DNA of 36,966 nucleotides, taken from NCBI GenBank assembly GCA_018712405.1, contig DVHB01000044.1, forward strand, positions 1-36,966. The letters are read 5' to 3'. The notes under the pieces are model-generated. The model was given only the letters and a program-made list of their open reading frames with translations. It was not told the origin of the DNA and made no database searches. The DNA is from Candidatus Coproplasma stercoripullorum (GTDB lineage: Bacteria; Bacillota; Clostridia; Christensenellales; Borkfalkiaceae). Below are positions 1 to 36,966 of the stretch, piece by piece (the first letter of the stretch is position 1; each line of letters starts with the position of its first letter). Made by a program: the position numbers and the translations under genes.

Positions 1-40
1 GGCAAATTGTGCCGCGCGCACGCCCCTGTTTTTAAATCCA

Positions 41-76
41 ATTACCCGCCCGCACTTTTCGGCGCGGACGGGTAAT
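41..76 (-). terminator. Hairpin after pgm, likely terminator
   Basis: ATTACCCG (41-48) pairs with CGGGTAAT (69-76) around a partly paired GC-rich interior. It lies just beyond the pgm stop codon. On the minus strand the stem is followed only by a weak T-containing stretch, so termination is inferred mainly from position. I see no gene in bases 1-102. Confidence 0.5.
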
Positions 77-102
77 CGAAAATATGAGGTTTTGAATGAT
101 CG

Positions 103-1830
103 TTATGAAACCGATTTTAAGAGCTTTTCAACCGCGGCCTGCATCTTGCTCAGCGCGTCTTCCGCATCCGCTTTGGTGTTGGCTTTCACCGAATAATAGA
201 TTTTCAATTTAGGCTCGGTGCCAGATGGACGCACGCAGATGAAGCTGCCGTTTTCCAACTCGTAGTAAACGCAGTTGGTGGTGGGAGAGCCTATCTCTGA
301 AGTTTCTCCTGTTGCAACGTTGGTTTTTACATTCTTGGAATAGTCGCGGATATATGCCACTTTGTATATGTCGAACTTGCTTACGGGCGCCGTCTTGAGC
401 GCGTCTACAACGGCGTTCATTTCCTTCATTGCGTTAAGACCCTTGTATTGTATGGATACGTTTTTATCCAGCACATAGCCGTAGTCTTTGTATATTTCCT
501 CAAGTCTGTCGGAAACGGTCTTGCCCTTATAGTCATAGTAGCACACCATCTCGGCGCACAGCATTGACGCTACTACCGCGTCCTTATCCCTCGCGTGGGT
601 GCCGCGAAGGTATCCGCAGCTCTCTTCAAAGCCGAACACGAAGGTGTGGGAGCCGTCCTTTTCCCATTGCTTTATCTTGTCGCCTATAAATTTGAAGCCT
701 ACCGGCACTTCAAAAAGAGTTACGCCGAACTTGTTGCATATGGCGCGCGCCATACCCGTAGTTACGAACGATTTGACTACGGCCGCGTTTGCGGGGAGCT
801 TTCCGTCCTCCTTCAGACGTGTGAGGATGTAGTCCAGAAGGAGTATGCCGACCTGGTTGCCTGAGAGCGCGGTGAATTCGCCGTCCTTGCCCTTTACGGC
901 CACGCCCAGGCGGTCGCTGTCGGGGTCGGTGCCGAAAACCACCGTCGCACCTATTTTCTCTGCGAGGGCTATGCCTTTCGAGAGTGTCTCCTTAAATTCG
1001 GGGTTAGGCACTTCCACGGTGGAAAATTCAGGGTCCTTTTTGGCCTGTTCTTCTACTACCGTGGCGTTTATGCCTATCTTCTTCAAGATGGTGGTGACGG
1101 GTATGTAGCCCGAGCCGTGCACGGGAGTATATACAAGTTTCAGGTTCTTGCCGCACTTTTTAACGGCCTCTTTGGAGAGCGTGAGTTTGGTAAGTTCCTT
1201 ATAATACTTTCTGTCTACCGAAGAGGGGACTGTATGTTTGTATTTTTTCAGCTGCTCGGCCGTGGGCTTAGGCGCGGCCAGGTAGTCGGTCTGTTTTTCG
1301 ATGAACTGAACCACTTTGTCGGTGTCGTCGGGGTTCATCTGCGCTCCGTCTTCGCCGTAAACTTTGTAACCGTTGTACTGTTTGGGGTTGTGCGAAGCGG
1401 TCACCATAATTCCGGCTACCGTTTTTAAACAGCGCACGGCAAACGAGAGCATGGGCACGGGATGCACGTCGGAAAAAACGTAGGCGTTTATGCCGTTGGC
1501 GGCAAGCACGTCGGCGGCCGCATTTGCAAACACGTCTGACTTAAGGCGGGTGTCGTAAGAAATGACCACGCCGCGCTTTTTGGCGTCTTCGCCCAAAGTT
1601 TTGATAAAGGCCGAAAGCCCCTGGGTAGCGCGCATGACGGTATATATATTCATCATGTTGGTGCCGTAGCCTATTATGCCGCGGAGGCCCGCCGTGCCGA
1701 AGGCGAGTTCGGCGCCGAAGCGGTATTCTATCTCCTCGGTATTGCCTCTGACAGATTCGAGCTCGGCCCTGCCCTCGGCGCACAGACGGCTGTCTGAAAG
1801 CCAGCTCTCATAAATATCGGTATAACTCAT
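103..1830 (-). CDS. pgm: Phosphoglucomutase / phosphomannomutase (alpha-D-phosphohexomutase)
   Basis: This cytoplasmic enzyme interconverts glucose-1-phosphate and glucose-6-phosphate (or the mannose equivalents), linking glycolysis with glycogen and cell-wall sugar nucleotide synthesis. All four family landmarks are visible: the phosphoserine loop TASHNP (Ser about 146), the metal loop DPDSDR (302-307), the sugar-binding GFEESCGYL, and the phosphate-binding RPSGTEP (534-540). The 575-aa length fits the long bacterial PGM/PMM group. I start at 1830 because AGGAGG lies immediately upstream (1834-1840); an ATG 21 bases earlier has no such site and adds residues unlike the family. The gene stands alone behind its own promoter and a leader of about 150 nt. 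Substrate preference cannot be read from sequence. Confidence 0.95.
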   Translation of the reverse strand: MSYTDIYESWLSDSRLCAEGRAELESVRGNTEEIEYRFGAELAFGTAGLRGIIGYGTNMMNIYTVMRATQGLSAFIKTLGEDAKKRGVVISYDTRLKSDVFANAAADVLAANGINAYVFSDVHPVPMLSFAVRCLKTVAGIMVTASHNPKQYNGYKVYGEDGAQMNPDDTDKVVQFIEKQTDYLAAPKPTAEQLKKYKHTVPSSVDRKYYKELTKLTLSKEAVKKCGKNLKLVYTPVHGSGYIPVTTILKKIGINATVVEEQAKKDPEFSTVEVPNPEFKETLSKGIALAEKIGATVVFGTDPDSDRLGVAVKGKDGEFTALSGNQVGILLLDYILTRLKEDGKLPANAAVVKSFVTTGMARAICNKFGVTLFEVPVGFKFIGDKIKQWEKDGSHTFVFGFEESCGYLRGTHARDKDAVVASMLCAEMVCYYDYKGKTVSDRLEEIYKDYGYVLDKNVSIQYKGLNAMKEMNAVVDALKTAPVSKFDIYKVAYIRDYSKNVKTNVATGETSEIGSPTTNCVYYELENGSFICVRPSGTEPKLKIYYSVKANTKADAEDALSKMQAAVEKLLKSVS

Positions 1831-1882
1831 AAATCCTCCTAAAAAGCGCACCGCGCAAAATATAAAGTTTTAAATGGGTAAA

Positions 1883-1967
1883 TGCGCGCCGCAATTTTTT
1901 GCGCGCGCAATCCGCCCGTTTCTTTTCCATAGGCAAAATGGTTTTGCTGCGGTGCAATATGAAACGG
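1883..1967 (-). promoter_or_regulatory. Structured 5' leader of pgm
   Basis: Between the predicted pgm transcript start (near 1981) and the start codon the leader can fold twice. CCGTTTC (1916-1922) pairs with GAAACGG (1961-1967), enclosing a second hairpin GCAAAA (1933-1938) with TTTTGC (1942-1947). Nearer the gene, TGCGCGC (1883-1889) pairs with GCGCGCA (1903-1909). I do not recognise it as a known riboswitch. Regulation through it is inference. Confidence 0.4.
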
Positions 1968-1987
1968 ACGCATTTCCCGTCTACATA

Positions 1988-2016
1988 ATTATATAAAAAA
2001 AATTAATCTTTGTAAA
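1988..2016 (-). promoter_or_regulatory. Sigma-A promoter of pgm
   Basis: On the minus strand TTTACA (2011-2016) and TATAAT (1988-1993) are separated by 17 bases. The predicted start of transcription is near 1981. Confidence 0.75.
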
Positions 2017-2021
2017 GGGGG

Positions 2022-2054
2022 TAAATGAAATTTATTGCGCTTAAATGAAATTTT
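2022..2054. promoter_or_regulatory. Twin TAAATGAAATTT sites upstream of the pgm promoter
   Basis: TAAATGAAATTT occurs at 2022-2033 and again at 2042-2053, exactly 20 bp apart and therefore on about the same face of the helix. Each is a near palindrome (TAAAT-GAA-ATTT). They lie just upstream of the pgm -35 box, where an activator or an UP element would sit. A similar AAATGAAATTTTTT occurs near 18211. From 2055 to 2231 I see no gene or clear signal. Confidence 0.4.
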
Positions 2055-2231
2055 TTTCATGCCAATTGTTGAAAAATAACACATAAAACGCACAATACGT
2101 CAATAATGCGGCCGCGTTTTGTCTTTTCCGGCGCCGTTTCCTGAAAAAAAGCGGAACACGCAGAAGAGATGCGTGCCCCGCAAAGATAAGGGTAAATGCA
2201 GACGCGTATAAGCGCTGCCATGATCCCGTTT

Positions 2232-3188
2232 TTATTCTCCGCGCAAAAATTGCTCGCGAGAGGTTTCCTGTTCAAGCTCGGGTTTTACTATCGTGCGCTT
2301 GTCGGTGAAGTACTTTATCTTGTTGCTGTCGCAGTAGTTTACAAATTCATAGCACAGAAGGTACAGGTAGCTTAAGGGGATGGTTATTATGAGCGCCGCA
2401 CCGAATGTGCCTATCGCGGCCAGCACGTTGAAGGCAAGAATTGCCACGGATGAGGAGGCGAAGAAAGAATAAACGCTCCCTGAATTTCCGCTCTCTCTCA
2501 TAAACGAATACTTGAATCCTCCGACCACGCTCTTTTTACCGCAGATTATTGCCGGCAGCCAGTCGGTCGTAAACATCATCTTAACGCCCATCAGAAGTAT
2601 CATGAATACGACGAAAAGAAGCACTGCTATCATTATCGGAAGGCGCATGGCAAAGAACAGAATCAGATAGAGAATTGTTGCGCAGCCCACGTCATACACA
2701 AAGCTCATCGGCAGGTAAATTACCGAATAGAGGCTGGCTTTGCCGAGATTCTTTATCAGCGTGCCCGTGAATGAAGAATTTGCCTGCATCGCCATTTTGT
2801 CGTTGATGAGGGCGCCGGCCGTATAGTTGCCCAGTCCTATAAAGAAGCGGCGTATCAGTCCTACAAAGATGAGCGCGAGAGAGCTTAACACGAGGTCGGA
2901 GGGATGGTCTCCGAGGTAGGTTATAAGCTCGTTGAAGTTGGCGCTTATAGACTCGAAATATGAGGCAAGCCCGCTCAGGTTGCCGTGCACTATGTCGTCG
3001 AGCATGGTATTGAAGGACTGCACGATGTTGGCAAAGTATTCAACGTTGTCCAGCCTGTTCACAAACGGTACGATAATCGCCGCGCTCAACCCGATTGAGA
3101 TTAGTATTACTATCAGAAGATATACGAGCAGCTTATATGTGACCCTGAAATTATCTATAAGTACGTTGATCGTGTGTTTGAATCTCAT
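2232..3188 (-). CDS. Multi-pass membrane protein of unknown function
   Basis: I do not recognise the family. The 318-aa product has a short basic N-terminus, a hydrophobic segment near residues 20-40, a soluble or amphipathic stretch with several Asn and Phe residues (about 45-95), then about five further strongly hydrophobic segments. A hydrophilic tail rich in Lys and Glu ends the protein. No catalytic motif, metal site or Cys cluster stands out, so a transport or membrane-organising role is possible but unproven. The start at 3188 is preceded by AGAGAGGC; an upstream ATG at 3227 has no good site. It follows the YfcE-type gene on the same strand after about 85 bases, so it may be the last gene of the rdgB transcript. 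Confidence 0.75.
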   Translation of the reverse strand: MRFKHTINVLIDNFRVTYKLLVYLLIVILISIGLSAAIIVPFVNRLDNVEYFANIVQSFNTMLDDIVHGNLSGLASYFESISANFNELITYLGDHPSDLVLSSLALIFVGLIRRFFIGLGNYTAGALINDKMAMQANSSFTGTLIKNLGKASLYSVIYLPMSFVYDVGCATILYLILFFAMRLPIMIAVLLFVVFMILLMGVKMMFTTDWLPAIICGKKSVVGGFKYSFMRESGNSGSVYSFFASSSVAILAFNVLAAIGTFGAALIITIPLSYLYLLCYEFVNYCDSNKIKYFTDKRTIVKPELEQETSREQFLRGE

Positions 3189-3273
3189 AAATGCCTCTCT
3201 GTGCGGAAATTCCCGCGCATTAAGCAAGTTACCGCGCGCATTGCTGTGTGCTTGCGCGAGATGACCGCAAAAA

Positions 3274-3741
3274 TTAAATATTTACTATAACTTCCGTCGC
3301 CTTGCCGTTGTGCACGGCCAGGTAGCAGTAGCTGTTGGACGAATAGCGCGACAAATTTCCGGGATTTATAAGTTTTACTCCGTCGATTTCGTCTACTTTT
3401 GCGCAGTGGGTGTGTCCGTACAGAGCTATAGAGCAACCCGCAGACTTTGCCTCTTCGGCAAGGTGAAAGAGCGCCTGTTTTACTCCGTATGTGTGCCCGT
3501 GGCACATAAATATCTTCACGCCCTCAACTTCGACGACCTTTTCGTCGTCGCCCATTTTGTCGAGGTCGCAGTTGCCGTTTATCACTATCGTCTTGTCCGG
3601 ATATTTATTTCGTATATATCCGCCGTCGGTCGAAAGGTCGCCCAGGTGGACAATATAATCGCACTCTGCAAAAACGCCGTCCAAATTGTCTAAAGCGGCG
3701 CGGTTGCGGTGGCTGTCGGATACAATTATAAATGATTTCAT
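3274..3741 (-). CDS. YfcE/MJ0936-type metallophosphoesterase
   Basis: A 155-aa calcineurin-like phosphoesterase of the small YfcE/MJ0936 group, which hydrolyses phosphodiester bonds using two metal ions. The metal-binding motifs appear in the expected order: SDSH near the N-terminus, GDLS, NGNCD, CHGH and GHTH near the C-terminus. The length matches the family. The true substrate is unknown for most members. It starts 30 bases after rdgB ends and has no obvious ribosome binding site, so it is probably translated from the rdgB message. A house-cleaning nucleotidase and a phosphoesterase side by side are common in Firmicutes. The family call is firm, the substrate is not. Confidence 0.88.
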   Translation of the reverse strand: MKSFIIVSDSHRNRAALDNLDGVFAECDYIVHLGDLSTDGGYIRNKYPDKTIVINGNCDLDKMGDDEKVVEVEGVKIFMCHGHTYGVKQALFHLAEEAKSAGCSIALYGHTHCAKVDEIDGVKLINPGNLSRYSSNSYCYLAVHNGKATEVIVNI

Positions 3742-3771
3742 CTTTTTTTGTTACAGGAAGCGGTGGGGGAA

Positions 3772-4362
3772 TCAGAATGTTTTCAGCCGCTCCATAAGGT
3801 CGTAAAGCGCGCGCGCTCTGTGCGAAACTTTGTTTTTCTCGCGGGCGGAGGCTTCGCCGAAGCTTTTTTTCAGGTCGTCGGAATAGAACAGGCAGTCGTA
3901 GCCGAAGCCGTGCTTTCCCCGCTCCTCTTCGAGTATGCTGCCGAATGTTTGTCCCACGCCGAACAGCTTTCTGCCGTCGGGCAGGCACAGGCATACCGCG
4001 CACTCAAAGTGGGCGCGTCTGTCGTGCGCGCCGCGCAACTTTTCCAAAAGCAGCGCGCGGTTGGCGGCAGGTCCCTCGCCGGAAAAGCGTGCGGAAAAAA
4101 TTCCCGGCGCGCCGCCCAGGTAGTCTACGCACAGGCCCGAATCGTCGGCAAGCGCCGGAAGTCCCAGCTTGTCGCACACGGCCTTGGCCTTGATGTAGGC
4201 GTTTTCCCTGAACGACTGGCCGTTTTCTTCGATGTCGCCTTCAAAGCCCGCATCGTGCATGGGTATTATCTCCACGCCTTTAAAAATCTTTACAATCTCT
4301 TTAATTTTGCCCTCGTTTCCGCTGGCGGCTATAAGTTTTGCCAACTGCATGTAGTGCCTCAT
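3772..4362 (-). CDS. rdgB: XTP/dITP pyrophosphatase (non-canonical purine NTP hydrolase)
   Basis: RdgB/HAM1-family enzyme that hydrolyses ITP, dITP and XTP to the monophosphates and pyrophosphate, keeping deaminated purines out of DNA and RNA. The N-terminal nucleotide-binding segment ASGNEGKIKEI, the central ADDSGLCVDYLGGAPGIFSARF and the C-terminal SHRARAL are all present. From 4362 the product is 196 aa, the usual family length. ATG at 4362 overlaps the stop of an upstream small ORF in the sequence ATGA, suggesting translational coupling. A second ATG at 4350 has GAGG six bases upstream and would also give a complete protein. The YfcE-type gene follows on the same strand. Confidence 0.93.
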   Translation of the reverse strand: MRHYMQLAKLIAASGNEGKIKEIVKIFKGVEIIPMHDAGFEGDIEENGQSFRENAYIKAKAVCDKLGLPALADDSGLCVDYLGGAPGIFSARFSGEGPAANRALLLEKLRGAHDRRAHFECAVCLCLPDGRKLFGVGQTFGSILEEERGKHGFGYDCLFYSDDLKKSFGEASAREKNKVSHRARALYDLMERLKTF

Positions 4363-4541
4363 CTTGTCAGCTTTCGCCGGGAGGGGGTGAGCCTCGCTCT
4401 TCTCTCCGCGCTGCCGCGCGGATTGCATCTGCGGCCGGACGGGGATCGCCCGCTCTCTGTCGCAGATGCATATTTAGTTGTATTTCCCACAATATCAATT
4501 TGCCTTTTTCGCCGCATTTTGCGGCGCGGCAACCGCGGCAT
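4359..4541 (-). CDS. Possible 60-aa Arg-rich leader ORF upstream of rdgB
   Basis: The small ORF starts 13 bases after the predicted transcript start, has GAGG (4547-4550) at good spacing before its ATG, and ends in ATGA overlapping a start codon of rdgB. The product would be very basic, with clusters such as PRLPRRKMRRKR near the start and RRARLTPSRRK near the end, and resembles no family I know. The region is also dense in hairpins: GCATCTGCG pairs with CGCAGATGC, and CGCCGCA with TGCGGCG. The ORF could therefore be a regulatory leader peptide, a real small protein, or a by-product of a structured leader. Its composition is unlike the neighbouring proteins, which lowers confidence. Confidence 0.35.
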   Translation of the reverse strand: MPRLPRRKMRRKRQIDIVGNTTKYASATESGRSPSGRRCNPRGSAERRARLTPSRRKLTR

Positions 4542-4560
4542 TAAAGCCTCGGCTAATTAC

Positions 4561-4589
4561 ATTATATACTAAAAAATCCAAAATGTAAA
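4561..4589 (-). promoter_or_regulatory. Sigma-A promoter for the rdgB transcript
   Basis: Minus-strand TTTACA (4584-4589), 17-base spacer, TATAAT (4561-4566). The start of transcription is expected near 4554, leaving about 190 nt before rdgB. The box lies immediately upstream of the trmL stop-codon side, so rdgB need not depend on trmL read-through. Confidence 0.75.
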
Positions 4590-4593
4590 GAGC

Positions 4594-5091
4594 TTATTTT
4601 TCCCATTTATGCTCGTGCAGCTCGCCTTTTGTTTCAAGCCTGCCGAAATCGTTCTGCCTCAGCGCCTCATAAACAGCCACTGCCGCCGCATTTGAAAGGT
4701 TTAAACTCCTCGCCTCTCCTATCATGGGGATGCGCACGCACTCGTCGGGATGGGATAACAGCAGTTCTTCGTCCAGTCCCTTGGTCTCCTTGCCGAACAC
4801 CAAAAAGTCGCCCGCCTTATACTCTGCGTCGGAGTGCCTCTTCCTCGCCTTGGTGGTGAAGTAATAAAAGCGCCCGTTCGGGTACTTTGCAAACAGCTCG
4901 TCCAGATTTTCGTATATGTGCACATGCACAAGGTGCCAGTAGTCCAGTCCCGCGCGCTTCAAATATTTATCGGATATCTCAAAGCCCAGCGGCTTTATAA
5001 GGTGCAGGGCGCACCCTGTCGCGGCGCATGTCCGCGCTATGTTGCCCGTATTCTGCGGTATCTCGGGCTCCACTAAAACTATATTGAACAT
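4594..5091 (-). CDS. trmL: tRNA (cytidine/uridine-34 2'-O)-methyltransferase TrmL
   Basis: SPOUT-class methyltransferase that adds a methyl group from S-adenosylmethionine to the ribose of the wobble nucleotide in certain leucine tRNAs. The N-terminal EPEIPQNTGNIARTCAATG is the family signature. The C-terminal knot that binds SAM is visible as GKETKGLDEELL, then VRIPMIGEARSLNLSNAAAVAVYEALRQ. The 165-aa length is typical. AGGAG lies at good distance before the ATG. It starts 18 bases after the preceding 161-aa gene and is probably cotranscribed with it. Confidence 0.95.
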   Translation of the reverse strand: MFNIVLVEPEIPQNTGNIARTCAATGCALHLIKPLGFEISDKYLKRAGLDYWHLVHVHIYENLDELFAKYPNGRFYYFTTKARKRHSDAEYKAGDFLVFGKETKGLDEELLLSHPDECVRIPMIGEARSLNLSNAAAVAVYEALRQNDFGRLETKGELHEHKWEK

Positions 5092-5109
5092 TTTTACTCC
5101 TGTATGATA

Positions 5110-5595
5110 TCAGTTATAGAACCCTGCGTCTTTCAGCATGCCGACGAGTTTTACCAGCTGTTCCGATCCATTCGCGCGGTCGACGGCAAAAGAAAAACCT
5201 ATTTCGTTTTCCGCGCTATTGCGTATATTTTCCTTTGCTTGCGATATCGTAATCCCGTCGCTATAGAAGTCTGAAAGATAATCCTGCACGCCGTAAACTT
5301 CAAATTCGTAGCCGGACAGCGTTTCAAACGGAAATTGTGCCGCCGCATCCCGCCCCAATTTCGCCGATAAGGTAGTTGTCTCCAAGCCCACTTCAATGTC
5401 GCATAACCCTTTTACGCTTATTACGGGTATCGGGTAGTATTCTTTGACCCATTTGCCGTCGTCTTTATGGAAGTGGCCGTTATACCAACCATATTCGCAT
5501 TTTCCGAAGCCCGATAACAAAAGCGCCAGATCTTCTGTCTTTTTTGCCAACGCCTGATATAACTCGTTCAGTTTTTCCAAAAAATCGCTGTTCAT
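5110..5595 (-). CDS. Conserved-looking soluble protein of unknown function (161 aa)
   Basis: I do not recognise a named domain. The protein begins with a helical, charged segment (about residues 1-25). A mixed alpha/beta body rich in aromatic residues follows (CEYGWYNGHFHKDDG, KEYYPIPVISVKG, YEFEVYGVQDYLSDFY). The C-terminus is helical and Lys-containing. No signal peptide, membrane segment or metal-binding motif is seen. GGAGG precedes the ATG, so expression is likely. It is the first gene of a pair with trmL, and its stop lies 18 bases upstream of the trmL start. Nothing in the sequence ties it to tRNA modification beyond this adjacency. Confidence 0.8.
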   Translation of the reverse strand: MNSDFLEKLNELYQALAKKTEDLALLLSGFGKCEYGWYNGHFHKDDGKWVKEYYPIPVISVKGLCDIEVGLETTTLSAKLGRDAAAQFPFETLSGYEFEVYGVQDYLSDFYSDGITISQAKENIRNSAENEIGFSFAVDRANGSEQLVKLVGMLKDAGFYN

Positions 5596-5932
5596 TTCAA
5601 CCTCCGGTTTAATTGTATGCTTTGGCGTCGCGGCACTTTGCCGGCAGTTTCTGCATGGCGGGATTTGTTATGATTTTTATGCTGACGTTTTATTTGAACA
5701 CCGTTAATTGATTTTACCATATTCTGCCGCATAAAGCAAGCAACGTGCTGCAAACGGTAAAACACGGCGGCAAAAATGCGAAAAACTCATTTATGTGCTC
5801 CTTTGTCGTTTGTAATTAAATTATATATGCGCTCGTCGGCGATTTCAACCACATTGCCGTTGCCGATGTGCATTTTTTTGCCAACTTTCGGTTGCGCGGG
5901 TCGTTTCAGACGAATTTTTTATAAAAAGTATA
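5596..5932. other. Intergenic stretch with weak hairpins only
   Basis: These 337 bases separate divergent genes. TCGGC near 5837 can pair with GCCGA near 5860, and CACAT with ATGTG just before a run of seven T (about 5872-5879), which could end a plus-strand transcript. I find no convincing promoter for the minus-strand gene at 5595 and no credible ORF. Confidence 0.4.
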
Positions 5933-5961
5933 TTGACAGATGCGTTTTTATGTGTTAAAAT
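5933..5961 (+). promoter_or_regulatory. Sigma-A promoter of the Fur-family gene
   Basis: TTGACA (5933-5938), 17-base spacer, TAAAAT (5956-5961). The expected transcript start is near 5968, inside the inverted repeat listed next. Confidence 0.8.
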
Positions 5962-5963
5962 AT

Positions 5964-5984
5964 TAATAATCAATACTATTATTA
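5964..5984. promoter_or_regulatory. Inverted repeat at the fur-like promoter, candidate autoregulatory operator
   Basis: TAATAAT (5964-5970) and ATTATTA (5978-5984) form perfect arms around CAATACT. The site covers the predicted transcript start. AT-rich inverted repeats of this kind are typical of Fur/PerR boxes, and PerR-type regulators commonly repress themselves. The match to a 7-1-7 Fur box is not exact. Confidence 0.5.
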
Positions 5985-6050
5985 TTTTCAATGAATGTGC
6001 ATGGATTTATGCCGCAGAGCGTCGGGACGCATTCTTCAAGGTGCATTAAA

Positions 6051-6458
6051 ATGAAAAAACAAAGAAATACCGCGCAAAAGAGAATAATCATGCAGGCGCT
6101 TGAGTGTGCCGATCATCCCACGGCCACCGAGCTGTATGAACTGGTACATGCCGAAAATCCGCGCATAAGCAAGGCCACGGTATTCCGCGTGCTGTCACAG
6201 TATTCGGAAAACGGGGAGGTGCGCCGCTTACATATCGCAGGCTCGGACGACAGGTTCGACGCCACCCTCGCTCCGCACGCGCATCTGCGCTGTGCATACT
6301 GCGGCAGAATAAGGGACGTAATGTTTCCCGAGCTTGCGCCCATACTCTCGGCGGAGAGCGTGGAGGGATATAAGGTATATTCGGCGGAGATAGACTTTCT
6401 GTGCTGCTGCCCGGAGTGCTCGGCGGCAGGCGCGGACAGGGGCGGAATTCTTAACTGA
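6051..6458 (+). CDS. Fur-family transcriptional regulator, PerR-like
   Basis: A 135-aa winged-helix metal-dependent repressor. The N-terminal DNA-binding part includes HPTATELYELVHAENPRISKATVFRVLSQ (written here only as key elements: ELYELV helix, ISKATVFRVL recognition helix). The C-terminal part has HAHLRCAYCGRIRD and a closing CCCPEC, giving two CxxC-type pairs for structural zinc. Immediate linkage to rubrerythrin points to a PerR-like peroxide or oxygen response rather than iron uptake, by analogy with Clostridium. ATG at 6051 is preferred because AAGGTG precedes it and the family core starts there; an in-frame ATG at 5991 adds 20 residues without a ribosome site. Its promoter overlaps an inverted repeat, suggesting autoregulation. 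Confidence 0.88.
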   Translation: MKKQRNTAQKRIIMQALECADHPTATELYELVHAENPRISKATVFRVLSQYSENGEVRRLHIAGSDDRFDATLAPHAHLRCAYCGRIRDVMFPELAPILSAESVEGYKVYSAEIDFLCCCPECSAAGADRGGILN

Positions 6459-6530
6459 TTTTTTAACGGGATTTATGGTAAGGGGTTTGCTTTACCTTAA
6501 AAATATATGTAAAAAAACGGAGGTCATAAA

Positions 6531-7067
6531 ATGAAAGAGTTGAAGGGAACAAGGACGGAACAAAATCTTCGCGCGGCTTTTTCGGGCGAGAGCGAGGCAC
6601 GCAACAAATACACATACTTTGCATCCGTTGCCAAAAAGGAGGGCTATAACCAGATAGCCGCCATCTTCGAGGAGACGGCCGCCAATGAAAAGGAGCACGC
6701 CAAGATGTGGTTCAAGCTTTTAAAGGGCATAGGCGATACGCAGGCCAACCTCGTATCTGCGGCTGGCGGCGAGCACTATGAGTGGACCGAGATGTATCCC
6801 GAGTTTGCGCGCGTTGCAAGGGAAGAGGGATTCGATGCGATAGCTACCATGTTCGAGCGCGTTGCAGAAGTCGAAAAGGAGCACGAGGAGCGCTATAAAA
6901 AGCTGCTTGCAAACGTTGAGGGCGGCCGCGTGTTCATCCGCGAGGATGTGCAGATGTGGCAGTGCACCAACTGCGGCGCTATAGTAATCGGCAAAGAGGC
7001 GCCCGATGTGTGCCCCGTATGCGCGCATCCTAAGGCCTACTTCCAGCTCAAACCTGAAAACTATTAA
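6531..7067 (+). CDS. rbr: Rubrerythrin (NADH-linked peroxidase partner)
   Basis: A non-heme di-iron protein that reduces hydrogen peroxide in the cytoplasm of anaerobes. The N-terminal four-helix domain carries the expected iron ligands: Glu in [10 protein letters not shown], then [10 protein letters not shown], and [12 protein letters not shown]-terminal rubredoxin-like domain has two Cys pairs (CTNCG and CPVC) for a single iron that relays electrons. The 178-aa length is typical of short rubrerythrins. GGAGG lies seven bases before the ATG. It begins 72 bases after the Fur-family gene with no clear promoter between, so the two are probably cotranscribed and controlled by that regulator. Confidence 0.95.
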
Positions 7068-7190
7068 AAAAATCCATATAAGCGTCGCATAACTTTGTTG
7101 CGCTGCGGCAACTTTCGGTCATTTACGTCTTTGTAAACTCCCTAAGGTTTTCCTCGCGCGCCTTGTCTTGCTCGCTTCTTTGAATTTTTT
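7067..7190 (+). repeat. Long palindromic intergenic element, copy A
   Basis: Immediately after the rubrerythrin stop, about 124 bases can fold into one long imperfect hairpin. The outer arms (7067-7084 with 7173-7190) pair at 15 of 18 positions. Further in, AACTTT pairs with AAGGTT, and TTTAC (7122-7126) with GTAAA (7133-7137) around the loop GTCTTT. Copy B at 23075-23195 shares the unpaired landmarks GCGTCGCATA, CGGTCA, ACTCCCT and GCGCCTTG, but its arms differ by compensating changes. The copies therefore conserve a fold. Whether it acts as DNA (MITE or REP-like) or as RNA is unknown. Confidence 0.75.
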
Positions 7191-7244
7191 GGTTCGCGAA
7201 TTTTCTGTGCCGGTGACGCCCGATAAATTCGTGAATTATTACAT

Positions 7245-7274
7245 AAATGCCGCGCTGAAAAGCGCGGCATTTTT
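7245..7274. terminator. Bidirectional intrinsic terminator between rbr and the GDPD gene
   Basis: AAATGCCGCGCT (7245-7256), GAAA tetraloop, AGCGCGGCATTTTT (7261-7274). T-runs flank the stem in both directions, so it can serve both convergent genes. Confidence 0.88.
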
Positions 7275-7317
7275 ACATGGGACAAAGAGCCAACCATGTG
7301 TCGTTTTACGTTAAAAT

Positions 7318-8082
7318 TTATTCCGTATCTTCCGTGTCGAGCGGGTCGATGTGCTCGAAGATTATGTTGTCGGCCACGTTCATGGCGCGCTCTTCCTTCT
7401 CTTCGCTGTTCACCGTCCACGCGAGTACCTGCACGCCGCGCCGTTTCTTTTTTGCCACATATCTGTTGGGCAGGTAGTTTATGTCGTAAGATATAAAGTC
7501 GGCGTGCATTATGCGGTAGAATTTGAGCGTGCGCAGCATATAGTTCAGAAAACTGCGCTTCTTTTTTATAAGTTTATACGAGCTTAGGTATCCCACGGCG
7601 TATTCGTCTGTGTGCGACTTCAGATATTTGACCGCCAGCGGGTGGAAAGATTGCAGCGCCACCATGTCCTTGTAGGGGTAATCTTCAAGTTCGCGCAGCA
7701 GCTCGTCTGCCTGCGCTTCGTTGAACATGCGCCTGAACTTCAGTTCAATAAGCAGGGGCACCCGTCCGTCTACAAGTTTCAAAACTTCCGGCAAAAAGGG
7801 GATCTTCTGGCCGTCTTTAAGCGTGTATTCTTCCAGTTCTTCCGAGGTGAGCCTCTCGGCGACGCCCGGCTTGTCGGTCATTCTTGAAAGGTATGAGTCG
7901 TGTATCACGCACAGCTTGTTGTCCTTGGTGAGGTGCACGTCCAGCTCTATGCCGTAACCGCTTTCGATCGCCCGCCTGAAAGCCTCCATCGAGTTTTCGC
8001 ACACGCCTTCGCCGTGTAGCCCGCGGTGAGCTATGTGAAAGCTCATGAATTTATCACTCAGCTTCTTTCTTACGATTTCCAT
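7318..8082 (-). CDS. Glycerophosphodiester phosphodiesterase
   Basis: GDPD-family enzyme that cleaves glycerophosphodiesters to glycerol-3-phosphate and an alcohol. The TIM-barrel active-site motifs are present: AHRGLHGEG with the catalytic His and Arg, ENSMEAF, IELDVHLTKD carrying the metal-binding Glu and Asp, and VIHD with the second catalytic His. Further barrel strands appear as VPLLIELK and the C-terminal VLAWTVN. No signal peptide is seen, so the 254-aa protein acts in the cytoplasm, like UgpQ rather than secreted GlpQ. GGAAG lies upstream of the ATG. It is 101 bases downstream of a membrane-protein gene on the same strand and may share its transcript. Confidence 0.93.
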   Translation of the reverse strand: MEIVRKKLSDKFMSFHIAHRGLHGEGVCENSMEAFRRAIESGYGIELDVHLTKDNKLCVIHDSYLSRMTDKPGVAERLTSEELEEYTLKDGQKIPFLPEVLKLVDGRVPLLIELKFRRMFNEAQADELLRELEDYPYKDMVALQSFHPLAVKYLKSHTDEYAVGYLSSYKLIKKKRSFLNYMLRTLKFYRIMHADFISYDINYLPNRYVAKKKRRGVQVLAWTVNSEEKEERAMNVADNIIFEHIDPLDTEDTE

Positions 8083-8183
8083 GTCCGTACTTCCGTAATT
8101 TTTCGTGTGTATATGCGCTGAATATATTTGCAGTACAAAATTTTAACCTGCGTCGCAATGCGCAATTTTATTTTTAAAATAAT

Positions 8184-9617
8184 TTATCGTTCGTCGTCTG
8201 CAGCCGCATAGTCGTCGGCAACATAATCGTCTGCAGGATCGTCGAGACCGTCTGCAGGGTCATATATGCCGTCGGACTCCTCATATGCGGCGCGCTTTCC
8301 GAGCACCGCTCTGCGTAAGAGCAGAAACAGGCGGGACAGACTGTAAAATGCGAAGAAGATCGCCACATATGCCATGTAAAGGCCCAGTACATACAGTACG
8401 TTTATCTCATAGCCCCACATGGTTATGGTGACGACGGGCGGGACCTCGAACGGCAGGGGATTTATCTGCGTGAACGCGTAATTTGGCAGAATAATGTCGT
8501 CGCCCTCAAGCCCGAGGCTCATCGAATATCCCGTTACGGCGGCGCTCGCCGCACTCGCCGCCATTATCACGGCAAAGTAATAGACGAGCGGTATTATGCA
8601 GTCATTTATCCGGAATTTATATATGCCGAGCGCAGAGGGGAGTACGCATAACATGAACAAAAGAATATGCGTTACGCAGAAATAGAGTATGGAATAGCTG
8701 CAGAATATGCCGTAGTTCGACATACTGTCTTTGCCGAAGTATGCAAAGACCGACAGCGCCCCGCCTGCGTGCACGAAAAATGATATCGAATACAGCGTCC
8801 TCTTTTTCAAAAATACCGAGAGCGAAGAAACATAGACCCCTATATTACATATAAACAGCGGGACGCAAGCCAAAACAGTGTTATAAACATTGTAGCCGTC
8901 GCCCATCACCATGCTGTCTTTGCTGTGGTACTGCAGAAGCAGCGCGCCCGCCGCCGCACACAGCCAGCGGCATTGCTCCGCGCGCGGCTTATTCTTTAAA
9001 AAGAAGTAGCCGCCCAAAGTTGCGCCCGCAAGCACAGCGACAGCCAGAAAATGCCATACGGTGAAATTTTTAAACCGCAGGAAACTGTCCTGAGGAATGG
9101 TGTTTATGTCGAAAAAATTTTCAAATATGTTTAGCGGTACGGCTGCGGCCATCGCCGCGGCGAGGTATATAAAGCTGTCCGCACGTACTTTAAAGCCGTA
9201 AATCGCAAAGACAGCTGCGCAAGCGCCCAGCATGCATGTGCTTTCCGCGGCAAACAACGCTATGTGCGCCCACTTCGGCATGAACAGGTTGATGGAGTTG
9301 TATATTTCCTGTGCGGGCGTTTCGGCAACCTTGGTTATGTCGAAAAAATTTCCGATAGTGAGTGCGGATATAGCCACGGCGACCGGCATTATATATTTCG
9401 CGCAGTCGGCGCACCGTTTGTTGCAAAAGAAGAGCGCGCCTGCTATGAGCAACAGTCCCGCCTTTTTTATCCATTGCGCAAAGGCAAAAATTCCGAATTC
9501 GGATATTCTGTTGAATATGTAGTAGTCCGAAACTGTGAACGTCAGCGCGAGCGCGGCAACGAGCATTATTGCGGCAAACACCCGTCCGGCAGTTCGGGCT
9601 GCGTTGTGATTTATCAT
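8184..9617 (-). CDS. Polytopic membrane protein, about 12 TM segments, acidic C-terminal tail
   Basis: I do not recognise the family. The 477-aa product has about twelve hydrophobic segments spread from residue 14 to about 440, with short loops and several Cys residues. It ends in a tail of about 30 residues that is almost wholly Asp, Ala and Tyr (DPADGLDDPADDYVADDYAAADD), built from near repeats that also show at DNA level as repeated CTGCAG and GTCGTC. Such a tail could bind cations or a partner. The start is unusual: the ATG at 9617 has no ribosome binding site and lies nine bases from a perfect -10 box. An internal GTG at residue 13 is an alternative start. Transport is likely but the substrate is unknown. 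Confidence 0.75.
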   Translation of the reverse strand: MINHNAARTAGRVFAAIMLVAALALTFTVSDYYIFNRISEFGIFAFAQWIKKAGLLLIAGALFFCNKRCADCAKYIMPVAVAISALTIGNFFDITKVAETPAQEIYNSINLFMPKWAHIALFAAESTCMLGACAAVFAIYGFKVRADSFIYLAAAMAAAVPLNIFENFFDINTIPQDSFLRFKNFTVWHFLAVAVLAGATLGGYFFLKNKPRAEQCRWLCAAAGALLLQYHSKDSMVMGDGYNVYNTVLACVPLFICNIGVYVSSLSVFLKKRTLYSISFFVHAGGALSVFAYFGKDSMSNYGIFCSYSILYFCVTHILLFMLCVLPSALGIYKFRINDCIIPLVYYFAVIMAASAASAAVTGYSMSLGLEGDDIILPNYAFTQINPLPFEVPPVVTITMWGYEINVLYVLGLYMAYVAIFFAFYSLSRLFLLLRRAVLGKRAAYEESDGIYDPADGLDDPADDYVADDYAAADDER

Positions 9618-9626
9618 GATGCATTA

Positions 9627-9656
9627 ATTATAGTCCGTTGTCTGCCGTTTTGTCAA
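9627..9656 (-). promoter_or_regulatory. Near-consensus promoter placing the transcript start 3-4 nt before ATG
   Basis: Minus-strand TTGACA (9651-9656), 18-base spacer, TATAAT (9627-9632). Only nine bases separate the -10 box from the ATG at 9617, so the expected transcript start is near 9620. There is no room for a Shine-Dalgarno sequence. Confidence 0.75.
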
Positions 9657-9680
9657 CCTGTGCGGGACTGTAAAATTGTG

Positions 9681-9706
9681 ACGGCGCGGCATAAAAGCCG
9701 CGCCGT
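9681..9706 (-). terminator. GC-rich hairpin after the XRE gene
   Basis: ACGGCGCGGC (9681-9690), loop ATAAAA, GCCGCGCCGT (9697-9706). It lies between the XRE stop and the promoter of the next minus-strand gene. The following bases on the minus strand are only weakly T-rich. Confidence 0.6.
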
Positions 9707-9719
9707 TGCATATATTTTC

Positions 9720-10028
9720 TTATTTTTCTGTAAGGGCCTTTAAAAATTGCAGCAGTGCCTGCTGTTGGCCGTAACTCAACCGCAGGTAATATTTCAGCAG
9801 CAGATCTATGTCAGAGTCCTCCCGTTCATATAGGATCGAATTGCTTTTACCAAGCAGTTCGTCGGTAGATACGCCGAAGCAGTCGGCAAGTTTTATTACG
9901 GTAGAAATATCCGGCTCGCTTGCGCCGCTCTCCCAATTGCTGATGTTCCTTTGAACATTTCCGATTTTTTCTGCCAATTGCTTCTGTGTCAGGCCGGCTT
10001 CTTCGCGCAGTTCTCTTAATCTCATCAT
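9720..10028 (-). CDS. XRE-family (Cro/CI-type) helix-turn-helix repressor
   Basis: A 102-aa DNA-binding protein. The N-terminal HTH covers about residues 3-58: LRELREEAGLTQKQLAEKIG, then the recognition-helix region NVQRNISNWESGASEPDIST and the closing VIKLADCFGVSTDELLG. A short C-terminal part with Leu and Tyr (DLLLKYYLRLSYGQQQALLQFL) probably dimerises. I start at 10028 because AAAGGTGA sits at good spacing; the longer frame back to 10142 runs through the promoter region. The gene is divergent from a B-box-like membrane protein, and two AGTA-N7-TACT palindromes lie between them. It most likely represses that neighbour and perhaps itself. No phage genes surround it. Confidence 0.9.
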   Translation of the reverse strand: MMRLRELREEAGLTQKQLAEKIGNVQRNISNWESGASEPDISTVIKLADCFGVSTDELLGKSNSILYEREDSDIDLLLKYYLRLSYGQQQALLQFLKALTEK

Positions 10029-10072
10029 AGCTTCACCTTTACTAATTTTTACCAAAATAATTACTAAAAATG

Positions 10073-10101
10073 TTGACATAGTATAAAAATTACTGTATAC
10101 T
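10073..10101 (+). promoter_or_regulatory. Consensus promoter of the B-box membrane protein gene, with overlapping minus promoter
   Basis: Plus strand: TTGACA (10073-10078), 17 bases, TATACT (10096-10101). Minus strand: TTGATA (10101-10106), 17 bases, TACTAT (10078-10083), pointing to the XRE gene. The two promoters lie face to face on the same DNA, so one bound repressor could control both. Confidence 0.78.
10080..10094. promoter_or_regulatory. Candidate XRE operator 1 (AGTA-N7-TACT)
   Basis: AGTA (10080-10083), seven A/T bases, TACT (10091-10094). It fills the spacer of the plus-strand promoter and overlaps the -10 of the minus-strand promoter. Confidence 0.6.
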
Positions 10102-10112
10102 ATCAATTGTGA

Positions 10113-10127
10113 AGTAAAAAAATTACT
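10113..10127. promoter_or_regulatory. Candidate XRE operator 2 (AGTA-N7-TACT)
   Basis: The same palindrome as operator 1, extended here to AAGTAA-N5-TTACTT (10112-10128). It starts 33 bp from operator 1, about three helical turns, and lies just past the expected plus-strand transcript start. Confidence 0.6.
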
Positions 10128-10178
10128 TAAAACTAAAATCAAGGCTTAACAGCCCAAAGAACAAAGGAGGAAGGTTTT

Positions 10179-10730
10179 ATGGTGTGTGTAAATCATCGCG
10201 ACAGGGAAGCTGTTGCGCAATGCAGCGAGTGCGGGGCATATATATGTGCTGAATGCGCGCAAAAGTCGGAGCCTTTAAAGAGCGTGTGCGGTACGCTTTG
10301 TCCGAGTTGTTATCGCGATAAAATAACGCAGACGCGCGATTACTATTCGGGGCAGCGCAAAAAAAAGCTCGCTTCGGCAATAGTAAGTCTTATATGTTAT
10401 GTTTCAGGCTGGATATTCGCGGCAGCAATTCCGGGCATGGTATTTACGGTTATAGGCATTGTGCTCATGGGCATATATCCTGCAATCGCATGGTTCAGGT
10501 TTGCGGGTAAATCAATTGACGATTATGATGCCAAACACGGCGCAACTTATGTTGTAACAGATAGCGGCGTGCACAGGGACAGAGCCGTATGGCTGAGGGT
10601 GGTATTTTTCTTTGCGGGACTTATATTCGGCATATTTATTACGCCGATCAATATAATACGCTGGTTTATAAGCGCGGCAAAGAATAAAAAAACTGCAAAA
10701 ATGTACGAAGCTGAACTTGCTTCGCTTTAA
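10179..10730 (+). CDS. B-box-type zinc-finger membrane protein
   Basis: A 183-aa protein whose first 45 residues hold a B-box-like zinc-binding pattern: CVNHRDREAVAQC, SECGAYICAEC, CGTLCPSC. After a basic linker (GQRKKKLAS) come two to three hydrophobic segments (about residues 68-110). A charged loop with YDAKHG follows, then two more membrane segments (about 137-165) and a basic tail. The zinc domain should face the cytoplasm by the positive-inside rule. Such proteins are common in Firmicutes, but I know no proven function. AGGAGG precedes the ATG. The gene is divergent from an XRE repressor and sits behind a consensus promoter carrying two likely operators, so it is probably its regulated target. 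Confidence 0.82.
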   Translation: MVCVNHRDREAVAQCSECGAYICAECAQKSEPLKSVCGTLCPSCYRDKITQTRDYYSGQRKKKLASAIVSLICYVSGWIFAAAIPGMVFTVIGIVLMGIYPAIAWFRFAGKSIDDYDAKHGATYVVTDSGVHRDRAVWLRVVFFFAGLIFGIFITPINIIRWFISAAKNKKTAKMYEAELASL

Positions 10731-10744
10731 TTGAATAATATGTG

Positions 10745-10781
10745 CGGCGCCTTTCTCTGATTTAACGCGGGGGAGGCGCCG
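10745..10781 (+). terminator. Hairpin after the B-box gene
   Basis: CGGCGCC (10745-10751) pairs with GGCGCCG (10775-10781); the inner bases can add weaker pairs. It is followed by ATTTATTGTT. A long loop makes it a modest terminator candidate. Confidence 0.4.
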
Positions 10782-10832
10782 ATTTATTGTTCCGGCAAAA
10801 ATCTTGCGTTGAGGGGCGATGAAAATTACCCC

Positions 10833-10861
10833 TTGCCAAATTCGGCGTTTGGTTATATAAT
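10833..10861 (+). promoter_or_regulatory. Promoter of the GH43 gene
   Basis: TTGCCA (10833-10838), 17-base spacer, TATAAT (10856-10861). The expected transcript start is near 10868. Confidence 0.78.
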
Positions 10862-10865
10862 GTAT

Positions 10866-10902
10866 GCGTGGCGGCGCCATGCGCACACGCGGCGCGCCAC
10901 GC
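10866..10902 (+). promoter_or_regulatory. Hairpin at the 5' end of the GH43 message
   Basis: GCGTGGCG (10866-10873) pairs perfectly with CGCCACGC (10895-10902). It would form at the extreme 5' end of the transcript and stops four bases before AAAGGAG, so it may stabilise the message or present the ribosome site. Confidence 0.5.
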
Positions 10903-10916
10903 TCAAAGGAGCATTT

Positions 10917-12341
10917 ATGAAGCAGGCGTTCAATCCTTTTTTACCCCTTGGCGAATACATACCCGACGGCGAGCCGCACGTCTTTGGCGACAGAGTATAT
11001 CTCTTCGGCAGTCACGACAGGGCCGGCGGCACATCTTTCTGCATAAACGATTACGTCTGCTGGTCGGCGCCCGCGGACGATTTAAAGAGCTGGCGGTATG
11101 AGGGCGTCATCTACCGCCGCGGACAGGATCCGCTCAATTCTGACGGCTCGCACGCTTTGTTCGCGCCCGACGTCTGCCGCGGACCCGACGGGCGCTATTA
11201 TCTTTATTACGCGCTCGACTTCGTGAGCGTGATCTCCGTCGCCGTATGCGATACTCCCGCGGGTGAGTACAAATTTTACGGCCATGTGCACTTTAAAGAC
11301 GGGCATGTGCTTTCTTCGCGCGCGGGCGAGCCGTACGCCTTCGACCCAGGCGTGCTGTGTGAAGGGGAAAACGTGTATCTTTATATGGGTTACTGTCCCT
11401 ATCCTCCCAGGCATCTTATGGAGGTTCCGAAAACATATACGCATGCATGGGTATATAAACTTGCGCCCGACATGCTCACGATAGAGGGCGAGGGCAGGCC
11501 CGTGGCGCCCTCCTGCTCAAATTCGGCGGGTACGGGTTTCGAGGGGCACGAGTTCTTCGAGGCCTCGTCGATAAGAAAGGCGGAGGGGAGATATTATTTC
11601 ATCTGGTCGTCCTACTACGGGCACGAACTGTGCTACGCCATATCGGAAAGCCCCGAAGGACCCTTTGAATTCGGCGGTACGATAATTTCCAACGGCGATA
11701 TAGGCATGGGCGGAATAACCGACGAAAATGACTGCAACAACTATATCGGCAACAACCACGGTTCTATCGAAAAGATAGGGGGCAGGTGGTATGTTTTCTG
11801 GCACCGCCACACCAACGGCACGTCGTTTTCCCGTCAGGCGTGCGCCGAGGAGATAAAAATCATGCCCGACGGCGCCATTCCTCAGGTCGAGATGACGAGC
11901 TGCGGTTTAAACGGCGGGCCGCTTTACGGCATCGGAGAATATCCCGCGGCCATAGCCTGCAATTTAAAGAGCGGCGTCGGCACGCGCAGGGGCGATATCC
12001 CTCACGGCGGCGCTCACCCTTATATCACGCAGGACGGGGAGGACGGCGACAGTTCCGCCGTGCAGTATATCGCAAACTTAAAAGAAGGCGCCCTGTGCGG
12101 TTTCAAGTATTTTAATGGCGCGGGCGCAGATAAAATAAGCGTCGTTATCCGCGGCACGGCAAGAGGATATTTTGTCGTGAGCGACGGGAATAAAGACATT
12201 GCAAAGATAGGGCTTACCCCTTCGGCAGAATGGAAAAAGTTCTGTGCGCCACTTGCCGCAAGGGAGGGGATTTTTCCGCTGTATTTCACCTTCCGCGGAG
12301 AGGGGTACGCCGATTTTCTCTCGTTTGAGCTGCAGCGATAG
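10917..12341 (+). CDS. Glycoside hydrolase family 43 protein (arabinan/xylan-active type)
   Basis: GH43 enzymes remove arabinose or xylose from plant polysaccharides. The 474-aa product has the five-bladed propeller features: an N-terminal LGEYIPDGEPHVFGDRVYLF with the likely base Asp, then ALFAPDVCRGPDGRYYLYY, a middle FDPGVLCEGENVYLY, and FFEASSIRKAEGRYYFIW with the likely acid Glu. The last 110 residues look like a beta-sandwich carbohydrate-binding module of the CBM6 kind. No signal peptide is present, so it probably acts inside the cell on imported oligosaccharides. No transporter gene is adjacent. ATG at 10917 follows AAAGGAG; the longer frame from 10809 runs through the promoter. Exact substrate is undetermined. 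Confidence 0.88.
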   Translation: MKQAFNPFLPLGEYIPDGEPHVFGDRVYLFGSHDRAGGTSFCINDYVCWSAPADDLKSWRYEGVIYRRGQDPLNSDGSHALFAPDVCRGPDGRYYLYYALDFVSVISVAVCDTPAGEYKFYGHVHFKDGHVLSSRAGEPYAFDPGVLCEGENVYLYMGYCPYPPRHLMEVPKTYTHAWVYKLAPDMLTIEGEGRPVAPSCSNSAGTGFEGHEFFEASSIRKAEGRYYFIWSSYYGHELCYAISESPEGPFEFGGTIISNGDIGMGGITDENDCNNYIGNNHGSIEKIGGRWYVFWHRHTNGTSFSRQACAEEIKIMPDGAIPQVEMTSCGLNGGPLYGIGEYPAAIACNLKSGVGTRRGDIPHGGAHPYITQDGEDGDSSAVQYIANLKEGALCGFKYFNGAGADKISVVIRGTARGYFVVSDGNKDIAKIGLTPSAEWKKFCAPLAAREGIFPLYFTFRGEGYADFLSFELQR

Positions 12342-12369
12342 CGGCGCAAAAATAAAAACGCGCCTTTTG

Positions 12370-12398
12370 TTGCATTTACGGGCGCAATAAGTTATAAT
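12370..12398 (+). promoter_or_regulatory. Promoter of degV
   Basis: TTGCAT (12370-12375), 17-base spacer, TATAAT (12393-12398). The expected transcript start is near 12405. Confidence 0.72.
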
Positions 12399-12405
12399 AT
12401 AGAAG

Positions 12406-12435
12406 GCCGATTGCATCAGTGAGCCTGATTTCGGC
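12406..12435 (+). promoter_or_regulatory. Hairpin at the 5' end of the degV message
   Basis: GCCGA (12406-12410) pairs with TCGGC (12431-12435), and inside it ATCAG (12415-12419) with CTGAT (12425-12429). AAAAAAGTTTTTT follows. It begins at the predicted first transcribed bases, about 60 nt before the coding region. Confidence 0.5.
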
Positions 12436-12494
12436 AAAAAAGTTTTTTATTTGGAGTGTGGCGGTTTAAGCCGTCAAAATTTATCGGAAGTTTT

Positions 12495-13391
12495 ATGCAA
12501 AAATTTATTCTATCTACAGATTCGACTTGCGACCTGTATGCCGGTTTCATTAAGGAAAACGACATAAAGTTCGTCAGCCTTACATACACGGTAGAGGATA
12601 AGGCCGGGAACATAACCGACGGGCTGGACGCCTTCACCGACTATTCGCAGTATGTGGATTTTTACAACATGTTGCGCAATGGCAGTCTTTCGCGCACCTC
12701 GATGCTCAACTATGAAAGCCATATGGCGCATTTCACGGCGCTTGCCAAAGAGGGCGCGGAGGATGTGGTGCACTTCACCATATCAAGCGGGCTTTCGCCT
12801 ACGGTGACCGTCGCGGAAAAGGCGGCCGCCGAAGTGAAAAAGAGTTACCCTGAGTTCAATGTGTATGCTATAGATTCGCTCTCGGCGACTATCGGCCAGG
12901 GCGCGCTCGTCCGTGCCGCGCTGCGCATGCGGAACGAGGGAAAGACCGCCGCTGAGACGGCAGAGTATGTAAAGGCGTTGCGCTTTAAAATTCAATACAT
13001 GATCGCCGCAAACGATTTAAATTATTTAAGGAGGGGCGGCAGGGTGTCGTCGGTGGCTGCGGTCGCGGGCACCATGCTGGGAATAAAGCCCATACTCACC
13101 TTCTCGCGCGAGGGCAAGCTGGTAATCGCGGACAAGGTGCGCGGAATGAAGCGCGCTTTTGCGCTGGCGCTTGAAAAGATGGAAAAATACCCTCCGTCAG
13201 ACGAGCACGGCTTCTTCTGGATAGTCCATACCGACGCGGAGGAGGATGCGCACAAACTTGCCGACATGGTGGAGGAAAAGTATGGCAGGCGTCCCGATAT
13301 CAGCATAATGGGGCCCGTGATAGGTTCTCATGTCGGCCCGGGAGCCGTGGCCATAATCTGGAAGTCAGACATCGAAAGAAACGATGGATAA
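12495..13391 (+). CDS. DegV-family fatty-acid-binding protein
   Basis: A 298-aa DegV protein. Family members bind a long-chain fatty acid; the FakB subset hands it to FakA kinase for phospholipid synthesis. The N-terminal ILSTDSTCDL, the Ser/Thr-rich SRTSMLNYESH, the TISSGLSPTVTVAEKA segment and the C-terminal GPVIGSHVGPGAVAIIW are all characteristic. The GSHVGPGA loop helps close the lipid pocket. No fakA gene is adjacent, so a FakB role is inference. ATG at 12495 follows GGAAG; the upstream in-frame ATG at 12456 has no site and adds residues outside the family. It has its own promoter and a hairpin-bearing leader. Confidence 0.93.
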   Translation: MQKFILSTDSTCDLYAGFIKENDIKFVSLTYTVEDKAGNITDGLDAFTDYSQYVDFYNMLRNGSLSRTSMLNYESHMAHFTALAKEGAEDVVHFTISSGLSPTVTVAEKAAAEVKKSYPEFNVYAIDSLSATIGQGALVRAALRMRNEGKTAAETAEYVKALRFKIQYMIAANDLNYLRRGGRVSSVAAVAGTMLGIKPILTFSREGKLVIADKVRGMKRAFALALEKMEKYPPSDEHGFFWIVHTDAEEDAHKLADMVEEKYGRRPDISIMGPVIGSHVGPGAVAIIWKSDIERNDG

Positions 13392-13410
13392 TGAGGTTAA
13401 AATAAATAGG

Positions 13411-13437
13411 GCCGCCGCGCAAGTTTTGCGCGGCGGC
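13411..13437. terminator. Bidirectional terminator between degV and apgM
   Basis: GCCGCCGCGCAA (13411-13422), loop GTT, TTGCGCGGCGGC (13426-13437), perfectly paired. T-rich sequence follows on the plus strand, so it best serves degV. Confidence 0.8.
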
Positions 13438-13455
13438 TTAAATTGTATCTATTAT

Positions 13456-14673
13456 TTATTTTATTTTCAGCATCCTGTCCAAAAGGGTGTATCCCCTTTC
13501 AAAGAACACTCCCGTATTCTTTGCCTCGGCCTCGGTGTAGCGCTTTGCTCCGTTGCCCAGATCTTTTACGTTGGTGTATAAAAGGTAGGGCACGGGGTCG
13601 GCAACGTGCGTCTTTATCGCGCAGGGAGTGGGGTGGTCGGGGCAGATAAGCATGCAATAGTCTTCGCCCGCCGCCTCAAGTCTCTCTTTGAGCGTCTTTA
13701 CCACGAGCCCGTCGATCTGCTCGATAGAGAATATTTTGTGTTCGACGTCGCCGTGATGGCCGCACTCGTCGGGTCCCTCCATGTGTATGTACACATAGTC
13801 CAGCCCGCCGTCCGTAAGTTCGCGCGCGGCGGCCTCGGCTTTTCCCGGAAAGTTGGTGTCGTAATTGCCCGTCGCGCCCTCCACGGGTATGAACTTCATG
13901 TCGGCGAGCAATGCTATGCCCTTTACGAGGTCGACGGCCGATATAACGCCTCCCTTCAGGCCCGTCTTTGCGGTAAAATTCTCAAGCGCCGGCTTTGTGC
14001 CCTCGCCCCACAGCCAAAGGCTGTTTGCGGGGTTTTTGCCCGCGGCCATGCGCGCCCTGTTTATCGGGTGGTCTTTCAAAAGCCCGTAGCTTTTCTTCAT
14101 CAGCGCAAGATAGCGCTCCGCGCACGATCCCTTAGGCAGGTATTCCGTTATCTTTCTGTCTGAAATGTCGTGCGGAGGGGTGAGCGTATGTCCGGTTTTG
14201 CCGTTTTCCGCCACAAGGCAATGGCGGTAGGATACTCCGGGATATAGCGTAAGGCCGTCGCCGTCGAGCTCCTTTTTAAGGTAATTTATAAGCTCTTTCG
14301 CCTCTTCCGTCGTTATCTCGCCGGCCGAATAGTCGGCCATGGCCATGTCCTCGTAGCTGCCTCCGCCCGCAAGGGTCACAAGGTTGGCGCGCAGAGTAAC
14401 GTCGGTGTCTCTTAAGTTTATGCCCATGGCCACCGCCTCCAAAGGGGAGCGGCCCGTGTAGTACTTAGCGGGGTCGAAGCCCATTACCGACATGTTCGCC
14501 ACGTCGCTGCCGGGCGCAAAGCCTTTTGGAACGGTGCGGAACAGTCCTAACTCTGCGTGCGGCGCAAGTTTATCCATATTGGGCGTATTTGCATATTCAA
14601 GGCAGGTCTTGCCGCCCAGTTTTTCAATGGGCCAGTCGGCCATGCCGTCGCCCAGAACTACTACATACTTCAT
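13456..14673 (-). CDS. apgM: Cofactor-independent phosphoglycerate mutase, archaeal type (ApgM)
   Basis: A 405-aa alkaline-phosphatase-superfamily enzyme that interconverts 3- and 2-phosphoglycerate in glycolysis using metal ions. Landmarks are VVVLGDGMADWP at the N-terminus (first metal Asp), the catalytic-Ser region APGSDVANMSVMG, and the C-terminal metal sites HMEGPDECGHHGDVEHK and CPDHPTPC. Related sequences in some Clostridia are annotated as an alternative homoserine kinase, which cannot be ruled out by sequence alone. AAAGGT precedes the ATG. It follows udg on the minus strand's opposite side, with an AT-only spacer of about 75 bases between, and could be read through from the mtnN-luxS-udg operon. 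Confidence 0.9.
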   Translation of the reverse strand: MKYVVVLGDGMADWPIEKLGGKTCLEYANTPNMDKLAPHAELGLFRTVPKGFAPGSDVANMSVMGFDPAKYYTGRSPLEAVAMGINLRDTDVTLRANLVTLAGGGSYEDMAMADYSAGEITTEEAKELINYLKKELDGDGLTLYPGVSYRHCLVAENGKTGHTLTPPHDISDRKITEYLPKGSCAERYLALMKKSYGLLKDHPINRARMAAGKNPANSLWLWGEGTKPALENFTAKTGLKGGVISAVDLVKGIALLADMKFIPVEGATGNYDTNFPGKAEAAARELTDGGLDYVYIHMEGPDECGHHGDVEHKIFSIEQIDGLVVKTLKERLEAAGEDYCMLICPDHPTPCAIKTHVADPVPYLLYTNVKDLGNGAKRYTEAEAKNTGVFFERGYTLLDRMLKIK

Positions 14674-14748
14674 TAATTTTTACCTTTAATATATTAATAT
14701 AATTAACAGAATAATTAATTTTTATCTGATTAATTTTATTTTCAACTT

Positions 14749-15420
14749 TTATTTATTTAAATTCCAGTCCACGGGCGTCTTGCCGTGAGAGATGAGGTAG
14801 TCGTTGCACTTTGAAAAGGGGCGGCTGCCGAAAAATCCGTTGTATGCCGAAAGGGGGGAGGGGTGCGCGCTCTCCAATATCAGGTGGCGGTTTCTGTCTA
14901 TCAGCCCGCGCTTGGAGCGGGCGTTTCCGCCCCATAAAATGAACACCGTGTGCTCGGTCTCTTCAGAGATGAGCTCTATCACGCTGTCGGTAAACCACGC
15001 CCAGCCGCAGTTTGCGTGCGAGTTGGCGCGGTGCTCGCGCACGGTGAGGGTGGTGTTCAAAAGCAGCACGCCCTCGTTTGCCCATTTTGTAAGGTCGCCG
15101 CAGTTTGGCTCTCTTATCCCCAGATCGCTCTCTATCTCCTTGTAGATATTTTTGAGCGACGGGGGGAGCGGTACGCCCGGTTTTACCGAAAAGCACAGCC
15201 CGTGCGCCTGCCCCGGCTCGTGGTAGGGGTCCTGCCCCAGAATCACAACTTTCAGCTTATCCAGAGGCGTAAAGCGGAAGCAGTTATATAAGTCGTACAT
15301 GTCGGGGTAGACTATGTAGTGGCTGTATTCGTATATCAGAAATTCGCGTATCTTTTTATAACGCCCGTCGTCGAACAGCGGCTTCAGCGCCTCGTCCCAG
15401 CCGCCGCCAAGGGGCTTCAC
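14749..15420 (-). CDS. ung: Uracil-DNA glycosylase (family 1)
   Basis: Removes uracil from DNA to start base-excision repair. Family-1 motifs are complete: GQDPYHEPGQAHGLCFSV with the catalytic Asp, LLLNTTLTVREHRANSH, FILWGGNARSK, and ESAHPSPLSAYNGFFGSRPFS with the catalytic His and the DNA-intercalating loop. I start at a GTG at 15420: it overlaps the luxS stop as GTGA, and GGAG lies five bases upstream. This gives 223 aa, the usual length. An ATG at 15453 lies inside luxS and adds eleven residues unlike the family. The four-base overlap suggests translational coupling with luxS. Confidence 0.93.
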   Translation of the reverse strand: MKPLGGGWDEALKPLFDDGRYKKIREFLIYEYSHYIVYPDMYDLYNCFRFTPLDKLKVVILGQDPYHEPGQAHGLCFSVKPGVPLPPSLKNIYKEIESDLGIREPNCGDLTKWANEGVLLLNTTLTVREHRANSHANCGWAWFTDSVIELISEETEHTVFILWGGNARSKRGLIDRNRHLILESAHPSPLSAYNGFFGSRPFSKCNDYLISHGKTPVDWNLNK

Positions 15421-15845
15421 AGTTTCTCCAGCACGGCAGCATAGGCCGCGCATTCGCGCTTTGCACCCTCAAGGTCATGCTCCGAGTAGTTTCCGCACTC
15501 TTCGCGCCTGCTTCCCGGTATCTCGGTGAATTCCTGCGCTCTTTTAAAGCAGTCCTTCAGCATTTCAAGCACCTGCGCATGGTTCGAGCCGTATGTCAGC
15601 AGATAGAAACCCGTGCGGCAGCCCATGGGGCCGAAGTAGATTATGCCGTCCTTATATCTGCCGTTGCGTAAGATCGTGGCGCCTATGTGCTCTATCGTGT
15701 GCAGCGCCTTCTGCTCTATGTAGTCGCCCGCGTTCGGTTTTTTAAAGCGCAGATCCCAGGTGGTCACGCCGTGATTTTCTCCGCACTCGTAGAGGCCCGG
15801 CTCTATCAGGTCGTGGTTCTTTGAAAAGGAAGGAATTTTCTCCAT
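15417..15845 (-). CDS. luxS: S-ribosylhomocysteine lyase (autoinducer-2 synthase)
   Basis: LuxS splits S-ribosylhomocysteine into homocysteine and DPD, the precursor of autoinducer 2. It completes the recycling route started by MtnN, encoded just upstream. The metal ligands HTIEH (His49 and His53) and Cys117, plus the catalytic Cys76 in PMGCRTGFY, are all visible. At 142 aa it is slightly shorter than most LuxS proteins. I start at MEKIPSF (15845), which matches the usual N-terminus and has GGAG upstream; the ATG 24 bases earlier does not. It lies 36 bases after mtnN and overlaps ung by four bases, so the three form an operon. Homocysteine made here feeds MetH, encoded elsewhere in this window. 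Confidence 0.96.
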   Translation of the reverse strand: MEKIPSFSKNHDLIEPGLYECGENHGVTTWDLRFKKPNAGDYIEQKALHTIEHIGATILRNGRYKDGIIYFGPMGCRTGFYLLTYGSNHAQVLEMLKDCFKRAQEFTEIPGSRREECGNYSEHDLEGAKRECAAYAAVLEKL

Positions 15846-15881
15846 AAGATTCTCCGTAAGGCGGAACATTTCCGCAATATT

Positions 15882-16553
15882 TTATCCGCGCAATTTTTGT
15901 ATTGCTGCAGTAAATATATCTTTCGTTTCGCTTTCAAGGTTTTTATAGCACAGCGCTATATTGCGTCCGTATTGCTCGGTCGTGCTGCCGCTGCCTGCTA
16001 TATCGGAAACCGTTTTGAACATAAACAGGGGGGTGCCGGTGTGCGCGCAGACGTGCGCCATCGCCGCGCCCTCCATGTCCCGCAGGTCGGCTTCAAAGTC
16101 CCCGGTGAGCATCTTAAAGTCGGCAATATCGTCGTTGAACCTGTCGCCCGTGGCCAGTTTTTTGACGGCGTAGCCGTCTGCGACGGGCAAGGTAAGCCAA
16201 CGATCTTCAAACTCGTTCAATACGCCCATTGCGGTGCCGTTTATCTGCCGCAGGTCAAAGTCGTATTCGGCCGCGCGTCCTACAGCATATATGCCGCCCA
16301 CCTGCATGGAGGCGTTCAGAGCGCCCGCCGTGCCTGCGTTTATTATGGCTTCGGCGCCGTATCTTCCGACGGCCATGGCCGTCCCCAGCGCAGCGTTGAC
16401 CTTGCCCACGCCGCATACTATGACGCGGACGTCCTCGCCGCACAGCTTTCCGCTGTATACCTTTTTATTGTAAACGATTTCATGTCCCGCGTCCTGCATA
16501 TTTGCAACTACGGGCGCCGCTTCGCCCTCTAAGGCTATAACAAAACAAATCAT
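15882..16553 (-). CDS. mtnN: 5'-methylthioadenosine/S-adenosylhomocysteine nucleosidase
   Basis: Cleaves adenine from S-adenosylhomocysteine and methylthioadenosine, the first step of the activated methyl cycle here. The 223-aa product opens with MICFVIALEGEAAPV, as in the family. It has the substrate-binding GTAGALN loop and closes with the SDIAGSG motif carrying the catalytic Asp; DMEGAAMAHVC supplies the Glu pair that contacts the ribose. The ATG at 16553 has no ribosome binding site and lies six bases from a TATAAT box, so the message is probably leaderless. A longer in-frame ORF to 16652 would add 33 residues not seen in the family. luxS and ung follow in one operon. Confidence 0.93.
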   Translation of the reverse strand: MICFVIALEGEAAPVVANMQDAGHEIVYNKKVYSGKLCGEDVRVIVCGVGKVNAALGTAMAVGRYGAEAIINAGTAGALNASMQVGGIYAVGRAAEYDFDLRQINGTAMGVLNEFEDRWLTLPVADGYAVKKLATGDRFNDDIADFKMLTGDFEADLRDMEGAAMAHVCAHTGTPLFMFKTVSDIAGSGSTTEQYGRNIALCYKNLESETKDIFTAAIQKLRG

Positions 16554-16559
16554 ACCGCT

Positions 16560-16588
16560 ATTATAGCAAATGCGTAAAAATAACGCAA
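16560..16588 (-). promoter_or_regulatory. Promoter of the mtnN-luxS-ung operon, leaderless geometry
   Basis: Minus-strand TTGCGT (16583-16588), 17-base spacer, TATAAT (16560-16565). The ATG at 16553 begins seven bases after the -10 box, where transcription itself should begin. Confidence 0.65.
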
Positions 16589-16656
16589 ATTTTTGGCGGA
16601 AAAAAGTGTGTGCAGGGCAAATTTTGCGGCGTGCGCGCTCCGGAGGCAACATGCAG

Positions 16657-16688
16657 GCGCGGCACGCCCTTAAGTGGGCGCGCCGCGC
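16657..16688 (-). terminator. GC-rich hairpin after the phosphopantetheinyl transferase gene
   Basis: GCGCGGCACGCCC (16657-16669) pairs with GGGCGCGCCGCGC (16676-16688) with one mismatch-type pair. It lies directly after the gene's stop but lacks a T-run, so it may stabilise the 3' end rather than terminate alone. Confidence 0.5.
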
Positions 16689-16694
16689 AACAAA

Positions 16695-17195
16695 TCATAA
16701 TGTTTTCCTGATTTCATACTCTGCGCTCTCCGCGCATAACGCCGTGACGGCGCGGTCCGTGACGTGAAAGACTATCTGTTCTTTAACCGTTTCGCCGTCG
16801 AGGTACAGCCTCCCGCCGATAAAGCTCAGGCGCTTTACGTATCCCCAGACGGTGCCGCCCATATATTTCACAAAGGCTTCGCGCGCCGTCCAGTGCATTA
16901 AAAAGTCACGCTCGCAGGTTATCTCTGCCCGCTCCTTTCCGCAGAAGGAAGCAAGCACCGCTCCGCGCTCTTTGCCGCGGAATGCCTCGGTGTCAACTCC
17001 AACGGGATTTTCCGAAACGGCTATCGCGCATGTCCCGCCGCTGTGCGACAGGCTGAACTGTACGCCGTTGCCATCAACATACGGTTTGCCGTTCTGCGTG
17101 CGCAGTATTTTCTGCGGACGGCCGCACTCACTTTCAATCAGCCGGTCGAGCGTCTCTTCGCGTTTATTTTCGGGGCAGAAGTACAGACAGATCAT
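16695..17195 (-). CDS. 4'-phosphopantetheinyl transferase, Sfp/AcpS superfamily
   Basis: Transfers the phosphopantetheine arm of coenzyme A to a conserved Ser on carrier proteins. At 166 aa it is compact. The superfamily motifs are in order: FSLSHSGGTCAIAVS, then VGVDTEAF with the magnesium-binding Asp, and WTAREAFVKYMGG with the second metal-binding Glu and the catalytic Lys. Whether it serves fatty-acid synthesis or a specialised carrier protein is unclear; no synthase gene is near. Its ATG overlaps the fruK-type gene's stop (ATGA), so the two are translationally coupled, an odd pairing with no obvious metabolic link. A hairpin follows. Confidence 0.9.
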   Translation of the reverse strand: MICLYFCPENKREETLDRLIESECGRPQKILRTQNGKPYVDGNGVQFSLSHSGGTCAIAVSENPVGVDTEAFRGKERGAVLASFCGKERAEITCERDFLMHWTAREAFVKYMGGTVWGYVKRLSFIGGRLYLDGETVKEQIVFHVTDRAVTALCAESAEYEIRKTL

Positions 17196-18103
17196 AGCAT
17201 CAGCGACTCTATGTATTCGATCTGTTCCTTTGTGGCAAGGTGCTGCGTAAATGCGCAGGCGCTGCCCGCCGCCGTCGCAAAGTTGAGCGCGGAAAAATAG
17301 TTGCCGGAGGCGAGGTATTCGTGTATAAAGCCTGCGATCATGCTGTCGCCCGCGCCCACGGAATTTACAAGTTGTCCGCGCGCCGCGCGCACATACAGCG
17401 CCTGGTCTGCCTCGGTCACCATAACGGCGCCGTCGCCGCCCATGGAACAGATGACGTTGCGCGCGCCCTGCTTCTGCAGTTCCCGCGCGCAGGCGGCTAT
17501 CTCCTTGGTGTTGGGCAGCGTTTTAAGTCCGAAGATCTCGCTCAGCTCAAATATGTTGGGCTTTATCAGGAAGGGGCGGTATTTTAACGTGTTTGTCAGA
17601 AGCGCGCCGCATGCGTCTACGACTACGTTTATGTTTTTCAGCGGCTTCAGCTTTTTCAGCAGGTTCTCGTAAGTCCTGTCGTCGAGTGTGGAGGGCACGC
17701 TGCCGCAGATAACCAGCCAGTCGCCCTCTTTCAGTCTCTTCTTAAGGCTGGAAATAAGGCGGGCAACGTCGTCTTCGGAGACAATTGCTCCTATGCCGTT
17801 TATGTCGGTCTCGGTAGTGCTCTTTATCTTAACATTTATGCGGCTCTGTCCCCCGACTTTCAGAAACTCGTGCTCAAGGCCCATTGCCGTAACTTTTTCG
17901 TCTATGGCATTGCCGGTGAAGCCCGCAACAAAACCGTAGGCAAAGGATTCGTCGCCCAACTCTTTTAAAGCGAGCGAAACGTTGAGTCCCTTGCCGCCCA
18001 CGGTTATATATTCGGTGGCGGTGCGGTTTACTATCCCGCTCTTGAGATTGTTGACTTTTACGTAATAATCTAACGAAGGATTAAACGTTATTGTATAGAT
18101 CAT
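17192..18103 (-). CDS. fruK: PfkB-family hexose kinase, 1-phosphofructokinase type
   Basis: A 303-aa cytoplasmic sugar kinase. FruK phosphorylates fructose-1-phosphate to fructose-1,6-bisphosphate; the close relative LacC acts on tagatose-6-phosphate. The N-terminal ITFNPSLDYYVKV, the GGKGLNVSLALKELG loop and the C-terminal PfkB signature NSVGAGDSMIAGF with its catalytic Asp are clear. NINVVVDACGALL and KPNIFELSEIFG match the FruK/LacC subgroup. No fructose PTS gene is adjacent, so the substrate is inferred from the subgroup only. AAGGA precedes the ATG at close spacing. A phosphopantetheinyl transferase overlaps its stop. Confidence 0.88.
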   Translation of the reverse strand: MIYTITFNPSLDYYVKVNNLKSGIVNRTATEYITVGGKGLNVSLALKELGDESFAYGFVAGFTGNAIDEKVTAMGLEHEFLKVGGQSRINVKIKSTTETDINGIGAIVSEDDVARLISSLKKRLKEGDWLVICGSVPSTLDDRTYENLLKKLKPLKNINVVVDACGALLTNTLKYRPFLIKPNIFELSEIFGLKTLPNTKEIAACARELQKQGARNVICSMGGDGAVMVTEADQALYVRAARGQLVNSVGAGDSMIAGFIHEYLASGNYFSALNFATAAGSACAFTQHLATKEQIEYIESLML

Positions 18104-18161
18104 TTTTCCTTTTGCCTCGGCTGCGGATACGCATAAGGCAACCCATCATACTTCACGAATA

Positions 18162-18190
18162 ACTTTATAATATTTGCACATAAAAGTCAA
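18162..18190 (-). promoter_or_regulatory. Probable promoter of the fruK-type operon
   Basis: Minus-strand TTGACT (18185-18190), 17-base spacer, TAAAGT (18162-18167); TATAAA (18164-18169) at 15 bases is an alternative. The stretch between it and the tmRNA promoter, 18191-18262, holds no gene. Confidence 0.5.
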
Positions 18191-18262
18191 TTAAAAGAGG
18201 CTTTGCGCGCAAATGAAATTTTTTGTCTGCCTTTTTCCCCAAAAAAATACATATGATTTTTG

Positions 18263-18291
18263 TTGATTTTTTTGCACGGCGCGTTTATAAT
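18263..18291 (+). promoter_or_regulatory. Promoter of ssrA
   Basis: TTGATT (18263-18268), 17-base spacer, TATAAT (18286-18291). The expected transcript start is near 18298. Confidence 0.8.
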
Positions 18292-18298
18292 AAATCAA

Positions 18299-18320
18299 CC
18301 GCAGAAAAATATTTCTGCGG
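18299..18320 (+). promoter_or_regulatory. Hairpin in the 5' leader of pre-tmRNA
   Basis: CCGCAGAAA (18299-18307) pairs perfectly with TTTCTGCGG (18312-18320) around AATA. It begins at the predicted first base of the transcript and ends nine bases before the mature tmRNA 5' end. RNase P would remove it. Confidence 0.6.
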
Positions 18321-18329
18321 GGCGACCTC

Positions 18330-18718
18330 GGGCCTGACACAGTTTCGATTGCGGGCAGAGGACGGAGTAAGCATACCGAAGGCTCGGCTTCGTAAAAACG
18401 GAATTTAAATTTAAACGCAGAATCAAAAGATTCCAAAGTTGTTGCATTCCCTGCCTACAGGGCACCTGCAATGGCTTGCGCTGCCTAAGGTTTAGGCGGT
18501 CCGTCGCCTGCGTATCTCCGCCGCATGCAGGGGGCGTCATTCAGGCGGATAACGGTTTTTAAGGCTTTGCCGCGCCTTTAAAACTGTAATTTTGCGGCAC
18601 GCTGCCGCCCTTTCCCCGTTTATCGGGAGGGGCGGAGTAAGCTAAAAGGTAAACTAAGTATGTAGAAAGCCCGCCCGACCCCCGTAAGACCAGAGTGCAA
18701 CTCTCTGCAGGTCCACCA
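18330..18718 (+). ncRNA. ssrA: Transfer-messenger RNA (tmRNA)
   Basis: tmRNA frees stalled ribosomes and tags the unfinished protein for destruction. The ends form the tRNA-like part: GGGCCTG (18330-18336) pairs with CAGGTCC, followed by A and an encoded CCA ending at 18718. The T arm CAGAG-TGCAACT-CTCTG and the D-like TTTCGAT are present, and AACTAAGTATGTAGAA near the 3' end is a tmRNA hallmark. The tag reading frame starts at GCA 18417-18419 and ends at TAA 18486-18488, 23 codons long. It begins AESKDSKVV and ends RAPAMACAA. The stop lies in a hairpin CTGCCTAA/TTTAGGCGG, as in many tmRNAs. The length, 389 nt, is normal. The tag is longer than usual and has Cys where Leu or Val is usual in the C-terminal ALAA. 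Confidence 0.95.
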
Positions 18719-18732
18719 TAAAAGATATATTC

Positions 18733-18770
18733 ACAAAAATTCCCGTCTTGAGTGACGGGAATTTTTGTGT
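18733..18770. terminator. Intrinsic terminator of ssrA
   Basis: ACAAAAATTCCCGTC (18733-18747), loop TTGAGT, GACGGGAATTTTTGT (18754-18768): a perfect 15-bp stem with a T-run in its arm. It is symmetrical and also lies just past the stop of the minus-strand gene at 18799. Confidence 0.9.
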
Positions 18771-18798
18771 TCTATGTAGAATATGCAAAGGATTTGTT

Positions 18799-19113
18799 TT
18801 AATAGGCGTCCTCGTCCAGCGCCTCAATGTAAAAACTTACGGGGCGGAAGCCGTCGTTGCAAGAAATCATTGCCGACTTCCTGTTCTTCATCCAACCGTC
18901 GTATATGCCTTCTCCGCCGCACGAGAGCGCGAGCACGAACGGCGACATGCTCTCCCACGCGCTTTCGCACAATCCCTCGGGGCGAGTCCAGCCGTTGGCA
19001 ATGAATGTGTCGCCCTCTCTAATGTCGCAGGCGTGTTCGATGGGGTTTTCGTATTTCTCTATGAGGTCGTCGTAGCGCGCTGTGCGTACGGCCGTAATTT
19101 TGCACTTCTTCAT
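18799..19113 (-). CDS. TIGR04076-family protein
   Basis: A 104-aa protein of a small family common in anaerobic Firmicutes and of unknown function. The match rests on the pattern CKITAVR at the N-terminus, CDIREGDTFIANGW, GLCESAWESMSPFVLALSCGG and the C-terminal ISCNDGFRPVSFYIEAL. Four conserved Cys residues suggest a metal or redox role, but none is proven. No signal peptide or membrane segment is seen. ATG at 19113 follows AAGGAG at good spacing; the in-frame extension to 19197 covers the promoter. The gene stands alone. Confidence 0.85.
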   Translation of the reverse strand: MKKCKITAVRTARYDDLIEKYENPIEHACDIREGDTFIANGWTRPEGLCESAWESMSPFVLALSCGGEGIYDGWMKNRKSAMISCNDGFRPVSFYIEALDEDAY

Positions 19114-19140
19114 AGACGGCTCCTTATTGGCGGTACAATC

Positions 19141-19169
19141 ATTATAGCACGCGGCGCCCGTGATGTAAA
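19141..19169 (-). promoter_or_regulatory. Promoter of the TIGR04076 gene
   Basis: Minus-strand TTTACA (19164-19169), 17-base spacer, TATAAT (19141-19146). The leader is about 20 nt. Confidence 0.78.
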
Positions 19170-19260
19170 CGCGCTGCGCAATTTTATTTGTTAGCATTTA
19201 ACAAAAATATTGTGCGCGTTCTGTAAAAGGCTTGTATGCCGGTAAAAATACAAATATCGT

Positions 19261-19289
19261 TTGACATTAAATTTATTTTTTGCTAAAAT
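19261..19289 (+). promoter_or_regulatory. Promoter of the ABC exporter operon
   Basis: TTGACA (19261-19266), 17-base spacer, TAAAAT (19284-19289). The expected transcript start is near 19296, giving a leader of about 124 nt. Confidence 0.8.
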
Positions 19290-19304
19290 TCGCTTGTTTT
19301 GCAT

Positions 19305-19334
19305 GCGGCGCGGCGGGATTATCCGCCGCGCCGC
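19305..19334 (+). promoter_or_regulatory. Perfect GC hairpin in the exporter leader
   Basis: GCGGCGCGGCGG (19305-19316), loop GATTAT, CCGCCGCGCCGC (19323-19334). It has no T-run after it, so it may be a message-stabilising or regulatory hairpin rather than a terminator. Confidence 0.5.
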
Positions 19335-19419
19335 TTACACGGACGCACCCGATGTGAGTTTGTTTATTTCGTCAAAATTTATTCCGTCAAAGTTTTTATT
19401 TATAGAGAGAGGAGGTTTT

Positions 19420-21171
19420 ATGGTAAAAGAAATTGCGCACAGCCTCAGGGAGTATAAGCGCGTATCGATTGCCACCCCCGTGCTCGTCACTTTTGAAGTA
19501 TTGCTCGAATGTCTCATTCCCTATGTGATAGCAATACTCGTCGACGAGATACAGGGCGGGTGTACGCTCGAAACTATTCTGATATACGGCGCGATACTGA
19601 TCGTAATGGCCACGGCTTCGCTGGTGTTCGGCGTATGTTCGGGCGCGGCGTGCGCGTCGGCTTCGAGCGGGCTGGCAAAGAATTTGAGGAAGGATATGTT
19701 CTATAAGATACAGTCGTATTCCTTCCAGAATATCGATAAGTTCAACGTGTCCTCGCTGATTACGCGAATGACCACCGACGTCACCAACGTGCAGACGGCC
19801 TACATGCTGCTCATACGCCTTGTGGTGCGCTCGCCGCTAATGCTCATATTCAGCTTTGTGATGGCATTCGTTATGGGAGGAAATCTCGCGTGGGTATTCG
19901 TGGCGGTGGTGCCCCTCCTCGCTGTCGGCCTCACTATAATAGTGGTAAAGACGATCCCGCTCTTTCACAGGGCGTTCAGAAAGTATGATAAACTCAACAA
20001 TTCCGTGCAGGAGAACGTTAAGGCCGCGCGCGAAGTAAAATCTTATGTGCGCGAGGACTACGAGCAGAAGAAGTTCGGCGCCGCTTCGCATGATCTGAGG
20101 ATGGATTTCCAGAAGGCCGAAAGGATACTCGCCTTCAATTCGCCCATAATGCAGTTCTGCCTGTATGTGGTAATGTGCGTGGTGCTCACATACGGTTCGT
20201 ACCTCGTGATAACAGGCGTCGGCAACGAGAGCTCTATAGGCATAGGCGAGCTCTCGTCCATTCTCACCTACGGCTTTATGATGCTCAACAGCCTGATGAT
20301 GCTCTCCATGGCGTTTACGATGATAGCTATGGCGAGCGAATCCGGCAGAAGGATCGTGGAGGTGCTCAAAGAGGAGAGCAGTCTGCAAAATCCCGCGCAG
20401 CCCGTATATGAGGTAAAGGACGGCAGCGTTGACTTCGATGACGTCAGCTTCAAGTATTCCGCCGCCGCAGAGAGAAACGCCCTTTCCGATATCAACCTGC
20501 ACATAAAATCGGGCGAAACGATAGGCATTATCGGCGGCACAGGCTCGTCGAAATCTACTCTCGTGCAGCTCATTTCCCGCCTGTACGACGTATCGGAGGG
20601 CAGCGTAAAGGTCGGCGGCATCGACGTGCGCGAGTACGACATAGAGACTTTGAGAAACAGCGTCGCCATGGTGCTTCAGAAGAACGTCCTGTTTTCGGGC
20701 ACGATAAAGGAGAACCTGCGCTGGGGCGACGAGAACGCCATCGACGAGGAGATAACGGAGGCGGCCCGCCTTGCCTGCGCTGATGAGTTTATCGAGCGGT
20801 TCCCCGAAAAGTACGATACTTATATCGAGCAGGGCGGCGCAAACGTGTCGGGCGGACAGAAGCAGAGACTGTGCATAGCCCGCGCGCTGCTTAAAAAGCC
20901 CAGGATTCTCATTCTGGACGACTCCACTTCGGCGGTAGATACGCATACCGACGCAAAGATACGCAAGGCCATGCGCGAATATATACCCGCAACCACCAAG
21001 ATTATAATTGCCCAGCGTACGGCTTCGGTAGAGGACGCCGACAGGATAATCGTGATGGACGGCGGCAAGATAGACGATATCGGCACGCATGCCGAACTGT
21101 TGAAGCGCAACGCCATATACCGCGAGGTGTACACCTCGCAGAACAAGGAGGGACACGACCTTGAAGACTGA
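19420..21171 (+). CDS. ABC exporter half-transporter A (degenerate nucleotide site)
   Basis: A 583-aa type IV ABC exporter subunit: an N-terminal six-helix membrane domain (about residues 15-310) fused to an ATPase domain. Walker A is GGTGSSKST, with Ser in place of the usual Gly before Lys, a variant seen in this subgroup. The signature is VSGGQ, and Walker B is ILILDD, with Asp where the catalytic Glu normally sits, so its composite site should be weak or inactive. The next gene supplies a normal Glu, as in TM287/288 and BmrCD heterodimers. ATG at 19420 has GGAGG just upstream; the frame extends upstream without a site. The substrate, perhaps a drug, lipid or peptide, cannot be told. Confidence 0.92.
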   Translation: MVKEIAHSLREYKRVSIATPVLVTFEVLLECLIPYVIAILVDEIQGGCTLETILIYGAILIVMATASLVFGVCSGAACASASSGLAKNLRKDMFYKIQSYSFQNIDKFNVSSLITRMTTDVTNVQTAYMLLIRLVVRSPLMLIFSFVMAFVMGGNLAWVFVAVVPLLAVGLTIIVVKTIPLFHRAFRKYDKLNNSVQENVKAAREVKSYVREDYEQKKFGAASHDLRMDFQKAERILAFNSPIMQFCLYVVMCVVLTYGSYLVITGVGNESSIGIGELSSILTYGFMMLNSLMMLSMAFTMIAMASESGRRIVEVLKEESSLQNPAQPVYEVKDGSVDFDDVSFKYSAAAERNALSDINLHIKSGETIGIIGGTGSSKSTLVQLISRLYDVSEGSVKVGGIDVREYDIETLRNSVAMVLQKNVLFSGTIKENLRWGDENAIDEEITEAARLACADEFIERFPEKYDTYIEQGGANVSGGQKQRLCIARALLKKPRILILDDSTSAVDTHTDAKIRKAMREYIPATTKIIIAQRTASVEDADRIIVMDGGKIDDIGTHAELLKRNAIYREVYTSQNKEGHDLED

Positions 21172-23053
21172 AAAGAAAAAGGGTGTGCTTGTGCGCCTGT
21201 TTAAAACGGTGCTCTCCTTCTATCCCGTGCTGCTGCCCGTTGCCATAGCGTGCATAACGCTCACCGCCATAGTGGGAGCGGTGCCCGCAATATTCATGCA
21301 GAGGGTAATCGAAAATATAACCGCAGCTATCAAAAGCAATACGCCTTGGTCGGAGGCGGGCGGCCCCATACTCAACGACGTGTATATACTCATTGCGCTG
21401 TATGTAACTTCGCTTGCCTCGGGCACGGCGTTCGGTCAGCTGATGACGATAATCACGCAGGGCACGCTTGAAAAACTGCGCGACAAGATGTTCAACGGCA
21501 TGCAGCGCCTGCCCGTAAAGTTCTTCGATACCACAGGCCACGGCGACATAATGAGCTATTACACCAACGATATCGACACGCTGCGCCAGCTCATTTCACA
21601 GTCTGCTCCCCAGATACTCATCTCAGGCATAACGGTGCTTTCGGTGCTGTTTATCATGCTCTACTACTGCCTGTGGCTTACTTTGGTCGTGCTTGCAGGT
21701 ACCGCCGTTATGCTCATCGTAACCAAAAAGATAGGCGGCGGCAGCGCGCGCTATTTCGTTAAGCAGCAGCAGGCGATAAGCGAGGAGGAGGGCTATGTCG
21801 AAGAGATGCTCACCGGCCAGAAGGTGATAAAGACATTCTGCCATGAAGAGGCGGCGGAGGCGGGCTTCGACGAGGTAAACGAAAGGCTGTACGACGCCAG
21901 CCGCCGCGCCAACAGGTATGCCAATATGCTGGCGCCCGCGCTCTTCAACATAGGCAACGTGCTGTATGTAATTCTCGCGGTCATCGGCGGCGTATTCCTC
22001 ACGTTCAACGTTTTGAACGTCAGCTTTTCGGGCATGGCAATATCCATAAGCGTTGTAGTGCCCTTCCTCAATATGGCAAAACAGTTTACGGGTAATATAA
22101 ACCAGGTTTCCCAGCAGGTAAACTCTGTCGTAATGGGCATTGCGGGAACCGCGCGCGTGTTTGACCTTATCGACCGCCCGCCTGAGGTGGACGACGGCTA
22201 TGTGACGCTTGTGCGCGCCCGCGAGGAGAACGGCGAAATTGTGGAGTGCAAAGAGCGTACGGGCATGTGGGCATGGAAACATCCCCATCACGCCGACGGC
22301 TCAGTCTCCTACACAAAGCTCCGGGGCGATGTGAGGATGTTTGACGTTGACTTTGAATACGAACCCGGAAAGCCCGTGCTCCGCGGCGTATCGCTGTATG
22401 CAAAACCGGGACAGAAGGTAGCTTTCGTCGGCGCGACAGGCGCAGGGAAGACAACTATCACCAACCTTATAAACAGGTTCTACGATATTGCCGACGGCAA
22501 GATCCGCTATGACGGAATAAATATAAACAAGATAAAGAAAGACGATCTGCGCAGATCGCTGGGCATGGTGCTGCAGGATACCAACCTGTTTACGGGCACG
22601 GTAATGGAGAATATCCGCTACGGCAAGCTCGACGCCACCGACGAAGACTGTATTGCCGCGGCGCGTCTTGCGGGCGCGGATGACTTTATCACCAGGCTGC
22701 CCGAGGGTTACAACACCTTTATAACGGGCAACGGCGCCAACCTTTCGCAGGGTCAGCGTCAGCTTTTATCGATAGCCCGCGCCGCAGTCGCAGATCCTCC
22801 CGTAATGATTCTCGACGAGGCTACATCGTCGATAGATACCCGCACGGAGGCCATCGTTCAGCGCGGCATGGACGCGCTCATGAAGGGGCGCACCGTGTTC
22901 GTCATCGCGCACAGACTGTCTACCGTAAAGAATTCTGACGTAATAATAGTGCTCGACCACGGAAGGATCATCGAGCGCGGTACTCACGAGCAGCTTCTCG
23001 AACAGAAAGGACAGTATTATCAGCTGTACACGGGCGCATTCGAGCTTGAATAA
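21161..23053 (+). CDS. ABC exporter half-transporter B (catalytically complete)
   Basis: A 630-aa partner of the preceding subunit, with the same membrane-plus-ATPase layout. Walker A is GATGAGKTT, the signature is LSQGQ, Walker B is VMILDEATSS with the catalytic Glu, and the switch His is in VIAHRLS. Between the membrane and ATPase parts lies an insert of about 40 residues with MWAWKHPHHADG, absent from subunit A. The start is a TTG at 21161, eight bases after AAGGAGG, and it overlaps the first gene's stop by 11 bases, so the subunits should be made in equal amounts. A heterodimeric exporter is strongly supported. A long palindromic element follows the stop. Confidence 0.92.
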   Translation: MKTEKKKGVLVRLFKTVLSFYPVLLPVAIACITLTAIVGAVPAIFMQRVIENITAAIKSNTPWSEAGGPILNDVYILIALYVTSLASGTAFGQLMTIITQGTLEKLRDKMFNGMQRLPVKFFDTTGHGDIMSYYTNDIDTLRQLISQSAPQILISGITVLSVLFIMLYYCLWLTLVVLAGTAVMLIVTKKIGGGSARYFVKQQQAISEEEGYVEEMLTGQKVIKTFCHEEAAEAGFDEVNERLYDASRRANRYANMLAPALFNIGNVLYVILAVIGGVFLTFNVLNVSFSGMAISISVVVPFLNMAKQFTGNINQVSQQVNSVVMGIAGTARVFDLIDRPPEVDDGYVTLVRAREENGEIVECKERTGMWAWKHPHHADGSVSYTKLRGDVRMFDVDFEYEPGKPVLRGVSLYAKPGQKVAFVGATGAGKTTITNLINRFYDIADGKIRYDGININKIKKDDLRRSLGMVLQDTNLFTGTVMENIRYGKLDATDEDCIAAARLAGADDFITRLPEGYNTFITGNGANLSQGQRQLLSIARAAVADPPVMILDEATSSIDTRTEAIVQRGMDALMKGRTVFVIAHRLSTVKNSDVIIVLDHGRIIERGTHEQLLEQKGQYYQLYTGAFELE

Positions 23054-23074
23054 CAATATTCTAATTTAATCGCT

Positions 23075-23195
23075 AAACCCCGCATATGCGTCGCATAGCT
23101 GTGTTGCGTTTACGGGTGTGTTCGGTCATGTACGTCTGTGTACACTCCCTCACACCTTCCGCACGCGCCTTGCTCTGCTCGCATCTGCGTGGTTT
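23075..23195 (+). repeat. Long palindromic intergenic element, copy B
   Basis: The second copy of the element at 7067-7190, in the same orientation and again just after a plus-strand stop. The outer arms (23075-23090 with 23180-23195) pair at 14 of 16 positions. GGTGTG pairs with CACACC, and TGTAC (23129-23133) with GTACA (23140-23144) around GTCTGT. Arms differ from copy A by compensating changes, while unpaired landmarks CGGTCA, ACTCCCT and GCGCCTTG stay the same. Confidence 0.75.
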
Positions 23196-23236
23196 TATCG
23201 TTGCATATATTGTATAAATTTATTTAAAAAAAGTCT

Positions 23237-23267
23237 GCGGGCGGCGCAAAATTTTTGCGCCGCCCGC
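23237..23267. terminator. Bidirectional terminator between exporter and iscR-like genes
   Basis: GCGGGCGGCGCAAAA (23237-23251) pairs with TTTTTGCGCCGCCCGC (to 23267), a perfect stem of more than 12 bp between convergent genes. AT-only DNA of about 60 bases (about 23280-23345) follows up to the iscR-like stop. Confidence 0.75.
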
Positions 23268-23338
23268 GGCATTTTGATTTATCGTAATTATTAAAAAATT
23301 AAATTAAAATAAAATTGAAATTATTTTTTAATTAATTT

Positions 23339-23737
23339 TTATTTAATTAAATCGGATAATTTTTTTGAATTCAAAAAATTCATTATCACCTCGTCGAGCT
23401 CCTTCCATAAGGGCAGCGAGAGGCAGTTGGCGGCGTTTTCGCATGGTACGTCGGAATAGAGGCAGGAGACGGGCGCAAGCGGGCCCTCGGCCGCAACTAT
23501 TATCTCGCCGACAGTGCATTCGTCGGCAGATTTTGCAAGGCGGTAGCCGCCGCTCTTTCCGCGCGCGCTCAAAACAAGCCCCGCCTGCGAGAGGGGGCCC
23601 ATCACCGCCTCCAGATATTTTGCGCTCTCATGCTGGCGCTCGGCGATGTCGGTGAGCGAAATGTTTGTGCCGTCGTTATGTTGTGCAAGGTCTATCATAA
23701 CTTTAAGGGCGTTGCGCCCCTTCGTCGTTATCATCAT
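23339..23737 (-). CDS. Rrf2-family regulator, IscR-like
   Basis: A 132-aa winged-helix regulator. The N-terminal part has TTKGRNALKVMIDLA, the recognition region ISLTDIAERQHESAKYLEAV and SARGKSGGYRLAK, all typical of Rrf2 proteins. Three Cys residues at about 92, 99 and 105 (SCLYS, PCEN, NCLSL) match the spacing by which IscR binds a 2Fe-2S cluster. This argues for cluster sensing rather than cysteine sensing by CymR. Its ATG lies five bases after the nadA stop with no good ribosome site, so it is probably coupled to nadA, itself an Fe-S enzyme. A likely target is the nifS promoter at 27854, which carries an Rrf2-type inverted repeat. The longer ORF to 24148 is an artefact overlapping nadA. 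Confidence 0.9.
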   Translation of the reverse strand: MMITTKGRNALKVMIDLAQHNDGTNISLTDIAERQHESAKYLEAVMGPLSQAGLVLSARGKSGGYRLAKSADECTVGEIIVAAEGPLAPVSCLYSDVPCENAANCLSLPLWKELDEVIMNFLNSKKLSDLIK

Positions 23738-23742
23738 AATAA

Positions 23743-24657
23743 TCAGCCGCCGTATTCGATCATTTTGTCGATGCACTTCACCGCCGCAAGGCGCGTCTCT
23801 TCGTCCATAGTTATCTCTTCGCCGCCCTCGCCCTTCACGGCGTTGTAAACGTCGGCTAGGGTGGTTATCTTCATGTTGTGGCAGGCGAGGTCCTTGGAGA
23901 GGGGGTAGAACTTTTTGTTCGGGCATCTGAACTGAAGGTGCTCCACAATGGCGTTCTCCGTGCCTATTATAAATTCCTTTTTGTCCGATTTTTCTGCAAA
24001 GTCCATTATCCCCGTGGTTGAGCCGACGTAATCGGCGAGCTCGGTCACCTGCGGTCTGCATTCGGGGTGCACCAGAAACAGCGCGTCGGGGTGTGCCTCT
24101 TTGGCCTTTAAAACGTCGCCCCTCGTCATGCGAGCGTGGGTGGGGCACCCGCCCGAAACGAGCTCGAACGTCTTTTCGGGTATCTGCTTTTTAACGTATG
24201 TGCCAAGGTTTATGTCGGGTATGAACAGAATTTTATCTGTGGGGAGCGCTCTGCATATCTTCACCGCGCTAGACGAGGTAACGCACACGTCGCACACGGT
24301 CTTGAGTTCGGCCGTGGTGTTTACATAAGCCACCACCGTGTAGCCGGGCAGGCTCTCTTTAAGCTGCAAAATGAGCTCTTTGTCCATTTGTTCGGCCATG
24401 GGGCAGCCCGCGTCGGGGTTGGCGAGAATTACCTTTTTTTGCGGCGAAAGCATCTTCACCGTCTCCGCCATAAAGCGCACGCCGCACATAACTACCGTCG
24501 ACTGCGGCGCCGTCTTTGCCTTTACGGAGAGGGCGTAGCTGTCACCGGTGAAATCGGCCACTTCGCAGATAGCTTCGCTCATATAGCTGTGCGCAAGTAT
24601 GCAGACGTCGCGCTCCTTCTTTATACGCATTATTTCCTGCTGTAAATCTTTTAACAT
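23743..24657 (-). CDS. nadA: Quinolinate synthase A
   Basis: NadA condenses iminoaspartate with dihydroxyacetone phosphate to quinolinate, the precursor of NAD. The 304-aa product carries family motifs CILAHSYM near the start, VVMCGVRFMAET, LANPDAGCPMAEQ, VCVTSSSAVKI, SGGCPTHARM and VHPECRPQV. The three ligands of the oxygen-sensitive 4Fe-4S cluster are probably Cys85, Cys171 and Cys259. nadB and nadC, normally neighbours, are not here. GGAG precedes the ATG, and two hairpins (CCGCGCG-type and CCGCCGCAACGGCGG) lie in the leader. It is expressed from its own promoter, with an inverted repeat over the -35 box, and is followed by the IscR-like gene. Confidence 0.95.
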   Translation of the reverse strand: MLKDLQQEIMRIKKERDVCILAHSYMSEAICEVADFTGDSYALSVKAKTAPQSTVVMCGVRFMAETVKMLSPQKKVILANPDAGCPMAEQMDKELILQLKESLPGYTVVAYVNTTAELKTVCDVCVTSSSAVKICRALPTDKILFIPDINLGTYVKKQIPEKTFELVSGGCPTHARMTRGDVLKAKEAHPDALFLVHPECRPQVTELADYVGSTTGIMDFAEKSDKKEFIIGTENAIVEHLQFRCPNKKFYPLSKDLACHNMKITTLADVYNAVKGEGGEEITMDEETRLAAVKCIDKMIEYGG

Positions 24658-24750
24658 TTCAATCTCCGCATGCCGCCGTTGCGGCGGACTTTCTCCGTCG
24701 CGCGGATGTGCCGCGCGTGCAAAAAATTTAACTCCTATAAACGTACTATG

Positions 24751-24779
24751 ATTATATCATATACTTTTTACGCGGTCAA
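24751..24779 (-). promoter_or_regulatory. Promoter of nadA
   Basis: Minus-strand TTGACC (24774-24779), 17-base spacer, TATAAT (24751-24756). The leader to the nadA ATG is about 85 nt. Confidence 0.8.
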
Positions 24780-24797
24780 CAGTATTAGATAGTGTTG
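24777..24797. promoter_or_regulatory. Near-perfect 21-bp palindrome over the nadA -35 box
   Basis: CAACAGTAT-TAG-ATAGTGTTG pairs at eight of nine arm positions. It overlaps the -35 box, where a repressor would block transcription. In Firmicutes nad genes are often repressed by NiaR, but I cannot confirm that this site is a NiaR box. From 24798 to 24951 I see no gene. Confidence 0.5.
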
Positions 24798-24951
24798 CTT
24801 TCGGTAAATTTTAGCACGCGGCCGCGATGATCGGGCAGCGGCGCGTGCATGCTACCGTGCGCATCGGAGACAAAGGGGGGATAGTAAATTGTGCATACTG
24901 CATAAAATATAGATATTTGACAAATAAAACTTAACTTAAGTTAATATTTAA

Positions 24952-24980
24952 TTGACAAGCGGCGTTTTAATACCTATAAT
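24952..24980 (+). promoter_or_regulatory. Perfect promoter upstream of the lipoprotein leader RNA
   Basis: TTGACA (24952-24957), 17-base spacer, TATAAT (24975-24980). Upstream lies TTAACTTAAGTTAA, a perfect palindrome (24931-24944). TTAACT, TTAATA and the -35 TTGACA recur at 24931, 24941 and 24952, about one helical turn apart, which resembles Pho boxes. Confidence 0.85.
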
Positions 24981-24986
24981 GATTAT

Positions 24987-25144
24987 AGGATTTAAAAGTT
25001 CGCCGACGGGCGGCGGCGCCGTCCGCAAAAAAATTTACAAGGAGAAATTTGCCTATAAGTTAACGGTATGCATCTGACTTTTCATTAAAACCTTACGTTT
25101 AGCTGTAAACCCCCTTCGGTCTGTGCCGGAGGGGGTTTATTTTC
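24987..25144 (+). ncRNA. Structured, terminated leader or small RNA (about 158 nt)
   Basis: From the predicted transcript start to the terminator there is no convincing ORF but several helices. TTATAGG (about 24983-24989, at the very start) can pair with CCTATAA near 25052-25058 around a hairpin CGGGCGG/CCGTCCG. GTTTA-GCTG-TAAAC lies just before, and shares bases with, the terminator stem, so the two could compete. AAGGAG lies inside the first domain without a well-spaced ATG. It may be a free-standing small RNA or a leader controlling read-through into the lipoprotein gene at 25294, which lacks a strong promoter of its own. I do not recognise a known riboswitch. Confidence 0.45.
25107..25144 (+). 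terminator. Intrinsic terminator upstream of the lipoprotein gene
   Basis: AAACCCCCTTCGG (25107-25119), loop TCTGTG, CCGGAGGGGGTTT (25126-25138) followed by ATTTTC. It lies 150 bases before the lipoprotein ATG, not after a gene. Confidence 0.85.
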
Positions 25145-25293
25145 GGCGGAGTACGGCGCAGAATCTGCAGAAACTTGTGCCCTTCGGTACTGCCGATATA
25201 TTTATTACAAATTTTTTACGAAGTTGCGCGGAAGTTTGTTACAAGTTTGCGTTAGACTTAAATAGCTCAATAATTATTCGATGTGAGGACATT

Positions 25294-27732
25294 ATGCAAA
25301 ACAGTAAATTGTTAAAAATTCTTGCAGCAATAGCGGCCGTAGCGGCGCTTTCGGTTTCGTTTGCGGGCTGCAGCGCGCAGAACGGACTTTCGGCCTATGA
25401 AATAGCGGTTGAAAACGGCTTTACCGGCACCGAGGAGGAGTGGCTGGAATCGCTCGAGGGCGAAGACGGGAATGACGGACAGAATGGAGAGGACGGCGCA
25501 GGCATAGAGGATATTACCTACAGTTATGAATACAGCGCCGAAGACGGCTGCTATTATACGATAATCGTGTTCCATCTTACAGACGGAACAACCAAGGAAG
25601 TAAAGATCCCCGGCGGCGAAGGCAATGCCGACCAACCGTCTGAGAGTATATTTCTGAATAAGGCGGCGGAATATTCCACAGGTTATTCCGATGCCGACGG
25701 CGGTGTGGCCGAAATAGTGCAGTATAATGAAGATAACGACAAGCTGTATCTTGTAAACGGGCATACGGGTTCGGTCGATATCGTCAGCGTTGAGCTCTGC
25801 GGCGACGGCGAGCTGGAGACGAATTTTAACGAGGCGTCTGACCGCATAGATATGCGCACGCTTATCGGCGAAAACAGTGAAAGATTTGCCGAAGGCTTTG
25901 AATACGGCGACGTAACGAGCGTTGCCATAAATGCCGAACGCGACGTCATTGCGCTGGCCGTTCAGCACAGCGATTATGCGGAAAACGGCGCGATAGTCAT
26001 TCTCGACTATGACGGAAAGTTTGTAGCCGCATATGAGGCGGGCGTTCAGCCGGACATGGTGACCTTTGCGGGCGATATCGCGCTCAGTGCCAACGAGGGC
26101 GAACCCCGCGAGGGCTACGGCGAGGGTACGACCGATCCCATGGGCAGCGTCACCGCGGTCGACCTTTCGGCAGAGACGCCCGTTTCAAAGACGATAACGT
26201 TTGAAAGTTATGACGCGCGGCGCGATGAGCTTGTCGCCGGCAAAGTCCTTCTCAAAAAGGATACGGCCCCCTCGGTGGATCTGGAGCCCGAATATATAGC
26301 TGTCAGCGGCGGATATGCATATGTTGCCCTGCAGGAGGCCAACGCCATAGCAACGCTCGACCTTGAAACGCTTACATTTATAAGCGTGAAGGGCCTCGGT
26401 TTCAAGGACCACAGCGCCGAGGGCAACGGGCTGGACCTTCTTGAGGACGGCGCTGCCGACATTCAGACGCAGGATGTTTACGGCGTTTATATGCCCGACG
26501 GCCTTGCAACGTTTACTGCAGGAGGGAATACATATCTCGTCACCGCCAACGAGGGCGACGCCCGCGAGTGGGGCGATTATGCCGATATAGAGGAATATAT
26601 GATCGGCGGCACGGATGTGGATGTGCTTATAAATTCCGAGTTTGACGGGCTGGAAGACGGCAGGCACTACCTGCTCGGCGCGCGCTCGTTTTCGGTATGG
26701 GATGTCGAGGACATGAGCCTGGTATTCGACAGCGGGGACATGATAGAGAGCTATATTGCGGAGAGCGAGGAATATGCGCCTTATTTCAACTGCAGCAACG
26801 ACGACGTTGAACTCGACAGCCGCAGCAAGAAAAAGGGTCCGGAACCCGAGGCGGTGAACGTTCAGCAGATAGACGGCAAAATATATGCGTTCGTAGCGCT
26901 TGAGCGTCAGGGCGGCGTCATGATGTTCGATATAACCGATTTTGAAAACGTATCCGTCGTTTCGTATGCAAATTCGCGTGATTACAGCGGCGATATGCTC
27001 GGCGACGTTGCCCCAGAAAGTATTGATTTTATTTCGGCGGCTGACAGCCTTAACGGCAAAAATCTGCTTGTGGTCGCCAATGAAAACAGCGGCACGATAG
27101 CGCTGTATGCCATGGAGAACGAGGAAAAGACGTACACCATGCACTCCAATTTTACTGAAGCGCCTGAAGAGCCCGTCACTCCCGCAGACCACCTTATAAT
27201 CTGGTCGGTATTCGGCAACGGCGGTAAGGACGACGGCGCAACATCGAACGACTTTATCGCCATAAAGAACCCCACGGGAAGCGACGTCGATCTTACCGGA
27301 TTTACGGTGCGCTATTCGGCTGAGGGAGACGGCGAGCGCGTTTGGATTGAGATCCCGCTTGAAGGAACGCTTAAAGCGGGCGAAATGTTCGTCATTATAG
27401 GTAAAGATACGGGTAACAGCGCTCCCGCGATAGCCTTTGCCGAGGACGAATACAACATTAAAGTTGATGAGCTTGAAATTGACAACAAGCACTATTCTGT
27501 AGAACTTTGCGACGCTTCAGACAATACGGTGGATGCTCTCGGAGTGACCGATTCCGGTGAGGAAGAGTTCGGCGAGGGGACGCTTGTATCCGGCATCAAT
27601 AAGCACAGCGTTGTCGTGCGCGTGAACGACGGAGACTCCGGTGATAATTCAGCCGACTTTGAGGTCGTCGACTTTGACGATATCGAAAATGTTTCCGACT
27701 ACAAGCCCGTTGCCGGCGGAATGTCCGACTGA
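25294..27732 (+). CDS. Large cell-surface lipoprotein: choice-of-anchor I propeller plus lamin-tail domain
   Basis: An 812-aa exported protein. A lipoprotein signal peptide ends in SFAGC, so Cys26 should be lipid-anchored. Next is a Gly/Asp/Glu-rich collagen-like stretch (YEIAVENGFTGTEEEWLESL, then repeated GEDG/GNDGQNG), a stalk seen in surface proteins of gut Clostridia. Residues of about 130-620 match the choice-of-anchor I beta-propeller (NGHTGSVDIV, ANEGEPREGYGEG, VTANEGDAREWGDYADIEEY, GPEPEAVNV). The last 170 or so look like a lamin-tail domain (FIAIKNPTGSDVDLTGFTVRY). Some relatives are annotated as alkaline phosphatases, so a phosphate-related role is possible but unproven. GAGG precedes ATG 25294; the frame upstream to 25123 is leader. 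The protein is strongly acidic. Confidence 0.85.
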   Translation: MQNSKLLKILAAIAAVAALSVSFAGCSAQNGLSAYEIAVENGFTGTEEEWLESLEGEDGNDGQNGEDGAGIEDITYSYEYSAEDGCYYTIIVFHLTDGTTKEVKIPGGEGNADQPSESIFLNKAAEYSTGYSDADGGVAEIVQYNEDNDKLYLVNGHTGSVDIVSVELCGDGELETNFNEASDRIDMRTLIGENSERFAEGFEYGDVTSVAINAERDVIALAVQHSDYAENGAIVILDYDGKFVAAYEAGVQPDMVTFAGDIALSANEGEPREGYGEGTTDPMGSVTAVDLSAETPVSKTITFESYDARRDELVAGKVLLKKDTAPSVDLEPEYIAVSGGYAYVALQEANAIATLDLETLTFISVKGLGFKDHSAEGNGLDLLEDGAADIQTQDVYGVYMPDGLATFTAGGNTYLVTANEGDAREWGDYADIEEYMIGGTDVDVLINSEFDGLEDGRHYLLGARSFSVWDVEDMSLVFDSGDMIESYIAESEEYAPYFNCSNDDVELDSRSKKKGPEPEAVNVQQIDGKIYAFVALERQGGVMMFDITDFENVSVVSYANSRDYSGDMLGDVAPESIDFISAADSLNGKNLLVVANENSGTIALYAMENEEKTYTMHSNFTEAPEEPVTPADHLIIWSVFGNGGKDDGATSNDFIAIKNPTGSDVDLTGFTVRYSAEGDGERVWIEIPLEGTLKAGEMFVIIGKDTGNSAPAIAFAEDEYNIKVDELEIDNKHYSVELCDASDNTVDALGVTDSGEEEFGEGTLVSGINKHSVVVRVNDGDSGDNSADFEVVDFDDIENVSDYKPVAGGMSD

Positions 27733-27754
27733 TTTTAATTGAAAATGCGGAATG

Positions 27755-27784
27755 GGCGGCGGCGCGCGGTTGCGCGCCGCCGCC
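27755..27784 (+). terminator. GC hairpin after the lipoprotein gene
   Basis: GGCGGCGGCGCGC (27755-27767), loop GGTT, GCGCGCCGCCGCC (27772-27784), perfectly paired. No T-run follows directly; a run of seven T lies about 45 bases on. Confidence 0.55.
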
Positions 27785-27846
27785 ATGGCTTTATATGGCG
27801 GTAAATGCTGCAAAACTTTGCTCAAAAATTTTTTTAAAGTGGCTTT

Positions 27847-27869
27847 ATTCCTATTGACAAAATAGGAAT
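27847..27869. promoter_or_regulatory. Rrf2-type operator at the nifS promoter
   Basis: ATTCCTAT (27847-27854), seven bases, ATAGGAAT (27862-27869): perfect 8-bp arms enclosing the -35 box. Another half-site TAGGAATT is at 27901-27908. Inverted repeats of TTCCTAT type are known for Rrf2 regulators such as CymR and clostridial IscR. Confidence 0.7.
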
Positions 27870-27882
27870 TACTTTCTATAAT
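27854..27882 (+). promoter_or_regulatory. Promoter of the nifS-nifU operon
   Basis: TTGACA (27854-27859), 17-base spacer, TATAAT (27877-27882). The -35 box lies in the inverted repeat listed separately, so repressor binding would exclude RNA polymerase. Confidence 0.88.
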
Positions 27883-27957
27883 TATATCATACTAAATAAG
27901 TAGGAATTAAACATGCGCGCGGCGCGGAAGCCCGCGCGGTTTCAGAGGAAGAAATAA

Positions 27958-29160
27958 GTGGAAAACTTAAGTACTGTTTATGCAGACAACGCGGCCACGA
28001 CCGCGATGAGCAAGACGGCGATAGAGGCAATGCTGCCCTATCTCGATAAAATTTACGGCAACCCCTCGTCGCTCCACTCGGTGGGGCAGAGGGCAAAGGA
28101 GGCGCTGGAGGCGGCGCGCGCGGACGTTGCGTCCTGCCTGGGCGCGCAACCGAACGAAATTTACTTTACCTCCTGCGGCAGCGAGAGCGACAACCAGGCC
28201 ATCCGTTCTGCGGCGCATATCGGCGCGCAGAAGGGCAAAAAGCACATAATCTCCACCGCGTTCGAACACCACGCCGTGCTCCATACGCTTAAAAGACTGG
28301 AAAAAGAGGAGGGCTTTGAAGTTACTCTCCTCGACGTGCATTCAAACGGTGTTGTCACGGCCGACGAGGTAAAGGCGGCCATCCGCCCCGATACCTGCCT
28401 GGTGACTATAATGTTCGCCAACAACGAGATAGGTACCGTTCAGCCGATAGCGGAGATAGGCGCTGTCTGCCGTGAGGCAAAGGTGACATTCCACACCGAC
28501 GCAGTCCAGGCGGTGGGGCATATACCCGTAAACGTTGCCGAACAGAATATAGACATGCTCTCGCTCTCTGCGCACAAGTTCCACGGGCCCAAGGGCATAG
28601 GCGCCCTGTACTGCCGCAGGGGAGTAAGGCTGCTTCCCTTTATCGACGGCGGCGCGCAGGAGAGGGGCAAGCGCGCGGGCACCGAAAATATCGCGGAGAT
28701 AGCCGCCATGGCGGCGGCCCTCAAAGAGGCGTGCGCCAATATGGAGCAAAATTCGGCCAAACTCGTCAAGTTGCGCGACAGGATAATTTCCGGACTCACC
28801 CAAATACCCCACTCCAGGCTCAACGGCGATATGGCTCACCACCTGCCCGGAACGATAAATATGTGTTTCGAGGGCATAGAGGGCGAGGGGCTGCTTCTGC
28901 ACCTCGACGACAGGGGTATCTGCGCCTCGTCGGGCTCTGCCTGCACTTCGGGCTCGCTCGACCCTTCGCACGTTCTGCTCGCCATAGGCCTTCCCCACGA
29001 GGTTGCGCACGGTTCGCTTCGCCTCAGCCTCTCGGAATATAATACCGAGGAGGATGCGGACAGAATAATCAAGGCCGTGCCCGAGGTGGTGGAGTATCTT
29101 CGGAATATGTCACCCGTATGGAAAGAAATGGTGCGCGGCGAAAAGCCGTTTCTTCTTTAA
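27958..29160 (+). CDS. nifS: Cysteine desulfurase (NifS/IscS family)
   Basis: A PLP enzyme that takes sulfur from cysteine, giving alanine and a persulfide used to build Fe-S clusters. The 400-aa product has NAATT at the N-terminus, EHHAVLHTL with the PLP-stacking His, FANNEIGTVQPI, HTDAVQAVGHIPV, the PLP lysine Lys207 in SAHKFHGPKG, and the persulfide Cys329 in SSGSACTSG. The start is a GTG at 27958 with AGAGGA upstream; the next codons match the family N-terminus. nifU follows after 126 bases, and an Rrf2-type operator covers the promoter. Confidence 0.95.
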   Translation: MENLSTVYADNAATTAMSKTAIEAMLPYLDKIYGNPSSLHSVGQRAKEALEAARADVASCLGAQPNEIYFTSCGSESDNQAIRSAAHIGAQKGKKHIISTAFEHHAVLHTLKRLEKEEGFEVTLLDVHSNGVVTADEVKAAIRPDTCLVTIMFANNEIGTVQPIAEIGAVCREAKVTFHTDAVQAVGHIPVNVAEQNIDMLSLSAHKFHGPKGIGALYCRRGVRLLPFIDGGAQERGKRAGTENIAEIAAMAAALKEACANMEQNSAKLVKLRDRIISGLTQIPHSRLNGDMAHHLPGTINMCFEGIEGEGLLLHLDDRGICASSGSACTSGSLDPSHVLLAIGLPHEVAHGSLRLSLSEYNTEEDADRIIKAVPEVVEYLRNMSPVWKEMVRGEKPFLL

Positions 29161-29286
29161 AAATAGAAGGTTCAAAATCGCAAAACGGCAAATCGGGCGG
29201 CACATATGCCGCAATGAATGCAATTGTTATAAATAAAAAATAAAATTTACGGCGCCTTATGTGCGCGGCTTCAGAGGTGTTTGATT

Positions 29287-29721
29287 ATGGCATTATACAG
29301 CGAAAAGGTTATGGATCATTTCAGAAATCCCCGCAATGTGGGTGAAATTCCCGACGCCGACGGCATAGGCGAAGTGGGCAACGCGCGCTGCGGCGATATA
29401 ATGAAAATTTATCTCAAGATCAAGGACGGAATTATTGAGGACGTAAAGTTCAACACGTTCGGCTGCGGCAGCGCGATAGCTTCCAGCTCTATGGCCACCG
29501 AACTTATAAAGGGCAAGCCGCTCTCGCAGGCGCTCGAGCTTACCAACAAGGCCGTGGCAGAGGCGCTCGACGGACTTCCCGCGCACAAGATGCACTGCTC
29601 GGTGCTCGCCGAAGAGGCCATACGGGCGGCCATAAAGGACTATTACGATAAAAACGGCATAGAGTACGACAAGTCGCTCTTCCCCGAACCCGACGAAGAT
29701 GAGGAACTGCACGAGGACTGA
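29287..29721 (+). CDS. nifU: Fe-S cluster scaffold protein (NifU/IscU N-terminal type)
   Basis: Scaffold on which Fe-S clusters form before transfer to target enzymes. The 144-aa protein has the three conserved Cys residues, Cys35 (ARCGD, with the adjacent Asp37), Cys60 (FGCGSAIASSSM) and Cys104 (KMHCSVLAEEAI). YSEKVMDHFRNPRNVG at the N-terminus is typical. It ends in an acidic tail (EPDEDEELHED). ATG at 29287 has GAGGTG at good spacing; an in-frame TTG six bases earlier is too close to it. It follows nifS, and a strong terminator lies just beyond, so the pair is a closed unit without SufBCD or HscAB. Confidence 0.95.
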   Translation: MALYSEKVMDHFRNPRNVGEIPDADGIGEVGNARCGDIMKIYLKIKDGIIEDVKFNTFGCGSAIASSSMATELIKGKPLSQALELTNKAVAEALDGLPAHKMHCSVLAEEAIRAAIKDYYDKNGIEYDKSLFPEPDEDEELHED

Positions 29722-29740
29722 GCGTTAGGTTCTGAATATT

Positions 29741-29777
29741 AAATGCAATGCGGCCGGCGGCCGCATTGCATTTTTTT
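29741..29777 (+). terminator. Intrinsic terminator of nifS-nifU
   Basis: ATGCAATGCGGCC (29743-29755), loop GGC, GGCCGCATTGCAT (29759-29771), then TTTTTT. Perfect stem and T-run. Confidence 0.93.
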
Positions 29778-29898
29778 GCCCGCGGCGTGCATGTTCGGGG
29801 CTGCATATGGCCGAAAAATGTGTGATTTTTTCTGATTTTGCAAAAGGATTGAAAATGCGTGACATTTAGTCTGTGCGGATGTTCATGGCTCTCATTTG

Positions 29899-29927
29899 TT
29901 GACCTTTTTAACAATTTTTATTATAAT
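29899..29927 (+). promoter_or_regulatory. Promoter of tcdA with leaderless geometry
   Basis: TTGACC (29899-29904), 17-base spacer, TATAAT (29922-29927). The ATG at 29934 begins seven bases after the -10 box, which is where transcription should start. Confidence 0.82.
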
Positions 29928-29933
29928 ATAATC

Positions 29934-30650
29934 ATGAACGAAGAGTTTGCCCGCTCAGAGGCCTTTTTCGGGCGGGATGCCATGCAAAAACTCTATAATG
30001 CGAAGATCGCGCTCTTCGGTGTGGGAGGAGTAGGCGGTTGGTGCGCCGAGGCGCTCGCCAGATGCGGCGTGGGCAGGGTCGACCTGTTCGACGGCGACGT
30101 TGTTTCGGTCACAAATATAAACAGGCAGGCCGTCGCCCTCCGCTCCACTATAGGCAGGAGCAAGACGGAGGTAATGGCGGCGCGAATGCGCGACATCAAC
30201 CCCACCGCAGAGGTTCGCGCCTTTGATGTATTCGTAGATGAGTCCAACATAGGCGGCATAGATTTTTCAGTGTACGGCGTCGTACTCGACGCGATAGACA
30301 CGGTGACTTCCAAGGTGCTCATAATCGAGCGGGCCCGTGCCGCGGGCGTGCCCGTCATCTCATGCATGGGTGCGGGCAATAAGCTGGATATTTCGGCTTT
30401 TAAGGCGGCGGATATCTCAAAGACGAGCGTGTGCCCGCTTGCTCGCGCCGTGCGCACCGCACTGCGAAAGCGCGGCATATACGGCGGCGTTACGGCAATT
30501 TACTCTGCCGAGCAGCCCAAAAATGTGCTTGTGGAGGATGATTCGTCGCGGCATATCCCCGCGTCAAATGTATTTGCGCCCGCTGCGGCGGGGCTTGCGC
30601 TCGCCAGGGAGGCGGTGCTCAAAATAATAGATGCGGGTGAAAAATCATGA
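29934..30650 (+). CDS. tcdA: tRNA threonylcarbamoyladenosine dehydratase (TcdA/CsdL, ThiF-like fold)
   Basis: A 238-aa E1-like ATP-dependent enzyme that cyclises t6A at position 37 of tRNAs to ct6A. The nucleotide-binding GVGGVGGWCAEALARCG and DGDVVSVTNINRQ (adenine-contacting Asp and the RQ pair) mark the ThiF/MoeB/HesA fold. The RSEAFFGRDAMQKLY opening and the CMGAGNKLD segment favour TcdA over MoeB or ThiF; no sulfur-carrier gene is adjacent. The ATG at 29934 has no ribosome site and lies directly at the predicted transcript start. An in-frame extension to 29859 would run through the promoter. Its stop overlaps the next gene as ATGA, so both tRNA-modification enzymes are coupled. Confidence 0.92.
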   Translation: MNEEFARSEAFFGRDAMQKLYNAKIALFGVGGVGGWCAEALARCGVGRVDLFDGDVVSVTNINRQAVALRSTIGRSKTEVMAARMRDINPTAEVRAFDVFVDESNIGGIDFSVYGVVLDAIDTVTSKVLIIERARAAGVPVISCMGAGNKLDISAFKAADISKTSVCPLARAVRTALRKRGIYGGVTAIYSAEQPKNVLVEDDSSRHIPASNVFAPAAAGLALAREAVLKIIDAGEKS

Positions 30651-31486
30651 TCGCTCAGGACGATAAGAAGGCGTGGGTAGAGCGCTCTATAATAACCAAA
30701 TTCAGAAAGACTATCTGGGCGCCGTTTTTAGAGGCTTTGCGCGTATATAAGCTCGTCTCCGAGGGGGATAAGATAGCCGTCTGCATCTCGGGCGGCAAGG
30801 ACTCCATGCTGCTTGCAAAGCTTTTTCAGGAGCTTAAGCGGCACAGCGAAGTGGAGTTCGGCGTCGAATATATCTGCATGGACCCCGGCTACAGCGAGGA
30901 GAACGCAAAAAAGATAGAGTATAACGCCGCCCTTTTGGGCGTTCCCATAAAGTTCTTCAAGTCGGACGTGTTCGAGGCGGCAAGTATCGTCGGCGGCGAA
31001 TCGCCCTGCTATATGTGCGCGCGGATGAGGCGCGGCTATCTGTATGCGCGCGCGCACGAGCTCGGCTGCAACAAGATAGCGCTCGGACACCACCGCAGCG
31101 ATGTGATAGAAACCACGCTCATGGGCATGTTCTACGGCGGCCAGATACAGGGCATGATGCCGCGCATAAGGAGCGCGAATTTTCAAGGAATGGAACTCAT
31201 CCGCCCCATGTATTGCATATCAGAGGAGGATATCGCGCATTGGCGCGACTATAACGGACTGGAATTTATAGCCTGTGCGTGCAGCTTTACTGCGCGTCTG
31301 CAACAAAACGGGCAGGGGCGTTCGGTGCGGCAGGAGATGAAAGAGCTTGTGAAAGAGCTAAAGAAGCGCAATCCCGACGTGGAGAAGAGCATCTTCAAAA
31401 GTATCCATAACGTTCAGCTCGACACTCTCCCCGGCTATAAAACGGGGCAGACGAGGCACTCTTTTTTAGAGAGATTTGAAGACTGA
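30647..31486 (+). CDS. TtcA-family PP-loop protein (tRNA 2-thiocytidine-type enzyme)
   Basis: A 279-aa ATP pyrophosphatase-fold protein. The PP-loop SGGKDS lies at residues 48-53. A CxxC at Cys121/Cys124 (SPCYMCARMRRG) and later Cys residues at 210 and 212 (FIACACSF) are the likely ligands of a 4Fe-4S cluster, as in TtcA. The GHHRSDVIETTLM stretch is also typical. TtcA thiolates C32 of tRNA using sulfur from IscS, which fits the nearby nifS. Clostridial homologues often lack experimental proof, so the exact base modified is inference. Its ATG overlaps the tcdA stop, GGTGA lies upstream, and the two are translationally coupled. Confidence 0.88.
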   Translation: MIAQDDKKAWVERSIITKFRKTIWAPFLEALRVYKLVSEGDKIAVCISGGKDSMLLAKLFQELKRHSEVEFGVEYICMDPGYSEENAKKIEYNAALLGVPIKFFKSDVFEAASIVGGESPCYMCARMRRGYLYARAHELGCNKIALGHHRSDVIETTLMGMFYGGQIQGMMPRIRSANFQGMELIRPMYCISEEDIAHWRDYNGLEFIACACSFTARLQQNGQGRSVRQEMKELVKELKKRNPDVEKSIFKSIHNVQLDTLPGYKTGQTRHSFLERFED

Positions 31487-31590
31487 TTTTGGCAATTGAC
31501 CCCCATATATGCCTCAACCAACGCAAAAATTTGCGCGGGTGCGCATAAAGTGCGCCGCCTGCGTAAAAATATATTTCAAGGAGAATCAAA

Positions 31591-31782
31591 ATGTCATATC
31601 CCGTAACTGTACTCGAAGGCGGCAAGATCCAGATCGGCGGTTGGGTTTATACCGTTAAAGAACTCAAAACCAGCTGGAAGCTTACCTATGACATGGACAA
31701 CATGGAAGTGGTGGTAAGCGTTCCCAAGTCGACTGCGGCAACCGTGGAAGAGCTTCAGGCAAAACTTCAGGAAAAGTTTTAA
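31591..31782 (+). CDS. Small unknown protein (63 aa)
   Basis: I do not recognise it. It opens with a beta-rich segment (YPVTVLEGGKIQIGGWVYTVKEL), continues with TSWKLTYDMDNMEVVVSVPKS, and ends in a short helix (TVEELQAKLQEKF). The pattern suggests a compact beta-strand domain with one helix. No Cys, signal peptide or membrane segment occurs. AAGGAG gives a strong ribosome site. About 100 bases upstream hold a hairpin-forming stretch (ACGCA near 31521 with TGCGT near 31560, enclosing GTGCGC-type pairs) but no clear -10 box. A very strong terminator follows, so it is the end of the tcdA transcript or a separate, well-expressed gene. Confidence 0.75.
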   Translation: MSYPVTVLEGGKIQIGGWVYTVKELKTSWKLTYDMDNMEVVVSVPKSTAATVEELQAKLQEKF

Positions 31783-31815
31783 TTTTACTGCAGACTGAAA
31801 AAATTACCGTAAATC

Positions 31816-31858
31816 AAAAAAAGCGCCCGCGCAAATTTATTGCGCGGGCGCTTTTTTT
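31816..31858 (+). terminator. Strong intrinsic terminator after the 63-aa gene
   Basis: GCGCCCGCGCAA (31823-31834), loop ATTTA, TTGCGCGGGCGC (31840-31851), then seven T; the A-run upstream (31816-31822) extends the stem. Confidence 0.95.
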
Positions 31859-31889
31859 ACCCGTACTGTGCAAAAAACTGTCCGCTCCG

Positions 31890-31918
31890 TTGCAAAATAA
31901 AATTGAAGGGTGTATAAT
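31890..31918 (+). promoter_or_regulatory. Promoter of cysK
   Basis: TTGCAA (31890-31895), 17-base spacer, TATAAT (31913-31918). The leader of about 30 nt is too short for a T-box or S-box riboswitch. Confidence 0.78.
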
Positions 31919-31956
31919 ATAGCCAAATTAAAGTTAAAAATATTTGCAGGTGAAAT

Positions 31957-32877
31957 ATGATATATGATTCCATAACCGAACTTATAGGCAGCACCCCGCT
32001 TCTGCGGCTCAACAAATATGTAAGGGAGCGCGGTCTTGATGCCGAAATTATTGCAAAACTCGAATATCTGAATCCCGCGGGGTCGGTAAAGGACAGGGTG
32101 GCGCTCAACATGGTGCTCGACGCCGAGGAGCGCGGCCTATTAAAAGCGGGCGGCACTATAATAGAACCCACTTCGGGCAATACTGGCATAGGCCTCGCTT
32201 TGGTTGCGGCGGCGCGCGGTTATAAGCTCATTCTCACCATGCCCGAGACGATGAGCGAGGAGAGGCGCAGGCTTATAAAGGCCTACGGCGCGGAGATAGT
32301 TTTAACGCCCGGCGCCGAGGGCATGTCGGGCGCGATAAAACGCGCTGAGGAGCTCAAAAACTCCATTGAAGGCAGCATAATAGCGGGGCAATTCGAAAAT
32401 CCCGCCAACCCCGAGGCGCACAGAAAGACCACCGCGCAGGAGATTTTAAGGGACGCCGGCAAGGTCGATTTCTTCGTCGCGGGCGTGGGCACGGGCGGAA
32501 CGATTACGGGCGTCGGGCAGGTTTTAAAGGAACACTATCCCGAGGTGAAAATCGTGGCGGTGGAGCCCGCCGGCTCACCCGTGTTGTCTAAAGGGGAAAA
32601 GGGCCCTCACGGCATACAGGGCATAGGCGCCGGATTTGTGCCCAAGGCGCTCGATACTTCCGTATATGACGAGGTTATGACCGTCACCGATGAAGAGGCT
32701 CTTGCGGAGGGCAGGTTCCTCGCCCGCACGGAGGCGTTCCTCACCGGCATATCTTCGGGTGCGGCGCTCTTCGCCGCAAGAAGGGTCGCCGAACGGAAAG
32801 AGAATGCGGGAAAGCGTATTCTGGTGCTTCTGCCAGACAGCGGAGACAGATACCTTTCCACAGCGCTCTTTAGTTGA
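31957..32877 (+). CDS. cysK: Cysteine synthase A (O-acetylserine sulfhydrylase)
   Basis: PLP enzyme that makes cysteine from O-acetylserine and sulfide. The 306-aa product has the PLP lysine Lys45 in NPAGSVKDR, the substrate loop [10 protein letters not shown], the phosphate-binding [10 protein letters not shown], and SSGAALFAA near the C-terminus. Length and motifs fit CysK better than CysM or cystathionine beta-synthase. AGGTGA precedes the ATG. It has its own promoter; metF follows after a perfect palindrome. Cysteine made here supplies sulfur for NifS, and by transsulfuration for the methionine genes downstream. Confidence 0.95.
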
Positions 32878-32900
32878 AACATATACTGATTGCGTATTTT

Positions 32901-32934
32901 ATTTTGCCGCGGCGGTTGCCCGCCGCGGCAAAAT
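32901..32934. promoter_or_regulatory. Perfect 15-bp inverted repeat centred on the metF -35 box
   Basis: ATTTTGCCGCGGCGG (32901-32915), loop TTGC, CCGCCGCGGCAAAAT (32920-32934). The loop and the first bases of the right arm form the metF -35 box. No T-run follows on the plus strand, so it is a poor terminator for cysK despite its place after the stop. Confidence 0.7.
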
Positions 32935-32944
32935 GTGTTATAAT
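32916..32944 (+). promoter_or_regulatory. Promoter of the metF-metH operon
   Basis: TTGCCC (32916-32921), 17-base spacer, TATAAT (32939-32944), embedded in the inverted repeat. The leader is about 27 nt. Confidence 0.75.
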
Positions 32945-32977
32945 GGGCAAAATCTATATACAAGACGGAAAACTATT

Positions 32978-33832
32978 ATGAAGATAACCGATATTTTAAA
33001 GAGCAAAGACGCCGTGCTCTCTTTCGAGGTGTTCCCTCCCAAGACGAGCGACAAGTTCGAGGGCGTTTGGAGGGCTGTGGAGGAGATAGCCGCAATAGGA
33101 CCCGATTTTATGAGCGTGACATACGGTGCCGGCGGCGGCACCTCGGCCTATACAGTGAAGATATCAGAAGGGATAAAGGCGCTGGGCGTGAACTCCGTGG
33201 CGCACCTCTCTTGCATATCCTCCACAAAGGCCGACGTAAAGGAAAAGCTCGTGCAACTCAAAGAGGCGGGCATGGAAAATATCCTCGCCCTGCGCGGCGA
33301 TATTCCTCAGGACTTTTCGGGCAATTTAGAATACAGGTACGCGAGCGAGCTCGTCGCAGAGATAAAGGCCTTCGGCGGCTTTTGCATAGGCGGCGCGTGC
33401 TATCCCGAGGGGCACCCCGAGTCGGCTACGCTCTTTTCGGATATCGAAAATTTAAAGCGCAAGGTCGACGCGGGTTGCGACTATCTCACCACGCAGATGT
33501 TCTTCGATAACGACGTATTCTATTCCTTCCTCGCAAAGGCCTATTCGGCGGGCATAACCGTGCCCATAATTCCGGGCATAATGCCTATAACGCGCGCCGG
33601 CCAGGTAAAGCGCACGTTCACGCTCTCAGGTTCGCCCATACCTGCAAAATTCAGGCGCATTGTCGACAGGTTCGGCGATAATCCCGAGGCCATGCGCAGC
33701 GCAGGCGTGGCCTATGCCACCGAGCAGGTGATAGACCTCTATGCCAACGGCATAAAGGCGGTACATATCTATTCCATGAACAAGCCCGAAGTCGCCCGCG
33801 CGATAAAGAGCAACCTTGCGGGGATAATTTAA
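32978..33832 (+). CDS. metF: Methylenetetrahydrofolate reductase
   Basis: Reduces 5,10-methylene-THF to 5-methyl-THF, the methyl donor for MetH encoded two genes on. The 284-aa TIM barrel has SFEVFPPKTSDKFEG with the catalytic Glu, DFMSVTYGAGGGTS, NILALRGDIP, CIGGACYPEGHPES and DYLTTQMFFDN, all MetF signatures. No MetV-like partner gene is adjacent. ATG at 32978 has GGAA upstream; the longer ORF back to 32690 runs inside cysK in another frame and through the promoter. The next gene begins four bases after the stop. Confidence 0.96.
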   Translation: MKITDILKSKDAVLSFEVFPPKTSDKFEGVWRAVEEIAAIGPDFMSVTYGAGGGTSAYTVKISEGIKALGVNSVAHLSCISSTKADVKEKLVQLKEAGMENILALRGDIPQDFSGNLEYRYASELVAEIKAFGGFCIGGACYPEGHPESATLFSDIENLKRKVDAGCDYLTTQMFFDNDVFYSFLAKAYSAGITVPIIPGIMPITRAGQVKRTFTLSGSPIPAKFRRIVDRFGDNPEAMRSAGVAYATEQVIDLYANGIKAVHIYSMNKPEVARAIKSNLAGII

Positions 33833-33836
33833 AGTT

Positions 33837-34430
33837 ATGCCGATGGTTTTGACGGGTAAGATAGATAAGCTCGACATAAAGGAAACCATGCGATATCTGG
33901 GCTATGCAGGCGTAAAAAGCGCAGATGGGCTCGACGGACTTATCGCCGAGTGCGAAGGGCTGATTCAGCCCGTGCTCGCGCCCAAGGCGGTGTACGACGT
34001 GTTCCCGCTCACGCATGGCGAGGGAGAGGCGCTCGATCTGGGCTTTGCCAGGGTGAACAGTCATTCGCTCTTTCTCAATCTCAACGGGTGCAAAAAGATA
34101 GTGCTCTTTGCCGCCACCGTTGGCGCAGGGGTGGACAGGCTGATTTTAAAGTATAACAGGCTGTCGCCCGCGCGCGCGGTCGTGCTGCAGGCCATGGGCG
34201 CCGCCGCCGCCGAGCAGTGGTGCGACGAGTTGAACGCCCGTATTACGGCGCGGTTCGGTCCCACACGCCCGCGCTTTTCGTGCGGGTACGGCGACCTGCC
34301 TTTAAAGCTCCAGCGCGAAATTTTTCCCGCGCTGAATGTTACAAAAAATATAGGCGTAACGCTCACCGACGGCGACCTTATGATACCTGAAAAAAGCGTC
34401 ACGGCAATCGTGGGTATATTGAATAATTGA
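33837..34430 (+). CDS. Stand-alone methionine synthase reactivation-domain protein
   Basis: The 197-aa protein resembles the C-terminal activation domain of cobalamin-dependent methionine synthase (Met_synt_B12), which binds S-adenosylmethionine and restores oxidised cobalamin. The RFSCGYGDLPLKLQREIF segment corresponds to the SAM-binding motif of the family, and TLTDGDLMIPEKSVTAIVGI to its C-terminal part. The MetH encoded next lacks this domain, so the two proteins together make a complete enzyme. There is no clear ribosome site; the ATG lies four bases after metF, suggesting translational coupling. ATG at 33843 is an alternative. The electron donor for reactivation is unknown. Confidence 0.85.
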   Translation: MPMVLTGKIDKLDIKETMRYLGYAGVKSADGLDGLIAECEGLIQPVLAPKAVYDVFPLTHGEGEALDLGFARVNSHSLFLNLNGCKKIVLFAATVGAGVDRLILKYNRLSPARAVVLQAMGAAAAEQWCDELNARITARFGPTRPRFSCGYGDLPLKLQREIFPALNVTKNIGVTLTDGDLMIPEKSVTAIVGILNN

Positions 34431-34468
34431 ATAGTTCGGCCATATGTGGCGGGCAATTGAATTTAATT

Positions 34469-36865
34469 ATGAATTTTAAAGCATTTTTAAACAATCATAT
34501 AGTAGTTTTGGACGGCGCAATGGGCACGCAGCTGCAGGCTGCGGGCTTAAAGCTCGGCGAGCTGCCCGAGGAGTGGAATATCTCTCATTCCGACGTAATA
34601 GAGGGCATACACAGGGCATACTTTGCCGCGGGTGCCGACGTTGTGTATTCGAATACCTTCGGTGCAAACGCCCTGAAGTTCGGCGAAAGGACGGAAGAGG
34701 TAGTCTACGCAGGCGTTGCATGCGCGCTCCGCGCGCGCGGCGAGGCCAAAAACAAGTTCGTCGCGCTTGATGTCGGCCCGACGGGCAAACTTTTAAAGCC
34801 TCTCGGCGACCTCGATTTTGAGGACGCGGTCAAAATTTTCGGCAGGACGATAGCCGCGGGCGTAAAGGCGGGCGCCGACCTCATCGCCGTTGAAACCATG
34901 AACGATTTATACGAGCTCAAGGCCGCCGTGCTCGCCGCAAAGGAGTACGGCGGCGGTCTTCCGATAATCGCCACGGGCGTGTTCGGCTCGGACTGCAAGA
35001 TGATGACGGGTGCGGAGCCCGAGGCCGTTGTCGCCCTTCTCGAGGGGCTGGGGGTGGACGCGCTCGGCCTCAACTGTTCGCTCGGGCCCAAAGATATGGT
35101 CCCCGCGGCCACACGCATGCTTAAATGCGCATCCGTGCCCGTGATAGTAAAGCCCAACGCAGGTCTTCCCGAGGAGAAAAACGGACAGACTGTGTATAAC
35201 GTCGGCGAGGACGAATTCGCCGACGAAATGGGCGGTCTCCTTGCGCTCGGAGTGCGCGCAGTCGGCGGCTGCTGCGGCACTTCGCCCGCATATATAGCCA
35301 AACTATCGCGTATTGCGGCGCAGTTTTTGCCGCAGAAGATAGCGGATAAAAACCTTACGGTGATATCCTCTTATACGCACGCCGTGTACTTCGGCGGCGC
35401 GCCCGTGCTCATCGGCGAGAGGATCAACCCCACGGGCAAAAAGCGCTTGAAGCAGGCGCTCAAGGAGGGCGACTTTGCCTATATCCTCGGCGAGGCCGTA
35501 TCTCAGGCGGAGAGGGGCGCGCACGTGCTGGACGTGAACGTGGGACTTCCCGAGATAGACGAACCCGCCGTTTTAGAGTGCGCCGTATGCGAAATCCAGG
35601 CAGTCACCGATCTTCCTCTGCAGATAGATACCTCCGATCCCGCCGCCATGGAGCGCGCCATGCGCCGCTACAACGGCAAGCCGCTCGTAAATTCGGTCAG
35701 CGGCAAGAGGGAGGTCATGGACGCCGTGTTTCCGCTCGTAAAAAAATACGGCGGCGCGGTCATCGCGCTCACGCTCGACGAGGAGGGTATTCCGCCCACT
35801 GCCGAGGGCAGAATTGCCATTGCCAAAAATATCTTAAAAGAGGCAAAAAAGTACGGGCTCAAAAAAAAGGATATAATCTTTGATACGCTCGCCATGGCGG
35901 TGTCCGCCGACGGCGGCGCGCCCGCAGCGGCGCTCGGTGCACTGCGGTATTTGCGGCATAGTATGGGGGTAAATACCTCTTTAGGCGTTTCAAACATATC
36001 TTTCGGCCTGCCGAACAGGGACTTTATAAACGGCACGTTCTTTGCCATGGCGCTGGGCGCGGGGCTTTCGGCCGCGATAATCAACCCCAATTCGCAGGAG
36101 ATGATAAAGACATATAAGAGCTTCTGTGCGCTGTCGGGCCATGACAGGGGCTGTCTTGAGTACATAGAGTACGCAAATGGCGTTCAATCGAGCATATCTG
36201 CCGTCCAACCGCAGGCAAAGCCGCTTTATGAAGGCGAAAAAACTTTAAAATACTGTGTGGAAAAGGGGCTTAAAGCCGAGGCCGAAGCCGCTTCGGCCGA
36301 GCTTTTGAAGACGCAGGCCCCGCTCGATATAATAAACGGTCAGATAATTCCCGCGCTCGACGAGGTGGGAAAGGGGTTTGAAAACAAGACGCTTTTTTTG
36401 CCCCAGCTTTTGATGAGCGCAGAGGCGGCCTCGGGTGCATTCGAGGTGATAAAACGCGCATTTTCGGGCGGGGGTAATTCAAAGCGCGTGAAGATAGTAA
36501 TCGCCACCGTCAAGGGAGACATTCACGATATAGGCAAAAATATCGTAAAGACTCTGCTCGAAAATTACGGCTTTACCGTGTACGACCTCGGCCGCGACGT
36601 GCCCGCGCGCGCAATAGTCGATAAGGCAAAGGAGGTGGGCGCGGAGATAGTCGGCCTCTCGGCGCTGATGACGACGACGGTGGCCTCCATGCGCGACACA
36701 ATCGCGCTTTTAAAGGAGGAGTACCCCTCGGCGCGCACTCTCGTCGGCGGCGCGGTGCTGAATAAGGAGTATGCCGATATGATAGGCGCGACCAGGTATG
36801 CAAAGGACGCCATGGAGTCGGTGCGCTACTGCGAAGAGGTCGAGGCCGAGCTTTACGGCGGCTGA
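34469..36865 (+). CDS. metH: Cobalamin-dependent methionine synthase, lacking the reactivation domain
   Basis: Transfers methyl from 5-methyl-THF via cobalamin to homocysteine. The 798-aa product has three of the four MetH modules. The homocysteine-binding barrel (about 1-290) holds DGAMGTQLQ, zinc Cys in GLNCS (about 202) and VGGCCGTSP (about 267). The pterin-binding barrel (about 320-580) holds GERINPTGKKRLKQAL, LDVNVG and ISFGLPNRDFINGTFF. The helical cap and B12 domain (about 590-798) hold KGDIHDIGKNIV with the cobalt-binding His near 685. The reactivation domain is absent and is encoded just upstream. ATG 34469 fits the family N-terminus but lacks a strong ribosome site; TTG at 34427 overlaps the previous stop and is an alternative. 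Confidence 0.95.
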   Translation: MNFKAFLNNHIVVLDGAMGTQLQAAGLKLGELPEEWNISHSDVIEGIHRAYFAAGADVVYSNTFGANALKFGERTEEVVYAGVACALRARGEAKNKFVALDVGPTGKLLKPLGDLDFEDAVKIFGRTIAAGVKAGADLIAVETMNDLYELKAAVLAAKEYGGGLPIIATGVFGSDCKMMTGAEPEAVVALLEGLGVDALGLNCSLGPKDMVPAATRMLKCASVPVIVKPNAGLPEEKNGQTVYNVGEDEFADEMGGLLALGVRAVGGCCGTSPAYIAKLSRIAAQFLPQKIADKNLTVISSYTHAVYFGGAPVLIGERINPTGKKRLKQALKEGDFAYILGEAVSQAERGAHVLDVNVGLPEIDEPAVLECAVCEIQAVTDLPLQIDTSDPAAMERAMRRYNGKPLVNSVSGKREVMDAVFPLVKKYGGAVIALTLDEEGIPPTAEGRIAIAKNILKEAKKYGLKKKDIIFDTLAMAVSADGGAPAAALGALRYLRHSMGVNTSLGVSNISFGLPNRDFINGTFFAMALGAGLSAAIINPNSQEMIKTYKSFCALSGHDRGCLEYIEYANGVQSSISAVQPQAKPLYEGEKTLKYCVEKGLKAEAEAASAELLKTQAPLDIINGQIIPALDEVGKGFENKTLFLPQLLMSAEAASGAFEVIKRAFSGGGNSKRVKIVIATVKGDIHDIGKNIVKTLLENYGFTVYDLGRDVPARAIVDKAKEVGAEIVGLSALMTTTVASMRDTIALLKEEYPSARTLVGGAVLNKEYADMIGATRYAKDAMESVRYCEEVEAELYGG

Positions 36866-36966
36866 CAGTTGCGCTGTTGAAATAAATCTGATAAAGATAA
36901 ATTGAAATAATTAAAATTAAATAATTATTAATTAAATAAATATGGCCGCGTGCGCATGAAATTTCA
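36866..36966. other. AT-rich tail after metH
   Basis: About 45 bases near 36897-36943 consist almost wholly of A and T, with TTAATTAAAT-type runs, similar to stretches near 14690-14755 and 23280-23345. No clear hairpin terminator or gene start is seen before the window ends. Confidence 0.4.

What the first reader, a model, noticed from the sequence alone, without database searches (positions are those of the whole stretch)
7067..7190. Palindromic intergenic element whose stems covary between two copies
Copies A (here) and B (23075-23195) fold into the same long hairpin, but their arms differ. A-T pairs in the outer stem of A (7072-7085, 7081-7176) are C-G or T-A pairs in B; 7073-7084 and 7076-7181 change likewise. 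AACTTT/AAGGTT becomes GGTGTG/CACACC, and TTTAC/GTAAA becomes TGTAC/GTACA. Unpaired landmarks stay fixed: GCGTCGCATA, CGGTCA, ACTCCCT, GCGCCTTG. At least five compensating pair changes between only two copies is strong evidence that the fold is selected. I do not recognise it as a named family. It may be a small mobile palindrome, a 3' RNA element, or a DNA-binding site.
Basis: seen in the sequence. Interest (0 to 1): 0.8.

Follow-up and report, generated by a model that had tools for sequence, protein, structure and literature searches.

The report
DNA hairpin element hugging gene ends
A DNA hairpin of about 130 letters, repeated some fifty times in this gut bacterium and found in very distant bacteria too, sits almost exactly where genes end and keeps its folded shape while its letters change, which suggests an unrecognised family of small mobile DNA elements.

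Summary
Copies A (7066-7193) and B (23072-23200) belong to a family with 49 full-length matches, one weak match and four contig-end fragments in this draft genome. In 37 aligned copies 94.8% of stem cells pair, and 25 of 33 pairs change on both sides (shuffles 19.9; slid registers at most 14). At the site of B, Candidatus Coproplasma excrementigallinarum has its own copy: 28 of 33 pairs are unchanged, 3 changed on both sides, 1 on one side, and 1 mismatch was mended. The model matches 56 of 151 genomes of the order and loci labelled Gamma-, Alpha- and Myxo-proteobacteria, Desulfovibrio, Seleniivibrio, Mucispirillum and Verrucomicrobia. Of 45 own-genome copies, 41 abut the stop codon of a sense ORF; 2 abut an antisense one; random points 8.8%. 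Others abut tRNA or tmRNA 3' ends or terminator T-runs. The strand antisense to the gene folds better (DNA parameters, 213 of 216), and G.T is little commoner than A.C (193:139), unlike RNA. Rfam, Y1/RAYT and attC tests were negative. Best reading: an undescribed family of small mobile palindromes acting as DNA hairpins, inserted or retained at gene 3' ends. The enzyme is unknown.

The parts
7066..7193 (-). Copy A of the palindrome; the listed strand is the better-folding one (GGGAG...TGACC). The other strand is sense to the rubrerythrin gene.
   Evidence: R1 131.8 bits; folds; begins right after the stop codon at 7067. Position recalculated by the model, which overlaps the stop codon by 2 nt.
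23072..23200 (-). Copy B of the palindrome, same orientation; starts about 19 nt after the stop codon of the ABC transporter gene.
   Evidence: R1 134.1 bits; orthologous copy at the same site in L258, Ca. Coproplasma excrementigallinarum.
6531..7067 (+). Rubrerythrin gene whose stop codon abuts copy A.
   Evidence: Pfam PF02915 97.8 bits.
21161..23053 (+). ABC transporter gene upstream of copy B.
   Evidence: Pfam PF00664 and PF00005.
7249..7274 (+). Ordinary terminator-like hairpin with T-run, 56 nt beyond copy A.
   Evidence: Read in the sequence; not scored by a tool.
23237..23275 (+). Terminator-like hairpin with a short T-run beyond copy B.
   Evidence: Read in the sequence; not scored by a tool.

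Best explanation
The element is one copy of an apparently undescribed, cross-phylum family of small (about 105-130 bp) non-autonomous palindromic DNA elements. SHOWN: a long hairpin with strictly kept internal loops (GGGAG/TGACC core, purine mismatches) and freely changing but paired stems; dozens of dispersed copies per genome with patchy presence; occupied and empty orthologous sites; a tight position directly 3' of stop codons, and in some cases of tRNA/tmRNA ends or terminator T-runs, with the same orientation for most copies. INFERRED: the strand antisense to the upstream gene folds as a single-stranded DNA hairpin, and its conserved loops are read by an unidentified host or mobile recombinase that copies it into positions next to 3' ends of transcription units. 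Selection and replication template switching together keep the arms complementary, including, in some copies, a 3' arm that mirrors the last codons and stop codon of the host gene.
For: Copy number 49 full-length in the own draft genome; covariation with controls; orthologous copy B with three two-sided compensations. Spread: 33 of 37 same-genus genomes by blastn, 56 of 151 genomes and 34 of 91 genera of the order, 17 of 249 genomes sampled over the phylum, own included, and 17 of 17 pattern-found non-Clostridia loci matched by R1, 12 of them over the whole model, with 1 to 36 matches per genome in the 15 genomes searched. Turnover: no R1 match after the rubrerythrin gene in 7 of 7 closest relatives; 3 of 12 G104 sites filled in G123. 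Position: sense ORF (at least 100 codons) stop abuts in 41/45, 46/61, 34/48 and 29/51 copies of the four sets, antisense in 2, 9, 8 and 13, random points 8.2-9.4%; tRNA 3' ends (3 copies) and tmRNA 3' ends (L075, L359). Strand: GGGAG strand lower in energy in 204 of 216 (RNA) and 213 of 216 (DNA parameters). Wobble: G.T 193 versus A.C 139 of 7960 cells, fixed G.T pair left out, against 9:1 in 29 tRNA acceptor stems.
Against: No mobilising enzyme was found: Y1_Tnp occurs in 4 of 18 element-rich and 5 of 12 element-poor genomes, RVT_1 in 5 of 18 and 4 of 12. No target duplication or exact empty-site junction was resolved, because relatives differ too much (75-80% in genes). Orientation is not absolute: L353 lies before a tRNA 5' end, L156 follows a 23S rRNA in the opposite orientation, L188 is inverted and lacks the core, and 23 of 212 copies are unclassified, two of which are the tmRNA cases. 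In other phyla the antisense class is not rare (13 of 51). Copy-specific pairing beyond the model edge exceeds swapped flanks in G104 (0 of 300 swaps) and G191 (6 of 300) but not in G123, G000, G066 or G192 (45, 126, 277 and 205 of 300). The wobble counts come from alignments fitted to a model of the GGGAG strand, and the tRNA control is small and was filtered for pairing, so both lean. Some genes (one with a QueA-like C-terminus) carry the element in six genomes, which could mean vertical retention rather than mobility.
Confidence: 0.5

Rival explanations
1. A cis-acting 3'-UTR RNA element: the transcribed hairpin right after the stop codon shields the mRNA 3' end or slows ribosome release, and copies are kept by selection for that.
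For: Sense orientation next to stop codons. Stop-proximal REPs of E. coli within 15 nt of a stop codon are reported to lower translation (PMC12306157, passages seen). In queA-like and one G104/G123 gene the arm follows changes in the last codons.
Against: The sense strand folds worse in 204 of 216 copies. A.C-type cells, which would be G.U in the sense RNA, are the rarer class (139 versus 193). Copies beyond terminator T-runs and after tRNA/tmRNA ends are not 3'-UTRs. Ordinary terminator-like hairpins follow both window copies.
Confidence: 0.18
2. Structure kept mainly by mutation, not by use: an old palindrome whose arms are copied onto each other by replication template switching and which is tolerated only outside coding sequence.
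For: Few wobble intermediates and near symmetry between strands; blocks of paired change at one orthologous site; 3' arm mirroring gene ends in G104. Template switching is reported to create and maintain stems (PMC8794818, abstract and outline).
Against: Would erase the kept internal mismatches (GGGAG/TGACC, G.A), which persist across phyla; does not explain dispersal, fixed orientation or abutment to gene ends.
Confidence: 0.12
3. An antisense-strand non-coding RNA, or an antisense transcription block, read from the GGGAG strand into gene 3' ends.
For: The GGGAG strand folds best; G.T slightly above A.C on it; its internal loops are purine-rich.
Against: No promoter or T-run signal was established; the T-run test was made in the sense direction only. 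Wobble excess is far below the tRNA control. No expression data.
Confidence: 0.1
4. REP/REPIN elements moved by a RAYT (Y1 tyrosine transposase).
For: High copy number, palindromic, intergenic, GGAG-like tetranucleotide beside a hairpin.
Against: Only 4 of 18 element-rich genomes have any Y1_Tnp, none of the 9 same-genus ones; the single Y1 of the own genome looks like an IS200-type TnpA with its own ends. Unit length about 130 bp, not 20-40 bp (PMC3733652, abstract).
Confidence: 0.04
5. Integron attC-like recombination sites at cassette gene ends.
For: Same topology as recalled for attC: imperfect ssDNA hairpin after the stop codon, folding on the bottom strand, with variable stems.
Against: attC-like R boxes at both ends in 5 of 216 copies, 0 of 50 in the own genome; copies are scattered among housekeeping genes rather than in one array.
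Confidence: 0.04

Closest known systems
REP sequences (GTAG and CGTC super-families; Di Nocera et al. 2013, PMC3733652, abstract and passages seen)
   Same: Dispersed palindromic repeats with unpaired conserved tags, mostly downstream of coding regions; the CGTC class too has no dedicated transposase.
   Different: Those are 20-40 bp with 5-13 bp stems; here about 130 bp with several covarying stems and kept internal loops. Firmicutes and Clostridia are not named in that text (term search).
REPINs and RAYTs (PMC3116915 and PMC2817692, search listing only)
   Same: Non-autonomous hairpin-forming elements dispersed in a genome.
   Different: No pair of inverted REPs and no linked Y1 transposase.
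Stop-proximal REPs of E. coli (PMC12306157, passages seen)
   Same: Hairpins within about 15 nt after stop codons.
   Different: Only 446 of 4,072 E. coli REPs lie there by that paper; here it is the rule in the order.
Integron attC sites (features recalled)
   Same: Variable-stem single-strand hairpin directly after stop codons, bottom strand folded.
   Different: No R boxes, different conserved core, scattered sites.
Template-switch-maintained hairpins (PMC8794818, abstract and outline)
   Same: Two-sided changes without wobble intermediates.
   Different: That concerns RNA genes at fixed loci, not a dispersed repeat.
ERIC, BOX and other long imperfect palindromes (recalled)
   Same: Similar size, intergenic, many copies.
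   Different: Not compared by sequence here; no known cross-phylum spread or stop-codon abutment that I recall.

Membership tests
REP/REPIN with RAYT | Y1 tyrosine transposase in genomes that carry the repeat | tested here: not met
   4 of 18 element-rich genomes have Y1_Tnp; 0 of 9 same-genus ones.
REP/REPIN with RAYT | 20-40 bp palindrome tagged GTAG or CGTC at one end | tested here: not met
   Conserved unit is about 105-130 bp; GGGAG lies in the core, not at an end.
Integron attC | RYYYAAC and GTTRRRY boxes at the two ends (consensus recalled) | tested here: not met
   5 of 216 copies, 0 of 50 in the own genome.
Integron attC | Substrate of an integron integrase | not tested
   No integrase search was made.
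Known structured RNA (Rfam 15) | Match to a covariance model | tested here: not met
   Only tmRNA in the window at gathering scores; nothing at E up to 1 for 7000-7260.
Structured RNA in general | G.U clearly above A.C on the transcribed strand | tested here: inconclusive
   193:139 on the GGGAG strand against 9:1 in a small tRNA control.
Intrinsic terminator | T-run directly after the hairpin in the sense direction | tested here: not met
   3 of 50 own copies (background 5.2%); 5 of 67 (6.8%), 8 of 45 (9.5%), 9 of 54 (5.2%) in the other sets, so an excess exists in the last two sets only.
Mobile element (MITE-like) | Dispersed copies with empty orthologous sites | tested here: met
Mobile element (MITE-like) | Target-site duplication or exact junctions | tested here: inconclusive
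   Relatives too diverged in intergenic DNA.
Group II intron or retroelement product | Reverse transcriptase in carrier genomes | tested here: not met
   RVT_1 absent from 13 of 18 element-rich genomes.

The most novel reading that the evidence does not exclude
A categorically new kind of mobile DNA hairpin whose insertion is coupled to RNA 3' ends: it lands exactly where transcripts end or are cut (tRNA and tmRNA CCA ends, terminator T-runs, stop codons cleaved in the ribosomal A site). It does so in transcript orientation, and by snap-back synthesis it copies the last bases of the host gene into its own arm, so that each copy builds its outer stem from its target. This would supply a natural route by which hairpins become attached to gene ends, as in integron cassettes.
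Probability: 0.12. Interest if true: 0.92.

Novelty: new variant of a known kind. Interest (0 to 1): 0.72.

Why it matters
If right, this is a widespread class of bacterial element that curated RNA and repeat resources do not name. It is recognisable across phyla by one structural model, is placed with near base-pair precision at gene 3' ends, and evolves by paired changes with few wobble intermediates. It offers a natural test system for two open questions: how hairpin sites come to be attached to the ends of genes, and how much covariation in nature reflects template switching in DNA rather than selection on RNA. It also warns that strong covariation alone does not make a sequence an RNA element.

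Tried and rejected
Rfam at gathering and permissive thresholds: nothing but tmRNA. Phage and plasmid collections with copy B, distant blastn, E up to 0.01: no match. IMG/VR pattern scan: 3 stretches, not followed. Y1/RAYT and RVT_1 as drivers: rejected as general drivers. attC and intrinsic terminator: not met. First idea that the upstream genes were a paralogous 350-aa family: wrong, caused by the 1-kb cut of the fetched stretches. A 1-kb-flank gene caller trained on the window fails in other genera, so the abutment counts use plain ORFs. Exact insertion junctions: not resolvable. Flank-swap test of copy-specific pairing: positive only in G104 and, weakly, G191. A Pfam call on three gene pieces failed, so gene names such as khpA, rplJ, rpsG, queA are from reading C-termini, not tested.

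Dropped rows: leave out identical sequences, matches under 110 bases and copies too near a locus edge; one search listed 45 blast places, of which 38 were full enough to align, and 37 went into A1 (one, L062:91-219, left out by me). Part of the printed output was cut, so not every A3 row was seen there.

Literature: searches. The sequence-text search found 171 papers with at least one of six 10-mers; I saw the listing of 30 and none was on this subject by title. 'Undescribed' rests on these searches and on Rfam only.

Full report
What is there. A blastn search of the assembly with copy A gave 41 places. A covariance model (R1) built from 37 copies gave 54 matches: 49 full-length, one weak (39.6 bits) and four fragments at contig ends.

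Covariation. On the unfitted alignment A1, a 33-pair structure pairs in 94.8% of 1220 cells; 25 pairs change on both sides and 249 cells carry such a change, against 75.4%, 19.9 and 76.4 in shuffles; slid registers pair in 27-41%. The structure was derived from the same copies, which favours it over slid versions. A direct test comes from one orthologous site: Candidatus Coproplasma excrementigallinarum (L258) carries the region around copy B at about 80% nucleotide identity, element included. Of 33 pairs, 28 are the same, three changed on both sides and stay paired, one changed on one side to a G.T-type pair, and one A.G mismatch of the window is a C-G pair there. The window therefore probably comes from that genus or a near one (inference).

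Spread. By blastn, 33 of 37 genomes of the same genus and 3 of 24 others of the order match. With R1, 56 of 151 genomes drawn over the order match (34 of 91 genera) and 17 of 249 drawn over the phylum (own included). Copy numbers run from one to more than twenty in related genomes. All 17 of these non-Clostridia loci that I gave to R1 match, 12 over the whole model; they were picked by the core pattern, so the core matches by construction, while the outer stems do not have to. Whole-genome searches of 15 of these records gave 1 to 36 matches each. Most are bins, so single assignments may be wrong; Nitratidesulfovibrio liaohensis XJ01 is titled as a strain.

Position. In the own genome the gene caller puts the stop codon of a sense gene within 32 nt of the model edge in nearly all copies; the genes are different housekeeping genes. 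With a caller-free test (ORF of at least 100 codons ending between 45 nt before and 20 nt into the element), sense / antisense counts are 41 / 2 of 45 in the own genome, 46 / 9 of 61 in A3, 34 / 8 of 48 in A4 (G066, G104, G123) and 29 / 13 of 51 in other phyla; random points give 8.8, 9.4, 8.2 and 9.2%. Of 212 distinct copies, 155 abut such a stop, 15 a shorter ORF's stop, 3 a tRNA 3' end, 8 a terminator T-run (random rate 45 of 3740), 8 are later members of arrays and 23 are unclassified. Two of the 23 directly follow the 3' end of tmRNA, in a Christensenellales-type genome and in a Verrucomicrobium (L075, L359). Against the rule: L353 precedes a tRNA 5' end and L156 follows a 23S rRNA in the opposite orientation, and L188 is inverted and has lost the core.

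Turnover. After the rubrerythrin gene, R1 finds no copy in the seven closest relatives (85-96% protein identity); over all 30 loci it found the own copy, one 500 nt upstream of the gene (L114) and one about 120 nt downstream (L124). Of 14 G104 sites, 12 gene ends were found in G123 and 3 of these carry the element by R1; of 8 found in G157 none does. Tandem arrays whose units include flanking DNA occur in relatives.

Arms and host sequence. In several copies the outer 3' arm is the reverse complement of the gene end, stop codon and last codons included (L073, L074, L168, L175). Swapping flanks between copies of one genome shows this is copy-specific in G104 (0 of 300 swaps as good) and weakly in G191 (6 of 300), but beyond the model edge it is not detectable in G000, G066, G123 or G192. 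At one site shared by G104 and G123 a synonymous third-position change 8 codon-bases before the stop region is matched by a change in the 3' arm (by eye).

Which strand. The strand antisense to the upstream gene has the lower energy in 204 of 216 copies with RNA and 213 of 216 with DNA parameters; copies are related, so these are not independent. Leaving out one fixed G.T pair, stems hold 193 G.T and 139 A.C cells of 7960, whereas 29 tRNA acceptor stems held 9 and 1 (small, and chosen by pairing). The alignments were fitted to a model of this strand, which leans towards G.T. I read this as a DNA-level palindrome whose GGGAG strand matters, rather than a sense RNA.

What it is not. No Rfam match, no phage or plasmid match, three viral-contig stretches. 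Y1_Tnp is in 4 of 18 element-rich and 5 of 12 element-poor genomes, RVT_1 in 5 of 18 and 4 of 12. attC-like end boxes are in 5 of 216 copies and T-runs after the hairpin in 3 of 50 own copies, at background, with a modest excess in two other sets.

Mechanism. Shown: conserved fold, dispersal, turnover, tight placement at 3' ends, better-folding antisense strand. Inferred: an unknown recombinase acts on the single-stranded hairpin through its conserved loops; abutment to 3' ends comes from targeting, from selection, or both; arm complementarity is kept by selection and by template switching. I hold this at one half, because no enzyme, no junction and no expression data are in hand.

Noticed in passing
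window 18330-18718 (+): tmRNA gene (118.1 bits); no element abuts it in this genome, although element copies directly follow tmRNA in two other genomes (L075, L359).
   Followed up: partly
L064 2732-3238 (G000:C110): A single Y1 (IS200-type) transposase gene with its own hairpin-bearing flanks, unrelated to the palindromes.
   Followed up: partly
L137, L138, L139, L140: Tandem arrays of the element in relatives, with periods of about 123-147 bases that include flanking DNA; inner units often lack the outermost stem.
   Followed up: partly
L060, L027, L082, L072, L071, L066: The same gene, by its C-terminus QueA-like, carries the element at its stop codon in six genomes of several genera.
   Followed up: no
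own-genome copies, e.g. L045, L054, L132: Many copies share extra flanks: ACTCCGCC on the 5' side and a TTATTATTTGC...AAGGTGAAAA stretch on the 3' side of the sense strand, so the mobile unit of this lineage may be longer than the hairpin (by eye).
   Followed up: no
G157 loci L196, L202 and G123 locus L190: Element-free gene ends that still show TAACGG at the stop codon, possibly footprints or a target motif (by eye).
   Followed up: no
G000 contigs C34, C37, C44, C59: Assembly contigs end inside copies of the element, so the true copy number is probably higher.
   Followed up: no
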